DNA of 54,264 bases from Bacteroidota bacterium (GTDB taxonomy: Bacteria; Bacteroidota; Bacteroidia; CAILMK01; JACPUW01): positions 1 through 54,264 of the forward strand of contig JACPUW010000040.1 of NCBI GenBank assembly GCA_016192035.1, given 5' to 3'. Below are positions 1-54,264 of the stretch, piece after piece (positions within the stretch are counted from its first letter, which is position 1; each line of letters begins with the position of its first letter). The notes beneath the pieces were generated by a model. The model had not been told where the DNA came from, did no database searches, and was given only the letters and a program-made list of their open reading frames with translations. A program made the position numbers and the translations under genes.

Positions 1-75
1 CTGGCAGCCGGTTCCTACCTTATCCAACTGCGCATTGACAACCAAACCCATGCCTTTGCTTTTGTTAAAAACTAA
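1..75 (+). CDS. C-terminal end of a T9SS-secreted protein (partial)
   Basis: The window opens inside a reading frame that ends with TAA at 73-75. The 24 visible residues include LAAGSYLIQLRID and end AFAFVKN. A 'G.Y...L' beta-strand followed by a closing hydrophobic strand and a final basic residue is the usual end of a type A T9SS C-terminal sorting domain, which sends proteins across the outer membrane in Bacteroidota. Nothing can be said about the rest of the protein. A rho-independent terminator follows six bases later, so this is probably the last gene of its transcript. The short length makes the family call moderate. Confidence 0.6.
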   Translation: MAAGSYLIQLRIDNQTHAFAFVKN

Positions 76-80
76 AGCCC

Positions 81-114
81 AAAGCCCCGCCCCCTGCGGC
101 GGGGCTTTGTTTCT
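81..114 (+). terminator. Rho-independent terminator after the T9SS gene
   Basis: An 11-bp perfect stem (81-91 with 98-108, AAAGCCCCGCC/GGCGGGGCTTT) has a six-base loop and is followed by a T-rich tail (GTTTCTTT). It starts six bases after the upstream stop codon. Confidence 0.85.
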
Positions 115-271
115 TTGCCTGGCCCTGGCGCTCTGGCTGCCCGGCAGCGCCGCCCTGGCACAAAACCTGGTAAGAAACCCCTCCTTTAAGAAATACACCG
201 GTGAAGGGCTGCCCTGCAATGGCTATAGGGAACCTCATACTTACTATTGGCCATCCAAGCAATTTCTTTAA
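107..271 (+). pseudogene. Decayed 5' fragment of a secreted 'NLVxNPSF' family gene
   Basis: The frame from a TTG at 107 reads a hydrophobic signal peptide (LFLCLALALWLPGSAALA) followed by QNLVRNPSFKKYTG, then stops at 269-271. A signal peptide followed by 'NLVPNPSFE.Y..CP' is the usual opening of large secreted or OmpA-type proteins in Bacteroidota, which are hundreds of residues long. Here it stops about 35 residues after the signal peptide. Another frame continues past the stop (GHPSNFFNNS near 249-275), which suggests a frameshift, but no coherent protein follows. The start overlaps the terminator of the preceding gene. The interval 272-445 holds no gene I can support. It could instead be chance coding-like sequence; the signal peptide plus NPSF motif argues against that. 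Confidence 0.4.
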
Positions 272-445
272 TAACTCAAAAACAATAACTTGGATTAAGA
301 AAGCCCTTTGCAGGAGATGCCGTACTAAACATGTTTCTTAGGGCAAGGTGAGCCTACACACCAGCAGTTGGCCAGTACAATCTGGCCGTTTTCCATTATT
401 GGGTTACCATGAGACACGACCTATAACCCTGTATGCAACCATTAA

Positions 446-478
446 ATTAAAAAAGGGCACCCTCAGCAGGCACCCTTT
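446..478 (-). terminator. Terminator of tRNA-Pro
   Basis: Read on the minus strand, AAAGGGTGCC pairs with GGTGCCCTTT (two wobble pairs) around a seven-base loop, followed by a run of six T and an AT-rich tail. It lies ten bases beyond the 3' end of the tRNA. Confidence 0.7.
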
Positions 479-487
479 CGTTTTCGG

Positions 488-563
488 TCGGGATGACTGG
501 ATTCGAACCAGCGACCCCACGCCCCCCAGACGTGTACTCTAAACCGGACTGAGCTACATCCCG
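488..563 (-). tRNA. trnP: tRNA-Pro (anticodon GGG)
   Basis: The minus strand folds into a full cloverleaf. The acceptor CGGGATG (557-563) pairs with CATCCCG, with discriminator A at 488. The D arm is GCTC/GAGT. The anticodon stem CACGT/GCGTG encloses loop CTGGGGG, giving anticodon GGG with G37, as expected for proline. The T arm is GCTGG-TTCGAAT-CCAGT. C1 pairing with G72 is also typical of bacterial tRNA-Pro. The 3' CCA is not encoded (the next bases are CCG), so it must be added after transcription. Confidence 0.95.
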
Positions 564-574
564 AAAATGGGCGG

Positions 575-607
575 CAAAGGTATCGACCTTTATCGGATTG
601 CCGGCAA
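575..607 (-). promoter_or_regulatory. Promoter of tRNA-Pro (TTG / TAnnTTTG)
   Basis: On the minus strand TACCTTTG lies at 582-575, twelve bases before the tRNA 5' end. A TTG at 607-605 sits 22 bases upstream of it, close to the Bacteroidota -33/-7 arrangement. The -33 region is embedded in a perfect 12-bp palindrome ATTGCCGGCAAT (597-608). Confidence 0.55.
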
Positions 608-759
608 TTAAGTCGCAATAATCAAAGCATCATTATCAAACCATTGAATTTCAAGTTATTTTGACATGATTGGCAGTACATAGGGCGGCATGGAATAGTC
701 GGGGTTTCCCCGAGGTTTACTTCTGTTGTGTCCTAAGGCTATGGGTGCTCCCTTTTGGG

Positions 760-1518
760 TTACATCAATCCGCTTACCCCCAGGCCAAACAAGGCATAGT
801 CGTACTTCACGGGGTCGGAGGGATCAAACCGCCGCAATTCCGCAGTAAGCTCTTCCACCGCCATCCAGTCCATTTGTTTTCTGCGCAACAGGCCCAACTT
901 AGCCCCAACCCGCGCCACGTGTACATCGAGTGGGCACATCAAGTCGGCGGGTCTTATTTGCTTCCAAATACCAAAATCCACCCCACAAGGGTCAGTCCTA
1001 ACCATCCACCTCAAATACATATTGAGCCTCTTGCATGTGGCATTTCGGGCAGGCGTGGGCAGGTGTTTGGCCGTACGCTGCACAAATCCATCGCCACTTA
1101 CAAATTGGTGCACAAACTGTTGCAGGCGACCCGCCGCATCATGGCCGTGCAAAAACAAGGATTCCAAACTTTCATGACTGCGGTAGTGGGTGCCCAGACG
1201 GGAAATGAAATAGTCCAAGTCCAGCGCATTAAACGTTCGGTGTACAAACCCGTTTAGGCGTTCGCGATCCGTGGCCGTGCACTGCACCACAAACTGGTAG
1301 GGAGCCATATCCATCCGTTTGAGGAGTTCCTTGCACTTGTCTATGATTGTTTTGCGCCTACCCCAGGCCAGGGTCGCTGCAAAAAAACCCGCTATCTCTA
1401 TATCCCTTTTCGTAGAAAAGAGATGGGGTATGCTTACCGGGTCTTGGGGTATAAAGTCCCAGCGATTATACTCTATATACTTGTTTTCTAGTAATTTATG
1501 AATTTCATTCCGCTCCAT
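760..1518 (-). CDS. TIGR02757 (DUF2400) family protein
   Basis: A protein of 252 residues from the ATG at 1518; a GTG at 1524 is the alternative start. It has the features of the TIGR02757/DUF2400 family: early LENKYIEYN, then a segment with ..IEIAGFFAATLAWGRRK.., then MYLRWMVR and LDVHVARVGAKLGL in the C-terminal half. The segment LDVHVARV resembles the helix-hairpin-helix DNA glycosylase fold, from which a nucleic-acid role has been suggested, but no reaction is established. It is the third gene of a minus-strand set, two to eight bases after the MOSC gene, so it is probably co-transcribed with queA. The family assignment is firm and the function is unknown. Confidence 0.88.
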   Translation of the reverse strand: MERNEIHKLLENKYIEYNRWDFIPQDPVSIPHLFSTKRDIEIAGFFAATLAWGRRKTIIDKCKELLKRMDMAPYQFVVQCTATDRERLNGFVHRTFNALDLDYFISRLGTHYRSHESLESLFLHGHDAAGRLQQFVHQFVSGDGFVQRTAKHLPTPARNATCKRLNMYLRWMVRTDPCGVDFGIWKQIRPADLMCPLDVHVARVGAKLGLLRRKQMDWMAVEELTAELRRFDPSDPVKYDYALFGLGVSGLM

Positions 1519-1526
1519 CCCCACTA

Positions 1527-2276
1527 TTAGCCCAATAGCCCTTTGCCCAATGTACGTATTACCGTGTCACCTTGTGCCAGCACTGTCCCGGGAGACACTT
1601 GCCCCGGAATGGTATTGACGCAGAGCTTGTAATGGTGATCAAACAAATGGGCAGCCAGCAGGGGCGCCCCTGCTGTGCGGGCAGCAATAAACCGGTCCTT
1701 GAATCCGGCATAAACCTCTCCGGTACCTGGGTCCCTGGTAGGCACCACACAGCGGTTGCAGGGCTTGGCCATATAAAAAGTACTCCCGCCTGTACGGAGT
1801 GTGTCACCCACCAGCAGATCATCGTCAAAGGGAGCAAGCCCCTCAAGCAAGATATTCGGCCTAAACCGCCCGACCATTTGGTCAAGGGAAAGCCCAAGCG
1901 CATCGCCCAATGCTTGAAGGGTAGCCGCGGCCACTATGGTAGGCCCTGGACGCTCGCTGTCGTCGGGCAGGCCGGTGCTTTCATGGCTGCGCAATACCAC
2001 GGGTTCACCCAGGGCTTGGGTAAGCATCTTGCCCCAGTCAAGCACATCAATTGGGCCTATGGTGCCCTGGGCCTTAGGCAGGATGTCCATGAGTTCCTTC
2101 AAGGCAGGTTGCTGTACCTTGTTTGTCCGCTTACCATTGATTATTTGTCCGTTAGGGCTCTCCATAGCCCATTGGCGGTCAAAAGCCAACGAGCCATTTC
2201 GCCGCAAGGGCCACTGGTTTACCCGAATTCCCGGTAACCCCTTAATAGGGTAAATCCAAATGGAATGTATCCTCAT
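1527..2276 (-). CDS. MOSC domain protein, YcbX-like
   Basis: A 249-residue protein beginning MRIHSIWIYPIKGLPG, the usual opening of the MOSC N-terminal beta-barrel domain ('I..YPIKSL'). The C-terminal half is the MOSC domain, with the conserved cysteine region PCNRCVVPTRDPGTGE (Cys173 and Cys176). MOSC proteins bind molybdenum cofactor or carry sulfur through a conserved cysteine; YcbX-type members act in detoxifying N-hydroxylated bases. Its ATG overlaps the queA stop in an ATGA arrangement (2273-2276), so translation is probably coupled. A moeA gene elsewhere in the window agrees with molybdenum cofactor use. The exact substrate cannot be read from sequence. Confidence 0.87.
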   Translation of the reverse strand: MRIHSIWIYPIKGLPGIRVNQWPLRRNGSLAFDRQWAMESPNGQIINGKRTNKVQQPALKELMDILPKAQGTIGPIDVLDWGKMLTQALGEPVVLRSHESTGLPDDSERPGPTIVAAATLQALGDALGLSLDQMVGRFRPNILLEGLAPFDDDLLVGDTLRTGGSTFYMAKPCNRCVVPTRDPGTGEVYAGFKDRFIAARTAGAPLLAAHLFDHHYKLCVNTIPGQVSPGTVLAQGDTVIRTLGKGLLG

Positions 2277-3466
2277 GTCTTTGGTAGTATTAATGAACTA
2301 TCACCGTAGCTCAAGAACCGATAGCCATGGGCCAGGGCCTCTTGGTATATCCTTCTCCAATCAGGGCCTACCAAAGCGGCTACCAGTGCCAGCAGGGTAC
2401 TTTTTGGCTGGTGAAAATTGGTAATAAGGCCATGACAGCACTGAGGGGTATAGCCCGGCAGCACAAAAAGTCTTGTATCCAGGTTCAGTTTCTCGATAGC
2501 TTGACGGTCCATGTGAGCCAGTAGGGCATCAATCGTGTCAATTGGGTTTTCCGGGTGATGGGCCAAATAGGGATACCCGCTTTCCAGCACTTGGGGCAAT
2601 TGCCCGGTAGTGAGCAGTGCATGTCCCAGCCAATATACCGATTCCAGGCACCTAAAACTGGTGGTGCCCACGGCAATTACCGGTAGCACTCCCTTGAGCC
2701 AGGACAAAAAGCCTCGCGTCACCGCCATTTTTTCCGCGTGCATGTGGTGTTTAGACAAGTCTGTGGCTTTTACGGGCTGAAAGGTGCCCGCGCCTACGTG
2801 CAGGGTGGTATATCCTATTTCTATCCCATTGGATTTGAGCAGATCAATGTGCATCGGTGTGAAATGCAGGCCAGCGGTTGGGGCAGCCACTGCACCCTGC
2901 TGTTTGGCATATACGGTTTGGTAGCGCGCTTTGTCGCTGGGTTGGGGCAAACGGTGCAGGTATGGAGGTAGCGGCACCATTCCCGCCTCATCGAGCACTT
3001 GGGCAAAAGGCAAGCCTCCTTCCCAATGGAACCGGATAAGGGCAAGTTCATTGCCCAGTTGCATCACCGTGGCCCACAGCCTGCCCCAAGTCTTGTTCAT
3101 TTCTAGGGTTTCGCCCAATTTAAGCCGCTTTTTGTTGCCAACCATGCATTCCCACGAGGCCCATTGCCTGGACTGGAGGGATTTTTCAAGGGGCATTCTA
3201 TAAGGCTGGAGACAGAACAATTCGATTCGGGCACCACTGGTCTTATTAAAAACCAGCCTAGCTGCCAATACCTGGGTATTGTTCATTACCAGCGCGCAAG
3301 GTCTGGGCAGGTAGCGGGCCAGATCAGCGAACACAGCATGGGAAATTTGGCCCTGTCCATACACCAATAGCCGGGAAGCGCCCCTGTCATCCAGTGGGTA
3401 GCGGGCTATTTGCCCTTCGGGCAATGCATAGTCGAAATCAGCCAGGGGCTGGCTTGGCAAAGGCAT
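2273..3466 (-). CDS. queA: S-adenosylmethionine:tRNA ribosyltransferase-isomerase QueA
   Basis: QueA transfers and isomerises the ribosyl group of SAM onto 7-aminomethyl-7-deazaguanine at tRNA position 34, making epoxyqueuosine. The 397-residue protein has the family landmarks in order: FDYALPEGQIARYPL, VMNNTQVLAARL, AAPTAGLHFT, HVGAGTFQPV, AVGTTSFRCLES, LITNFHQPKSTLL and a closing YRFLSYGDSSLI. It is longer than the E. coli enzyme (about 356 residues), with extra sequence in the first half. It is the first gene of a three-gene minus-strand set. A TACCTTTG element lies only seven bases before the ATG, so the message may be almost leaderless. Confidence 0.96.
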   Translation of the reverse strand: MPLPSQPLADFDYALPEGQIARYPLDDRGASRLLVYGQGQISHAVFADLARYLPRPCALVMNNTQVLAARLVFNKTSGARIELFCLQPYRMPLEKSLQSRQWASWECMVGNKKRLKLGETLEMNKTWGRLWATVMQLGNELALIRFHWEGGLPFAQVLDEAGMVPLPPYLHRLPQPSDKARYQTVYAKQQGAVAAPTAGLHFTPMHIDLLKSNGIEIGYTTLHVGAGTFQPVKATDLSKHHMHAEKMAVTRGFLSWLKGVLPVIAVGTTSFRCLESVYWLGHALLTTGQLPQVLESGYPYLAHHPENPIDTIDALLAHMDRQAIEKLNLDTRLFVLPGYTPQCCHGLITNFHQPKSTLLALVAALVGPDWRRIYQEALAHGYRFLSYGDSSLILPKT

Positions 3467-3473
3467 GGGCCGA

Positions 3474-3481
3474 CAAAGGTA
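3474..3481 (-). promoter_or_regulatory. -7 promoter element of queA
   Basis: TACCTTTG on the minus strand, a perfect TAnnTTTG, ends seven bases before the queA ATG. No clear TTG was seen at the -33 spacing. The implied start of transcription is at or within a few bases of the start codon. Confidence 0.45.
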
Positions 3482-3511
3482 AATGGGCCATGGTGGAGGC
3501 CTGGGGACCCC

Positions 3512-3541
3512 TTGTTTGCCCGTTGCCTTGTGCTACCTTTG
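3512..3541 (+). promoter_or_regulatory. Promoter of the mutL transcript (TTG-N19-TACCTTTG)
   Basis: TTG at 3512-3514 and TACCTTTG at 3534-3541 are separated by 19 bases, matching the Bacteroidota -33/-7 arrangement. The element faces away from queA and lies 14 bases before the ATG at 3556. Confidence 0.6.
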
Positions 3542-3555
3542 CTACTTATAGCCCT

Positions 3556-3927
3556 ATGATATTTTCCAGGCCCAAACAGGTAAAACCCCGCAGCTTTAGC
3601 TACACCCCCAGGCACAGCCCAGAGCCCGTGGAAGAGCGCACCATACGGTTTCGTGAATCGCCGGGAGTATTCCTCTCCCGGGGCACAGAGGCGGGCCATG
3701 GCATGCGGAGGAACCATTTTGCCAAGCGAAGCCCTAACCGGGTGGTAAACAAGTTCACCAAATACATGCTCATAGTGGCGCTCATGGCAGTGGTGTATTT
3801 TATGTATTCAGATCAATTTGTTGTTTCTGAATCATTTGGCGGTGAACTGGCCAAAGTCTTGGCGGGTTTTGCCATGTTGTTTTTTTTCCTTTTTGTTTTC
3901 GTTAAAAAATCCAATACCGCCATTTAA
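3556..3927 (+). CDS. Small membrane protein preceding mutL
   Basis: A 123-residue protein from the ATG at 3556. This start is chosen because the frame upstream of it would run through the promoter region. The N-terminal half is basic and soluble (MIFSRPKQVKPRSFSYTPRH...). The C-terminal half carries two hydrophobic segments (YMLIVALMAVVYFMY and VLAGFAMLFFFLFVFV) and ends KKSNTAI. Its stop overlaps the mutL start by one base (TAATG), so the two are translated together. From memory, a small protein of this kind often precedes mutL in Bacteroidota and is sometimes mislabelled as a riboflavin synthase subunit; nothing here supports that enzyme. Function unknown. Confidence 0.75.
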   Translation: MIFSRPKQVKPRSFSYTPRHSPEPVEERTIRFRESPGVFLSRGTEAGHGMRRNHFAKRSPNRVVNKFTKYMLIVALMAVVYFMYSDQFVVSESFGGELAKVLAGFAMLFFFLFVFVKKSNTAI

Positions 3928-5738
3928 TGGCCGATATAATCAAACTGCTGCCTGACTCCATAGCCAACCAGATAGCGGCAGGCGAGGTGGTGCAGCGGCC
4001 TGCCTCGGTGGTGAAGGAACTGCTGGAAAATGCCGTGGACGCCAAGGCTACCGACATACAAACCATGATTTGGAATGCAGGAAAAACCGGCATACAGATA
4101 GTGGACAATGGGGTGGGTATGAGCGAGACCGATGCCCGGATGTGCTTTGAAAGGCACGCCACCTCAAAAATCCGGGATGTGCATGACCTTTTCAACATAG
4201 GCACATTTGGGTTTAGGGGAGAGGCCATGGCCTCCATAGCCGCCGTGGCAAGGGTAGAGCTCAAAACCCGAAGGGAAGAAAACCCCTTGGGCACGGAATT
4301 GATAGTGGAAGACAGCCGCTTGCTAGGCCAACAACCGGTGGCTACCGCAAAGGGTACCAGCATCTCGGTCAAGAACCTTTTTTTCAACGTGCCTGCCCGA
4401 AAAAATTTCTTGAAGTCTGACCGGATAGAAAACCGCCACATTACCGACGAATTTATCAGGGCTGCCCTGGCCATGCCACAAATCGGTTTTAAATTGTTTA
4501 TTGACAACGATTTATTATACGATCTTAGACCGGGCAACCTCAAAAAAAGGATTATCCAGCTTTTTGGAAAGGCCTATGAAGAAAACCTGGTAGAATTACG
4601 GGAACAATCTGACATAGTGACGATAGGGGGGTATGTAGCCGGCCCATCCATGGCCAGAAAGTCAAGGGGCGACCAATACTTTATTACCAACGGCAGGTAC
4701 ATACGCAGTGCATATTTTAACCACTGCGTGCAAGGTGCCTTTGATGGTCTCGTGGCGGCCGACAGTTATCCTGCCTTTTTCATATCCCTACAAGTACCGC
4801 CCAACCGCATAGACGTGAATGTGCACCCTACCAAAACGGAGGTAAAGTTTGAGGACGAAAGGGCCATTTATGCCATGCTGAATGCCGCTATCCGAAAGTC
4901 CATCAATGAATACCACCTGGCGCCCGTGCTCAATTTTGACCAAGACCGGGCCACCATAGAATCATGGGCCAGGCCTTTGGGAAACAGTAAATTCCAATTT
5001 GCGGGTGGGGATAACAGCCGGGCATCAACCGGAAACCATACTAGCTGGGCCCCTCCCACAGGCACCCGGCAATCACAGGCCCAACACAGCAATTGGAAGG
5101 ATTTATTTGATATACCACCCAACCATGACACGGCAACCCCGGCACAGCAACCGGCCTGGAAAGCAGATATATCACAGGTACTCCGCCAGCCCCTTCAAGT
5201 AGGCCTGAAGTACCTGGTCATCCCCATCAAATCGGGCTTGGCCGTGGTACACCAAGCCAGGGCCCACCAGCGGGTGTTGTTTGAGCAGTTTTGCCACAAA
5301 CTGGACAAAGGGAAACTCGCCAGTCAGAAAAAACTGTTTCCGGAGGTAGTACAGCTTGGTGCGGTACAATTTAAAAACCTGCACACCTACTTCGCGCAGC
5401 TCAAAGGTATGGGTATAGACCTTGATGTTTTTGGCAACAATGCCTTGATAGTGAATGGTATGCCTGAAGAATTGGTAGAAGCCAACGTGGAAGAAGTACT
5501 CACACAAATGGCCCAAGACTTAAGTAATGACCTGTCACACGACAGCTTGTCAGTAAGCCATATGCTGGCAAGGAGTTTGGCCTTGGGCGCGGCCATTAAA
5601 ACCGGTAAAACCATGCAGAGTGAAGAGGCTGCCTCCTTGATAGATCAGTTGTTTGCCTGCAAGGAACCCTATTTTGGCCTGGATGGCAAGCCTACCATTG
5701 TGGTGTTGCCCATAGACGAACTCGACAATAAATTCTAG
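3927..5738 (+). CDS. mutL: DNA mismatch repair protein MutL
   Basis: MutL couples mismatch recognition by MutS to strand incision and excision. The 603-residue protein has an intact N-terminal GHKL ATPase: QIAAGEVVQRPASVVKEL then LLENAVDA (motif I), DNGVGM (motif II) and GTFGFRGEAMASI (motif III), followed by the transducer domain with NVHPTKTEVKF. A proline/glutamine-rich linker (about 350-420) leads to the C-terminal dimerisation domain. There, the position of the endonuclease motif DQHA(X)2E(X)4E reads HQARAHQRVLFE (442-453). The motif's Asp, His, Ala and first Glu are all replaced, so endonuclease activity is doubtful. It is translationally coupled to the small membrane protein before it and followed after five bases by a rhomboid gene. 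Confidence 0.96.
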   Translation: MADIIKLLPDSIANQIAAGEVVQRPASVVKELLENAVDAKATDIQTMIWNAGKTGIQIVDNGVGMSETDARMCFERHATSKIRDVHDLFNIGTFGFRGEAMASIAAVARVELKTRREENPLGTELIVEDSRLLGQQPVATAKGTSISVKNLFFNVPARKNFLKSDRIENRHITDEFIRAALAMPQIGFKLFIDNDLLYDLRPGNLKKRIIQLFGKAYEENLVELREQSDIVTIGGYVAGPSMARKSRGDQYFITNGRYIRSAYFNHCVQGAFDGLVAADSYPAFFISLQVPPNRIDVNVHPTKTEVKFEDERAIYAMLNAAIRKSINEYHLAPVLNFDQDRATIESWARPLGNSKFQFAGGDNSRASTGNHTSWAPPTGTRQSQAQHSNWKDLFDIPPNHDTATPAQQPAWKADISQVLRQPLQVGLKYLVIPIKSGLAVVHQARAHQRVLFEQFCHKLDKGKLASQKKLFPEVVQLGAVQFKNLHTYFAQLKGMGIDLDVFGNNALIVNGMPEELVEANVEEVLTQMAQDLSNDLSHDSLSVSHMLARSLALGAAIKTGKTMQSEEAASLIDQLFACKEPYFGLDGKPTIVVLPIDELDNKF

Positions 5739-5743
5739 CCCCT

Positions 5744-6451
5744 ATGAATACGAGAATCACAGAGGTAGTAAAAAACCTGCTCATCATAAATGGCCTTTTC
5801 TTTTTGGCTACCATGTTCTATGAGGACTTTATGTTAGAAAAGTTCTCCCTGTTCTTGCCCGGCTCGTCCATGTTCATGCCCCACCAATTGGTAACCCATA
5901 TGTTCATGCATGGCGGTATTGGCCACATACTGGGCAACATGTTCGCCCTGTTTATGTTTGGGCCGGCACTGGAAATGAGGCTGGGTGCCAAGCGGTTTGT
6001 GTATTATTATATGGCTACGGGATTGGGCGCCGCCGCCCTGCACTTGGGCGTTAAGTATTTAGAGATATGGCCCTACTTCAACTCTTTGGATCCCGCCCTG
6101 GTAAGTGAGGTAATGGATGAAGGATACCGCATACTGAAAGAGGGAAAAAACTATATCCAGCCAGATGCGGCCACATTCAACCAACTGGTGAACATGCCAA
6201 CGGTGGGCGCTTCAGGTGCCGTATTTGGCATATTGCTGGCTTTCGGCATGTTGTTTCCCAACATTACCATCTACCTCTATTTCGCGCTGCCCATCAAGGC
6301 CAAACACTTTGTGATGCTCTATGGGGCCATGGAATTGTACCTAGGCCTGCAAAACAATCCAGGTGACAATGTGGCCCACTTTGCCCACCTGGGAGGCATG
6401 TTGTTTGGCTTTTTGCTGCTGAGGCATTGGCAAAAAGAAACGTATTACTAG
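5744..6451 (+). CDS. Rhomboid family intramembrane serine protease
   Basis: A 235-residue polytopic membrane protein. Rhomboids cleave transmembrane segments of other membrane proteins. The hallmarks are present: HGGIGHILGNMFALF in the first half (the H..xxN region), the catalytic GASGAVFG with Ser157, and HFAHLGGMLFG with the catalytic histidine (His215 most likely). An insert of about 50 residues between 105 and 152 (YLEIWP...QLVNMP) separates the early membrane helices from the catalytic serine helix. It starts five bases after mutL, so it is in the same transcript. The next gene encodes a single-pass membrane protein, a possible but unproven substrate. Confidence 0.92.
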   Translation: MNTRITEVVKNLLIINGLFFLATMFYEDFMLEKFSLFLPGSSMFMPHQLVTHMFMHGGIGHILGNMFALFMFGPALEMRLGAKRFVYYYMATGLGAAALHLGVKYLEIWPYFNSLDPALVSEVMDEGYRILKEGKNYIQPDAATFNQLVNMPTVGASGAVFGILLAFGMLFPNITIYLYFALPIKAKHFVMLYGAMELYLGLQNNPGDNVAHFAHLGGMLFGFLLLRHWQKETYY

Positions 6452-6489
6452 CAAAGCACCTACTTTCGAGATTCTAAACGGCCGCAGGT

Positions 6490-7653
6490 ATGAGCAATAT
6501 CTTTGAAATTGACGGTGATATAGAGGACAACGAAGAGGAGGGAAAGGAGGGCCCAAAGGATAGCGAAAGCAAAGGGGCACCCCTGGAGGGTTCACCGGAA
6601 CCTGTTTCATTTGATTTGGAAGGAAAGCCAGAGGAAGACCCAACCACTGGGCCTGGCGATGGCCAACCAATGGAACAAGAAGCTGAAAATTCCCCCTGGT
6701 ATGAAAAATACTTGGATGAAAGTGCGGAAGGCACACCAAGTGGCACCGCCAAGCAGGAGCCGGCTATAGATAATATTGACAATGAAGAACCTAATGCGGT
6801 GAACACCGACCTAGACCTTACAGTGCCCATGGAAAGCCACGGGCAAGAGACTGATAGCGTAGAAGACACACTGGAAGATTCACGCCAGTACATTCCCCAG
6901 GTGGACGAAATAACCGATGCGGAGATTGAAGAAGTACTGGCAGAGTTGGAAACCGCCAACCTGGAATTGGCATCACAACAAATGGATGACACGGGAGAAG
7001 AAAACCAAGACGGGGATGGCCAAGTAGGAAAAGCCGAAACCTTTGATGATATTTTTCCGCCGGCAAGGGGCCGGCAAATGGGCGTAACGGCTTGGGTGAT
7101 TGTGGTACTTTTCCTTATTTCACTTACCGCACTTTTTTATTACCAGTTTTATGATGGGCACCAAGTGCATTTTACCTTAACCCACAAGAGCAAGGCGGGC
7201 ATGAACCGCATAGACTCCATAAGCAATCAATACGCGGAAAAACTGGCCGAACTGGAAAACCAACAACGGATAATCACAGAATTAAGGGAAAAAATCAAAG
7301 AGTTGCATGAGCGCAACCATGAATTGCTGAGCGACAGCACCCGGCTCACCAACCAGCCGGTGGTGCCCAGTGGCGAGGGGCCTGCACCCACTCCCATAGA
7401 TTTTGGCAAAGGCACCTATTACCAGGTTCAAGTGATTGCACTCCAGGAATACCACCCCGATTTTGGAGAAACCGAGTTTAGCTTCTATGTAGATAGGGAA
7501 GAAGGATTTAGCAAAATGCTCATCGGCGCCATCCGCGATGAAAACCAAGCAAAGCTTCTCTATGATAAGGTGCGCAAGTCAGGTTTTTCTGATGCCTTTA
7601 TAGTTAAAAAGGTTAACGGCAAGCGAGTGGAATACAACCCGTTCGCAAAGTAG
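6490..7653 (+). CDS. Single-pass membrane protein with coiled coil and SPOR-like domain
   Basis: A 387-residue protein. Residues 1-190 are very acidic and low in complexity (runs of E and D with P, G and S). A single membrane helix (VTAWVIVVLFLISLTALFYY, about 197-217) follows. Next come a short coiled coil (about 235-280, LENQQRIITELREKIKELHE), a linker, and a C-terminal domain of about 80 residues (YYQVQVIAL ... ENQAKLLYDKVRKSGFSDAFIV) that has the form of a SPOR domain. SPOR domains bind denuded peptidoglycan glycans, often at division sites. Type II topology would place the SPOR-like domain outside the cytoplasm. The function is otherwise unknown. Confidence 0.82.
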   Translation: MSNIFEIDGDIEDNEEEGKEGPKDSESKGAPLEGSPEPVSFDLEGKPEEDPTTGPGDGQPMEQEAENSPWYEKYLDESAEGTPSGTAKQEPAIDNIDNEEPNAVNTDLDLTVPMESHGQETDSVEDTLEDSRQYIPQVDEITDAEIEEVLAELETANLELASQQMDDTGEENQDGDGQVGKAETFDDIFPPARGRQMGVTAWVIVVLFLISLTALFYYQFYDGHQVHFTLTHKSKAGMNRIDSISNQYAEKLAELENQQRIITELREKIKELHERNHELLSDSTRLTNQPVVPSGEGPAPTPIDFGKGTYYQVQVIALQEYHPDFGETEFSFYVDREEGFSKMLIGAIRDENQAKLLYDKVRKSGFSDAFIVKKVNGKRVEYNPFAK

Positions 7654-7667
7654 CTACTGCGGGTGCT

Positions 7668-7675
7668 TACCTTTG
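7668..7675 (+). promoter_or_regulatory. -7 promoter element upstream of thiL
   Basis: TACCTTTG, a perfect TAnnTTTG. The start of transcription would fall near 7682, exactly where the first copy of the duplicated thiL leader begins. No convincing -33 TTG was seen. Confidence 0.45.
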
Positions 7676-7681
7676 CCCACC

Positions 7682-7776
7682 CTTTTTATTAGCCCTACAT
7701 GTCCCAGCAACGGGCGGGCACCCAGCCTTTTTTCCACGTTTATCAACTTTTTATTAGCCCTACATGTCCCAGCAAC
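7682..7776 (+). repeat. 30-bp direct repeat duplicating the thiL start region
   Basis: A 30-base sequence at 7682-7711, containing CCCTACATGTCCCAGCAAC, recurs without change at 7747-7776. The period is 65 bases, so the second copy is out of frame with the first. The second copy carries the real thiL start at 7764 and the first carries a decoy ATG at 7699. Confidence 0.97.
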
Positions 7777-7824
7777 CCCGTGTTTCGTTTACGCCCATTT
7801 CCCAATTGGGCGAATTCAAACTGA
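7699..7824 (+). other. Possible upstream decoy ORF overlapping the thiL start
   Basis: From the ATG in the first repeat copy a 41-codon frame opens (MSQQRAGTQPFF..., TGA at 7822-7824). It shares the first four residues with ThiL, then runs across the thiL start in another frame. If the copy is transcribed and its ATG used, ribosomes would pass the true start and end 61 bases inside thiL. It is probably not a functional protein; it matters as a possible regulator or burden on thiL translation. Confidence 0.4.
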
Positions 7825-8825
7825 TAGAACACCTAACTGCAGCCTTTCCCACACTCCATCCCAGTTCGCTCAAATTGGTGGGCGACGATTGCGCTCATAT
7901 GGCATTTGGCCCTGGCCATCACCCTGTGGTAAGCACCGACATGTTCGTGCAAGGGGTACATTTTGACCTAGATTACTTTCCGCTGCAGCACTTGGGCCAC
8001 AAGGTGGTTGTGGCGGCTATTTCCGATGTGTTCGCCATGAATGCACGGCCCAGCCACATATTGGTTTCCTTAGCGATTTCTAGCCACTTTTCGGTGGAAA
8101 TGTTGGAGTTGTTCTATGAAGGAATAGCCTCGGCATGCAGTGAATACCAAATAGATCTGGCCGGGGGCGATACCACCACCATACAGCGGGGTTTTGTCAT
8201 TAACGTGACGGCCATGGGCTCGGCTGATCCTAACCAAATGGCGTACAGAAGTGGGGCCAAAGAAAATGACCTGATCTGCGTAACGGGCGACCTAGGAGCA
8301 GCCTACCTGGGCCTTCAACTATTGGAAAGGGAAAAGAAGGTTTTCCGGGCCAACCCCCATGCCCAGCCCGAGCTCAGGGAAGAAAACCACTATCTATATC
8401 AGCGCTTCTTGCGCCCCGATTGCCGCGACGATGTGTGGAAATTTTTGTCAGATAGGCAAATAAAACCCACATCAATGATCGACATATCTGACGGGCTATC
8501 ATCAGAATTGATCCACCTGGGCCAGCAGTCCAAGGTAGGGATTAGGATCTATGAAGATAAGGTGCCCATACATCCGGCAGCCGTGGAGGTGGCCAAGGAA
8601 TTTCATTTGGAGCCCCTTACTTGCGCGCTGAATGGCGGGGAGGACTACGAGCTTCTATTCACCATAGCACAAGCAGATTACCCAACCGTGGCTGCCAACC
8701 GGGATGTGAGTGTGATAGGCCACGTGACCGCTGCCGCCGGACGCTATGAACTGGTGAGCAATGGAGGAAATACGTATCCCTTGGTGGCCCAAGGATGGCA
8801 GGCATTTAGAAACGAAGAAACTTAA
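7764..8825 (+). CDS. thiL: Thiamine-monophosphate kinase ThiL
   Basis: ThiL phosphorylates thiamine monophosphate with ATP to thiamine diphosphate. The 353-residue protein has the expected motifs in order: FKLIEHLTAAF near the start, LVGDDCAHM, VVSTDMFVQGVHFDLDYF, IDLAGGDTTT, CVTGDLGAAYLGLQLL, IDISDGLSSELIHL and NGGEDYELLFT. The ATG at 7764 is chosen because the GEFKLIEHL opening normally lies about 15 residues from the N-terminus. The preceding copy of this start at 7699 is out of frame. No TPP riboswitch was seen upstream. Confidence 0.95.
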   Translation: MSQQPRVSFTPISQLGEFKLIEHLTAAFPTLHPSSLKLVGDDCAHMAFGPGHHPVVSTDMFVQGVHFDLDYFPLQHLGHKVVVAAISDVFAMNARPSHILVSLAISSHFSVEMLELFYEGIASACSEYQIDLAGGDTTTIQRGFVINVTAMGSADPNQMAYRSGAKENDLICVTGDLGAAYLGLQLLEREKKVFRANPHAQPELREENHYLYQRFLRPDCRDDVWKFLSDRQIKPTSMIDISDGLSSELIHLGQQSKVGIRIYEDKVPIHPAAVEVAKEFHLEPLTCALNGGEDYELLFTIAQADYPTVAANRDVSVIGHVTAAAGRYELVSNGGNTYPLVAQGWQAFRNEET

Positions 8826-8880
8826 GGTACCGGCACCTGGGTATTGTGGCATGGGCACGCCAATTCTCTTAGAATAAAAA

Positions 8881-8888
8881 TACCTTTG
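8881..8888 (+). promoter_or_regulatory. -7 promoter element of ndk
   Basis: A perfect TACCTTTG lies 27 bases before the ATG chosen for ndk and supports that start over an upstream in-frame codon. No clear -33 element. Confidence 0.45.
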
Positions 8889-8915
8889 CACCAAAATTCA
8901 CCTAAGCTACTGTAT

Positions 8916-9332
8916 ATGAGCAATACCACTTTCACCATGATCAAACCCGATGCTTTTGCCGATGGACATACCGGTAAAATATTGGATATGATATTATCGG
9001 CTGGGTTTTCCATTAAAGCCATGAAAACGGTGCACCTGACCCAAGGACAGGCCGGAGCTTTCTATGCCGTGCACCGCGAGCGGCCATTCTATGCCGACCT
9101 GTGCCGGTACATGTCATCAGGCCCCATAGTAGCAGCCGTATTGGAAAAGGAACATGCGGTAACCGCATTCAGGGAGCTCATTGGGGCCACCAACCCCGCG
9201 CAAGCCGCTGAAGGCACCATACGCAAGCGATTCGCCAAATCCATAGAAGCCAACGCGGTACATGGATCCGATTCTGACGAAAATGCACAGTTAGAAACCA
9301 CTTTCTTTTTTTGTCAACTTGAGCGTGTATAA
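8916..9332 (+). CDS. ndk: Nucleoside diphosphate kinase
   Basis: Ndk moves the gamma-phosphate between nucleoside triphosphates and diphosphates through a phosphohistidine. The protein is 138 residues, the usual length. It opens with [15 protein letters not shown] and has the active-site NAVHGSDS with His116, plus the nucleotide-binding IRKRFA. The start at 8916 is chosen because [13 protein letters not shown] is the normal N-terminus and a promoter element lies just upstream; a longer frame from 8844 would cover that promoter. The gene stands alone between its own promoter and a 41-base gap. Confidence 0.97.
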
Positions 9333-9373
9333 TTGTACCGTTTTAAGTTGGCCAATTCTGATAATCACATATT

Positions 9374-10348
9374 ATGAGCACTGAAGAGTACAATGAGAAC
9401 GAAGAGTTGCAGAAAGAACCCGGCAACTCGGCATATGAAGAAGAAGAAAAACCCCGCAAAGGCTCGCGGGTAGTCTTGATCGTGGCCGTGCTGGTGCTGG
9501 TAGGCTTGAATGTTTTTCTTGGCATCAATATCTACAACCAAACCGAGGAGCTCAAGGCAAAGGAAAAGGAAATTGCCATGCTCGATTCCCAGCGTACCGT
9601 GCTTTTGGCCCGGGTTGACAGCCTTACCACCTCGCTCACCAGCCTGAATAGTGACCTTGCCAAAAAAGACAGCGGCATAACCCAGCTTATTCAGGAACTG
9701 GATGTGCTTAAAAAGGAACTGTCTGACAAGAAAAGTGAAGTGAATACCCTGTTGGGGTATAGGCAAAAATACCAAGATTACCTGAAATATAAGTCATTAG
9801 CAGAGGAGAAGGAGGCGCAGGTGGACTCGCTCAAAGCCCAGTTGGCCGCTGAACGCCGCCGGGCCGATGAAGCCAAAGTAGCCAATGATACCCTTACCCA
9901 ACGCTTGAACGAACTCAAGGACCAAGCCGCGAAACTCAACAACAAGGTGAGCCTGGGGGCCAAACTGACGGGAAAAATCACAGAAATAGTGAGCCTAAGC
10001 GAAAAGAAAGGAAAAGCCAAGCCCACCGATAAGGCATCACAGGTCAACAAGGTATCTATCAAATACATGATTGCTGCCAACCCCATAGCCCCTAAAGAAA
10101 ACAAAACGGTGTACATAGTGGTCAAATCTGGCAGTAAGACCATAACCCAAGAGGGCTTTCAGGTCACCTTTTCCAAGGCGAAAAACACCTTGGACTATAC
10201 CCATAAGGACGAATTGAAATATGCAGGCCAGGAAACCACTTCCACGCCCAGCTTTAACCTGCCACCTGATTTGGCAGCAGGCAAATATTCTGTTGAGATT
10301 TACATAGATGAAGTGCTGTTTACTACATCGGATTTTACCCTTCGGTAA
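9374..10348 (+). CDS. Single-pass membrane protein with long coiled coil and C-terminal beta domain
   Basis: A 324-residue protein. It has an acidic N-terminus (MSTEEYNENEELQKEPGN), one membrane helix (VVLIVAVLVLVGLNVFLGIN, about 31-52), then a predicted coiled coil from about 53 to 205 rich in L, K, E and D heptads. The last ~100 residues (from VSIKYMIAANP to DFTLR) look like an all-beta, Ig-like domain. Topology suggests that the coiled coil and beta domain lie in the periplasm. The plan resembles the SPOR-like protein at 6490, but the C-terminal domain differs. From memory such proteins are common and uncharacterised in Bacteroidota. Confidence 0.78.
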   Translation: MSTEEYNENEELQKEPGNSAYEEEEKPRKGSRVVLIVAVLVLVGLNVFLGINIYNQTEELKAKEKEIAMLDSQRTVLLARVDSLTTSLTSLNSDLAKKDSGITQLIQELDVLKKELSDKKSEVNTLLGYRQKYQDYLKYKSLAEEKEAQVDSLKAQLAAERRRADEAKVANDTLTQRLNELKDQAAKLNNKVSLGAKLTGKITEIVSLSEKKGKAKPTDKASQVNKVSIKYMIAANPIAPKENKTVYIVVKSGSKTITQEGFQVTFSKAKNTLDYTHKDELKYAGQETTSTPSFNLPPDLAAGKYSVEIYIDEVLFTTSDFTLR

Positions 10349-10419
10349 GCCGGTACATTTTTTAACAGTATTGAGCCCTACATCCCATTCCACCTATCAT
10401 TTGACAACTTAATCCACCC

Positions 10420-12576
10420 ATGGCAACTATTGGTAAATTGCGAGAGCGCTCAGGCGCCGTTATCTTCATTATTGGTGCAGCAATGGTGCTGTTTATTGTG
10501 AGCGATAGCCTCAACAGCAACCAAGCACTATTTAATGGCGGGCCGGAAACTTCGGTCGGAGAAATTGATGGCAAGGAGGTAGATGCCAAATACTTTGATG
10601 CAATTAACGAGCGGTTTCTCAACAATGCCAAGCAGCAGCGCAATACCGCCGAACTCAGCGCGGTGGAGCGCATTCAAGTAAACAATCAGACCTGGGAAAC
10701 CATAGTGGAATCACAACTCCTGGAAGCCGAATTTGAACATTTGGGCATGCGGATTTCAGAAGATGAGATGAACGATATGGCCTATGGCCCTGAGCCTCAT
10801 TCCTATCTTACACAGATTCCCGCATTTATGGACGACAACCAGAAGTATGACCCAAATAAGCTGCGCGAGTTTATAAACAACTTTGACAATGTGCCGGCCG
10901 AAAGCCAAACCAACTGGGCCGATTTGATAGACGAAGTAAAGAGCGACCGGCTTAGGAACAAGTATTTCGCCATGATTTCCAAAGGGATATACATGACCGA
11001 CCTAGAAGCCCAGGACGACTACATAGGCAATAACAAACAGTACAACATCAAGTATGCGCGCCTCAAATCGGCTGATCTCCCTGATGAAAATTATGAAGTG
11101 AGCGAAGCCGAAATGCAAGCCTATGCAAAGGAAAACGACCTGCGCTACAAGGAAGACGAAAGGGGATTTCAGTACGTGAGCTTTGCCGTGGAGCCCAGCG
11201 CTGCCGATACGGCCAATACCCGCAATCAAATCGCGGATTTGGCGGCTGAATTTGCCACCACTACCAACGAAGCGGCTTTTGCCCGCCTACACAGTGATGG
11301 CGCACTGGCCGAAGACAAGTTTTACTCCATAGCCGATCTTTCGGAAGCCAATCTATTGGATGCCGCACTCATGGACCAAGTTTTTGAAGTTCCTGTTGGC
11401 CACGTGTTTGAACCCACGTTTGAACTGGGCACCTTTAGACTGGTAAAAATAGTGGCCGAAGAACCCCAAACTACCGTAGAGGGGGAAGATGGAAAATCTG
11501 CCGAGAATTTCAAGACCTGCTTTAGGGCCTCACACATCCTTATAAAGCCCGAAGGTGACAACGACACCGCAAAGGCAATGGAAGAAGCTAAAAAACTGAT
11601 GGATAGGGTAAAGAAAGGTGAGAAATTTGCTGAACTGGCACTGGAATTTGGCACTGATGGCACCAAGGACAAAGGCGGCGACCTGGGATGGTGGGAAGAT
11701 GGAAAAATGGTGAAGGCATTCCAGAACGGAGTAAACACCATGAAGAATGGAGAACTCAAGGTGGTAAAATCCCGATTTGGTGCCCACCTGATCCAGCTTA
11801 CAGCCGAGCCGCTACGTGTACGACGCAAAATTGCCATTATTGAAAAAACGGTAACCCCCTCAGAACAAACCGAGTCAGACGTGTATGCCAAGGCTGCCGA
11901 ATTTTTTGACCGCGCACGCACGGCCCAAGCGTTCGTAGATGCCACACTGGAGATGGACCTAAACGTGGGGTTGGCTGAAAACGTAAAAGCCATGGACGCC
12001 ACCATCACCGGATTCACCGACGGACGCGAGTTGGTTAAATGGGCGTTTAGGCAAGAAGAAGTTGATATGGTTTCTGATATAATAAATATTGACAATTCAT
12101 ATGTAATTGCCATGCTCACAGAGATTAAAGTGAAAGATGACTTAGAAATCCTGGGCAAGGAAACCGAAATAAAGACCGCGATAGTAAAGGAAAAGAAACT
12201 CGATGAGCTAGAGGCCAAAATGAAGGCCTCCTACACCAATGATATCAATGCATTGGCCGAAGCACTCCAGGTGGAAGTGGAAAGCGCAACTGCGGTAAAT
12301 TTTGCCACCCCGGTTATAGCCAACCTGGGTAATGAACCCGCCGTGATAGGTGCAGTAGCTGCCCTGGGCGATGGTATCCTATCGCAGGTGATAAGGGGAA
12401 ATGAAGGGGTTTATGTGGTGCTGGTGGAAGGCGGTTCCGAGGTTACCATGCCGCCTTCGTTTGCCGATTACAAGGTGAAACAGATCAAGAGCAAGGCCAC
12501 GGGGGCAAGGTTTGAAATTAGCCCCGCCCTCAAGAAAACCGTTACCCTGATAGACACGCGGTACAACTTCTATTAA
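10420..12576 (+). CDS. PpiD-like periplasmic peptidylprolyl isomerase/chaperone
   Basis: A 718-residue protein anchored by one N-terminal helix (GAVIFIIGAAMVLFIVSDSL, about 11-30). It continues with a SurA/PpiD-type chaperone region (IDGKEVDAKYFDAINERF onward) and a parvulin PpiC domain from about 368 (FRASHILIKPEGD ... AELALEFGTDG ... GGDLGWWEDGKMV ... SRFGAHLIQL). PpiD proteins assist folding of secreted and outer-membrane proteins at the exit of the Sec translocon. The length is in the Bacteroidota PpiD range. Given the many exported barrels and T9SS proteins here, that role fits. It is followed after eight bases by the DUF2480 gene. Confidence 0.92.
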   Translation: MATIGKLRERSGAVIFIIGAAMVLFIVSDSLNSNQALFNGGPETSVGEIDGKEVDAKYFDAINERFLNNAKQQRNTAELSAVERIQVNNQTWETIVESQLLEAEFEHLGMRISEDEMNDMAYGPEPHSYLTQIPAFMDDNQKYDPNKLREFINNFDNVPAESQTNWADLIDEVKSDRLRNKYFAMISKGIYMTDLEAQDDYIGNNKQYNIKYARLKSADLPDENYEVSEAEMQAYAKENDLRYKEDERGFQYVSFAVEPSAADTANTRNQIADLAAEFATTTNEAAFARLHSDGALAEDKFYSIADLSEANLLDAALMDQVFEVPVGHVFEPTFELGTFRLVKIVAEEPQTTVEGEDGKSAENFKTCFRASHILIKPEGDNDTAKAMEEAKKLMDRVKKGEKFAELALEFGTDGTKDKGGDLGWWEDGKMVKAFQNGVNTMKNGELKVVKSRFGAHLIQLTAEPLRVRRKIAIIEKTVTPSEQTESDVYAKAAEFFDRARTAQAFVDATLEMDLNVGLAENVKAMDATITGFTDGRELVKWAFRQEEVDMVSDIINIDNSYVIAMLTEIKVKDDLEILGKETEIKTAIVKEKKLDELEAKMKASYTNDINALAEALQVEVESATAVNFATPVIANLGNEPAVIGAVAALGDGILSQVIRGNEGVYVVLVEGGSEVTMPPSFADYKVKQIKSKATGARFEISPALKKTVTLIDTRYNFY

Positions 12577-12584
12577 CAGCCACT

Positions 12585-13115
12585 ATGGGCCAAGACGGTA
12601 TAATAAACCGGGTGGCAAACAGCGATTTGGTGAATGTGGACCCTGGGGACTTCTATCCCAGGTTCCCCGTGGTAGAACTTGATATAGCACCCTGGCTATA
12701 CCAAGGGCTTATACTAAAGGAAAAAGACTTTAGGCACTCCGTTCAGCACCATGATTGGCAGCCCTATGCGGGCAAGCATGTAGGCGTGCACTGCTCTGCC
12801 GATGCCATAGTACCTCCCTGGGCGTATATGTTGGTAGCCAGCCATCTGGCTGCTCAAGGCGCACAGTGTTTCTTGGGCAATAAAGAGCAGTATGCCATTT
12901 ACCTGCTACACCAGGCCATTGAGCAATACAATTTCGATTCCTATATAGGCAAGAAGGTAATCGTAAACGGATGTGGTGAATTCCCCATTCCAGACAGTGC
13001 CTACCTGCTCCTGGCCCATATGCTCTCTTCCCGTGCCAAAAGCCTTATGTATGGTGAAGCTTGTTCCACCGTTCCTATTTATAAAACTGAAAATCAATTA
13101 AATCATGGAGTATAG
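12585..13115 (+). CDS. DUF2480 family protein
   Basis: A 176-residue soluble protein with the pattern of the Bacteroidota-specific DUF2480 family: [20 protein letters not shown] near the start, [21 protein letters not shown], then [16 protein letters not shown] and [18 protein letters not shown]. The recurring V-P-W-A-Y and I-P-D-S-A-Y segments look like two related halves. No reaction is known. It begins eight bases after the PpiD-like gene and its end overlaps fumC by 11 bases, so all three are probably one transcript. Confidence 0.88.
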
Positions 13116-14508
13116 AATAGAAAAAGACAGTTTAGGTGAAGTACGGGTGCCCGCCGATAAATATTGGGGCGCCCAAACCCAACGCTCCCTTGAAAATTTC
13201 AAGATTGGAGGCATACCCATGCCCATTGAAATCATCAAGGCATTTGCCGTTCTTAAAAAAGCTGCGGCCATTACCAACTTAGGCTTGGCAGGTTTCCCTA
13301 AAGAAAAAGCAGACCTGATAGGCAGGGTGGCCGACGAGATTATTTCCGGTGCCCTTGATGACCAATTCCCCCTGGTAGTGTTTCAAACCGGATCGGGCAC
13401 ACAGTCCAATATGAACGTGAATGAGGTTATTGCCAACCGTGCCCATGTGTTGGCAGGGGGTTCACTTGGCGATTCCAAAAAAATGCTCCACCCCAACGAT
13501 GACGTGAACAAATCACAGTCATCAAATGACACCTACCCCACTGCCATGCATATAGCTCTCTATACCAGTGTAGTAGATATATGTCTGCCGGGAATACGTA
13601 CCCTGCGCCACACCCTACATGAAAAAGCCAACGAGTTTATGGATGTGGTAAAAATTGGCCGCACCCACTTTATGGATGCTACCCCCCTAACCCTGGGACA
13701 AGAGTTTAGCGGCTATGTGTCACAGCTTGACCACAGCATCAAAGCCATAGAGAATTCCTTGGCCCACTTGGCAGAGTTGGCACTCGGCGGCACCGCAGTT
13801 GGCACCGGCCTCAACACGCCTGATGGTTACGCTGAAAGGGTTGCGAAGGAAATAGCCGGGTTGACCGGTTTCCCTTTTGTTACCGCCCCCAACAAGTTTG
13901 AAGCCCTGGCAGCACATGATGCGGTGGTAGAAACCGCCGGCGCGCTTAAACGCGCGGCAATAAGCCTTATGAAGATTGGCAACGATATACGCATGTTGGC
14001 CTCAGGCCCGCGCTGTGCCATAGGCGAAATCAATATCCCATCAAACGAGCCGGGGTCTTCTATCATGCCCGGAAAAGTTAATCCTACTCAATCAGAAGCC
14101 CTTACCATGGTCTGTGCCCAAGTTATTGGCTGTGAGGCAGCGGTGGCGGTGGGCGGATTGTCGGGGCATTTTGAATTGAATGTGTTTAAACCCGTCATGG
14201 CCTACAACGCCCTATTGGCCTCCCGACTTCTTGGTGAGGCTTGTTTGTCATTTAATGAGCACTGTGCCCTGGGCATAGAGCCCAATCGCGACCGCATTGC
14301 CATGCACCTGAACAATAGTTTTATGCTGGTGACCGCCCTAAACACCAAAATTGGGTATGACAACGCAGCCAAAATTGCCAAAAAGGCCCATGCCGAAAAC
14401 AAGACCCTAAAACAGGCGGCAGCCGAGCTAGGCTTGGTAAGCGAAACCGATTTTGACCAGTGGGTAAGGCCCGAACAAATGGTAGGCAAGATCCTACCTC
14501 TGAGCTAA
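13105..14508 (+). CDS. fumC: Class II fumarate hydratase
   Basis: FumC reversibly hydrates fumarate to malate in the citric acid cycle and needs no iron-sulfur cluster. The 467-residue protein has the family's full length and motifs: [16 protein letters not shown] near the start, [44 protein letters not shown] and the signature [16 protein letters not shown]. The start lies inside the end of the DUF2480 gene, an 11-base overlap in another frame. A 7-bp stem-loop follows in the gap to mrp. Confidence 0.97.
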
Positions 14509-14522
14509 ACATACCTTCCAAT

Positions 14523-14544
14523 CCGGTTGTTTGAAACCAACCGG
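14523..14544 (+). other. Short stem-loop between fumC and mrp
   Basis: CCGGTTG (14523-14529) pairs with CAACCGG (14538-14544) around an eight-base loop. No T run follows, so it is not a standard terminator. It might stabilise or punctuate the fumC message. Confidence 0.3.
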
Positions 14545-14557
14545 TAATCCAAGCACC

Positions 14558-15643
14558 ATGTCCTACGATATCCATAAACTGAAAGAATGTCTCTCGCGCG
14601 TAATAGACCCTGATTTTCAGAATGATATTATTTCACTTTCTATGGTGGAGAACCTTCGTGTAGCACATTCCACGTGCTATCTGACCTTGGTACTTACCAC
14701 ACCGGCGTGCCCGCTAAAAGAAGGTTTCAAAACCGATATAGTAAGGGAAATTACCAACGTGTATCCCGAATTGGCTGTGGAAATAGCGTTTACCTCCAGG
14801 GTCACTACGCAGCGTTCGCTTAACCAGGCCACCCTTGGAAATATCAAAAACATCGTGCTGGTATCTTCAGGCAAAGGGGGCGTGGGAAAATCTACCATAG
14901 CCTGTAACCTGGCCGTGGGCCTGGCACAGAAAGGGGCCTCGGTGGGCCTTCTCGATGCCGACATACACGGCCCCTCGGTGCCCTCGCTTATGGGGTTGGA
15001 AGATGCCAAACCCGCCATGATCCAAGAAGGGGCCAAATACAAAATGGTTCCCGTGGAACGCTTTGGGGTAAACGTGTTGAGCATGGGCATGTTGGTTGAC
15101 CCCAAACAGCCCGTGGTATTCCGCGGGCCCATGCAGGCATCCGCCCTTAAGCAGTTGCTGCTTGATGTGGAGTGGGGCAATTTGGACTACCTATTTATAG
15201 ACCTTCCACCCGGGACCGGCGACATACACCTTTCCCTTGCACAGCAGTTTCCGGTAACCGGCGCAGTTGTGGTTACCACGCCGCAAAAAATTTCGGTGGC
15301 CGATACCCGAAAGAGCATAGAAATGTTCTTAAATCCGCAGACGGCCATACACTTATTGGGTATCATAGAAAACATGAGTTGGTTCACGCCCCAGGAGCAC
15401 CCAGATGAGCGCTACTACCTCTTTGGCAGTGGTGGGGGCGAGGAATTGGCTGCGGAATACCACTTGCCCCTGCTGGCCCAGGTACCGCTCATAGCCGGTA
15501 TGCCCCAGCGAGCCGATACAGGAACCCCCGCCGTGCTCAACCGACTGCCCTCTATGAGCGGGCCCTTTGTGGAAATGGTGGAGCGCGTGGCGCAGCGCAT
15601 AGCCATAGCCAATGCCCAGGTTCAGGCAGAAGTGAAACAATAG
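14558..15643 (+). CDS. mrp: Mrp/ApbC-type iron-sulfur cluster carrier ATPase
   Basis: A 361-residue P-loop NTPase of the Mrp/NBP35 group, which carries Fe-S clusters to target proteins. An N-terminal MIP18 (DUF59) domain spans about 1-85 (CLSRVIDPDF ... LVLTTPACPLKEGF). The deviant Walker A SSGKGGVGKST lies at about 103-113, followed by LLDADIHGPSVPSLMG and IDLPPGTGDIHLSLAQ. The usual C-terminal CxxC is replaced by a stretch reading ENMSWFTPQEHPDERYYLFG, which from memory is the normal Bacteroidota variant. The ATG at 14558 is chosen over an in-frame upstream codon because it starts the MIP18 domain correctly. The NifU-type gene follows, so the pair forms a small Fe-S assembly unit. Confidence 0.94.
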   Translation: MSYDIHKLKECLSRVIDPDFQNDIISLSMVENLRVAHSTCYLTLVLTTPACPLKEGFKTDIVREITNVYPELAVEIAFTSRVTTQRSLNQATLGNIKNIVLVSSGKGGVGKSTIACNLAVGLAQKGASVGLLDADIHGPSVPSLMGLEDAKPAMIQEGAKYKMVPVERFGVNVLSMGMLVDPKQPVVFRGPMQASALKQLLLDVEWGNLDYLFIDLPPGTGDIHLSLAQQFPVTGAVVVTTPQKISVADTRKSIEMFLNPQTAIHLLGIIENMSWFTPQEHPDERYYLFGSGGGEELAAEYHLPLLAQVPLIAGMPQRADTGTPAVLNRLPSMSGPFVEMVERVAQRIAIANAQVQAEVKQ

Positions 15644-15667
15644 GCGGTAATATTGAACCCACAACAC

Positions 15668-15922
15668 ATGAATACAGCAATAAACCCCAGCACCCAGGCC
15701 TTGGTGGAACAGGCGTTGGAGAGCATAAGGCCTTTTCTGCAAAAGGACGGGGGAGACGTGGAGCTAATTGACATACTACATGATACTGAAGTCCATATAC
15801 GGCTTCATGGGAGCTGCGCCAATTGCCTCATGAGCAACATGACCTTGAAAAACGGAATAGAAGAAAGCGTTAGGAGATTGGCCCCCCACATTTCCAAAAT
15901 CGTGGAAGTAAAAGCCGGCTAG
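15668..15922 (+). CDS. NifU C-terminal domain (Nfu-type) Fe-S scaffold
   Basis: An 84-residue protein from the ATG at 15668; a TTG at 15653 is the alternative. It is a stand-alone NifU-like domain: VEQALESIRPFLQKDGGDVEL, then HGSCANCLMSNMTLKNGIE with the paired cysteines of the CxxC cluster-binding site, and a closing ISKIVEVK. Nfu proteins hold a cluster for transfer to apo-proteins. It lies 24 bases after mrp, which fits joint work in cluster delivery. Confidence 0.93.
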   Translation: MNTAINPSTQALVEQALESIRPFLQKDGGDVELIDILHDTEVHIRLHGSCANCLMSNMTLKNGIEESVRRLAPHISKIVEVKAG

Positions 15923-16007
15923 GTCTTTACCCCTACCCCCTTTAGGTAAACTACCGTAATTCTTGGCCCTATGGCCTGTGCCAATACTCACGCCAAAGTA
16001 GGCGCGT

Positions 16008-16015
16008 TACCTTTC
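16008..16015 (+). promoter_or_regulatory. Probable -7 element for the beta-propeller gene
   Basis: TACCTTTC, one mismatch to TAnnTTTG, lies 27 bases before the ATG at 16043. It argues against an in-frame start at 15971, which would place the element inside the gene. Confidence 0.35.
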
Positions 16016-16042
16016 GCTCACCCAAACCTGTTACCCTCAACA

Positions 16043-18289
16043 ATGCGCAAAACCATGTGGAAAGCCCTCGTAATCTGTTGCCTAATTCCCATAGCCCTAA
16101 TGGGACAGGATGCCTCCTTGGAGCTAAGCCTCACCCTGCGTGACCTGAAAGGAGCGCCCATGCCCTCGGTAGAAATTGTTCTGGTAGAAACAAGCACCAA
16201 GGACGAAATGAAAGGAATGACCAACGCTAAAGGGGTGGTGAAGTTTAGCATAAAAGAAGGCCATCAGTGGGCCATCAATTTTCTGGATGTGAAAGAGTAT
16301 GCCTTGGTAGAACTGCCTCCCGGCGGTGTGCGGACACAGGAACGCACCATGACCTATGTGCCGCCCCAACTCCTGGAAAAAGAAGAGCCATTTGACCGTA
16401 CCGGCGTGGTTTTTACCGAGGCCAGGCAGTATGCCAACTCAAAAACACAAGCATCAAAAACACACGATTTCTTGGTTATCAGGGTGGTGGACAGACAAAA
16501 AAAGCCTCAGAAAGCGGTGAAAATTGAGCTGGTGAGTGTGGAGCAACGGAAGAAATACACCGCCCAAACGGATGTGACGGGCTTTGCCTATTTCCTCCTA
16601 CCGGCTGGATATGAGTACGAAATAGACCTTCCTGGCCTTGAAGCCCATAAAAAAGTAGAAATGCCCATTGGTGGCTATGTCACCACCGAATTGGAGCTGC
16701 TATACGTGCCCACACAAGTGGATGAAACGGCTGCCAATGACACCATAACCCAGCGGGTACCCCTATCGGGCACTGCAACCAGCGAACGCGCCTTCATGAA
16801 GGTAAGGGTGGTTGATTTTGACCAAAACGGACTGGCAAACGAGCCCGTGTATTGGGATGACGAATTGACGGACAACGTGTACACCGCATTAACTGATGAC
16901 AATGGCTACGCCTGTTTTTTACTCCCCAAAAAAAGCCGTTACAGCCTGCACCTCACCTATGAAAGGGAAATCAGGGTATTTGACCTAAGCGACAAACATG
17001 CGGCACTCACCAATGCCATGATACAGATAACCTATAGGGGCTCTGACGTGATAGAGACTTTCTATAACACTACCAAGCGAAGCCCCGAAGGTTTTGTAAT
17101 GGAGTTTATGAGCACCCCCATACAGCCCGGCACGGTCACCAACACATACTTGCAAAAACTTGCCGATGGATTTACCCTCAATTTTGAAACAGGGGATCCA
17201 CTATATACCCCATTGGTAACAAACGGAAAAATCTATACAAGCCACGGGTTCTACAGCAACTCCTTTAGTTGTTTCCACGCCGAAACCGGTGACATGATAT
17301 GGACGGTGGCCCTGGGGGAGGGCGGGGCATCGCCCGCCGCGTTTTTTGAGGGCTATATTTTGCTGATCACCGAGTCGTGTACCCTATACCTTATTGATGG
17401 CCAAACCGGGGAATTGGCTTGGTCCAAGTGGTTGTCGCCCTATTTGCTCAGCAGCCCAACCGTAGCCAACGGAAAGGTGTACACCGTATATAAAAACGAC
17501 ATTACAGAAGCCCAAAACACCGAAAAGGAATTTGTGCTGGCTTGCTTTGACTTGAAAACGGGCAACATACTCTGGCAAAAATGGGTGAATGGCGAAGGGC
17601 TTTCTTCCCCGGTTGTGTATGGAGGTTCGGTGTTTTTGTCCACCCAAAAAGGTAGCCTGTACCAATTTGAGTCTTCACAGGGCACATTGATCAAAGAATT
17701 GCCCATAGATGCGGTCTCTGCCCCCACCATAGACCCTACCGGTATATATATCTCCATAAGGCACCAACAAACAGGCCAGCGGGTTTGCCGCCTTGATGAC
17801 TCTTGGAAGATGACCATGGTTGCCGAATCGGGGTCATGGCTGCCGCCCGCATTTGATAGAATGGAAAGTATGCTTCCCCTAATGGCCTATGAAGGAAGCC
17901 GATGCCTGGTAGGGGCCGACCATATTTACTTCACTATTGATAATGAAGTATATTGCTATGGAAAAGGCGGTAAACTGGCGTGGAAAAAAACCTTGGCTGC
18001 CCTGCCCGATACCCTGCAATACGGGTTGCTCACCATGCCCATACTGTCAGGATCCAAGCTGGTGGTTGGTTCTAAGGAAGGCAAACTCTTTACCTTGGAT
18101 GCCAAGACCGGCAACACCCTTTCTGCCCACTCCCTTGAGGTTCCCATTGGCGCTCAGCCCGCTTTGGTGGGCGGAAGGATGTATGTGCCCGGGGTGGGCC
18201 AGCTACGGGTGTGGGATACCAAAGACCAGGCCCTGAGCAACTGGCCTATGTGGAACGGAAATCCCGGCCATAACCCCGTAATAAATTGA
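16043..18289 (+). CDS. Secreted protein: repeated Ig-like/regulatory domains plus PQQ-type beta-propeller
   Basis: A 748-residue protein from the ATG at 16043, with a signal peptide (MWKALVICCLIPIALMGQ). Residues of about 20-350 hold three related beta modules, each with a 'D..G.A.F.L..G..Y...L' pattern (for example TNAKGVVKFSIKEGHQW, TDVTGFAYFLLPAGYEYE and DDNGYACFLLPKKSRYSLH). The rest is a PQQ/quinoprotein-like propeller with blades of the form 'A.tG...W......SSP.v..GkvY' (TGDMIWTVALGEGG, TGELAWSKWLSPYLLSSP, TGNILWQKWVNGEGLSSP, TGNTLSAHSLEVP). No T9SS sorting domain is visible; it ends WPMWNGNPGHNPVIN. It is probably periplasmic or surface-exposed. Blade residues for quinone binding cannot be confirmed, so structural use (BamB-like) is as likely as an enzyme. 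Confidence 0.82.
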   Translation: MRKTMWKALVICCLIPIALMGQDASLELSLTLRDLKGAPMPSVEIVLVETSTKDEMKGMTNAKGVVKFSIKEGHQWAINFLDVKEYALVELPPGGVRTQERTMTYVPPQLLEKEEPFDRTGVVFTEARQYANSKTQASKTHDFLVIRVVDRQKKPQKAVKIELVSVEQRKKYTAQTDVTGFAYFLLPAGYEYEIDLPGLEAHKKVEMPIGGYVTTELELLYVPTQVDETAANDTITQRVPLSGTATSERAFMKVRVVDFDQNGLANEPVYWDDELTDNVYTALTDDNGYACFLLPKKSRYSLHLTYEREIRVFDLSDKHAALTNAMIQITYRGSDVIETFYNTTKRSPEGFVMEFMSTPIQPGTVTNTYLQKLADGFTLNFETGDPLYTPLVTNGKIYTSHGFYSNSFSCFHAETGDMIWTVALGEGGASPAAFFEGYILLITESCTLYLIDGQTGELAWSKWLSPYLLSSPTVANGKVYTVYKNDITEAQNTEKEFVLACFDLKTGNILWQKWVNGEGLSSPVVYGGSVFLSTQKGSLYQFESSQGTLIKELPIDAVSAPTIDPTGIYISIRHQQTGQRVCRLDDSWKMTMVAESGSWLPPAFDRMESMLPLMAYEGSRCLVGADHIYFTIDNEVYCYGKGGKLAWKKTLAALPDTLQYGLLTMPILSGSKLVVGSKEGKLFTLDAKTGNTLSAHSLEVPIGAQPALVGGRMYVPGVGQLRVWDTKDQALSNWPMWNGNPGHNPVIN

Positions 18290-18333
18290 AGGAAGGGCCA
18301 GAATAGCCGTAACCGCTTAGATTCGCCGCAACA

Positions 18334-19353
18334 ATGAATGACCCGTGGCCTAAGCGATTGTTTCGTACCCTGTTGTATCAAACCAGTAGGTGCCTGCCCT
18401 CCCGTTATTTGTTTTCCATTTTTCAGGTGCCGGTAGTACCCTTGCTTTGGCATGTAGTAGGCCACTCCCGCATTCCCCACCTGCGCCACCTATATGGTTA
18501 CCCCAAGCCTGATGAATTTGCCCAAGATTTGGATTTTTTATTGGGCCAGTTTTACCCAATAGGGCTACATGAACTTGACCAGGCAATTGACATTGCCATG
18601 GCTAAGAAAAAGCCATGTGTCCTGCTTACTTTTGATGATGGCCTCAGGCAGTGTAAGGATACGGTGGCCCCCATTTTGGTGGAAAAGGGCATTCCTGCGG
18701 TTTTTTTTGTCAATCCCTCGTTTGTTGACAACAAAGACTTGATGTTCAGGTATAAATCTAGCCTTATACTTGATAAGTTGCCCCTGGAACCACAGGAAAG
18801 TAGGGTTAAAATTGCTTCACTACTCGGTTGTGATCCAGACATTATTGAGAAAAAAATCCTGGAAATCACCTATGTGGATAGACCACTCCTTAATGCCGTG
18901 GCGGGGCATATGCAATTAGATTTTAGCACGTATCTCGCCAATGAAAAACCGTACATGACCGTAGCAGACCTCAAGGCCCTGGCCAACCATGGGTTTGATA
19001 TAGGGGCACATAGCTTAGACCATCCGCTATTTGCCCAATTGCCACTGTACGAACAGCACAGACAGGCAAGGGAAAGCATCCAGTGGGTGAAATCGGAGTT
19101 GCCGGGGCAAGGCCACGGTTTCGCATTTCCGTTTACCGACCACGGAGTGACACAGGAAACCATAGAAGCCATACAGGGCTTATGTCAATGGACATTTGGT
19201 TGCGCCGGCCTGGCCAAGGAAAGCAACCCACGGCACCTGCAAAGGCTGCCCTTAGAGGTGAGTGCATACCGCGCCCGTGAAATAGTGAAGGGTGAAATGC
19301 TCTACCAAGCGTCAAAATGGATAATCGGTCGCCAAAAAATGAACAGGGCATGA
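18334..19353 (+). CDS. Polysaccharide deacetylase (carbohydrate esterase 4) family protein
   Basis: A 339-residue protein with the NodB-type catalytic motifs: LLTFDDGLRQC (Asp101 and Asp102 of TFDDG) and FDIGAHSLDHPLF, which supplies the H-x3-H metal ligands, followed by GFAFPFTDHGV. These enzymes remove acetyl groups from chitin-like or envelope polysaccharides. No signal peptide is evident, so it may act on a cytoplasmic lipid-linked or nucleotide-linked sugar. The next gene, a GNAT protein, starts in the TGA of this one (ATGA), so deacetylation and acylation of the same glycan is a reasonable inference. Confidence 0.87.
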   Translation: MNDPWPKRLFRTLLYQTSRCLPSRYLFSIFQVPVVPLLWHVVGHSRIPHLRHLYGYPKPDEFAQDLDFLLGQFYPIGLHELDQAIDIAMAKKKPCVLLTFDDGLRQCKDTVAPILVEKGIPAVFFVNPSFVDNKDLMFRYKSSLILDKLPLEPQESRVKIASLLGCDPDIIEKKILEITYVDRPLLNAVAGHMQLDFSTYLANEKPYMTVADLKALANHGFDIGAHSLDHPLFAQLPLYEQHRQARESIQWVKSELPGQGHGFAFPFTDHGVTQETIEAIQGLCQWTFGCAGLAKESNPRHLQRLPLEVSAYRAREIVKGEMLYQASKWIIGRQKMNRA

Positions 19354-20459
19354 TGGAAATCAAGCAACTGCGCATGGATGATGTGTTGGCCATGGTAAAT
19401 GCCCCACACTACTTGCGCCAAGCCCGGATTCCCATTGGCCGGCAGCGCGCACGCGCCCAGGCCCAGAACCCTTGCTTGCAGGCCCAGGATGTGGTGCTCC
19501 TGATAGCGGAAATTGATGGGCAAATGGCGGGCTACCTGGGCTTGGTACCCGACGAATGGGCCCTAGGCAATGGCACATGCCGATTGGCGTGGATGAGCTG
19601 TATAGAGGTGGGGGCCGCTTGGCAGGGCCGTGGCATTGCCAAAAAATTGTTGGCCTCGGCTATGGAAGCCTGGGATAATCAGATCATTGCTACTGAGTTT
19701 ACCCCACTGGCCCTTGACATTTATCTGCGCAGTGGTTTTTTTACCCTTATCTCACCAAATGAAGGCATAAGGAGTTACCTAAGGATGTGTCTTTCCACTA
19801 TCCTACCGGCTAAAAATCCGCTTTGGGGGCGGTTGAAACCCTTGCTCAGATGGGCAGACCAAGCGGCCAATGCGGTGTGGGGGGCATGGAACAGCTTGCA
19901 TCCGCCCAGTGCCCCCGTTGGCATGGAGTGGGAAATTGTTGCCCATCTGGACGATGAATGTGCCGCTTGGCTTGAAAATTATCAGCATCCCTCCCCGGCG
20001 CGCAAGTCTATCCACGGGTGGAACTGGATGCTGCGCCATCCATGGGTCATTCAGTCGCCCATAGGTGATATGGGAACCTCAAAATATGGGTTTACAGCCC
20101 TGTCGCCATCGTTTGGTTACCTGGCATGCAAACTATACGCGCCGGGAGGTTCCATGCAGGGGCTATTGCTGGTGATGGTGCGCAATGGGCACGTGAAAAC
20201 CCCACTGGTAGCGGTGGCCCCTGCCCTGGCTTCAAAAGCTACCCAACTGCTTTTATACTTAGCCTATACCTCAAGGGCTGGGTACATCACCACCTACCAG
20301 CCATTGATCACCGAGCACCTGCCCCCCTTTAAGCGTTGGAGTATAGCCCAGAAAAAACAATATAGGAAGTATGTGGTTGCCAAGCCGCTATGGGAAAAAC
20401 TGGGCAAACCTGACAGGCTACCCCTCCACGATGGTGACGGCGATGCGGGGTTCACCTAA
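19350..20459 (+). CDS. GNAT family N-acetyltransferase, two-domain
   Basis: A 369-residue protein from the ATG at 19350, which overlaps the preceding stop as ATGA; an in-frame ATG at 19317 is the alternative. The N-terminal domain has the GNAT core: VVLLIAEIDGQMAGYLGLVP, then WMSCIEVGAAWQGRGIAKKLLASAMEAW, where QGRGIAKK is the acetyl-CoA pyrophosphate loop, then LDIYLRSGFF. The C-terminal half (about 170-369) has no motif I recognise, but its spacing suggests a second GNAT-like fold. Coupling to the polysaccharide deacetylase suggests sugar or envelope-glycan modification. It ends ten bases from the convergent DUF4340 gene. Confidence 0.82.
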   Translation: MMEIKQLRMDDVLAMVNAPHYLRQARIPIGRQRARAQAQNPCLQAQDVVLLIAEIDGQMAGYLGLVPDEWALGNGTCRLAWMSCIEVGAAWQGRGIAKKLLASAMEAWDNQIIATEFTPLALDIYLRSGFFTLISPNEGIRSYLRMCLSTILPAKNPLWGRLKPLLRWADQAANAVWGAWNSLHPPSAPVGMEWEIVAHLDDECAAWLENYQHPSPARKSIHGWNWMLRHPWVIQSPIGDMGTSKYGFTALSPSFGYLACKLYAPGGSMQGLLLVMVRNGHVKTPLVAVAPALASKATQLLLYLAYTSRAGYITTYQPLITEHLPPFKRWSIAQKKQYRKYVVAKPLWEKLGKPDRLPLHDGDGDAGFT

Positions 20460-20469
20460 CGTTTGCCAA

Positions 20470-21396
20470 TTACTCCTTGACCCCCGCGGCAGCACCGGGA
20501 ATCAACTTCTGTGAAATTGTTTCATTAAATACAAAGATTGCCCCGGGGTTTTGGGTAGAAGTAATCACTTGTTCCCCTTCATATTCAAACAGGGAAAGGG
20601 TGACATTTTCCTTATCGGTGCCCACTTCCCAAACCATGACCGGATTTTCCAATTGGCTGGGGGTCAACTGGTCCACAAAATCAGAGGATGATATGGATAC
20701 AAGCCCGTCAAAATAGGCTTGAGCCGACAGGGAATCCAGCTCGGCACCCTCCACCGCCCAGGAACCGGTCTCTTGTTTCAACACAGAAAAAGGTGAGCGG
20801 CCAGTGGCAATCACCTTGACTATACCTGCCCCGTCCGTACGCAGCAGCGTTTTGTTCCTCCAGTCGCTTGCCTTCTTGTTCCAGTCAAACCCCAAAGGCG
20901 CATCGGCCAAATAGACATCGTCCTTGCCCTTGACCCTCACAAAATTGTACATGGTGCGCATCTGCTGATTAAAATCCATTTTGCCTATGACGACCCCTCC
21001 CAGCTCTTTTTCGCCTGAATAACAGGTTAGCGAGGTGCCTTTTTCATCGGTAACCTCATACCCATCATGAGTCTCTTGTTTGCGCGTAATCACCTTGAGC
21101 GGCTTACAGCCAAATAGGGTGGATAGGGCGTTTAAGAGCATCTTTTCCTCTATGGGCACCAGGGCGCCCGTTTCCAGGGCAAGTTTCCACTCTCCCTGGT
21201 CTTTGAGCAAGGTATAGGCACCGTTGCCAGGTGATGCCAAGACCAGTTTGTCAATAGCGGCAGTGTCTATCAACAACAATTCCTTGGGCAGGGTGCCTAC
21301 CGGTTTTTGTCGTTGGTAGTAAGTGGAAATTACCACGGCCAGTGCCAATACCGCAATGGCAATAAGTAGGGTACGGGGTGAAAGTTTGCTGAGCAC
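20470..21396 (-). CDS. DUF4340 domain protein
   Basis: A protein of 308 residues from a GTG at 21396. This start is chosen because it puts LSKLSPRTLLIAIAVLALAV, a positively charged residue pair plus membrane helix, at the N-terminus and places the gene nine bases after the preceding one. A longer frame reaches back into that gene. After the helix comes a beta-rich periplasmic DUF4340 region (LLLIDTAAIDKLVLASPG ... GEWKL ... DYEV-type repeats). From memory DUF4340 proteins commonly follow GldG-type ABC components and are thought to be part of the same transporter, but the substrate is unknown. Here a large T9SS gene separates it from gldG. Confidence 0.82.
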   Translation of the reverse strand: MLSKLSPRTLLIAIAVLALAVVISTYYQRQKPVGTLPKELLLIDTAAIDKLVLASPGNGAYTLLKDQGEWKLALETGALVPIEEKMLLNALSTLFGCKPLKVITRKQETHDGYEVTDEKGTSLTCYSGEKELGGVVIGKMDFNQQMRTMYNFVRVKGKDDVYLADAPLGFDWNKKASDWRNKTLLRTDGAGIVKVIATGRSPFSVLKQETGSWAVEGAELDSLSAQAYFDGLVSISSSDFVDQLTPSQLENPVMVWEVGTDKENVTLSLFEYEGEQVITSTQNPGAIFVFNETISQKLIPGAAAGVKE

Positions 21397-21404
21397 GATG
21401 TATT

Positions 21405-24400
21405 TTATTCTTTGGTTATCAATGTATAATAAGTAAGGGACTGGTGGATTTGAACAGACAGGATATACTGGCCCCTGGGCAATGCATCCACGTTCACCAA
21501 GGTTGAGGGGCCATGTATTTTCCCCATTGCCCACAGCCTACCCTCTATGCCAATTATTTGGTAAGCGCCCTCTTTCCATTCTTCCAAACCCACTATGGTC
21601 ATGGTGGCGCTACTTGGATTGGGATACACCGCAATAGGGTTCTTGCCTTGGTTTTGAATGCCTTTTGGTATAAACGAATACACATCTGACTGTGCGGTAC
21701 AGAGGCTGTCGGAGGTAAACACCACGTAATAGTCCCCTTTGGTGCTGGGCCGTAGGGAGTCGCTTGACTCACCTTGCACCTGCCCTTGTGGGCCAAACCA
21801 AGTGATGCTATAAACTCCCTTGGGCCCCGCCTTGAGGGTTTGGCCCTTTTGGGTGATGGTGGGTTTGCTGGGCGAGGCGTTTATCCAAACCGTACGTACT
21901 TGGCTGGCCGTGCAGCCCCACTGGTTGGTAAGCCGGTAAGACAGCACAAAGCTGCCCACGCCAAGGGCTGATGGATCTATGGTTTCAGTTATAGCCCCAT
22001 CCAAGTAGTAATTGCCTCCCAGAGGACTACCCCCGCTCAGAACGGTTTCACCTTGCGAGGTACATAAAGGCCCAGGGGCAGACAAATCCACTTCCGGTAC
22101 CTCCAATATTCTTATTTGATGGGAATCAACCGCTTGACAACCATTGCCATCGGTGAAAGCATACCACAACCAATACCTCCCAGGCAATAAGCCGGCAGTT
22201 TGAAACTCGGCACCCTTAACCCCTGCCCCAGTGTGTACGCCTCCCTTTGGCTTGGTTGACTCCAGGGACACCGGATTGGTGTTGGCGCAATAGGTACTGT
22301 CAAGGAAAAAGGTGGCCTTCTTTTTATCAAGCACCTGTACCGTGAATGCGGTGGCGCTTATGCAGCCCGTAGGTGCGGTGTATCTATACCGTATGATGTG
22401 CGTTCCGGGCCCGGCAATGGCAGGATTAAATTGGTTATTTGTCACACCATTGCCCTCGTATATTCCACCGGTTGGGCTTACCGGGTCCAGGTTGCTGGCC
22501 GGTGACAAGGGACAGAAATCAGGTAATGCCGAAACAACCAGATTGGCTGTGTCGTGTACCACCAAGCTGGACGAAACTGTATCGGTACAGCCATAGGCGT
22601 TTGTAAATAGGTACGCCACTACATGGTTTCCGGCTCCTGCCAATTGTGGGTCAAACACATTGGAAACTAAGCCCGGCCCCTGATATACACCCCCTTTAGG
22701 CCTGGCCGAGCGCAGCAACAGGGTGTCATTGTTAAGGCAGACGCTGGGCAAACCTGACATGCTGGCTTGGGTGTAGGCCATCACTACGGCCGTGTCACTG
22801 GCCGTGGTTACGCAGCCGTTTAAGTTGGTAAACGAGAATCCGATCACGTGGCTACCGGCACCGGCTATGGATGGGTAAAAATCGCGGCCCTTTACCCCAG
22901 TGCCGGTATAGATCCCTTGGTTGGGGTTCACTTTTATGCGCACGGGCTGGTCATTGCTGCAGAGCGTATCAAATGGGCTAAAGCTTATTGGTGTAGAAAA
23001 GACCAATTCTAGGGTCGATTTTTCGGTGGCCGCGCATCCGTTGGTATCCGTGTATTGGTAGGCATAGTCGTATTTGCCGAGTTTCCTTCCTACCGAGTCA
23101 GGATAAAACACATTGGAAAATATGCCTTTACCCTGGTAGGTTCCGCCTTTGGGCGTGCCCAAATCCAAGGTGGCCGAGTCTATGTTGTCACAGAACAGTG
23201 CTCCCGGTTTCAGTTTTACGCTGGGCAATTTCCATACATCAATATAGGCCGAAGCACTGCTCATGCATCCCACGGCATTCTTAACCGAATAGGTAATCAA
23301 GTACTTGCCAGCCCCTACTCCAGATGGCAAAAAGAGTGAATCGCGGGTGATGCCAGTACCTGAATACACGCCTCCACGAGGCCTGGCCTGGTTGAGCAAC
23401 ACCGTATCTATGCTCACGCACACCCCTCCAGGAGCGGGGAAGCTTACATTGAATTTTTTGTAAGACGTGATGGTAATGGGGTAGGTAGTGACCGAACAAG
23501 CACTGTCCTGTTTAATGACACAGTGGTACTTACCTCCTGCAATTGCGGGATAACTCAATCCTGTTGCGCCGGTAATGGCCTTGCCGTCCAGGTACCACTG
23601 AAAGGAGAATGAAGATTTGCCGGAGGCAAAAAGGTGTAAGGTATCGCCAAGGCAAAGCGCACTGTCACCCGAAGATGTCCTGATGTGCTTATCACCGTAT
23701 AAACCAAAAATATACTCACCCCAGGTGGAAGAACTGTCTATGGTAATGGAGTCGCCTGTAGGATGGATCTTGGTAGTGTCCATTTGCCACTGCCACAGGG
23801 GAAGCCTGCTTCGCGAAAAAAGGTCTGCAAAACATTCATTGCTAGCAGTTACCGACGATAGGGCGGCATATTCGTATTTCAGGGCCAATTTTATATAGAA
23901 CGGATCGGCTATGAAGACACCCCACGAATTGTGGGTGCTGAGTTGCGCTTTGGCTCCCTTGATATCGGCAATTTGGCTTTTGCCCTTGAGCTGGTAGAGG
24001 TGTACCCCTTGGGCCCATCCCCGGGTAATACGGGAGGTAAACACGTCGCCGCTGTCACCGGTCATGGATAGTAAGTAACCAGCCCAGCCATAGCCATACA
24101 CCGAGGTATCGCCTATGGAAGCTCCCGAGTTATACCACAGCGCACCTGAAATACTGCCGTTGTTCTTATTGGTTGAATGGTCGGCCACCGCACTGCCAGT
24201 GCCCGCATCAAGCGTGTAGTATGCTGCCAAGCTGCTGTAGTGGGGGTGTGTAGAAGTTACACTCCTGCACATCCACTGGCGTAGGGTAGTGGTATCCATG
24301 GCTTTGCCCCATACCCGTACCTCGTCTATCTCCCCGTCAAAATTTCTGTCGGTGCCATAGGCCAGCTCTCCAATCTTGGCCACTAGGCCGGTAGAGGGTG

Positions 24401-24851
24401 TCATTTGCCCTGAGTAGGAGGTAGAACCTACCTTGATTCCATTGACATAAAGGGTTACGGCCTTGCCGTCAAAAACTCCTGCCACATGGCTCCATTGGCC
24501 TGAGCGCAAGGCCCACGATGGCGAAATCACCTCTACCCATGAACCGCTGGAAGAAGCTATGTTGAACGATGCCTTGCCCGTGGACCCGCACCGCAGCACA
24601 TAGCCACTGTTGCCCTTGGCCCAGCCATGCTTACAGAAGATGCTGTTTCCCCATGAATCCTTGGCGAACGTATCGGGCTTTATCCAGGCCTCTACCGTGA
24701 TTTCTTTGGTAGGGTTTAGGCTAGAGTGGTCTTTGATGGTCACATCATTGGAGCGTCCGTCAAAATTGAGCGCATAGCGGCTGCCGGTTTGGGCAAGTAG
24801 CTGGCCCACAAACACGGCACATACTAGGGGAAGCAGAAAAAATCGATACAT
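21405..24851 (-). CDS. Large T9SS-exported protein: LamG domain, seven Cys-containing repeats, sorting domain
   Basis: A 1148-residue protein from the ATG at 24851, with a signal peptide (MYRFFLLPLVCAVFVGQLLA). Residues of about 22-220 are a LamG/concanavalin-like domain (RYALNFDGRSNDVTIKDH, ITVEAWIKPDTF, DGEIDEVRVWGKA). An Ig-like segment sits near 440-500 (FSFQWYLDGKAITGATG). About 500-1030 is a series of seven modules of roughly 75 residues, each with an early Cys, a 'P.GG.Y.G.G' turn, an 'AG.G.H.I.Y' strand and a 'GC' near the end. The C-terminus is a type A sorting domain (AVYPNPSSATMTIVG ... ALPRGQYILSVQI). It should be exported by T9SS and attached to or released from the surface, probably as an adhesin-like protein. 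It lies 28 bases after gldG and nine before the DUF4340 gene, on the same strand. Confidence 0.9.
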   Translation of the reverse strand: MYRFFLLPLVCAVFVGQLLAQTGSRYALNFDGRSNDVTIKDHSSLNPTKEITVEAWIKPDTFAKDSWGNSIFCKHGWAKGNSGYVLRCGSTGKASFNIASSSGSWVEVISPSWALRSGQWSHVAGVFDGKAVTLYVNGIKVGSTSYSGQMTPSTGLVAKIGELAYGTDRNFDGEIDEVRVWGKAMDTTTLRQWMCRSVTSTHPHYSSLAAYYTLDAGTGSAVADHSTNKNNGSISGALWYNSGASIGDTSVYGYGWAGYLLSMTGDSGDVFTSRITRGWAQGVHLYQLKGKSQIADIKGAKAQLSTHNSWGVFIADPFYIKLALKYEYAALSSVTASNECFADLFSRSRLPLWQWQMDTTKIHPTGDSITIDSSSTWGEYIFGLYGDKHIRTSSGDSALCLGDTLHLFASGKSSFSFQWYLDGKAITGATGLSYPAIAGGKYHCVIKQDSACSVTTYPITITSYKKFNVSFPAPGGVCVSIDTVLLNQARPRGGVYSGTGITRDSLFLPSGVGAGKYLITYSVKNAVGCMSSASAYIDVWKLPSVKLKPGALFCDNIDSATLDLGTPKGGTYQGKGIFSNVFYPDSVGRKLGKYDYAYQYTDTNGCAATEKSTLELVFSTPISFSPFDTLCSNDQPVRIKVNPNQGIYTGTGVKGRDFYPSIAGAGSHVIGFSFTNLNGCVTTASDTAVVMAYTQASMSGLPSVCLNNDTLLLRSARPKGGVYQGPGLVSNVFDPQLAGAGNHVVAYLFTNAYGCTDTVSSSLVVHDTANLVVSALPDFCPLSPASNLDPVSPTGGIYEGNGVTNNQFNPAIAGPGTHIIRYRYTAPTGCISATAFTVQVLDKKKATFFLDSTYCANTNPVSLESTKPKGGVHTGAGVKGAEFQTAGLLPGRYWLWYAFTDGNGCQAVDSHQIRILEVPEVDLSAPGPLCTSQGETVLSGGSPLGGNYYLDGAITETIDPSALGVGSFVLSYRLTNQWGCTASQVRTVWINASPSKPTITQKGQTLKAGPKGVYSITWFGPQGQVQGESSDSLRPSTKGDYYVVFTSDSLCTAQSDVYSFIPKGIQNQGKNPIAVYPNPSSATMTIVGLEEWKEGAYQIIGIEGRLWAMGKIHGPSTLVNVDALPRGQYILSVQIHQSLTYYTLITKE

Positions 24852-24879
24852 GGCAAGTGATTTTTTCCAAAAGTATGGT

Positions 24880-26382
24880 TTACAGCACCATTTCTTTCCA
24901 CTTGTTGCGCTTGCGGCTGGCTGCTTGGTAGCGCATGACACGGTAGCCCAACAAGAGTAAAATGGGCAAAAGGAAATTGGCGTAACGGTACAACCGCACC
25001 TGTGATTCTTCCAGTTTTTTAATGGGCACACTGGTGTAGCCCTTGCCCCTAAGCTCCACCAATGAAGTGTTTCCGGCCAGCCAATCGAGTGAATTCACAA
25101 AGAAATTGACATTGTCAGGGTTGATTTGTTGCTGCTGCTGTCCTTCCCCGTTCAGGAAGAAATCGCCGTTGCCCACCACTACCAGGCGTTTTTCACCTTC
25201 TTCAAGGGCAGCCGCCATTACCAGTCCATTCTCCTTGAAATCACCTTCGGTCCACTGTCGATCCAAGTTTATGTAAACCGGCAGCGGCTCTTTGCCAGAT
25301 TGTTGGCTTGATAATATCAAGGGGGTAAATACCCCTTGGCCACTATAATTCACAGGGGCTATAAACTGAAAAATCATGCCTTTGAGATCGGCCGTGATGG
25401 GATGCTGGGCAAAACGCTCAGAAATAGGAAAATAGTGAAAACGCATAGGGATCTGGAAAAATCCCTGTGGTATCATGATCTCGCCGGCCATGGCATCGGT
25501 TATTACATTCGATTCAAAGCCAATACCTTTCTGTGAAAGCCATGTTTCCAGTGCGTGGTTTCGGGCTTCAATAGTGGGCATGCCTTGGCCTCCTTGATTG
25601 AGTGCCGCCTTTGAATAGGCCACAAAGACCTTTCCGCCATTTTCATAGTAGCTGTCTATGGCCTTGATATCGGCAGCCGACATGGAATCGGTGGGATTGA
25701 TTACTGCAAGTACCGCGCAGTTGGCCAGAGGGATGCTTGTGGAATCGCTATTGAGCGACACTTCCTGTAACTGGTAATTGATGAGCACTTCTTGGTTGGC
25801 CTGCGGTATAGATTTGATGGACGGGGAGCCATAACCCGACAACAATCCCACCACGGGTTTATTGGGAAAGGCAATCTTTTTGATAGCCTTGGTGATAGGA
25901 TACTCAATGGGTTGGTTGGGCTGGAGCACCTGAATTACCTCCTTTTGGTCAGCGTATTCTAGCACCATTCCAAAGTAGGCTACTTGCAGTTCTAGTTTAT
26001 CGCGCCCCTGAGAACCGGTTTGGAAAGGCGGGATACCGGCTTCCTGCGCCGAATTGGCCAGTTCTTCGCTCTCGCTGGGGTTAATTACCTCTATTTCCAC
26101 ATTGCCACCGGCCAGCTCTCGGTATTCTTGTAGCAGGTTGAGCACCTCCCGTCTGTGGTTTTCAAATTCGGCATTTAACCCCTCAGAGAAATAAGCCTTT
26201 ACGGTAAGAGGGTCTTCCAGGCCTACCAGCACTTCTTTGGTACCCTCGCTCAGGGTATAGCGTTTGTCGCTGGTAAAGTCTAGCCTAAGGTTGAACATAC
26301 CCGCTGCGATATAGACCAACAGCAGGAATAGCAAAAACAAACCTGCTTTGGTAGTGGAATTCATTTGTGTATTCGTACTCAT
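24880..26382 (-). CDS. gldG: Gliding-motility ABC transporter component GldG
   Basis: A protein of about 500 residues from the ATG at 26382 (a second ATG at 26364 is possible). GldG forms an ABC transporter with GldA and GldF that is required for gliding in Flavobacterium-type bacteria. An N-terminal membrane helix (AGLFLLFLLLVYIAAGMFNL) is followed by the conserved RLDFTSDKRYTLSEGTKEVL and LEDPLTVKAYFSEGLN, a large periplasmic GldG-type domain, and a C-terminal helix (YANFLLPILLLLGYRVMRY) with a basic tail. It lies 13 bases after gldF. The longer frame reaching 26463 would overlap gldF and is rejected. Confidence 0.94.
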   Translation of the reverse strand: MSTNTQMNSTTKAGLFLLFLLLVYIAAGMFNLRLDFTSDKRYTLSEGTKEVLVGLEDPLTVKAYFSEGLNAEFENHRREVLNLLQEYRELAGGNVEIEVINPSESEELANSAQEAGIPPFQTGSQGRDKLELQVAYFGMVLEYADQKEVIQVLQPNQPIEYPITKAIKKIAFPNKPVVGLLSGYGSPSIKSIPQANQEVLINYQLQEVSLNSDSTSIPLANCAVLAVINPTDSMSAADIKAIDSYYENGGKVFVAYSKAALNQGGQGMPTIEARNHALETWLSQKGIGFESNVITDAMAGEIMIPQGFFQIPMRFHYFPISERFAQHPITADLKGMIFQFIAPVNYSGQGVFTPLILSSQQSGKEPLPVYINLDRQWTEGDFKENGLVMAAALEEGEKRLVVVGNGDFFLNGEGQQQQQINPDNVNFFVNSLDWLAGNTSLVELRGKGYTSVPIKKLEESQVRLYRYANFLLPILLLLGYRVMRYQAASRKRNKWKEMVL

Positions 26383-26395
26383 ATTCCCGATTAGA

Positions 26396-27121
26396 TTATG
26401 CTTCGTGCCTTTTGGTGAGTGCCGCCTCCGTAAGCACCAGTGCGCCCAGGCACAGTGCCACAAAGTAGGCTATGTCACGGGTGTCAATAACACCTCGTAC
26501 CATACTGCTAAAGTGGTTGTAGGTGCTTAGTTGATAGAACACATCAGAAGGCAAACCCGATAGCTCGCCCGCCACCATGCCAAACATGAGGTGAAACAAA
26601 ATGCCTATAACCAGCGCCAACAGAAATGCCGTGATCTGATTGTTTGACAAGCTGCTAGTCCAAATGCCAATGGCGGCATAGGCCGCGCTCATGAGCATAA
26701 GGGCAAGGTATCCGCACCATATGGTGCCATGGTCCACCCCATCGCCCAGGTAAGTTATGGAAATATAGTAAGGGATTGAGAGCGAAAGTGCAATAGCAAT
26801 GAGCATGAGTACGGAAAGGAACTTACCCAGGACCACCTGCCAGTCGCTCACAGCTTTGGTTAGCAAGAGTTCTAAGGTACCAGAGCGCTTTTCTTCGGCA
26901 AACATTTTCATGGTAATGGCGGGAATAAAGAAAAAAAGGCTCCAGTAGGCCACGTTAAAGAACGGTATGAGTGAGGCTTGGCCAGATGAAAAGACATCAG
27001 AAATCATGATCCAGGTAAAGAAACCCGTGAGGCCCAAGAAAAGGGTGAGCATGATGTAGGCAATCTGCGAATCAAAAAAGGTCTTCAACTCCCTTTTGGC
27101 TATGATCCAAATTTTATCCAT
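26396..27121 (-). CDS. gldF: Gliding-motility ABC transporter permease GldF
   Basis: A 241-residue ABC-2 type permease with about six membrane helices. Landmarks are IAKRELKTFFDSQIAYIM at the start, TMKMFAEEKRSGTLELLLTKAVSDWQVVLGKFLSVL, the conserved coupling region of ABC-2 permeases, and a C-terminal LCLGALVLTEAALTKR. The length and order match the GldF subunit that pairs with GldA ATPase and GldG. Gaps of 13 bases on each side (to gldA and gldG) indicate one transcript. Confidence 0.94.
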   Translation of the reverse strand: MDKIWIIAKRELKTFFDSQIAYIMLTLFLGLTGFFTWIMISDVFSSGQASLIPFFNVAYWSLFFFIPAITMKMFAEEKRSGTLELLLTKAVSDWQVVLGKFLSVLMLIAIALSLSIPYYISITYLGDGVDHGTIWCGYLALMLMSAAYAAIGIWTSSLSNNQITAFLLALVIGILFHLMFGMVAGELSGLPSDVFYQLSTYNHFSSMVRGVIDTRDIAYFVALCLGALVLTEAALTKRHEA

Positions 27122-27134
27122 GTTACACGGTTGT

Positions 27135-28064
27135 TTATGTGGTTAATAGCCTGAAAACATCTTCCAGGCTGGTTTCTTGTTGATGTAATTCGGTAAGCAC
27201 ATAGCCCTTTTCCTTGCAGAACCCGTAAATCTCCCGCTTAGAACTGGCTCCTTGCTTGCTTTGGACCGTAAAAGAGCACGGCCTTTCCTTGTGTACGTCC
27301 ACCATTTCAACCGTATCTATGGATTGAAGCTCCTTCCAAAGCCGGTTGCTATCTGGCGCATCTTCTATTGTCACGGTGAGCAGCTCTTTGCCCTGTGTCT
27401 TTCGCTTAATGTCGGCGGTGGTGCCCTCTTCCTTGAGCTTCCCTTGGTGTATGATCATAACCCGGTCACAGGTGGCTTCTACCTCAGGCAGGATATGGGT
27501 GGAGAAGATCACGGTTTTCTCCTTGCCTATATTGCGGATAAGGGTTCGGATTTCAGCTTGCTGGTTGGGATCCAATCCGGTGGTTGGCTCATCCAGGATC
27601 AGGATCTTGGGGTCATGTATGAGTGCCTGTGCCAGTCCCACCCGTTGGCGGTAGCCCTTTGAGAGTTCGGCTATGTCCTTGTGTTTTTCAGAGTTGAGCC
27701 CACATACCGAAATCATCTTTTTCACCGCATCCGGTATTTTGCCGGTGGGCACCCCCTGTAGGGCCGCTGCAAAAGACAGATAGTCATACACCGGCATATC
27801 AAGGTACAGTGGGTTGTGCTCAGGCAGGTAGCCTATCTTGCGCTTTACCTCGTTGGGGTTGTCGAGTACCGAGACCCCATCTACCCAGGCATTGCCTCCA
27901 CTGGGTTTTATGAAGCAGGTAAGGATTTTCATGGTGGTGGTCTTGCCCGCACCATTGGGGCCCAAGAAACCTAGAATTTCGCCGGTGTTCACCTTAAAGC
28001 TGATCTGGTCCACCGCCTTCTGCGTGCCATAGTGCTTGCTTAGGTTCTCCACAGTGATTGACAT
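27135..28064 (-). CDS. gldA: Gliding-motility ABC transporter ATPase GldA
   Basis: A 309-residue ABC ATPase. Walker A is GPNGAGKT (35-42), the signature is LSKGYRQRVGLAQALI, Walker B is ILILDEPTTGLDP and the switch histidine is in VIFSTHILPEVEATCD. A C-terminal extension (about 225-309) is typical of GldA and related ABC-2 ATPases. It is the first gene of gldA-gldF-gldG. In many Flavobacteriia gldA lies apart from gldFG, so finding all three together is informative. No TAnnTTTG element was recognised in the 190 bases upstream on this strand. Confidence 0.93.
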   Translation of the reverse strand: MSITVENLSKHYGTQKAVDQISFKVNTGEILGFLGPNGAGKTTTMKILTCFIKPSGGNAWVDGVSVLDNPNEVKRKIGYLPEHNPLYLDMPVYDYLSFAAALQGVPTGKIPDAVKKMISVCGLNSEKHKDIAELSKGYRQRVGLAQALIHDPKILILDEPTTGLDPNQQAEIRTLIRNIGKEKTVIFSTHILPEVEATCDRVMIIHQGKLKEEGTTADIKRKTQGKELLTVTIEDAPDSNRLWKELQSIDTVEMVDVHKERPCSFTVQSKQGASSKREIYGFCKEKGYVLTELHQQETSLEDVFRLLTT

Positions 28065-28187
28065 AGAATAAGTCGTTTTGTGGTTTAGGGGCGCAAATAA
28101 CGATAATTTATACCATAAGGGGTTTTATTTGGCGCTGGGGCGCATGAAAAAACCAAATGGTGTTACCTACGCTATGTGGCGGCATTT

Positions 28188-28195
28188 TATATTTG
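28188..28195 (+). promoter_or_regulatory. -7 promoter element of tRNA-Leu
   Basis: TATATTTG matches TAnnTTTG, 60 bases before the mature 5' end of tRNA-Leu. This implies a leader of about 50 bases removed by RNase P. The -33 site is unclear. Confidence 0.45.
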
Positions 28196-28255
28196 CACCC
28201 CCTTTTTATAGATTAAGTCAAGCGTGGGCCTAGTATAAGATTTGCGCTCCATGAA

Positions 28256-28342
28256 GCCCAGGTGCTGAAACTGGTAGACAGGCATGTTTGAGGGGCATGT
28301 GTCCGCAAGGACGTGCGGGTTCAAGTCCCGCTCTGGGCACCA
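28256..28342 (+). tRNA. trnL: tRNA-Leu (anticodon GAG)
   Basis: The acceptor GCCCAGG pairs with TCTGGGC, then A73 and an encoded CCA (28340-28342). The D arm contains GGTAGACA. The anticodon stem CATGT/GCATG encloses loop TTGAGGG, giving anticodon GAG. A long variable arm (GTCC-GCAA-GGAC) marks it as class II, as expected for leucine. The T arm is GCGGG-TTCAAGT-CCCGC. Unlike the tRNA-Pro in this window, the CCA end is encoded. Confidence 0.95.
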
Positions 28343-28352
28343 ACTAAATACC

Positions 28353-28386
28353 AAACCCTGTAAAGCAAGCCTTTACAGGGTTTTTT
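28353..28386 (+). terminator. Rho-independent terminator after tRNA-Leu
   Basis: A perfect 13-bp stem (AAACCCTGTAAAG, 28353-28365, with CTTTACAGGGTTT, 28371-28383) has a five-base loop and runs into TTTTTT. Confidence 0.93.
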
Positions 28387-28693
28387 ATTTTAATCAAGTA
28401 TTTATATCCCAAGGGGTTTATTAAAACAATAAGGGTGAGTGGCGGACCATATTGCAGCCAGGCCACTCCAGTACTTGCTAACCGGAGTTGTGGGCAATAA
28501 TGAGCCTGGGCTATTATTTGATTGGCGTCCACCCGGCCCATAGCCCAATAGTCCATAATGAACAATCCCGCAGTTGGGCACTGCGGGATTGACAACAAAG
28601 TGTTTGTAGGACTATGACAAAAATTAAAACAAAGAACTCGGGGCTTAAAACCCTATTGAATGGCAAAAGGTTTTGGCCCTGGGAAAAAACTAC
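28387..28693 (+). other. Non-coding interval with one 12-bp hairpin
   Basis: About 300 bases without a supportable gene between tRNA-Leu and the 3' end of the nitronate monooxygenase gene. The only structure seen is a perfect inverted repeat, CAATCCCGCAGT (28563-28574) with ACTGCGGGATTG (28580-28591). On the minus strand it is followed by TTCATT. It may end the minus-strand transcript about 100 bases after the nitronate monooxygenase stop, but the T run is weak. Confidence 0.45.
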
Positions 28694-29641
28694 TTAGATT
28701 TTTATCGAACACAAGGTATTTCTAGCTTCTATAAAGCTTTCCCACAATTGTTTAACAATTTCAGCAGCGGGTAAAATTTCTTTTATTCCTGCAGCTACCT
28801 GTCCTATTTCCAGCTCACCCTCTTCCATGTCACCTTCAAACATGCCTTTCTTGGCCCTACCCTTGCCCAGCATTTGCGCCAGGGCTTCCTTATCAGCCCC
28901 GGCCAATTCTGCTTCCTTGGCGTTTCGCCAGAAAGTGTTCTTGATAAGCCTTACCGGTGTTAGTTGCTTTAGCGACAGTTCGGTGCCGCCTTCGTCGGTT
29001 TGTATCACGGCTTGTTTGAAATTGGGGTGGGCAGATGATTCCTCACTGGCTACAAACCTGCTTCCTACCTGTACGGCTTGGGCCCCCAGGGCAAATGCAG
29101 CCAACATGGCCGCGCCATCGGCTATGCCACCGGCCGCTATCATGGGAATCTGTATGCGCTTGGCTACCTGTGGCCATAGCACCAGCGAGGTGGTTTCTTC
29201 CCGTCCGTTATGCCCGCCCGCCTCAAATCCCTCGGCCACCACGGCATCTACACCTGCCTCCTGGCTCTTGTGGGCAAATAGGCTGCTTGATACCACGTGG
29301 ACTACCTTAATGCCATGTGACTTAAGGATCGGTGTCCAGGTTTTGGGGCTGCCAGCGGAGGTAAACACTATGGGAACCTCATATTTAATGATGGTTTCTA
29401 CGTGCTTGTCTATATCAGGGTAGAGTAGGGGCAGGTTTACCCCAAATGGGCGTTTGGTAGCTTCCTTGGCCTTAGCCACGTGTTCTTCAAGTACCTGCGG
29501 GTACATAGAACCCGAGCCGATAAGGCCGAGTCCACCGGCATTGCTTACGGCGGAGGCCAATTGCCAGTTGCTGCACCAAATCATGCCGGCTTGCACTATG
29601 GGGAGCTCTATGCCAAACAATTGTGTTATCCTGTTGTCCAT
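28694..29641 (-). CDS. Nitronate monooxygenase (2-nitropropane dioxygenase family)
   Basis: A 315-residue FMN-dependent TIM-barrel protein. Conserved features are the opening FGIELPIVQAGMIWCSN, ASAVSNAGGLGLIGSGSM, VVAEGFEAGGHNG, the phosphate-binding PMIAAGGIADGAAMLAAFALGAQ (shown only in part here), and VQVGSRFVASEESSAH. These enzymes oxidise nitronates to carbonyls and nitrite; related members act as enoyl-ACP reductases (FabK-like), which cannot be excluded. It is the last gene of a minus-strand set after the CoA-binding protein and the TonB-dependent receptor. Confidence 0.9.
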   Translation of the reverse strand: MDNRITQLFGIELPIVQAGMIWCSNWQLASAVSNAGGLGLIGSGSMYPQVLEEHVAKAKEATKRPFGVNLPLLYPDIDKHVETIIKYEVPIVFTSAGSPKTWTPILKSHGIKVVHVVSSSLFAHKSQEAGVDAVVAEGFEAGGHNGREETTSLVLWPQVAKRIQIPMIAAGGIADGAAMLAAFALGAQAVQVGSRFVASEESSAHPNFKQAVIQTDEGGTELSLKQLTPVRLIKNTFWRNAKEAELAGADKEALAQMLGKGRAKKGMFEGDMEEGELEIGQVAAGIKEILPAAEIVKQLWESFIEARNTLCSIKI

Positions 29642-29669
29642 GTTGACCTATTGAGAGTTGATGTGTTTT

Positions 29670-30044
29670 TCAGTATTGGCCTGAAGCCAGCAATACCAGG
29701 GTACAAGCCTTTTCAAAAGTGATTTGATATGTGGTGAGCATGGATTCCAATTCGGGATTTTCAGCTCCTGGATTGAATACCACCCTTTTGGCGGCTGAAT
29801 GAATAATCTTCTGGTAGTATGGTGCTTGATTTTTTGGGCTCAAGTATATGGTAATGGTATGTATAGGCCAGTTGGTGGGCCACTCTGTATGTATGGCATG
29901 TGGGCCTATGAAACCTTCACTCCTGCCCAGGGGATAGATGGGGTGTCCTTGTGCCGCCAGCCTTTCGGTTGCCTTAAAGGAGTATCGCCAATCTTGTGGG
30001 CTTGCACCCAGTATCAAGGTGTTTTTGGGTTCACTTTGGCTCAT
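29670..30044 (-). CDS. CoA-binding domain protein (YccU-like)
   Basis: A 124-residue protein with a Rossmann-type CoA-binding fold: NTLILGASPQDWRYSFKATE, in which GAS..., the basic residues and the tyrosine match the CoA-binding pattern, then GHPIYPLGR and VVFNPGAENPELE near the end. Stand-alone proteins of this type bind CoA but have no settled role. Its ATG overlaps the stop of the TonB-dependent receptor gene as ATGA, suggesting coupled translation. Confidence 0.88.
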   Translation of the reverse strand: MSQSEPKNTLILGASPQDWRYSFKATERLAAQGHPIYPLGRSEGFIGPHAIHTEWPTNWPIHTITIYLSPKNQAPYYQKIIHSAAKRVVFNPGAENPELESMLTTYQITFEKACTLVLLASGQY

Positions 30045-32554
30045 AATTGAACGGTTATGCGCAGGCTAAAACGCCGTGAAGTTAAGTAGCTTGGCACGGC
30101 ATATTCCCTGTTCTCCACGTCTTTGACCCATAGGTACGAGATGGTATTTCGAATACCGAAGGCGTTGAAAATCTCCGCGCTGAGCTCAATATACTGGGTA
30201 AGCCGAAGGATCTTTGACGGCGACAGGGAGGTGGCTCGTTGGTACAGCATTTTAGAAAACCCTATATCTACCCGACGGTAGGGAGGAATGCGGATGGCGT
30301 TTCTAAACTGGGGGTAATTGGGTGGGCCAAAAGGCAATCCATGTGCAAAGGCCAGGTTAAGGTGTATCCTGTAGGTTTCGTTTTTCTTAAGGAAATCCTG
30401 AAAAAGAATATTGACCGAATACCGCTGGTCGGTAGGCCTGGGTAGCCAGCCCACTTGTGCCACTTGGCCCATGGAGTCCAGGTACGTGTCGCCGAGTATG
30501 TTTTCCCTGGTTTTCATGAGCGAAAAACTAAACCAAGAAGGGAGGTCGGGAATAAATTCCCCATTCACATGGAAATCGGCACCATAGGCATATCCCACGG
30601 CGGTATATTGGGGCAAATAGCGAATCCGCACGTTCTCGATTTCATACGGCACCAGGTTCCATAAATATTTGTAATAGAGTTCGGCACTGAACTTAAAGGG
30701 TCTTTTTCTATTCCACAACTCAAAATTCCAATCGGTGCCAGTGACTACATGCAGGGACTGCTGGGGTTTAACCCCTGGCAAGAGTTCACCCCATTTGGTG
30801 CGCAGTTCACGGTAAAAAGGCTGCTGCTGGTATAACCCAGCCGAAAGTTTAAACCGTAGGTTTCTTTTGAGCATGGCTGGGTTACCGCCTTGTCGGAGTA
30901 TCCGGGCATTGTGGCCCCGGTTGGGTTCGGTACTAATGGAAACGCGGGGTGCCACAAGCCATATTCCGTTGTAATTCAAATAATTTGTCCTTACACCTAT
31001 GTTCAATTTCGTATTGCTGGGGGCTGAGAGGATCGTTTCGTTCATCACATAGGCCGTGGCCGATTGAGTTTCCAGGTTCAGGTTGGCCTGTACCAGCTCT
31101 GACATTTCCAGGTCAGGAGATGTCCTGGGCACGGAATAACCGGCCGAGTCCAGGTATCGCCACTCTTTCAAATTATCCTCTACCCGCATGGTTTGGTAAC
31201 TCCCGCCCCATGACAGGGTACCCAGCTGGGTAGATACATTGCCCCTGTGCTGTACATTGACAATATGCGCCAACAAGAAATTTCGCCCATGGCTTAGGTA
31301 AGAGCCCACGCCAAGGAGGTATTTGGGGTCTCCAAATGTTTTGGAACCAATTTCATTATCCAATTGGCTCATAAAATACTGGCCCAGCACATCAAACTGT
31401 TCGCTTTCATTGGCCCGGTAGTGGGTAATGGAAAATTGCAGCAAGGCACTGTCATGCGGCACAAATTCAAGTTGAACCGCATTCAGGATGGTTTGGTATT
31501 GAATAAGTTCCTGGCCCCGGTAATACACATCAAGCTGTCGGGCATCCTTTACGGTGCCAAACTTGGTGGACTGTGATTCGGGCACGCTTAAGTATCGGTT
31601 GCTTCCAAAGTATCCCAACCAGTTGAGTGAAAATTTAAGGCCCAACCTGTAGGTAACAAAGCTTTGGATATCGGCAAAAACAGGATTGTAGTCACCCTGC
31701 ACATCTAAGGAATTGAGCAAGTACCGATTGGTGCGGTATCGGGGGGCAATGATGTAGCCCAATCTATAGTTGGAAGAACGGCCTTCTACCTGAGCTTGTG
31801 CGCCAAGAAAATCGGCCTGAACCAGGTATGCGCTTTTGTCGGGCCGTTTATAGGTTATGTCCAGCACCGACGACATTTTATCGCCGTAATAGGCGGAAAA
31901 GCCACCCGCTGAAAATGCCAATGAAGAAACCATGTGGGAATTGACTATGGAAAGGCCTTCTGCCTGCCCGCTTCGGTTAAGGAATGGTCTATAAATCTCA
32001 ATTCCATTTATATAGACCAAATTTTCATCAAAGTTTCCTCCCCTCACCGAGTATTGGTTGCTCAACTCGTTTGACGAGTTGACCCCCGCCAGGGTTTTGA
32101 GGTAGGTGCTTATGTCGCCCGATGGGTTAGGCGTGGAGAGTTTAGCGGGTTCAATTACGATAAAAGTACTGCCCTTTGTACCCCTGGTAGCCTCAAAATC
32201 AATGGGTGCCAAGTGTAGCCCCCTATCCATAACGATAGTTATGCTGCGTTCTTGGTTTGGCTGAAGGGCAGGTATGGGTTCCCTGTGTGGCCCTTGAATT
32301 TCTATGTGGGTGATTTCAAGCACAAAAGCACTGCCGCTGGGTACCCTACATTCAAAAGAGCCATCAGCCCCAGTAACTGCGGCCACGTTGGTACCCAGTA
32401 CTTTCACGTGTGCCATCTCAAACGGGAGGTTATCCGAATCTACCAGTAGCCCTTTAATAAGTGCCGTTTCCCGCTGTGCATGTACCTGCCATGGATAGGT
32501 TAACAGGAACATAAATAGAAGCCAGAGGCGCAATACGCTGTTTTTAAAGTGCAA
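30041..32554 (-). CDS. TonB-dependent receptor with CarboxypepD-like N-terminal domain
   Basis: An 837-residue outer-membrane receptor. It has a signal peptide (LRLWLLFMFLLTYPWQVHA), a CarboxypepD regulatory-like domain at about 28-115 (ALIKGLLVDSDNLPFEMAHV, VTGADGSFECRVPSG), then the plug (about 125-240: PNPSGDISTYLKTLAGVNSSNEL, here quoted in part; YSVRGGNFDENLVYINGIEI). A 22-strand-type barrel ends with RRFSLRITVQL, an aromatic-rich C-terminal strand. No SusD partner gene is adjacent, so polysaccharide import is not indicated; siderophore, metal or vitamin uptake is possible. It is transcribed divergently from the DUF6427 gene. Confidence 0.9.
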   Translation of the reverse strand: MHFKNSVLRLWLLFMFLLTYPWQVHAQRETALIKGLLVDSDNLPFEMAHVKVLGTNVAAVTGADGSFECRVPSGSAFVLEITHIEIQGPHREPIPALQPNQERSITIVMDRGLHLAPIDFEATRGTKGSTFIVIEPAKLSTPNPSGDISTYLKTLAGVNSSNELSNQYSVRGGNFDENLVYINGIEIYRPFLNRSGQAEGLSIVNSHMVSSLAFSAGGFSAYYGDKMSSVLDITYKRPDKSAYLVQADFLGAQAQVEGRSSNYRLGYIIAPRYRTNRYLLNSLDVQGDYNPVFADIQSFVTYRLGLKFSLNWLGYFGSNRYLSVPESQSTKFGTVKDARQLDVYYRGQELIQYQTILNAVQLEFVPHDSALLQFSITHYRANESEQFDVLGQYFMSQLDNEIGSKTFGDPKYLLGVGSYLSHGRNFLLAHIVNVQHRGNVSTQLGTLSWGGSYQTMRVEDNLKEWRYLDSAGYSVPRTSPDLEMSELVQANLNLETQSATAYVMNETILSAPSNTKLNIGVRTNYLNYNGIWLVAPRVSISTEPNRGHNARILRQGGNPAMLKRNLRFKLSAGLYQQQPFYRELRTKWGELLPGVKPQQSLHVVTGTDWNFELWNRKRPFKFSAELYYKYLWNLVPYEIENVRIRYLPQYTAVGYAYGADFHVNGEFIPDLPSWFSFSLMKTRENILGDTYLDSMGQVAQVGWLPRPTDQRYSVNILFQDFLKKNETYRIHLNLAFAHGLPFGPPNYPQFRNAIRIPPYRRVDIGFSKMLYQRATSLSPSKILRLTQYIELSAEIFNAFGIRNTISYLWVKDVENREYAVPSYLTSRRFSLRITVQL

Positions 32555-32636
32555 TGTTAACCCACCTTGCTGTCAATTATTGCCCGCATGGCATCGGCAT
32601 AATTTGCGTTGCTTTGCCCTCCATACAACTCGCCCA

Positions 32637-33623
32637 TTGGTCAGGCTTTTTCACCATAATCACCCTACTGTATATCTAGGCCTGCTGCTATTGGGCAGCG
32701 CCTGCCTATGGCCCCTGGCCATGGTACCGGCCGTTTGGCCCATGCACTCGTTGCATGTGGTGCAACAGCTGGTGGCCGGCATTCAGTCGCAGCCCATTTT
32801 ACACTACTCCATAGGTGTTGTCCTTCTATTTATCAACTCATTACTGCTGCAATCATTGGTGTCAAACACGGGCATCCAGCCCAGGATTACCCACCTTTCA
32901 GCAGCCGTGTACATGTTGGCCTCTGGCTGGGTATTGGCCCCCAATATGGTACTGCCCAATCTGTTGGGCACCCTATTTTGCCTTTTTGCGGTGCATTCGC
33001 TTCATAGGTTGGAAATGTCTGCAAACGAGGCATCACCGGCATTTTTTAGTGGTTTCTTGCTTTCTATCTCCCTCCTTTTTCAGCCCCTACTTCTTGTTTT
33101 CTTTGTTTTTTTTCTATACAAGTCCTTGTCTTTTAGGTGGTCAATTGGAAAAATTCTATACCTCATGCTTTTGGGAATGTGTATGCCCCTATACTTTATC
33201 TGGACCCTATACTTTATGTGGGACAAGGGATACCTGCTTTTTACAGAGATAAGGAACTTGTTTATGATTGGTATAAAGTACGAAATGTCAAAAAGTTACC
33301 TTCTTGTCCTCGTGTCGCCTTTTATCGCCTTAGTGGGTTTAGCCGGCTGGTCAGTCATGGCTTCAGATGCTTGGAAAAACGTAGCTCCCCGGTCATGGTT
33401 AAACTTCTGGTGGGCATCGTCCATCATTTTGGTGTTGCTGGGAAGGGCTACCTTAGGATTGAATGAAGGGCTTTACTTTTTAAGCCTTCCATTTGGTGCC
33501 AGTATGCCCTTCTTTCTCTTGGCTCCTAATCGAAAAAAACTAAGGAGAACGGTTTTTACTTTAATGTTCTTACTAGTGCAGCTTCATTTACTGTACCTAA
33601 CCGGGATCATTGTTCCTTTCTAG
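32637..33623 (+). CDS. DUF6427-like polytopic membrane protein
   Basis: A 328-residue inner-membrane protein with about nine hydrophobic segments. The start is set at TTG 32637, giving LVRLFHHNHPTVYLGLLLLG, which matches the family's usual opening ('I.RLF....P..Y..L'). An upstream in-frame TTG at 32580 would add residues without such similarity. There is no ATG until after the first helix. Conserved-looking cytoplasmic pieces include LYKSLSFRWSIGKILYLMLLG (quoted in part in this family) and PLYFIWTLYFMWD. Function unknown. Its end overlaps the convergent barrel gene by 17 bases. Confidence 0.72.
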   Translation: MVRLFHHNHPTVYLGLLLLGSACLWPLAMVPAVWPMHSLHVVQQLVAGIQSQPILHYSIGVVLLFINSLLLQSLVSNTGIQPRITHLSAAVYMLASGWVLAPNMVLPNLLGTLFCLFAVHSLHRLEMSANEASPAFFSGFLLSISLLFQPLLLVFFVFFLYKSLSFRWSIGKILYLMLLGMCMPLYFIWTLYFMWDKGYLLFTEIRNLFMIGIKYEMSKSYLLVLVSPFIALVGLAGWSVMASDAWKNVAPRSWLNFWWASSIILVLLGRATLGLNEGLYFLSLPFGASMPFFLLAPNRKKLRRTVFTLMFLLVQLHLLYLTGIIVPF

Positions 33624-34791
33624 GCTTGGTACGTTCCCTCAGGTTGTTCTCAGTTTGCCCCAATCGGCTGTTGAGCGATTTGACCATGCGGTGAAATTCG
33701 TCTCGCCCTATTATGGAGATATTCCCCTGTGTGGGGAACGGATCATACAGATTGTTGCCCTTATGGTCAATAAAGTGGTAGCCACTGCGGCTCACCGTAT
33801 TGGGTATGGCGAATATGTCGCCAGGCATGAATATAGCAAACGGTTTATCGGCCAATTCACTCATCATTTGTTCGTTACCATTATTATCGAGCACTTTTAT
33901 ACCATCCAGGTTACCAGAAAACACACGATATAAGTCGTTTTCGTCAATAAAGTATGTGGTACAAAAAGAAAAATGTGCCTTAAACGCCATTATCAAAGCA
34001 TTGTGTACCAAAGGGGTCTCTCTGGCAATTCTTTGGGCCGTGGCCGTATCCCTGGCCTCCATAAAGTACTCCACGGCTTGGTCCCTTGGGTCAAGTGCCA
34101 CCAACACATATCCATGGTCTGCTAGATCAAGGAAAAAATCGTTGCGCCTTTTTTGTGCAGTAATGACTTTTTCTATGGCACCTACGGGTTGAGCTAGTGA
34201 AAATGAAATTTGCAACCTATGGTGAAGGAAATGCAGCGAGGGGTAGGCTGTACTGGTAACAAGTGAATAACCCGAAAGCAATGACAGTGAAGTGCGAGGC
34301 GAGAGCGATACCTGAACCTGTGCCAGGGCTGATAGATCATAAGGATTGGGTGCATAGGTAAAGGGATTTACCTCAAGCGGGGTGCGGACGCCCTGTATGC
34401 GTGCCGCATGATTGAGCAAAATGGAAGGTTGTATTCCCAAAGCCACATGAAAGCCCTGGCCCAGGCGCATATTGGCTAGAACAGGAAAGTCAAGATAACC
34501 AAATGTTTGGTAGGTATTTTCAGTAAATGAACGCCCCCCCCTAGTACCCAAGGCAATACCCGGTTCAAGGTGCCACTTTTTATTGGCCCTCAATCTATAG
34601 AATACACCGAAAGACAGGCTGCTCAGGTCCAGGTCATATATAGGGTCGGCCTTCATGGTACTTAAGGCCCCACCAAAACATATATATGAATTGTTGAGAA
34701 ACACAGAATTAACCAGTTGTCCATAGCTGTGGGCGGCTACCAACAAGATGCATATAACTATTGAAGATTTCGTGATGTGCTGCCTTGACAT
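33607..34791 (-). CDS. Outer-membrane beta-barrel (PorT-like) with soluble C-terminal extension
   Basis: A 394-residue protein with a signal peptide (SSIVICILLVAAHSYGQ). Residues of about 25-195 look like an eight-stranded barrel of the PorT/OMP_b-brl_2 kind: alternating hydrophobic strands, SLSFGVFYRLRANKKWHLEPG, YLDFPVLANMRLGQGFHVALG and SLLSGYSLVTSTAYPSL. About 200-394 is not barrel-like. It has a helical stretch (DQAVEYFMEARDTATAQRIA) and a mixed region with DNNGNEQMMSEL, then a basic C-terminus rich in R, K and Q (LRERTKPRKEQ). I do not recognise the extension. The gene is divergent from the GH3 gene with only 16 bases between start codons. Confidence 0.65.
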   Translation of the reverse strand: MSRQHITKSSIVICILLVAAHSYGQLVNSVFLNNSYICFGGALSTMKADPIYDLDLSSLSFGVFYRLRANKKWHLEPGIALGTRGGRSFTENTYQTFGYLDFPVLANMRLGQGFHVALGIQPSILLNHAARIQGVRTPLEVNPFTYAPNPYDLSALAQVQVSLSPRTSLSLLSGYSLVTSTAYPSLHFLHHRLQISFSLAQPVGAIEKVITAQKRRNDFFLDLADHGYVLVALDPRDQAVEYFMEARDTATAQRIARETPLVHNALIMAFKAHFSFCTTYFIDENDLYRVFSGNLDGIKVLDNNGNEQMMSELADKPFAIFMPGDIFAIPNTVSRSGYHFIDHKGNNLYDPFPTQGNISIIGRDEFHRMVKSLNSRLGQTENNLRERTKPRKEQ

Positions 34792-34807
34792 TTGTTAGAT
34801 ATAAGCA

Positions 34808-37798
34808 ATGGGTAAACAGCCGTCAAAAATCAACATCTTAAGCAAATTAGGCAATGGGTCAATACATAACCGGGGCTTGGTTTGGCTTCTTTTGGGTTTT
34901 TCCATCATACACCTTTCCATCATTACAACTGGGCACAATCCTGACATATATAACATATATACAAGGGATTCCATGGCCCAAGTGTTGCTGGGCAACATGG
35001 ATATAGACGAAAAGCTGGGACAGCTTTTCATGGTGCCCGTGTATAGCGATAGCGGGGCGGCGCACATGCGGGGCGTAGAAAAGCACATAAAGAAATACCA
35101 CATAGGCGGGGTGATTTTTATGAAGGGACACCCCTTTGCCCAATATCGTTTTACGGAAAAACTCCAATCGCAGGAAGGGTTACCACTTTTTATAGCCATG
35201 GATGCCGAATGGGGGCTTTCCATGCGGCTCGACAGCACGGTGAATTACCCCAAGCAAATGACCATGGGAGCTTTACAAGACAACGGATTGATAAAAAATT
35301 TCGCTGCCAATGTGGCCCAACAAATGCAAGAGCTGGGTGTGAATGTATCCTTTAGCCCAGTGGTCGATATCAATTCAAATCCCGAAAATCCGGTGATCCA
35401 TATGCGCTCATTTGGTGAGGACAAGTACCTGGTGGCCGAGAAAGCCAAGCAATACCTGGCGGGACTTCAAGAAAACGGCATTCTTGCCGTGGCCAAACAT
35501 TTTCCTGGGCATGGCAACACCCACATTGATTCACACTACGATTTACCCGTGGTAGATATATCGCGCATGCGATTGTTCAACAACGAAATCTATCCTTTTG
35601 AAGCACTCATGGACTGGGGTGTGGGTGGGGTAATGACCGCCCACCTGCGGGTGCCATCACTCACCGGTAAAGACGATAGGCCCACTTCCTTGTCGCCCAA
35701 GATTGGCCATAAGCTCATAAAAAGAAAAATGGGCTTTAGGGGCGTGGTATTTTCTGATGCCCTTAACATGAAAGGAGCCACCCTGTGGGGAGATGGCAAA
35801 AACATTGAGCTTCAAGCATTCAAAGCGGGCAATGATGTGCTTCTTTTCCCAGGCCAGGTAGGGGCCGCGGTAAAAGCCATAAAAGAAGAGTTGGCCAGGG
35901 GCCGGATAAAAATGGATGAGATAGATGAAAGCGTGCTCCGAATAATAAAGGCCAAACTATGGATAGCGAGTACGTCAACTGTCAAGGAAAAGCATACGCC
36001 CAAAACACTGCACAAGTCACTACACAAACCTGCTTACTCCTTGGTGAATGCGCAAATAGCCGAAAGCGCCATTACTGTACTGGCCGACCAGGAGCCCACC
36101 CTTTTTGGCACACTACACGACAGTTTGCTGCTCATACAATTTGGTGATGTGCTTGACAATGCGCTCGCTCAGACCTTGGCCAAATACAGCCCCGTGCGGC
36201 AAATCCATTTTTCGTCAAAAAATGACATACGCCTGGGCAGCAAGGTTCCGGGACTGCTAACGCGATTTGTGAAAGTGGTAATTTCTACCCACGGGGTGAA
36301 CCCATATGACATGGGTAACCGATTTGGTTACAGCGAGAAGGCCATTGGCGCCATAGATAAATGCCTGGAATACGCACCAAAAGGGATACTGATGAATTTT
36401 GGGAGCCCGTATTTCCTAAGGTTACTGGCTGCTGGCGGCCATACCGTGTTACAGTGCTATGAAAACACAACATACCTTCAACAAGCTGCTGCTCAAGTAG
36501 TATATGGCGCCTTGCCTGGACTTGGAAAGTTGCCCGTGACCTCGGTTTTCAATTTTCAGTCGGGCTGGGATTTAGATGCAAAGGGGCTCTTACAGTACGG
36601 CCTACCAGAGCAGGTAGGGCTTAGCAGTGCAAACCTCAAAAGGATAGACAGGTTGGCCCGCATGGCCATAACCAATGGGGCTACACCGGGCTGCCAGGTG
36701 TTGGTGGCCAAGGATGGAAAAGTAATCTATGAGAAAAGTTTTGGGCACTTCACTTATGACAGCCTCACCCGGGTTCAGGGCACACATATCTACGACTTGG
36801 CCTCTATGACCAAGGTGATGGCCAGCACCCTAATGACTATGCGATTCTATGAGTTGGGATTGATGGACCTAGATAAAACCCTGGGAGACTACCTGGGCGA
36901 AGAAGTGGACAGCAATAAAAGAGACCTGGTGCTGCGCGAAATACTCACCCACCAATCAGGGCTTGCCGCATGGATACCTTTCTATAAATACACCTTAACC
37001 GAGGGTGGCCTATGTGACAGCAATTATTGCTACGCACCCAACAGTTTCTTTGAACTGCCCGTGGCTGACAACCTGTATGTGCATGCAGGTATCGCCGATT
37101 CTATTTATCAGATTATCAATAAATCTCCCCTCCAGGTAAGGGGCAAATACCTGTATAGCGACCTGGGGTACTTTTATATATTAAAAATACTTAGGGGGCT
37201 AAACGACGGGGAGTTTGACACCTATCTTCAATCCAATTTCTACAGCCCACTTGGCATGGACAAAACCCTGTTCAACCCATTGCAGCGATTTTCAAAAGAA
37301 GTGATAGCCCCTACGGAAGATGACAAATACTTTAGGCACCAATTGGTTCATGGATACGTACATGACCCTGCCGCTGCCATGCTGGGCGGCATAGCGGGCC
37401 ATGCCGGACTTTTTTCTACGGCAGGTGATGTGGCCAAGCTGTTCGAAATGTTCCTAAGACAGGGCAATTACAATGGAGTGAATTACTTAGAACCAGAAAC
37501 CATAGCCCTTTTTACGCAAACACAGTACCCGGGCAACCGCAAAGGGCTTGGATTTGACAAACCGGAAACCCGTGCAGGAATACCAAGCCCGCTAAATAAG
37601 GATGCAAGCCCTGAAACATACGGACATACGGGATTTACCGGTACCTGTGTATGGGCCGACCCCAAGCACCACCTGCTGTATGTTTTTCTGTCAAACCGGG
37701 TATATCCATCGGGAGAAAACTGGAAATTGCTGTCTATGAACACACGTACAGATATATTGCAGGTGGTGTACGATGATTTGCTCGGCAAAATCAAGTAA
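34808..37798 (+). CDS. GH3 glycosidase (NagZ-type) fused to a serine beta-lactamase-like hydrolase
   Basis: A 996-residue protein with an N-terminal hydrophobic segment (GLVWLLLGFSIIHLSIITT). Residues of about 55-390 form a GH3 beta-N-acetylhexosaminidase domain with an intact catalytic loop (AKHFPGHGNTHIDSHYDLP) and nucleophile Asp317 in VVFSDALNMKGA. About 390-600 is the GH3 C-terminal or linker region. About 610-990 is a class C beta-lactamase/penicillin-binding-type domain: catalytic Ser666 in SMTK, YSDLGY in the YxN position and HTGFTG in the KTG position. The fusion suggests trimming of both glycan and peptide parts of murein fragments outside the inner membrane. This architecture is known in Bacteroidota. 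Its stop is directly followed by the start of the histidine kinase gene. Confidence 0.92.
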   Translation: MGKQPSKINILSKLGNGSIHNRGLVWLLLGFSIIHLSIITTGHNPDIYNIYTRDSMAQVLLGNMDIDEKLGQLFMVPVYSDSGAAHMRGVEKHIKKYHIGGVIFMKGHPFAQYRFTEKLQSQEGLPLFIAMDAEWGLSMRLDSTVNYPKQMTMGALQDNGLIKNFAANVAQQMQELGVNVSFSPVVDINSNPENPVIHMRSFGEDKYLVAEKAKQYLAGLQENGILAVAKHFPGHGNTHIDSHYDLPVVDISRMRLFNNEIYPFEALMDWGVGGVMTAHLRVPSLTGKDDRPTSLSPKIGHKLIKRKMGFRGVVFSDALNMKGATLWGDGKNIELQAFKAGNDVLLFPGQVGAAVKAIKEELARGRIKMDEIDESVLRIIKAKLWIASTSTVKEKHTPKTLHKSLHKPAYSLVNAQIAESAITVLADQEPTLFGTLHDSLLLIQFGDVLDNALAQTLAKYSPVRQIHFSSKNDIRLGSKVPGLLTRFVKVVISTHGVNPYDMGNRFGYSEKAIGAIDKCLEYAPKGILMNFGSPYFLRLLAAGGHTVLQCYENTTYLQQAAAQVVYGALPGLGKLPVTSVFNFQSGWDLDAKGLLQYGLPEQVGLSSANLKRIDRLARMAITNGATPGCQVLVAKDGKVIYEKSFGHFTYDSLTRVQGTHIYDLASMTKVMASTLMTMRFYELGLMDLDKTLGDYLGEEVDSNKRDLVLREILTHQSGLAAWIPFYKYTLTEGGLCDSNYCYAPNSFFELPVADNLYVHAGIADSIYQIINKSPLQVRGKYLYSDLGYFYILKILRGLNDGEFDTYLQSNFYSPLGMDKTLFNPLQRFSKEVIAPTEDDKYFRHQLVHGYVHDPAAAMLGGIAGHAGLFSTAGDVAKLFEMFLRQGNYNGVNYLEPETIALFTQTQYPGNRKGLGFDKPETRAGIPSPLNKDASPETYGHTGFTGTCVWADPKHHLLYVFLSNRVYPSGENWKLLSMNTRTDILQVVYDDLLGKIK

Positions 37799-40700
37799 AT
37801 GAGCCTAACCCGATACCAAAAGCTGGCTATAGGGGTTGCCGCCTTGTTGGTATGGCTGGGGCTTTTTGGTGGCTACACGGGGGGGTTGCTATATAAGGCT
37901 GAAAATGTGGTGGTGCGCTGGTCATTTGAACAGCGGCTGCGCCGCGAAACCAACCTTGCCCTGGAAGTACTTGAAAAACTCTCACATGATCATAAAGATA
38001 GCGGCAATACCTGGCTTGGCCCCAACTTAGAACTTTCCACCTACCGCCATATATCATTCTATGTATATCAAGGGGATACCATGGTGGACTGGACAGGGGA
38101 AGCCAAATCACCACCTCATTACTTTAGGGAGTTTTACCGTCCTACCGTGCAAGCCTGGCGGGGCGGGCTCGACCTATGGTTGGTGAAAAGTGCAGGCGAC
38201 CGGTGGTTTGTGGCCAATATACCCTTGATGCGGGACTATGCCATTGAAAATGCATACCTACAAAGAGAAACCCCTTTGATTCGAACACTTGGTGAAAGAT
38301 TTACCATAGACAAACCCAGTGTTCAGCCCATAAGGATAAGCCTAGGCTCTGGCCAGGAAATATGCTCCCTAATGGCCCTGCCACCCCCTACTCGATATTC
38401 GGTTCTGGGCTATGCCTGTTTTGCGGTCATAATAGCCTCATTGTTATTCTATAAACTGGCACCAGGGCGCATCCGTTGGTTTACGGCAATTTTAGGCTAC
38501 TATGTGTCCCTACGCCTCGGGGGCAGCTCCCTAGTGTTGAATCAAAGCGATTTATACAACCCAGAGATTTATGCAGGCTTGGTTCCCCATGTGGCCCTGG
38601 GTGATATACTGATCCTGGCCGTGGTGATTGGCAAAATGCTGCCTTTGACCCGGACATGGCGACTGAATGCCTTTCTGCACATATTCCTTGCCCTGGCACT
38701 GGGTATAGTGGCACAAGACGTGGTGGCGAACTCTATCATCCCAATAGATACTACTAGGATACATGAATTTGGCCCATGGAGCCTCCTTACCTTTCTTAGT
38801 CTGGGTATATGGCTCAAAACCAGCATGGTAAACTTCGATTTGCCCAGCCCTCTCCGCCTTGCCATGTCCACCGGAGCGGTACTACTGTTGGGCATGTTGG
38901 GTTGGTATTACTTATCCATCCCCATATATGGTTTCGTTATGGTATTGGCCTTCATCCTGGCCCATTGGCTTGTCAAGGTTTACGTATCAAGCCGTTTTAT
39001 AAAACTCTTGGTTTTGTACCTGTTTTCAATAGGCAGCCTGTATGTGCCTGTCCATGCCCAAACATTGGCCAACGAACAGTCTAAGTGGCTATTGTCCATG
39101 AAGAAATTAGGTGAAGCCCGAGACTATACGGCCGAGTTTCTTCTCAAAAACACCATAGCACAAATGGCGTTAGATCCTGTTATTAAGAGTTATTTTACCA
39201 ATCCACTATTGCCCAGCACCATAGTAAATGAAAGGATTGACAAAATATATCTCAGGGGGTATCTCAACCGCTTTGGTCATGAGGTGCTGTATATGTCACA
39301 GAAGCCCAAATTGCTCAGTACGTGGAACAACGCACTGGCCGAACGGATAGAAAATGTTAAGCGCTACGGAAGCAGCCAGGTATCACCTGGGCTTTATGCC
39401 TTTACCAACGAGCGGTTTAGGCCTACGTTTATTGCAGAGGTGATGGTGGTGTCAGGCGGCGATACACTGGGTAGCTTGCAGCTACTACTTGAAGAAAAAG
39501 CAGTGTATGACAGGAGTATATACCCCCATTTGCTATTAGGCCCAGCCCAACAGGCACCCAATTATGATATCATGTATGCACTATATAAAGATGGAAATCT
39601 GGTGCTAGGCCATGGTGATTTGCCCTATCCGCGTGCTGTTTCATCCCCTGCTACCCTGGTGCAGTCCTTGCCACAGGGATTTGATTATGAAGTGTTAAAC
39701 CCCGGAAATGGGCTAGTGTTGCTTGGAGCGGCCCCAGCCAAAGGGATTATGGGCATACTGGGAGGAATAGGCGTGTTCTTTTTTCTGATAGGCTCTGTGG
39801 GCCAACTCGGGCATTTGTTAAGAAACCTATATATGGCCCTGCGCCGGCCTAAGGCGTACTGGAACGGACTTTCACTCCAGAACCGGATATCACTGGTAAC
39901 CACAAGTTCGGTGTTTATTATGTTTTTATTACTGGCTTACGTGAACCTACACTACTTCAAATTCAAGGCTGGTGATATGTTTTCTAAGGAATTGATGGAA
40001 AAGACAGAAAAAGCGCAGGCTGCCATCTCGAATTTGCTGGGCAGCCAAGGCCTGGAGGCCATAGACCGGGACTTGCTATATGATGAATTGCTTCAATTCT
40101 CTGAAATTCACCAAGTAGATGTGGATTTTTTTCACGTGGACGGCAACTTGTTGGGCTCCTCACAAAGGGTACTTTATGAAAATGGCATACTTGAACCCAG
40201 AATGGACGGCGGCGCAAGGCATAGACTCTTGGGGCAGGGATCCATGCTGCATTTGCAGACAGAGCGTATAGGCAAGCTACAATACCTGTCGGCCTATGGC
40301 CCGGTGTATGGTGCCGACCAAATGCTGGGGGTGGTGAGGCTGCCATACTTTACCCGAAATATGGACGTGAAGGAAGAACAATCTACCGTACTGGTGGCCT
40401 TGCTCAATTTTTATGTGATCATACTCTTGGTCTTGGTGCTCATAAGTGCGTTTATAGCCAGGGGTTTAGCCCGTCCTCTTAAGACAGTTGCCCTGCAAAT
40501 GCGGGCAACCAGCCTAACCCGTAAAAACGAAAAAATATCCTGGGCGCACGACGACGAAATAGGCCAATTGGTAAAAGGATATAATGACATGGTGGATGAA
40601 CTTGAAAGGAGTGCCAAACAATTGGCCCTAAGCAAAAAAGCAGAGGCATGGCAAGAAATGGCCAAACAAGTGGCCCATGAGATTAAGAATCCCCTTACCC

Positions 40701-41302
40701 CTATGAAACTCAATATTCAAAGACTCATGCGGGCATCAAAAGAAAGCCACCCTGATTTTGAAAAGATTTTAGAAAAAGTAGGTGGCGTGATTGTGGACCA
40801 GATAGACCAGTTATCAAAAATAGCCAGTGAGTTTTCCACATATGCACAAATGCCTATGCCCAAGAAGGATAACACGGATATGGAAGTACTGGTGGGGCAA
40901 ATAGCCAACCTGTACAACACCGACCATACGGTGGTGTATTTCAATATCGCGCCAGGGCCAATTACACTTTGCGCTGATAGGGACCAACTCTTTAGGGCAC
41001 TGAACAATTTGGTAAAAAACGGCATCCAGTCGGTGCCACAATCGCGCCTGCCCAGGATAGATATAGTTATGGAGAGAATAGTAGGCCCAGGCTTAAGATT
41101 ATCCGTATGCGACAATGGAACGGGAATAAGTGAAGTATTGGCCGATAAGATTTTTTTCCCCAACTTTAGTACAAAGACTTCGGGCATGGGTATGGGTTTA
41201 TCTATTGTAAAACAAATAGTTGAAAACCATAACGGAACCATTTGGCATGAACCCAATCCACAAGGAGGCACCATTTTTATTATAGAATTTCAAGCAGTAT
41301 AA
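37799..41302 (+). CDS. Large NtrY-like sensor histidine kinase
   Basis: A 1167-residue membrane kinase. One helix (about 8-29) is followed by an extracytoplasmic segment (about 30-195). A run of about seven helices (about 200-415) ends in LYLFSIGSLYVPVHA, and a second extracytoplasmic domain spans about 420-645. Two helices (about 650-725), a third outer segment (about 730-865) and a final helix (VALLNFYVIILLVLVLISAF) follow. HAMP lies at about 890-945. The phosphoacceptor His960 is in QVAHEIKNPLTP, typical of NtrY. The ATP-binding domain has NNLVKNGIQSVP (N box), CDNGTG (G1) and GMGMGLSIV (G2). It starts on the base after the GH3 stop, so expression is coupled. No response regulator gene is adjacent. 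Confidence 0.93.
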   Translation: MSLTRYQKLAIGVAALLVWLGLFGGYTGGLLYKAENVVVRWSFEQRLRRETNLALEVLEKLSHDHKDSGNTWLGPNLELSTYRHISFYVYQGDTMVDWTGEAKSPPHYFREFYRPTVQAWRGGLDLWLVKSAGDRWFVANIPLMRDYAIENAYLQRETPLIRTLGERFTIDKPSVQPIRISLGSGQEICSLMALPPPTRYSVLGYACFAVIIASLLFYKLAPGRIRWFTAILGYYVSLRLGGSSLVLNQSDLYNPEIYAGLVPHVALGDILILAVVIGKMLPLTRTWRLNAFLHIFLALALGIVAQDVVANSIIPIDTTRIHEFGPWSLLTFLSLGIWLKTSMVNFDLPSPLRLAMSTGAVLLLGMLGWYYLSIPIYGFVMVLAFILAHWLVKVYVSSRFIKLLVLYLFSIGSLYVPVHAQTLANEQSKWLLSMKKLGEARDYTAEFLLKNTIAQMALDPVIKSYFTNPLLPSTIVNERIDKIYLRGYLNRFGHEVLYMSQKPKLLSTWNNALAERIENVKRYGSSQVSPGLYAFTNERFRPTFIAEVMVVSGGDTLGSLQLLLEEKAVYDRSIYPHLLLGPAQQAPNYDIMYALYKDGNLVLGHGDLPYPRAVSSPATLVQSLPQGFDYEVLNPGNGLVLLGAAPAKGIMGILGGIGVFFFLIGSVGQLGHLLRNLYMALRRPKAYWNGLSLQNRISLVTTSSVFIMFLLLAYVNLHYFKFKAGDMFSKELMEKTEKAQAAISNLLGSQGLEAIDRDLLYDELLQFSEIHQVDVDFFHVDGNLLGSSQRVLYENGILEPRMDGGARHRLLGQGSMLHLQTERIGKLQYLSAYGPVYGADQMLGVVRLPYFTRNMDVKEEQSTVLVALLNFYVIILLVLVLISAFIARGLARPLKTVALQMRATSLTRKNEKISWAHDDEIGQLVKGYNDMVDELERSAKQLALSKKAEAWQEMAKQVAHEIKNPLTPMKLNIQRLMRASKESHPDFEKILEKVGGVIVDQIDQLSKIASEFSTYAQMPMPKKDNTDMEVLVGQIANLYNTDHTVVYFNIAPGPITLCADRDQLFRALNNLVKNGIQSVPQSRLPRIDIVMERIVGPGLRLSVCDNGTGISEVLADKIFFPNFSTKTSGMGMGLSIVKQIVENHNGTIWHEPNPQGGTIFIIEFQAV

Positions 41303-41323
41303 AATACCTGTTACCGCTATTTA

Positions 41324-41331
41324 TATATTTG
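41324..41331 (+). promoter_or_regulatory. -7 promoter element of the AT-hook gene
   Basis: TATATTTG matches TAnnTTTG and ends 23 bases before the ATG at 41355. It lies in the 52-base gap after the kinase gene, so the AT-hook gene probably has its own transcript. No good -33 match. Confidence 0.45.
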
Positions 41332-41354
41332 CCCTAACTAAATCCCAATCAATC

Positions 41355-42215
41355 ATGGAAAATGGAGCCAGGATTCGGATAAACCGTGAAAACGGTGAAA
41401 TAGAAATATCCGGATCGGAAAAGTTTGTAAGTGACCATATCTCACTGGTACGTAGTGTACTGGGGCTTGATGTGGCAACAGAGGCGCCTGCAAAGGCAAG
41501 AGAAAAAAAATCTGTACCCACAGAATTACCTAAACCAAAGGAGGAGGCGGTAGCAACACCTGTTGACTTCCCTGCTGCTCCCCCCACAGCTGAAGAGCCC
41601 GTGCGCACCAAGCGGAAGTACACCAAATCAGCCGACAAAAAAGCTGGCCGCCCCTCAAAGAAATCGGCGGTAACAACTGAAGCCGAGCCCGGTGCAGAAC
41701 CAAAAAAGCGTGGACGGCCAAAGAAAGTACAAGTAGAGGTGGCCGAAGAAGTGGAAGAATACGTGGAAAGGCCACTTGACCCAGACGATTCTACAGAGCC
41801 ATTAGATAGGGACGCCGCCTTTAAACCCGTGGAAACGGTAGCCCAGTCGGTAGATCCCAGTGAATTGGAAAAAAAGGACAACGTGAGGGTTAAGCCGCCA
41901 AGAAGGAAGGCTTCCTCCACTGAGACATCCGTTCCCAATTCGTTTGGCGCTTTTATGAATTCCTTTAGGAGGAAACTTAAAAAAGGTGACTACATCCTGG
42001 CCGCAGGCTATTACTTCACTACCAGCACAAATTCAGAGACCTTTAGCACGTTCAACACATCAAAACTGCTAAAAGCACAAGGAATTGGCTTGGCCAACCC
42101 ATCACAGTACATGAAAAACAATACCATGTCAGGAAGGGTAGAGCAGATAGACAAACGCAACTATAAGGTGACCGACGAGGGTGTAAAACACCTAAGCAAA
42201 CTCATGGGAAAATAG
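41355..42215 (+). CDS. AT-hook protein with putative C-terminal winged-helix-like domain
   Basis: A 286-residue basic/acidic protein. Residues 1-40 (RIRINRENGEIEISGSEKF...) look like a beta-hairpin plus helix. Residues 41-200 are low in complexity, rich in K, E, P and A, with two AT-hook cores: KKAGRPSKK (about 95-103) and KKRGRPKK (117-124), which bind the minor groove of AT-rich DNA. About 205-286 is a compact domain (GDYILAAGYYFTTSTNSETF, LLKAQGIGLANPSQYMKNN, then YKVTDEGVKHLSKLMG) whose helix-helix-beta pattern resembles a winged helix. A nucleoid or regulatory role is inferred; the family is not one I can name. It has its own promoter and a strong terminator. Confidence 0.75.
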   Translation: MENGARIRINRENGEIEISGSEKFVSDHISLVRSVLGLDVATEAPAKAREKKSVPTELPKPKEEAVATPVDFPAAPPTAEEPVRTKRKYTKSADKKAGRPSKKSAVTTEAEPGAEPKKRGRPKKVQVEVAEEVEEYVERPLDPDDSTEPLDRDAAFKPVETVAQSVDPSELEKKDNVRVKPPRRKASSTETSVPNSFGAFMNSFRRKLKKGDYILAAGYYFTTSTNSETFSTFNTSKLLKAQGIGLANPSQYMKNNTMSGRVEQIDKRNYKVTDEGVKHLSKLMGK

Positions 42216-42243
42216 CCCCGGCGTTTCTCAAAAAAACTCTTTA

Positions 42244-42286
42244 GAAAGTGGAGTTATCTTGCCCAAGGTAACTCCACTTTTTTTTT
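42244..42286 (+). terminator. Strong rho-independent terminator after the AT-hook gene
   Basis: A 16-bp stem (42245-42260 with 42265-42280, one G-T wobble) with loop GCCC continues into six further T (42281-42286). It begins about 30 bases after the AT-hook stop. Its T run overlaps the apparent TTG start of the next gene at 42285. Confidence 0.92.
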
Positions 42287-45200
42287 GTCGTACCGCCCAT
42301 TCATACCCCTGTTAGTGGCTATTTCCCTTGGGATTATCCCTTCCCTATCATTGGCACAAGGCCCTATTGTGCCGGTAAGCAAGTACCTATTTCCGCCCTA
42401 TGGATACCATGATTTAGACAGTCTATCCATTATACCGGGCTCATTCAAGCTCATTGCCCAGGGCGACACCTTGCCAGATTCATGCTATTTATTGGATTGG
42501 GCCCGGGCTTCCATACAATTTCTTAAGGGGCCAAACACCGATTCCGTGCTTGTAGAGTACTTCCATCTACCGTATAAACCCATGAATACATATCAGTTGC
42601 GCAATACCAGAATAATAACCAATGAAACTGAAATACTATATAGTGAATCCCTTGATACGCGATTAAAAGAAGACAATGCCGCCTACACGGGTTCTGAGCT
42701 GCACAAAGTGGGGAGCATTTCGCGTGGGGTGAATGTGGGCAATAACCAAAATCTAAGTGTAAACTCCAACCTTGACCTGCAGATTTCAGGTAAGCTTACC
42801 GACAATTACACCTTGTCTGCCGCCCTAACCGACCAAAACATTCCCATACAACCAGAGGGTACCACGGCCAATGTGCAGGAATTTGACCAAGTATTTATTC
42901 AGTTGCAGGGCAAAGGCAATACACTGAGCCTGGGCGATTTTTTTGTACAAAACAACCCTGACGATTACTTTTTTAAAACATTCAAGCGCAGCCAGGGCCT
43001 TAGCTTTCAAAAAGATGTGGGCTTGGCCTCGGGCGGGCAACTCAATGTAGGGGGTAGCCTGGGGGTAACTCGGGGAAGGTTTTCGCGAAACACTTTTAAT
43101 GGGCAAGAGGGCAACCAGGGCCCATACAGGTTGGTGGGTGAAGATGGCAGGTTGTTTATAATAATAATAGCAGGTACCGAGCGGGTATTTGTGAACGGGA
43201 AACTACTGGAGAGAGGTGAACAAGGGCACTATACCATAGACTATAACATTGGGGAAATAAGCTTTACCCCCAACCAGTTGATTACCTCCTTTGACCGGAT
43301 AGTGGTTGAATTTCAATATGCCGACAATTCGTTTGAACGGAACCTAGCCCACACATATATTGGCGGAAAAAAAAATGAAACTACTTGGCGTTTAAATTAT
43401 TATACAGAATGGGACAACCAAAACAAACCCTTCTACACCACTTTTACACCTCAAGACATCATTACGCTCTCCCAAGCAGGCGATAATGCCAACCTGGCCT
43501 TCAAGCTCGCCGAAGATTCTACCAATCTAAGCGAAGGCACCATTAGGTATAGAAAAATAGATACTTTGGCCAACGGCATCACATATTCAGATATTTATGT
43601 ACAAACCAACAGTAAAAAAACCGGATTGTACCGGGTGACCTTTTCTCCGGTAGGGCAAGGAAATGGCGACTACAGAGAAAGTCCCTCAAACCTCAACGGC
43701 AAGATATATACGTGGTTTCCTCCTGTCAATGGCATACCGCAAGGAAATTTCGCGCCCATTGTAAAACTCATTGCCCCAAACCGCACCCAGCTACTTTCTG
43801 CTCAATTGGCCACCAACCTTTCCAAACGCGTACAGTTTCGCACCGACTTGGCCTTGTCTTCCTTTGACATGAACACTTTTTCAATACTTGACCAAGCCGA
43901 CAACAAAGGTTTGGCTAGCAAAACCACTGTTGAATATAAAGATAGTGTATTTTCAAACAGGTATTTGCTTGAAATAGGCCTACACAATGAGTTGTCATCC
44001 AAACACTTTATGGGCATAGAACGGTTTAGGAGTGTGGAATTTGACCGGACATGGGCAAGGGAACTGCAGAACGGAGGCCAAATAAGCAACCTTGGAGAAA
44101 TGCTCCTCAATGGCGTAACACTGGGAGTGTCTGGTAATAGGCTATCAATGAAACATGTATCGAACATGCTGCAAGCCGGCAATACGCTCAGGGGCAGCCA
44201 GCACATGCAACAATTTCATGTGAAACTGGGCAAATTCAATGGGAGCATGGCTAGCGATCTTACCAAAACAAGCCAACAAGCCGAGGGTATCAGCCCTTTA
44301 CTCTTGGGTCGCTTTAGCCAACAAACCGTTAGCCTAGGGTTTGACCATGCCGGCTTTGTGGCCCTATCCACTGCCACCATAGAGCAGAACACCTACCGCT
44401 GGCAGGGCAGCGACACCCTGTTGCCCAACAGTTTTGGCCTGGTCCAATATGGCCTTAGCCTGTCACTGGCCGATACCCTAGCCCTGCCCATAAGTATTGG
44501 AATTACCCAGCGTATAAACGAAAGTCCCGTGGGCACCTATCTGAGCCCCCAAAACCGGGGAACCGATGTGACTACTAAACTGCACTTGGGCAAAAGCGCT
44601 AAATTTCAACTAGATATCCATAGCACCTATAGAAAATTGACCTACCTTGATGGGCGCAGCGATTCGGCAAGGGAAAACACCCTGCTCAACCGACTGGAAT
44701 ACCGCCTAAACTGGGCCAAAGGCGCGGTAACATCCAACGCCTATTATCAGATAAGTACGGGTAGGGAGCGGCAATATGAAATAGTGTACCTGTTCATAGG
44801 CAAGGGATTAGGTGAGTACGTATGGTCAGATTTGGACAACAACGGAAAACAAGACTTAGGGGAGTTTAGGCCGCAAGAATATCAAGGCCAAGGAAGTTAT
44901 GCACGTGCCATAGTAAACAGCAACCAATATGTACGGGCATTGGGTACCGAGTACTACCAAGCCATAAACCTACAACCCGCTGCCGCCTGGCACGGCCAGA
45001 AGGGGGTTAAAGGTTTTGCCGCCAAACTATCCAATCAAGCAAGCGGAACAATAAACAACAAAACGGCCCATGATTCGCCTAACTGGCAATCATTCAATCC
45101 ATTCGCACTCAATTTAGAATCCGATAGGCTTATCAGCACCAGCTCTAATCTCCGCAATTCACTATACTTTAATAGAATGCAGACCAACTTTAACCTTGAG

Positions 45201-45782
45201 TACACCTATCTGCAATTTTTAAACAAAACACTCTATGTGTATGGATATGAAGGCCAGAAACGGCAGGAACAACTCCTGCAGGCCCGACTGGCACTGGGAG
45301 CCAGCCTTGCGCTATTTCCTCTTTACACCTTTGGGCGGGTAACCAGCCAGTCGGAGGCTTTTTCCCTAAAGAACTATCAATTTGCCTTTGACGATAGGCG
45401 ATTAAAGCTCCAATGGCAGAGAGATGCCAGCATGAGGTTGGCTGTCAACGCACAATTTTACACTGCACATGAAGGATTGGGAAAGAGTGCATCGGTGGCA
45501 CGCAGCCTTATAGGCCTGGAAGCCGTGTATAGCAAGTCTTTAAAAGGGCTCGTGTCCATGCGGTTTGATTATATACAGGTGGGATTTTTAGGTGAAAAAA
45601 ACACGCCCATTGGGTTTGCCCTGCTCAATGGACTACAACCCGGCACCAACTATACCTGGGGCCTAAGCGCCAATTACCAAGTCTCCGCCCAAGCGCAAAT
45701 AGGCGTTAACTATGAAGGCCGTTATTCTGAAACCAACAACACCCTGCATACCGGCTCGGTAAATGCCCGGTGGCTCTTCTAA
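42285..45782 (+). CDS. Large outer-membrane beta-barrel protein
   Basis: An 1165-residue protein. From TTG 42285 it has a signal peptide (YRPFIPLLVAISLGIIPSLSLAQ); a GTG at 42315 is the only other plausible early start and leaves a poor signal peptide. Residues of about 30-130 form a small periplasmic domain. About 260-350 contain LVGEDGRLFIIIIAGTERVFVNGK and YTIDYNIGEISFTPN, a segment recurring in large Bacteroidota surface and barrel proteins. From about 350 on, alternating aromatic and polar strands run to the end, which is a terminal VNARWLF, a classic barrel C-terminus. No plug or TonB box is evident. Possible roles include export channel or surface scaffold. The NlpC/P60 gene follows 32 bases later. 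Confidence 0.75.
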   Translation: MSYRPFIPLLVAISLGIIPSLSLAQGPIVPVSKYLFPPYGYHDLDSLSIIPGSFKLIAQGDTLPDSCYLLDWARASIQFLKGPNTDSVLVEYFHLPYKPMNTYQLRNTRIITNETEILYSESLDTRLKEDNAAYTGSELHKVGSISRGVNVGNNQNLSVNSNLDLQISGKLTDNYTLSAALTDQNIPIQPEGTTANVQEFDQVFIQLQGKGNTLSLGDFFVQNNPDDYFFKTFKRSQGLSFQKDVGLASGGQLNVGGSLGVTRGRFSRNTFNGQEGNQGPYRLVGEDGRLFIIIIAGTERVFVNGKLLERGEQGHYTIDYNIGEISFTPNQLITSFDRIVVEFQYADNSFERNLAHTYIGGKKNETTWRLNYYTEWDNQNKPFYTTFTPQDIITLSQAGDNANLAFKLAEDSTNLSEGTIRYRKIDTLANGITYSDIYVQTNSKKTGLYRVTFSPVGQGNGDYRESPSNLNGKIYTWFPPVNGIPQGNFAPIVKLIAPNRTQLLSAQLATNLSKRVQFRTDLALSSFDMNTFSILDQADNKGLASKTTVEYKDSVFSNRYLLEIGLHNELSSKHFMGIERFRSVEFDRTWARELQNGGQISNLGEMLLNGVTLGVSGNRLSMKHVSNMLQAGNTLRGSQHMQQFHVKLGKFNGSMASDLTKTSQQAEGISPLLLGRFSQQTVSLGFDHAGFVALSTATIEQNTYRWQGSDTLLPNSFGLVQYGLSLSLADTLALPISIGITQRINESPVGTYLSPQNRGTDVTTKLHLGKSAKFQLDIHSTYRKLTYLDGRSDSARENTLLNRLEYRLNWAKGAVTSNAYYQISTGRERQYEIVYLFIGKGLGEYVWSDLDNNGKQDLGEFRPQEYQGQGSYARAIVNSNQYVRALGTEYYQAINLQPAAAWHGQKGVKGFAAKLSNQASGTINNKTAHDSPNWQSFNPFALNLESDRLISTSSNLRNSLYFNRMQTNFNLEYTYLQFLNKTLYVYGYEGQKRQEQLLQARLALGASLALFPLYTFGRVTSQSEAFSLKNYQFAFDDRRLKLQWQRDASMRLAVNAQFYTAHEGLGKSASVARSLIGLEAVYSKSLKGLVSMRFDYIQVGFLGEKNTPIGFALLNGLQPGTNYTWGLSANYQVSAQAQIGVNYEGRYSETNNTLHTGSVNARWLF

Positions 45783-45814
45783 TTTCGCTGGCAGAAAAAT
45801 CCAATTCCATACAG

Positions 45815-46306
45815 ATGAAGGCGCTATTAGCCATTTCCTTGCTAGTGATGAACCCTGCCTGGCTTGGAGCTGAAGAACAGTACCTCACCAAGGTGAGGAC
45901 CTATGAACTGCTGGTAGCTGAGGCCATGAAACACCTAGGAACCAAATATAGGCTAGGAGGTTGTGCCCCAGGTGGTTTTGATTGCTCTGGTTTTGTGTCA
46001 TTTTTGTTTGGCAAATTCGGTGTGGAGCTCCCCCGCATTTCGCACGAACAGGCCGGCGAAGGCAAAAGGGTGGGCTTGAGAAAAGTTAAAAAAGGTGATC
46101 TTCTGTTCTTTAGGGGCAGCAATATAAAAGATAGGACCATTGGGCATGTGGGTATAGTAGTGAGCGACAAAGGAGAACCCGTGAGATTTATTCATGCCAG
46201 CACATCAAAAGGGGTGGTTATTTCCGAACTCTCAACGGCTTATTACAAGGACCGGTTTAGAAAAGCGCGTTGCTTTAGGGAACTGAAACGAAAAGTCAAA
46301 ATATAA
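45815..46306 (+). CDS. NlpC/P60 (C40) peptidoglycan endopeptidase
   Basis: A 163-residue protein from the ATG at 45815, with a signal peptide (MKALLAISLLVMNPAWLGA). The C40 catalytic residues are visible: Cys57 in GGFDCSGFV, His111 in TIGHVGIVV and His127 in RFIHAST. Such enzymes cut the gamma-D-Glu-diaminopimelate bond in murein stem peptides. The protein is only signal plus catalytic domain, with no SH3 or LysM partner. A longer frame from 45770 overlaps the barrel gene and would spoil the signal peptide. The moeA gene starts two bases after the stop. Confidence 0.92.
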   Translation: MKALLAISLLVMNPAWLGAEEQYLTKVRTYELLVAEAMKHLGTKYRLGGCAPGGFDCSGFVSFLFGKFGVELPRISHEQAGEGKRVGLRKVKKGDLLFFRGSNIKDRTIGHVGIVVSDKGEPVRFIHASTSKGVVISELSTAYYKDRFRKARCFRELKRKVKI

Positions 46307-46308
46307 CC

Positions 46309-47493
46309 ATGTCATTAATCCGTGTACCTGAGGCCGAATTACTTATTGCACAGCATCTTCCTGACTGGGGAAACGAAAAGGTACTGCTTGCTGACACCAT
46401 GGGGCGGATACTGGCACAAGATATAGTTGCCGACAGGCCACAGCCACCTTTTCATAGGGTGGCCATGGATGGTTTTGCCGTTTCGCACCAACACATGGGC
46501 CAAATCCTACCTATACAAGCGCAACAATTGGCTGGCCAACCGCCACTGACCCTTCTGGAGGGCCATGCCATAGAAATCATGACCGGTGCTTCACTGCCTC
46601 TCTACGCCGACTGTGTAGTGCCCTACGAACGCTGTACCAGGGTAGAAGGCCCTGAAAAGGAGCACGTACAACTACCTACAACCGATATAGTGCCCGGTAT
46701 GAACGTGCATGGCCTGGGTGCCGACGCCAGCCAAGGCGGGGTGGTGCTCACGAAGGGTACGGCCATAGATGGGGCCAAACTGGCGGTGCTTGCCAGTGTG
46801 GGAACCCAGTATGCCCTTGTTAAAAAATTGCCCCGGGCAATTTGTATTTCTACTGGTAATGAACTGGTTAGTCCAGATTCAACACCGCTGCCCCATCAAA
46901 TCCGCGCATCTAACACCTATATGCTACAAGGCTATCTGCGGCAGAAAGGCATCAAAGCCCAGGTGGAGCACTTGCCCGATTCAATGGCCATACTGGAGCA
47001 AGGCATTGAAAAAGCCATTGACAATCATGACATAGTCATACTAAGTGGTGGTGTTTCCAAGGGTAAGGTTGATTTCGTGCCCTCCGTGTTGCAAAAACTG
47101 GGGGTTAGGCAGGTCTTTCACTCCATAGCACAGCGACCAGGCAAACCCATGTGGTTTGGCGCGAAGGGCAGAACCCTGGTGTTTGGGCTCCCTGGAAATC
47201 CCGTATCATCCCTACACTGCTACCTGCGCTATATACAGCCCATATTGCCCGTGGCCCGCCCACCCATATTGCGCTTGGAGCTGGGCCAATCGATACAAGT
47301 GAAAGCAAACCTCACACTTTTTGCCCCGGTGGTAGTTACAGAAGTGGGATATAAATCCCTGCTTTTTGCGCATGCCACCAATGGATCAGGCGACTTTGTT
47401 CAAACTGCGCAATGTCATGGTTTTGTAGAACTTCCCCAAGGCGAAGGCCCATTCATGCCCGGCAACTCATACCGCTTTTATCCCATAGGGTAA
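46309..47493 (+). CDS. moeA: Molybdopterin molybdotransferase MoeA
   Basis: MoeA inserts molybdate into adenylated molybdopterin. The 394-residue protein has all expected pieces: an opening with VPEAELLIAQHL, HRVAMDGFAVS, EIMTGASLPLYADCVVPYE, then ISTGNELVSPD, VILSGGVSKGKVDFVPSVL, the MoCF_biosynth motif FGLPGNPVSSLHCYL and a C-terminal beta domain. No other cofactor synthesis gene lies in the window, although a MOSC protein is present at 1527. It follows the NlpC gene by two bases, probably as operon neighbours without a functional link. Confidence 0.95.
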   Translation: MSLIRVPEAELLIAQHLPDWGNEKVLLADTMGRILAQDIVADRPQPPFHRVAMDGFAVSHQHMGQILPIQAQQLAGQPPLTLLEGHAIEIMTGASLPLYADCVVPYERCTRVEGPEKEHVQLPTTDIVPGMNVHGLGADASQGGVVLTKGTAIDGAKLAVLASVGTQYALVKKLPRAICISTGNELVSPDSTPLPHQIRASNTYMLQGYLRQKGIKAQVEHLPDSMAILEQGIEKAIDNHDIVILSGGVSKGKVDFVPSVLQKLGVRQVFHSIAQRPGKPMWFGAKGRTLVFGLPGNPVSSLHCYLRYIQPILPVARPPILRLELGQSIQVKANLTLFAPVVVTEVGYKSLLFAHATNGSGDFVQTAQCHGFVELPQGEGPFMPGNSYRFYPIG

Positions 47494-47546
47494 GCCCGCT
47501 TGGTCAATAATCTTCCTAGTGGCCCTGTACTAGGAATTGTGGGGAA

Positions 47547-47554
47547 TAGATTTG
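47547..47554 (+). promoter_or_regulatory. -7 promoter element of the epimerase/dehydrogenase gene
   Basis: TAGATTTG matches TAnnTTTG and lies 17 bases before the ATG at 47572. It favours that start over an in-frame codon at 47500. Confidence 0.45.
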
Positions 47555-47571
47555 CGCCAATTTTTCAAAAC

Positions 47572-48519
47572 ATGAATAAGAAATCTTTGGTAATAGGGGC
47601 TGGAGGACAGGTAGGCAGCGAATTGGTGGATGAATTGAGGCGCCTTTATGGTGGCAGTCAGGTAGTAGCATCCGACATTAAGCCATCCACCAACAAGGAG
47701 TTGGCAGAATCGGGGCCTTTTGAGGTGCTTGACGTGCTAGACCGCGACTCCCTGCTACGAATAGTGAAAAAACACCACGTGGGCACGGTATATAACCTGG
47801 CCGCCTTGCTTTCGGCCACGGCTGAAAAAAATCCAGAATTTGGCTGGAAACTGAATATGGAAGGCCATTTCAATGTGCTGGACTTGGCGCGTGAAGGACA
47901 CATTTCCCGTATTTTCTGGCCCAGCTCCATAGCGGTGTTTGGGCCTGGCACCCCAAAAGTGGGCACACCGCAAGACTGCGTGATGGATCCCAGCACTGTG
48001 TATGGCATAAGCAAGCTGGCGGGCGAGCGATGGAGTGCCTATTACCACCAACGGTGGGGGGTGGATGTGCGCAGCGTGCGCTATCCAGGCCTCATAAGCT
48101 ATAAAACCCTGCCCGGCGGAGGCACCACCGACTACGCGGTAGATATTTTCTATAAGGCCATAAGCCAGCGCAAATACACCTGCTTTTTAAAGGCCGATAC
48201 CAATCTGCCCATGCTCTATATGCCCGACGCCATTAAGGCCACCATAGACATCACGGAAGCCCCATCTCAAGACATAAAGATTAGGTCGAGCTACAACCTG
48301 GCGGGTTTTTCATTTACCCCGAATGAATTGGCCCAACTCATAGCAAAGCGCGTATCGGGTTTTGAAATAAGCTACGATATAGATTTTAGGCAACAAATAG
48401 CCGAAAGTTGGCCAGGATCCATAGACGACAGTGAAGCCAGAAAGCACTGGGGATGGAACAATTCTTACTCCATAAACGATATGGTGGACGACATGCTCAC
48501 CAATCTAAGCAAGCAGTAG
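47572..48519 (+). CDS. NAD-dependent epimerase/dehydratase, L-threonine 3-dehydrogenase-like
   Basis: A 315-residue short-chain dehydrogenase. It has the NAD-binding GAGGQVGSELVDEL near the N-terminus, VYNLAALLSATAEKNP, WPSSIAVFGPGTP and the catalytic TVYGISKLAGE (YxxxK). The run SVRYPGLISYKTLPGGGTTDY is characteristic of the epimerase-like threonine dehydrogenases that oxidise threonine to 2-amino-3-ketobutyrate, which gives glycine with a CoA-dependent lyase. No kbl lyase gene is adjacent, so the substrate call is probable, not certain. bshA follows by seven bases. Confidence 0.88.
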   Translation: MNKKSLVIGAGGQVGSELVDELRRLYGGSQVVASDIKPSTNKELAESGPFEVLDVLDRDSLLRIVKKHHVGTVYNLAALLSATAEKNPEFGWKLNMEGHFNVLDLAREGHISRIFWPSSIAVFGPGTPKVGTPQDCVMDPSTVYGISKLAGERWSAYYHQRWGVDVRSVRYPGLISYKTLPGGGTTDYAVDIFYKAISQRKYTCFLKADTNLPMLYMPDAIKATIDITEAPSQDIKIRSSYNLAGFSFTPNELAQLIAKRVSGFEISYDIDFRQQIAESWPGSIDDSEARKHWGWNNSYSINDMVDDMLTNLSKQ

Positions 48520-48526
48520 AAATCAT

Positions 48527-49675
48527 ATGGACAAAAAACTCAGCATAGGCATAGTTTGCTATCCCACATTTGGTGGTAGCGGCGTGGTAGCCACCGAATT
48601 GGGAATGGCCCTGGCTGCCAAGGGGCACAATATCCACTTTATCAGCTACCGCCACCCAGAGCGCTTGTCGGGCCAGTTTCAGGCCAACATTTCCGTGCAC
48701 GAAGTGAGGCCCCAGCACTATCCCTTGTTTGAATTTCCACCCTATGAACTAACCCTTATAGGCAAAATACTGGAGGTGGCCCGGTTTGAAAAACTTGATG
48801 TGCTCCACGTGCATTATGCCATACCACACGCTTTTTCGGGTTACAATGCCCGGCAAATCCTGGCTTCGGAGGGCATTTCACTCCCGGTTATCACCACGCT
48901 CCACGGCACCGATGTTACCCTTGTGGGCAAAGACCGTTCGGTGGCCCCGGTAGTGAAATACAGCATGGAACAATCGGATTACCTCACGGCAGTATCTCAT
49001 TTCCTGAAAGAAGAAACCTATAGCTACTTCAACATTTCCAAAGAGATACATGTCATTCACAACTTTATTGACTTTGGGAAATTTTCAAAAAAGGAATTTG
49101 GGCATTTCAAAACTTCTATTGCGCCCAACGGGGAAAAACTCTTGGTGCATGTGTCCAATTTTAGAAAAGTAAAGCGGGTACAAGATGTGATCCGTTCATT
49201 TGAAATAGTCAGCAAGGCCCTGCCTTCCAAACTCCTGCTAGTAGGCGATGGGCCAGAACGCTCTAAAATGGAATCCCTTTGCCGGGAATTGAAACTGTGT
49301 GATCAAATTAGGTTTATAGGCAAACTCTCGGCAGTAGAAGACATACTCAGCATATCTGATTTGTTCTTGTTGCCCAGTGAAACAGAAAGTTTTGGCTTGG
49401 CTGCCTTAGAAGCAATGGCTTGCGAATGCCCTGTAATAAGCACGAACATAGGCGGTTTGCCAGAAATAAATATACATGGAGTAACTGGATACCTCACCGA
49501 CGTAGGTGACGTGGAAGCCATGGCCAAACACGCAATTGACCTACTTAAGAATCCGGTACTGCACGCAGAATTTAGAAAGAACGCCTATGGCCGTGCACAG
49601 GAATTTAGCCTTGACAAAATTCTGCCATTCTATGAAGCACTGTATATAAAGGCGGTACAGGAGGTGGCGGTTTAG
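48527..49675 (+). CDS. bshA: Bacillithiol synthesis glycosyltransferase BshA
   Basis: BshA joins UDP-GlcNAc to L-malate, the first step to bacillithiol, the main low-molecular-weight thiol in many Firmicutes and Bacteroidota. The 382-residue GT4 enzyme shows SIGIVCYPTFGGSGVVATEL at the start, HVHYAIPHAFSGYNARQIL, TTLHGTDVTLVG, VHVSNFRKVKRVQDVIRSF and the donor-site PSETESFGLAALEAMACECP with the EX7E glutamates. bshB and bshC are not in the window. Its stop codon overlaps, tail to tail, the stop of the minus-strand Ig-like protein gene. Confidence 0.94.
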   Translation: MDKKLSIGIVCYPTFGGSGVVATELGMALAAKGHNIHFISYRHPERLSGQFQANISVHEVRPQHYPLFEFPPYELTLIGKILEVARFEKLDVLHVHYAIPHAFSGYNARQILASEGISLPVITTLHGTDVTLVGKDRSVAPVVKYSMEQSDYLTAVSHFLKEETYSYFNISKEIHVIHNFIDFGKFSKKEFGHFKTSIAPNGEKLLVHVSNFRKVKRVQDVIRSFEIVSKALPSKLLLVGDGPERSKMESLCRELKLCDQIRFIGKLSAVEDILSISDLFLLPSETESFGLAALEAMACECPVISTNIGGLPEINIHGVTGYLTDVGDVEAMAKHAIDLLKNPVLHAEFRKNAYGRAQEFSLDKILPFYEALYIKAVQEVAV

Positions 49676-51240
49676 TCAAGCACCAATTGGTTTCCCTGCT
49701 GTTCCCAGCCTGCCATCACCTGATAAGGCCCAAATTTGTATCGTTGCTCTGGTTGAACCAAAGCAACAAAATCAGCTGGATCCCATATGCCATTTCCGTT
49801 GTCGTCCACGTATAGTTCAAGGCTGTACTCCCCTTCTGGCAATTTGTTGAAACCAAAGGTGTTTTGTTTCACCAGGTATTTTCTCCGTACCACAGTGCCG
49901 GTTTTATCCTTTAAGGCCACACCCAGGTTTATATCCCCCACAGGGTAAACCACTTGAAATGAAATGCCCTGTAGCGGGTTTATCGTTGGTGCAACAATGG
50001 CACCTGTGGCATAGGCTCCCAGGGCAACACCGTCGGCAAAAACACCTGCCGAGTCAAGCATTACAACCACTTCTTTTCCAATAATATGAGTGGGCGGATA
50101 GACCATGACTGTATTTCTAATGGTGAGCACTACAGAGTCTGGCATTATAGTATCCGCTCCGGCCAGGAGTTTTATTGCAGATAGAACTAAGGAATCCAAA
50201 TGGCTGCCTTCCTTGGCCTTAAGCACAATGGCCCCATTCTGTTTGGTTTCTGCCAGCAGAGGCGTGGCAACCTGGGTAGCGGTGGCCCCCCTTGCGGCCG
50301 GTGAGGAAAATTTAATGGTATCAGGTAAAAATCCAGGTACCTGAAGAACCAAGTATTGGCCATGAGGTTTATGCTTAATATACAGCGTATCACGTGTGTC
50401 ATTCATCACTACTTGTAGGTTCTTGCCGGTGGCAGTATAGGCCGTGGGCTTGGGTATGGGTTTACTGGCAGCTACCACTACATATGGCCTGCCCTGCCTG
50501 GTCACGGTGTAGGTGGGTATGATGCCGCTATGGGCACTCAACTCCAAGCTCAGTGAATCTATATTACCCGCAATGGATACATTATCAGAAAGAAAGCCCA
50601 TTCTTTCGGAAAGCTGTAGTTTAAAATCTCGGTTAATATCTTCATATGCCACAACAAAATATCTCCCATGTTTAACATAATGTAGGGCGAAATTTCCTTC
50701 TTTGTCGGCATGGCATACATAATAGGGCTTGGCCGAATCCACCAGGTTATTTCTGTTTTTATAGAGGCCCACCACCACCTTATTCTCGCCCAAATCAGCA
50801 CCTGACAGGTCAATTTTTCCCGAAAGGGATGCGGTATCAATATCACTTCCCGTAGAAAAAACATAGGTGAATCCACTCAATGGGTTCCGCTCATTTAGAT
50901 CAACAATGGAATTGGCAAATGAAATGGAATAGGTAGTGGAATCCTGGAGAGCCTGTGGATCCAATTCCACCACCAGGTTCCTACCGTTGGCGGAGTACTT
51001 GGGCGCAACATTCATGGAGGGCGAAATCATGATATCCATGGTTTGGTCCAATTGGATAAACTCATTGAACAGAAAGGAAATTTTGGCCGGGCGAACCCCG
51101 GTAGTCATGGATGGTGGATTGGCTTGCAGCATTACCGGCGCTTGGGTATCCTTGCTCCCTCCTGTGAGCGCCACCTTATTGGCGCAGGCAACGGATAACC
51201 AACACAAAAGACTGACTAATAAAAACTTATATAGATCCAT
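49672..51240 (-). CDS. Ig-like domain lipoprotein
   Basis: A 522-residue protein with a lipoprotein signal (FLLVSLLCWLSVACANK, Cys in the lipobox). It continues with GGSKDTQAPVMLQANPPSM and an SbsA/Big_5 Ig-like domain: ISFLFNEFIQLDQTM, NLVVELDPQALQDSTTYSI and FANSIVDLNERNPLSGF. Further beta-rich regions follow, one with a carboxypeptidase-regulatory feel (GNFALHYVKHGRYFVVAYED) and a C-terminal piece (LPEGEYSLELYVDDNGNGIWDP). From memory, lipoproteins of this type are widespread in Bacteroidota and uncharacterised. It begins on the base after the mnmG stop, so the two are co-transcribed, though no functional tie is known. Confidence 0.85.
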   Translation of the reverse strand: MDLYKFLLVSLLCWLSVACANKVALTGGSKDTQAPVMLQANPPSMTTGVRPAKISFLFNEFIQLDQTMDIMISPSMNVAPKYSANGRNLVVELDPQALQDSTTYSISFANSIVDLNERNPLSGFTYVFSTGSDIDTASLSGKIDLSGADLGENKVVVGLYKNRNNLVDSAKPYYVCHADKEGNFALHYVKHGRYFVVAYEDINRDFKLQLSERMGFLSDNVSIAGNIDSLSLELSAHSGIIPTYTVTRQGRPYVVVAASKPIPKPTAYTATGKNLQVVMNDTRDTLYIKHKPHGQYLVLQVPGFLPDTIKFSSPAARGATATQVATPLLAETKQNGAIVLKAKEGSHLDSLVLSAIKLLAGADTIMPDSVVLTIRNTVMVYPPTHIIGKEVVVMLDSAGVFADGVALGAYATGAIVAPTINPLQGISFQVVYPVGDINLGVALKDKTGTVVRRKYLVKQNTFGFNKLPEGEYSLELYVDDNGNGIWDPADFVALVQPEQRYKFGPYQVMAGWEQQGNQLVLD

Positions 51241-53103
51241 TTACCGGCCAAGATACACCATTAGCACAGACACATCAGCGGGGCTAACACCACTTATTCG
51301 CGATGCTTGGCCTAGGTTTCCCGGTTTCATCCTTGTCAATTTTTCCCTTGCTTCTGACGAAAGCCCCTTTATTGATTCATAGGAGAAACCTGGCTGTATC
51401 CTCACCTTTTCAAGCGCCCCCAGTTTCTTGGCAAACTCCCTTTCTTTTAGTATGTAGCCGGCATATTTCAGTTGTATCTCGGCTTCTTCCAGCACATTGG
51501 CGGTGAACTGCCCCAAGTGTTCATTTAGGCTGGGCAAGCCGTGGAAACAGGCCTGCAGGGTGAGTTCGGGACGGGAAAGCAGGGATGCGAACTTCACCTT
51601 CTGCGAGAGGGGCGACGAACCTTCATGAGCCAGAAAAGCATTGTATTCCAATGGGTCACAGCTTATTTCTTGCATCATGGATAGCACTTTCATTACGCGT
51701 TCTTCCTTTATATCAAGTGTTTTTACCCTTTGCTCCGATGCAAGTCCCACCCTATGCCCTATACGCGTGAGCCGCGAATCGGCATTGTCCTGGCGCAATA
51801 GTATTCTGTATTCGGCCCTGGAAGTAAACATCCTATAGGGTTCTTCGGTGCCCTTGGTTACCAGGTCATCAATCAAGACTCCGATATAGGCCTCGTCCCT
51901 GCCCAATACCAGGCCTTCCTCTTCCTTTACTTTTCTGGCCGCATTGATTCCTGCCATTAAGCCCTGGGCTGCGGCCTCTTCATATCCTGTGGTGCCGTTT
52001 ATTTGGCCCGCAAAGAATAAGCCACCCACGAGATGGGTTTCTAGGGTAAGTGCCAATTGAACGGGTGGAAAGTAATCGTATTCAATGGCATAACCAGGCC
52101 TGAACAGCTTGGCGTTTTCAAATCCAGGTACCAATCGCAGGGCTTTGAATTGTATGTCGTCAGGCAGGGATGTAGAAAATCCGTTCACATACACTTCAAT
52201 GGTATTCCGCCCTTCAGGCTCAATAAAAATTTGGTGCCTATCTCGTTCGGCAAACCGATTGATCTTATCCTCTATAGAAGGGCAGTATCGGGGTCCAAGT
52301 CCCTGGATACGACCGTTGAACATAGGTGATTTATCAAACCCTTCCTTTAGTACATCGTGTACCTTTTGGTTTGTATAGGTTATGTGGCAGCTCCTTTGGT
52401 CCGTGAGCAGGGGGGTATCTGTAAAAGAGAAGCGTCCGGGGTTTGCATCCCCCTTTTGTTCTTCAGTAGCTGCGTAATTGATGGTCCGTCCGTCCACGCG
52501 GGGAGGGGTGCCGGTTTTCATCCTTCCCGATTCAAAACCTAAAGCTTCAAGCTGGGCAGTGAGGCCTGTTGATGCGCGTTCACCCATTCGGCCCCCGCCA
52601 AACTGTTTTTCACCCACGTGAATAATGCCATTGAGAAAGGTACCGCTAGTGATAATAACCGTTTTAGAATAAAATTGAATACCAAGTTGGGTACTCACCC
52701 CTTCTACCCTATTGTCGTTCACCAACAAGCCAACTGCCATATCTTGGAAAAAATCCACATGGCCATTTTGCTCCAATGACCACCGCCACTCTTCGGCAAA
52801 CCTCATTCGGTCGCTTTGAGCCCTTGGGCTCCACATGGCTGGCCCTTTGCTTTGGTTGAGCATCCTAAATTGTATCATGGTCTTGTCGGTTACTATTCCC
52901 GACATACCACCCAACGCATCGATTTCACGCACAATCTGGCCTTTGGCCACCCCGCCCATGGCAGGGTTGCACGACATTTGGGCTATCACACCCATGTTCA
53001 TGGTGAGCAGTAGGGTTTTACAACCCATGGTACCGGCGGCGTGCGCGGCTTCACAACCTGCATGGCCTCCGCCCACCACTATCACATCATACTTTTCGTA
53101 CAT
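51241..53103 (-). CDS. mnmG: tRNA uridine-5-carboxymethylaminomethyl modification enzyme MnmG (GidA)
   Basis: MnmG, with MnmE, makes 5-carboxymethylaminomethyl-uridine at tRNA position 34 using FAD, NADH and a folate carrier. The 620-residue protein is full length: VIVVGGGHAGCEAAHAAGTM (FAD site), NPAMGGVAKGQIVREIDALGG, GRMGERASTGLTAQLE, MKTGTPPRVDGRTINY, ITYTNQKVHDVL, RYCPSIEDKINRFAERDRHQ (in part), LFFAGQINGTTGYEEAAAQG and FTSRAEYRILLRQDNADSRLT (in part). A parS-like palindrome lies 12 bases before the start. mnmG is often close to the replication origin, which agrees with the parS cluster beyond it. Confidence 0.97.
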   Translation of the reverse strand: MYEKYDVIVVGGGHAGCEAAHAAGTMGCKTLLLTMNMGVIAQMSCNPAMGGVAKGQIVREIDALGGMSGIVTDKTMIQFRMLNQSKGPAMWSPRAQSDRMRFAEEWRWSLEQNGHVDFFQDMAVGLLVNDNRVEGVSTQLGIQFYSKTVIITSGTFLNGIIHVGEKQFGGGRMGERASTGLTAQLEALGFESGRMKTGTPPRVDGRTINYAATEEQKGDANPGRFSFTDTPLLTDQRSCHITYTNQKVHDVLKEGFDKSPMFNGRIQGLGPRYCPSIEDKINRFAERDRHQIFIEPEGRNTIEVYVNGFSTSLPDDIQFKALRLVPGFENAKLFRPGYAIEYDYFPPVQLALTLETHLVGGLFFAGQINGTTGYEEAAAQGLMAGINAARKVKEEEGLVLGRDEAYIGVLIDDLVTKGTEEPYRMFTSRAEYRILLRQDNADSRLTRIGHRVGLASEQRVKTLDIKEERVMKVLSMMQEISCDPLEYNAFLAHEGSSPLSQKVKFASLLSRPELTLQACFHGLPSLNEHLGQFTANVLEEAEIQLKYAGYILKEREFAKKLGALEKVRIQPGFSYESIKGLSSEAREKLTRMKPGNLGQASRISGVSPADVSVLMVYLGR

Positions 53104-53114
53104 ACAATTTCAAT

Positions 53115-53130
53115 TGTTCCACGTGGAACA
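53115..53130. promoter_or_regulatory. parS: parS-like ParB-binding site upstream of mnmG
   Basis: TGTTCCACGTGGAACA is a perfect 16-bp palindrome. It differs from the classical parS (TGTTTCACGTGAAACA) by one symmetric pair; from memory the GTTCCACGTGGAAC form is used by some bacteria, including Pseudomonas. The same 16-mer occurs at 54060 and 54159. Here it occupies the leader or promoter region of mnmG. Confidence 0.75.
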
Positions 53131-53172
53131 TGTTGCTTGGTTATTATTTCTATTTGCTAATTTGTCTTGGCG

Positions 53173-53607
53173 TTATAGTCCGGCGGCATCTTCCAATGCA
53201 TGAATGTCAAGCTTAGACATTTTGAGCATTGCACTCATTACATTATTGGCACACAGTGGGTTATTCAAAAGTCTGGGCAATATAACGGGTACTACTTGCC
53301 AAGATACACCAAACTGGTCTTTGAGCCAACCGCATCTTCCTTCTTGTCCTCCATTCTCAGTGAGCTTGAGCCAGTAATAATCCATTTCGGTTTGAGTTTC
53401 ACAATCTATCACCAAAGAAATTGCCTCTGTGAATGCTTTGTTGGGCCCACTATTGAGGGCCATAAACTTCCTCCCATCCAGTGTAAATGAAACCACCATT
53501 GAGTTTTTCCCGGTAATGAAAGAATCCTTAAAAACGCTGCAATAAAATATGGCAGCTTCATAGGCACATTGATTAAACCATAAACATGGGTAAATGGGGT
53601 TGATCAT
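53173..53607 (-). CDS. VOC family protein (PhnB-like)
   Basis: A 144-residue protein of the vicinal oxygen chelate fold, PhnB/3-demethylubiquinone-methyltransferase-like subgroup. It begins NPIYPCLWFNQCAYEAAIFY, continues SMVVSFTLDGRKFMALNSGP with the conserved LNSGP-type turn, then WLKLTENGGQEGRCGWLKD and FGVSWQVVPVIL, the standard closing of the group. Members are not true methyltransferases and have no settled reaction. A TAGCTTTG element lies about 36 bases upstream on the same strand. It stands alone between mnmG and the repeat region. Confidence 0.9.
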   Translation of the reverse strand: MINPIYPCLWFNQCAYEAAIFYCSVFKDSFITGKNSMVVSFTLDGRKFMALNSGPNKAFTEAISLVIDCETQTEMDYYWLKLTENGGQEGRCGWLKDQFGVSWQVVPVILPRLLNNPLCANNVMSAMLKMSKLDIHALEDAAGL

Positions 53608-53643
53608 TACAAATTACGCTTAGGGAACAAATTGTTTTGACTG

Positions 53644-53651
53644 CAAAGCTA
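53644..53651 (-). promoter_or_regulatory. -7 promoter element of the VOC gene
   Basis: TAGCTTTG on the minus strand matches TAnnTTTG, about 36 bases before the VOC start. No -33 TTG at the expected distance. Confidence 0.4.
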
Positions 53652-54008
53652 CGAGAAGCGGTACACGGTTAATCCGCATTAATGAAAGCCCGGCAGGGTT
53701 ATTCCAAACCGGTACCAATACACAATACAGGCCTGCCCATTCTTCTTTTGGGGTATTGGCCATGTTATGTTGGGTTCGCTTGTGATCCTTTGTTCCGAGA
53801 TACCACAACCTTTACCAAACACCACGCCCCTATGAAAGAGCAATGCCCCAACTAAGGCCCATGCAAGTTTCACTTACTGCTATTGAATTGAAATATCAGC
53901 CAGGATAAAACCAGTGTGATACCAAACACCACTTTTAATAACAGGAAGTGGGAAAGCAAATTATATCAAATCACTCCAGGCATCTCCTAAAACAAAAACC
54001 AGAAAGTA
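53652..54008. other. Non-coding interval before the parS repeat array
   Basis: About 350 bases in which I see no convincing gene. A minus-strand frame at 53679-53873 opens with a hydrophobic stretch but has no recognisable continuation. No DnaA-box (TTATCCACA-like) cluster was seen, so the origin itself is probably outside the window. Confidence 0.5.
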
Positions 54009-54059
54009 ATAGCAATGGCGATTGGCAATCGTTCAACCGGCCCTGTCCTAATCTTTCAT

Positions 54060-54075
54060 TGTTCCACGTGGAACA
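54060..54075. promoter_or_regulatory. parS: parS-like site, repeat unit 1
   Basis: TGTTCCACGTGGAACA, identical to the site upstream of mnmG. Confidence 0.8.
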
Positions 54076-54158
54076 CTTGACAACGCAGTACCCAAAACCG
54101 GTAAATCATAGCAATGGCGATTGGCAATCGTTCAACCGGCCCTGTCCTAATCTTTCAT

Positions 54159-54174
54159 TGTTCCACGTGGAACA
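54159..54174. promoter_or_regulatory. parS: parS-like site, repeat unit 2
   Basis: TGTTCCACGTGGAACA, exactly 99 bases after the unit 1 site. Confidence 0.8.
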
Positions 54175-54257
54175 CTTGACAACGCAGTACCCAAAACCGG
54201 TAAATCATAGCAAGGGCGATTGGTATGGGTTCAGCCCGCCCTTTCCCTATCTTTCAT

Positions 54258-54264
54258 TGTTCCA
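54258..54264. promoter_or_regulatory. parS: parS-like site, repeat unit 3 (cut by window end)
   Basis: TGTTCCA, the left half of the palindrome, again 99 bases on. The remainder lies beyond the window, so the array continues. Confidence 0.65.

Follow-up and report, generated by a model that had tools for sequence, protein, structure and literature searches.

A tandem array of at least ten parS palindromes in the ybeY-mnmG gap of a Bacteroidota genome, probably an origin-proximal chromosomal centromere

Palindromes beside mnmG and on a second contig

The window, by which we mean the whole stretch of 54,264 nucleotides that was analyzed, comes from contig C40 (JACPUW010000040.1) of a Bacteroidota assembly of 2.98 Mb in 44 contigs. 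Toward its right-hand end lies mnmG (gidA), a gene of 620 aa (51241..53103, minus strand; Pfam GIDA, 5.5e-160) and a conserved neighbor of the parS locus of this class. A lone copy of the 16-mer TGTTCCACGTGGAACA begins 12 bp upstream of the start of mnmG (53115..53130), as the earlier note had seen, and relatives have a parS site in the corresponding position. The window then ends in 2.7 units of a 99-bp repeat, the mnmG-side end of a tandem parS array that is broken off by the contig end (TRF: 53995..54264, period 99, 2.7 copies, 91% matches, score 442). An exact search placed perfect TGTTCCACGTGGAACA palindromes at 54060..54075 and 54159..54174, followed by the first seven bases of a further copy at 54258..54264, where the contig end cuts off the rest. 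No strand is assigned to any of these repeat features. The last three sites are 99 bp apart, and both their positions and this spacing had been noted earlier. Between the array and mnmG is a gene of 144 aa (53173..53607, minus strand; Pfam 3-dmu-9_3-mt, PF06983, 1.2e-35), which we take to be PhnB/glyoxalase-like. It had no match in the parS loci of relatives and is probably unrelated to the centromere. Rfam returned only a tRNA gene in the window (488-563, minus strand) and no match in the array.

Across the whole assembly, 12 intact sites match the 16-bp palindrome pattern TGTTNCACGTGNAACA, of which 11 are perfect TGTTCCACGTGGAACA and one carries a single mismatch. Base composition predicts 0.0007 exact copies per 2.98-Mb genome, compared to the 11 observed, and a reversed control pattern gave zero copies in the whole assembly. 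The palindrome is identical to parS2 and parS3 of P. aeruginosa (PMC4368675). Judged by its sequence, TGTTCCACGTGGAACA is the canonical chromosomal-type parS palindrome, which bears out the parS identity proposed in the earlier note.

The same note had proposed following the array past 54264. It resumes on contig C24, where seven further sites lie at 13202-13810 with spacings of 99, 98, 99, 99, 99, and 99 bp. This part of the array (C24 13202-13825) begins at the 3′ end of ybeY (Pfam YbeY, 2e-17), and the window end, once reverse-complemented, shows this unit in matching orientation. Relatives have ybeY next to mnmG, with parS in between. Most likely, the ends of C24 and C40 are the two halves of one ybeY-mnmG array, and we infer this join because relatives keep ybeY, parS, and mnmG together. 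The simplest reading of the break is that the assembler split the array because its units are near-identical. The spacer adjoining the truncated site at 54258 is unlike that of the last C24 unit, so the outermost C40 unit is distinct and the array has at least 10 sites: seven on C24 and three on C40 (two of them intact, the third truncated), with the copy at 53115 counted separately. This copy number is a minimum and depends on the join between C24 and C40.

Given that join, 10 of the 12 intact sites are inside the ybeY-mnmG interval. The sites are thus clustered, and the even spread around the chromosome that the earlier note had named as counting against its reading was not found. The other two sites are in a repeat common to the ends of contigs C28 and C43. 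Here, an identical stretch of 134 bp with one parS site occurs at two contig ends (C28:11218-11351 and C43:7-140), and the genes that follow it differ, being xseA on C43 and a thioredoxin/TlpA-like gene on C28. This could be a further repeat that carries parS and occurs twice, a strain rearrangement, or a branch in the assembly.

The locus in relatives and the replication origin

Sites matching TGTTNCACGTGNAACA were found in 38 of the 60 genomes searched, this one included, and the other genomes have zero to three each. In parS-bearing relatives, most of the sites examined adjoined mnmG or fell within the ybeY-mnmG gap. On the other side, the only same-genus relative (81% complete) had no exact-consensus parS. 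The class has a common chromosomal parS locus, and it lies in the ybeY-mnmG gap.

The earlier note had placed the array at the edge of an origin-type region, and support for this comes through relatives. G045 is a near-complete relative with a main contig of 2.85 Mb, and it carries a pair of parS sites between ybeY and mnmG (1,347,048-1,347,768). Its cumulative GC skew in the surrounding 160 kb has a minimum at 1,345,000, ∼3 kb or less from the parS pair, and skew sampled along the contig is negative before the minimum and about zero or positive after it. The ybeY-parS-mnmG locus is therefore tied to the origin in this relative. In the window and C24, GC skew is weak and fragmentary, with no sign switch at the array, and does not locate the origin of this genome. 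The dnaA gene and DnaA boxes that the earlier note had looked to near the array were not there: dnaA is on a separate contig, C34, and no cluster of DnaA boxes was found in the window, C24, C28, C43, or C34. Hi-C work has shown that dnaA is not always a marker of the origin (PMC10197239). The ybeY-mnmG gap probably marks the origin where dnaA, on another contig here, does not. Separately, positions 10000-13825 of C24 have GC skews of +0.30 and +0.17 (2.5-kb bins), with the rest of the contig near zero, and this segment of very strong skew covers a gene with CHU_C (type IX secretion signal) that immediately precedes ybeY and the array.

Conservation, partition genes, and alternative explanations

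When the units were aligned, variant cells numbered 1 of 151 in the 16-mer and 115 of 748 in the spacers. Invariant columns made up 15 of 16 in parS vs 39 of 83 in the spacers (Fisher p = 0.0006, as a guide only since the units share descent). The only variant 16-mer is TGTTCCACGTGAAACA at C24 13597, described as the optimal parS of B. subtilis (PMC8299390). The parS locus could be real and yet have grown passively, as a minisatellite does, by slippage or unequal recombination; copy number would then be without function, and recent duplication or homogenization would explain why the palindromes look conserved. The near-identity of the units at 54060 and 54159 over 99 bp would fit such a history, as would the sufficiency of a single parS for segregation in other species (PMC4368675; PMC7083940). 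However, mean pairwise divergence is 0.23 in the spacers and 0.0125 in the 16-mer, and any stretch of 16 spacer columns has at most 11 invariant columns, compared to 15 in parS. Homogenization by itself would not be expected to leave a single stretch of 16 bp untouched, which argues that the palindromes are kept by selection, as had been suggested from the window alone; this conservation says nothing on whether the exact copy number matters. Passive growth is unlikely but keeps appreciable weight. The more specific claim that the first half of the third unit had drifted while its parS half was kept needs refining: the spacer has drifted, but only seven bases of that palindrome are inside the window.

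A second possible explanation is that ParAB has truly been lost and that the array is a relic or is read by another DNA-binding protein. The parA and parB genes that the earlier note had proposed looking for did not turn up: ParB (TIGR00180, PF02195), whether plasmid or chromosomal, and ParA were not found in the assembly, and no match to ParB in it was convincing even at E ≤ 1. The assembly was scored 100% complete, and ParB was above cut-off in 56 of the 60 genomes searched. In the relatives inspected, parA is followed by parB, a small membrane-protein gene (which we read as DUF5683-like), dapB, and lepB, with Sua5 next in several. The assembly likewise gave no DapB, LepB, or long Sua5; positive controls worked for LepB and Sua5, and the DapB search was run without one. 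With these three members of the usual block missing as well, the absence of parAB points to a missing contig. One unbinned contig probably accounts for all of these absences, while loss of ParAB alone does not. A relic would also not be expected to keep its 16-mers intact, and true loss is very unlikely. As a side observation, a marker-based completeness of 100% can miss a whole contig, here with parA, parB, dapB, lepB, and the long Sua5 absent.

Even spacing had led the earlier note to compare the array to a plasmid-like centromere. On that reading, it would derive from a low-copy replicon, integrated or separate, carrying partition genes of its own. Iterated sites are familiar from plasmid centromeres such as sopC of the F plasmid, in which evenly spaced repeats are bound by a ParB-type protein. 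The array shares the even spacing of sopC but differs from it in site sequence, and sopC has adjacent partition genes and is plasmid-borne. The location in the conserved chromosomal ybeY-mnmG gap, the parS locus shared by the class, largely refutes this origin. In addition, the array has the chromosomal consensus, scans of the assembly gave neither a plasmid nor a chromosomal ParB, and similar arrays elsewhere adjoin chromosomal parAB or mnmG. The comparison had relied on chromosomal parS sites being mostly scattered single copies, but according to published work, sites are clustered in most bacteria and widely scattered only in few lineages, among them Bacilli (PMC8357415). Many chromosomes were seen to carry clustered or tandem parS. 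A plasmid-type centromere is extremely unlikely. Scarcely credible is a repeat peptide (FHVEQ/FHVEH type) coded by the 99-bp unit, with the palindrome as part of the code. The period is divisible by 3 (33 codons), and one frame stays open through the units seen in the window and through some four units of C24, but the 98-bp unit shifts the frame, stops break it in the C24 half, and spacers are unrelated at the sites of relatives such as G011. The coding reading was rejected on the first two of these grounds.

A chromosomal centromere and its known counterparts

We are confident that the array is an origin-proximal chromosomal centromere in the ybeY-mnmG gap, in which a 99-bp unit has been tandemly duplicated to at least 10 copies, with one more copy by mnmG. 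In ParABS systems, ParB clamps are loaded at each parS site, slide onto neighboring DNA, and build the partition complex that ParA moves. For the array, chromosomal ParB, a CTP-dependent clamp, would load at each palindrome, slide into the flanking DNA, and bridge DNA into a partition complex, and ParA would separate the duplicated origins. With more parS sites, clamps would be expected to load faster and the complex to be stronger and more condensed. In vitro, DNA condensation by ParB needed five to seven parS copies and was stronger with their number (PMC8299390). In C. glutamicum, one parS suffices, and several sites have been proposed to add robustness (PMC7083940). Tentatively, copy number here may vary as in a minisatellite and determine how strong the partition complex of ParB is, lying above the in vitro condensation threshold of five to seven sites, with relatives at three sites or fewer; we regard this extension as rather doubtful. 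The locus does offer a natural comparison for why bacteria keep many parS sites though one suffices, with at least 10 tandem sites vs zero to three exact-consensus sites in relatives at the same locus.

The array belongs to an already known kind of chromosomal centromere, as a tandem case with a high copy number. In Myxococcus xanthus, 22 parS sites lie within 3 kb of the chromosome, and ParB bound this cluster in vitro (PMC3899335). It is likewise a dense chromosomal cluster in the origin region with near-identical palindromes (consensus TGTTCCACGTGGAACG, ∼140 bp apart on average), but it lies ∼4 kb upstream of parA, whereas the array here is in the ybeY-mnmG gap (PMC3899335). A scan of GTDB contigs, which took in spacings of 85-115 bp only and so gives lower bounds, found at least 116 contigs with three parS sites 85-115 bp apart. 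Among the matches listed, many contigs had parAB or mnmG nearby, and some were true tandem arrays with similar spacers. The tandem arrays among them include L100 (15 sites, 36 bp), L108 (nine sites, 57 bp), L105 (six sites, 43 bp), and L095 (∼107 bp). These resemble the present array in their head-to-tail parS units and similar spacers, and some adjoin parAB, but they are from other phyla and have other periods, which makes them independent expansions.

Within the Bacteroidota, three of the 395 sampled genomes had three sites so spaced, i.e., two of 394 besides this one. This genome has five such overlapping triples, and each of the other two has one. The copy number of the array is exceptional within the phylum. 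The same locus and consensus, with one to six sites, were seen in Flavobacterium (L113, L161), Echinicola (L122), and the relatives G011, G012, and G045. The Flavobacterium and Echinicola loci have four to six sites in the ybeY-mnmG gap, and all of these Bacteroidota loci have fewer sites than the array. The DNA between sites is unrelated in L113, L122, and L161 (identity 0.31-0.50), in contrast to the tandem copies of C24 (0.72-0.94). Other Bacteroidota loci (L230 in G298, L231 in G437, L161, and L194) have three to six parS sites in or beside the ybeY-mnmG gap. Their spacers were unrelated where checked, which we read as sites having been gained repeatedly at a single locus.
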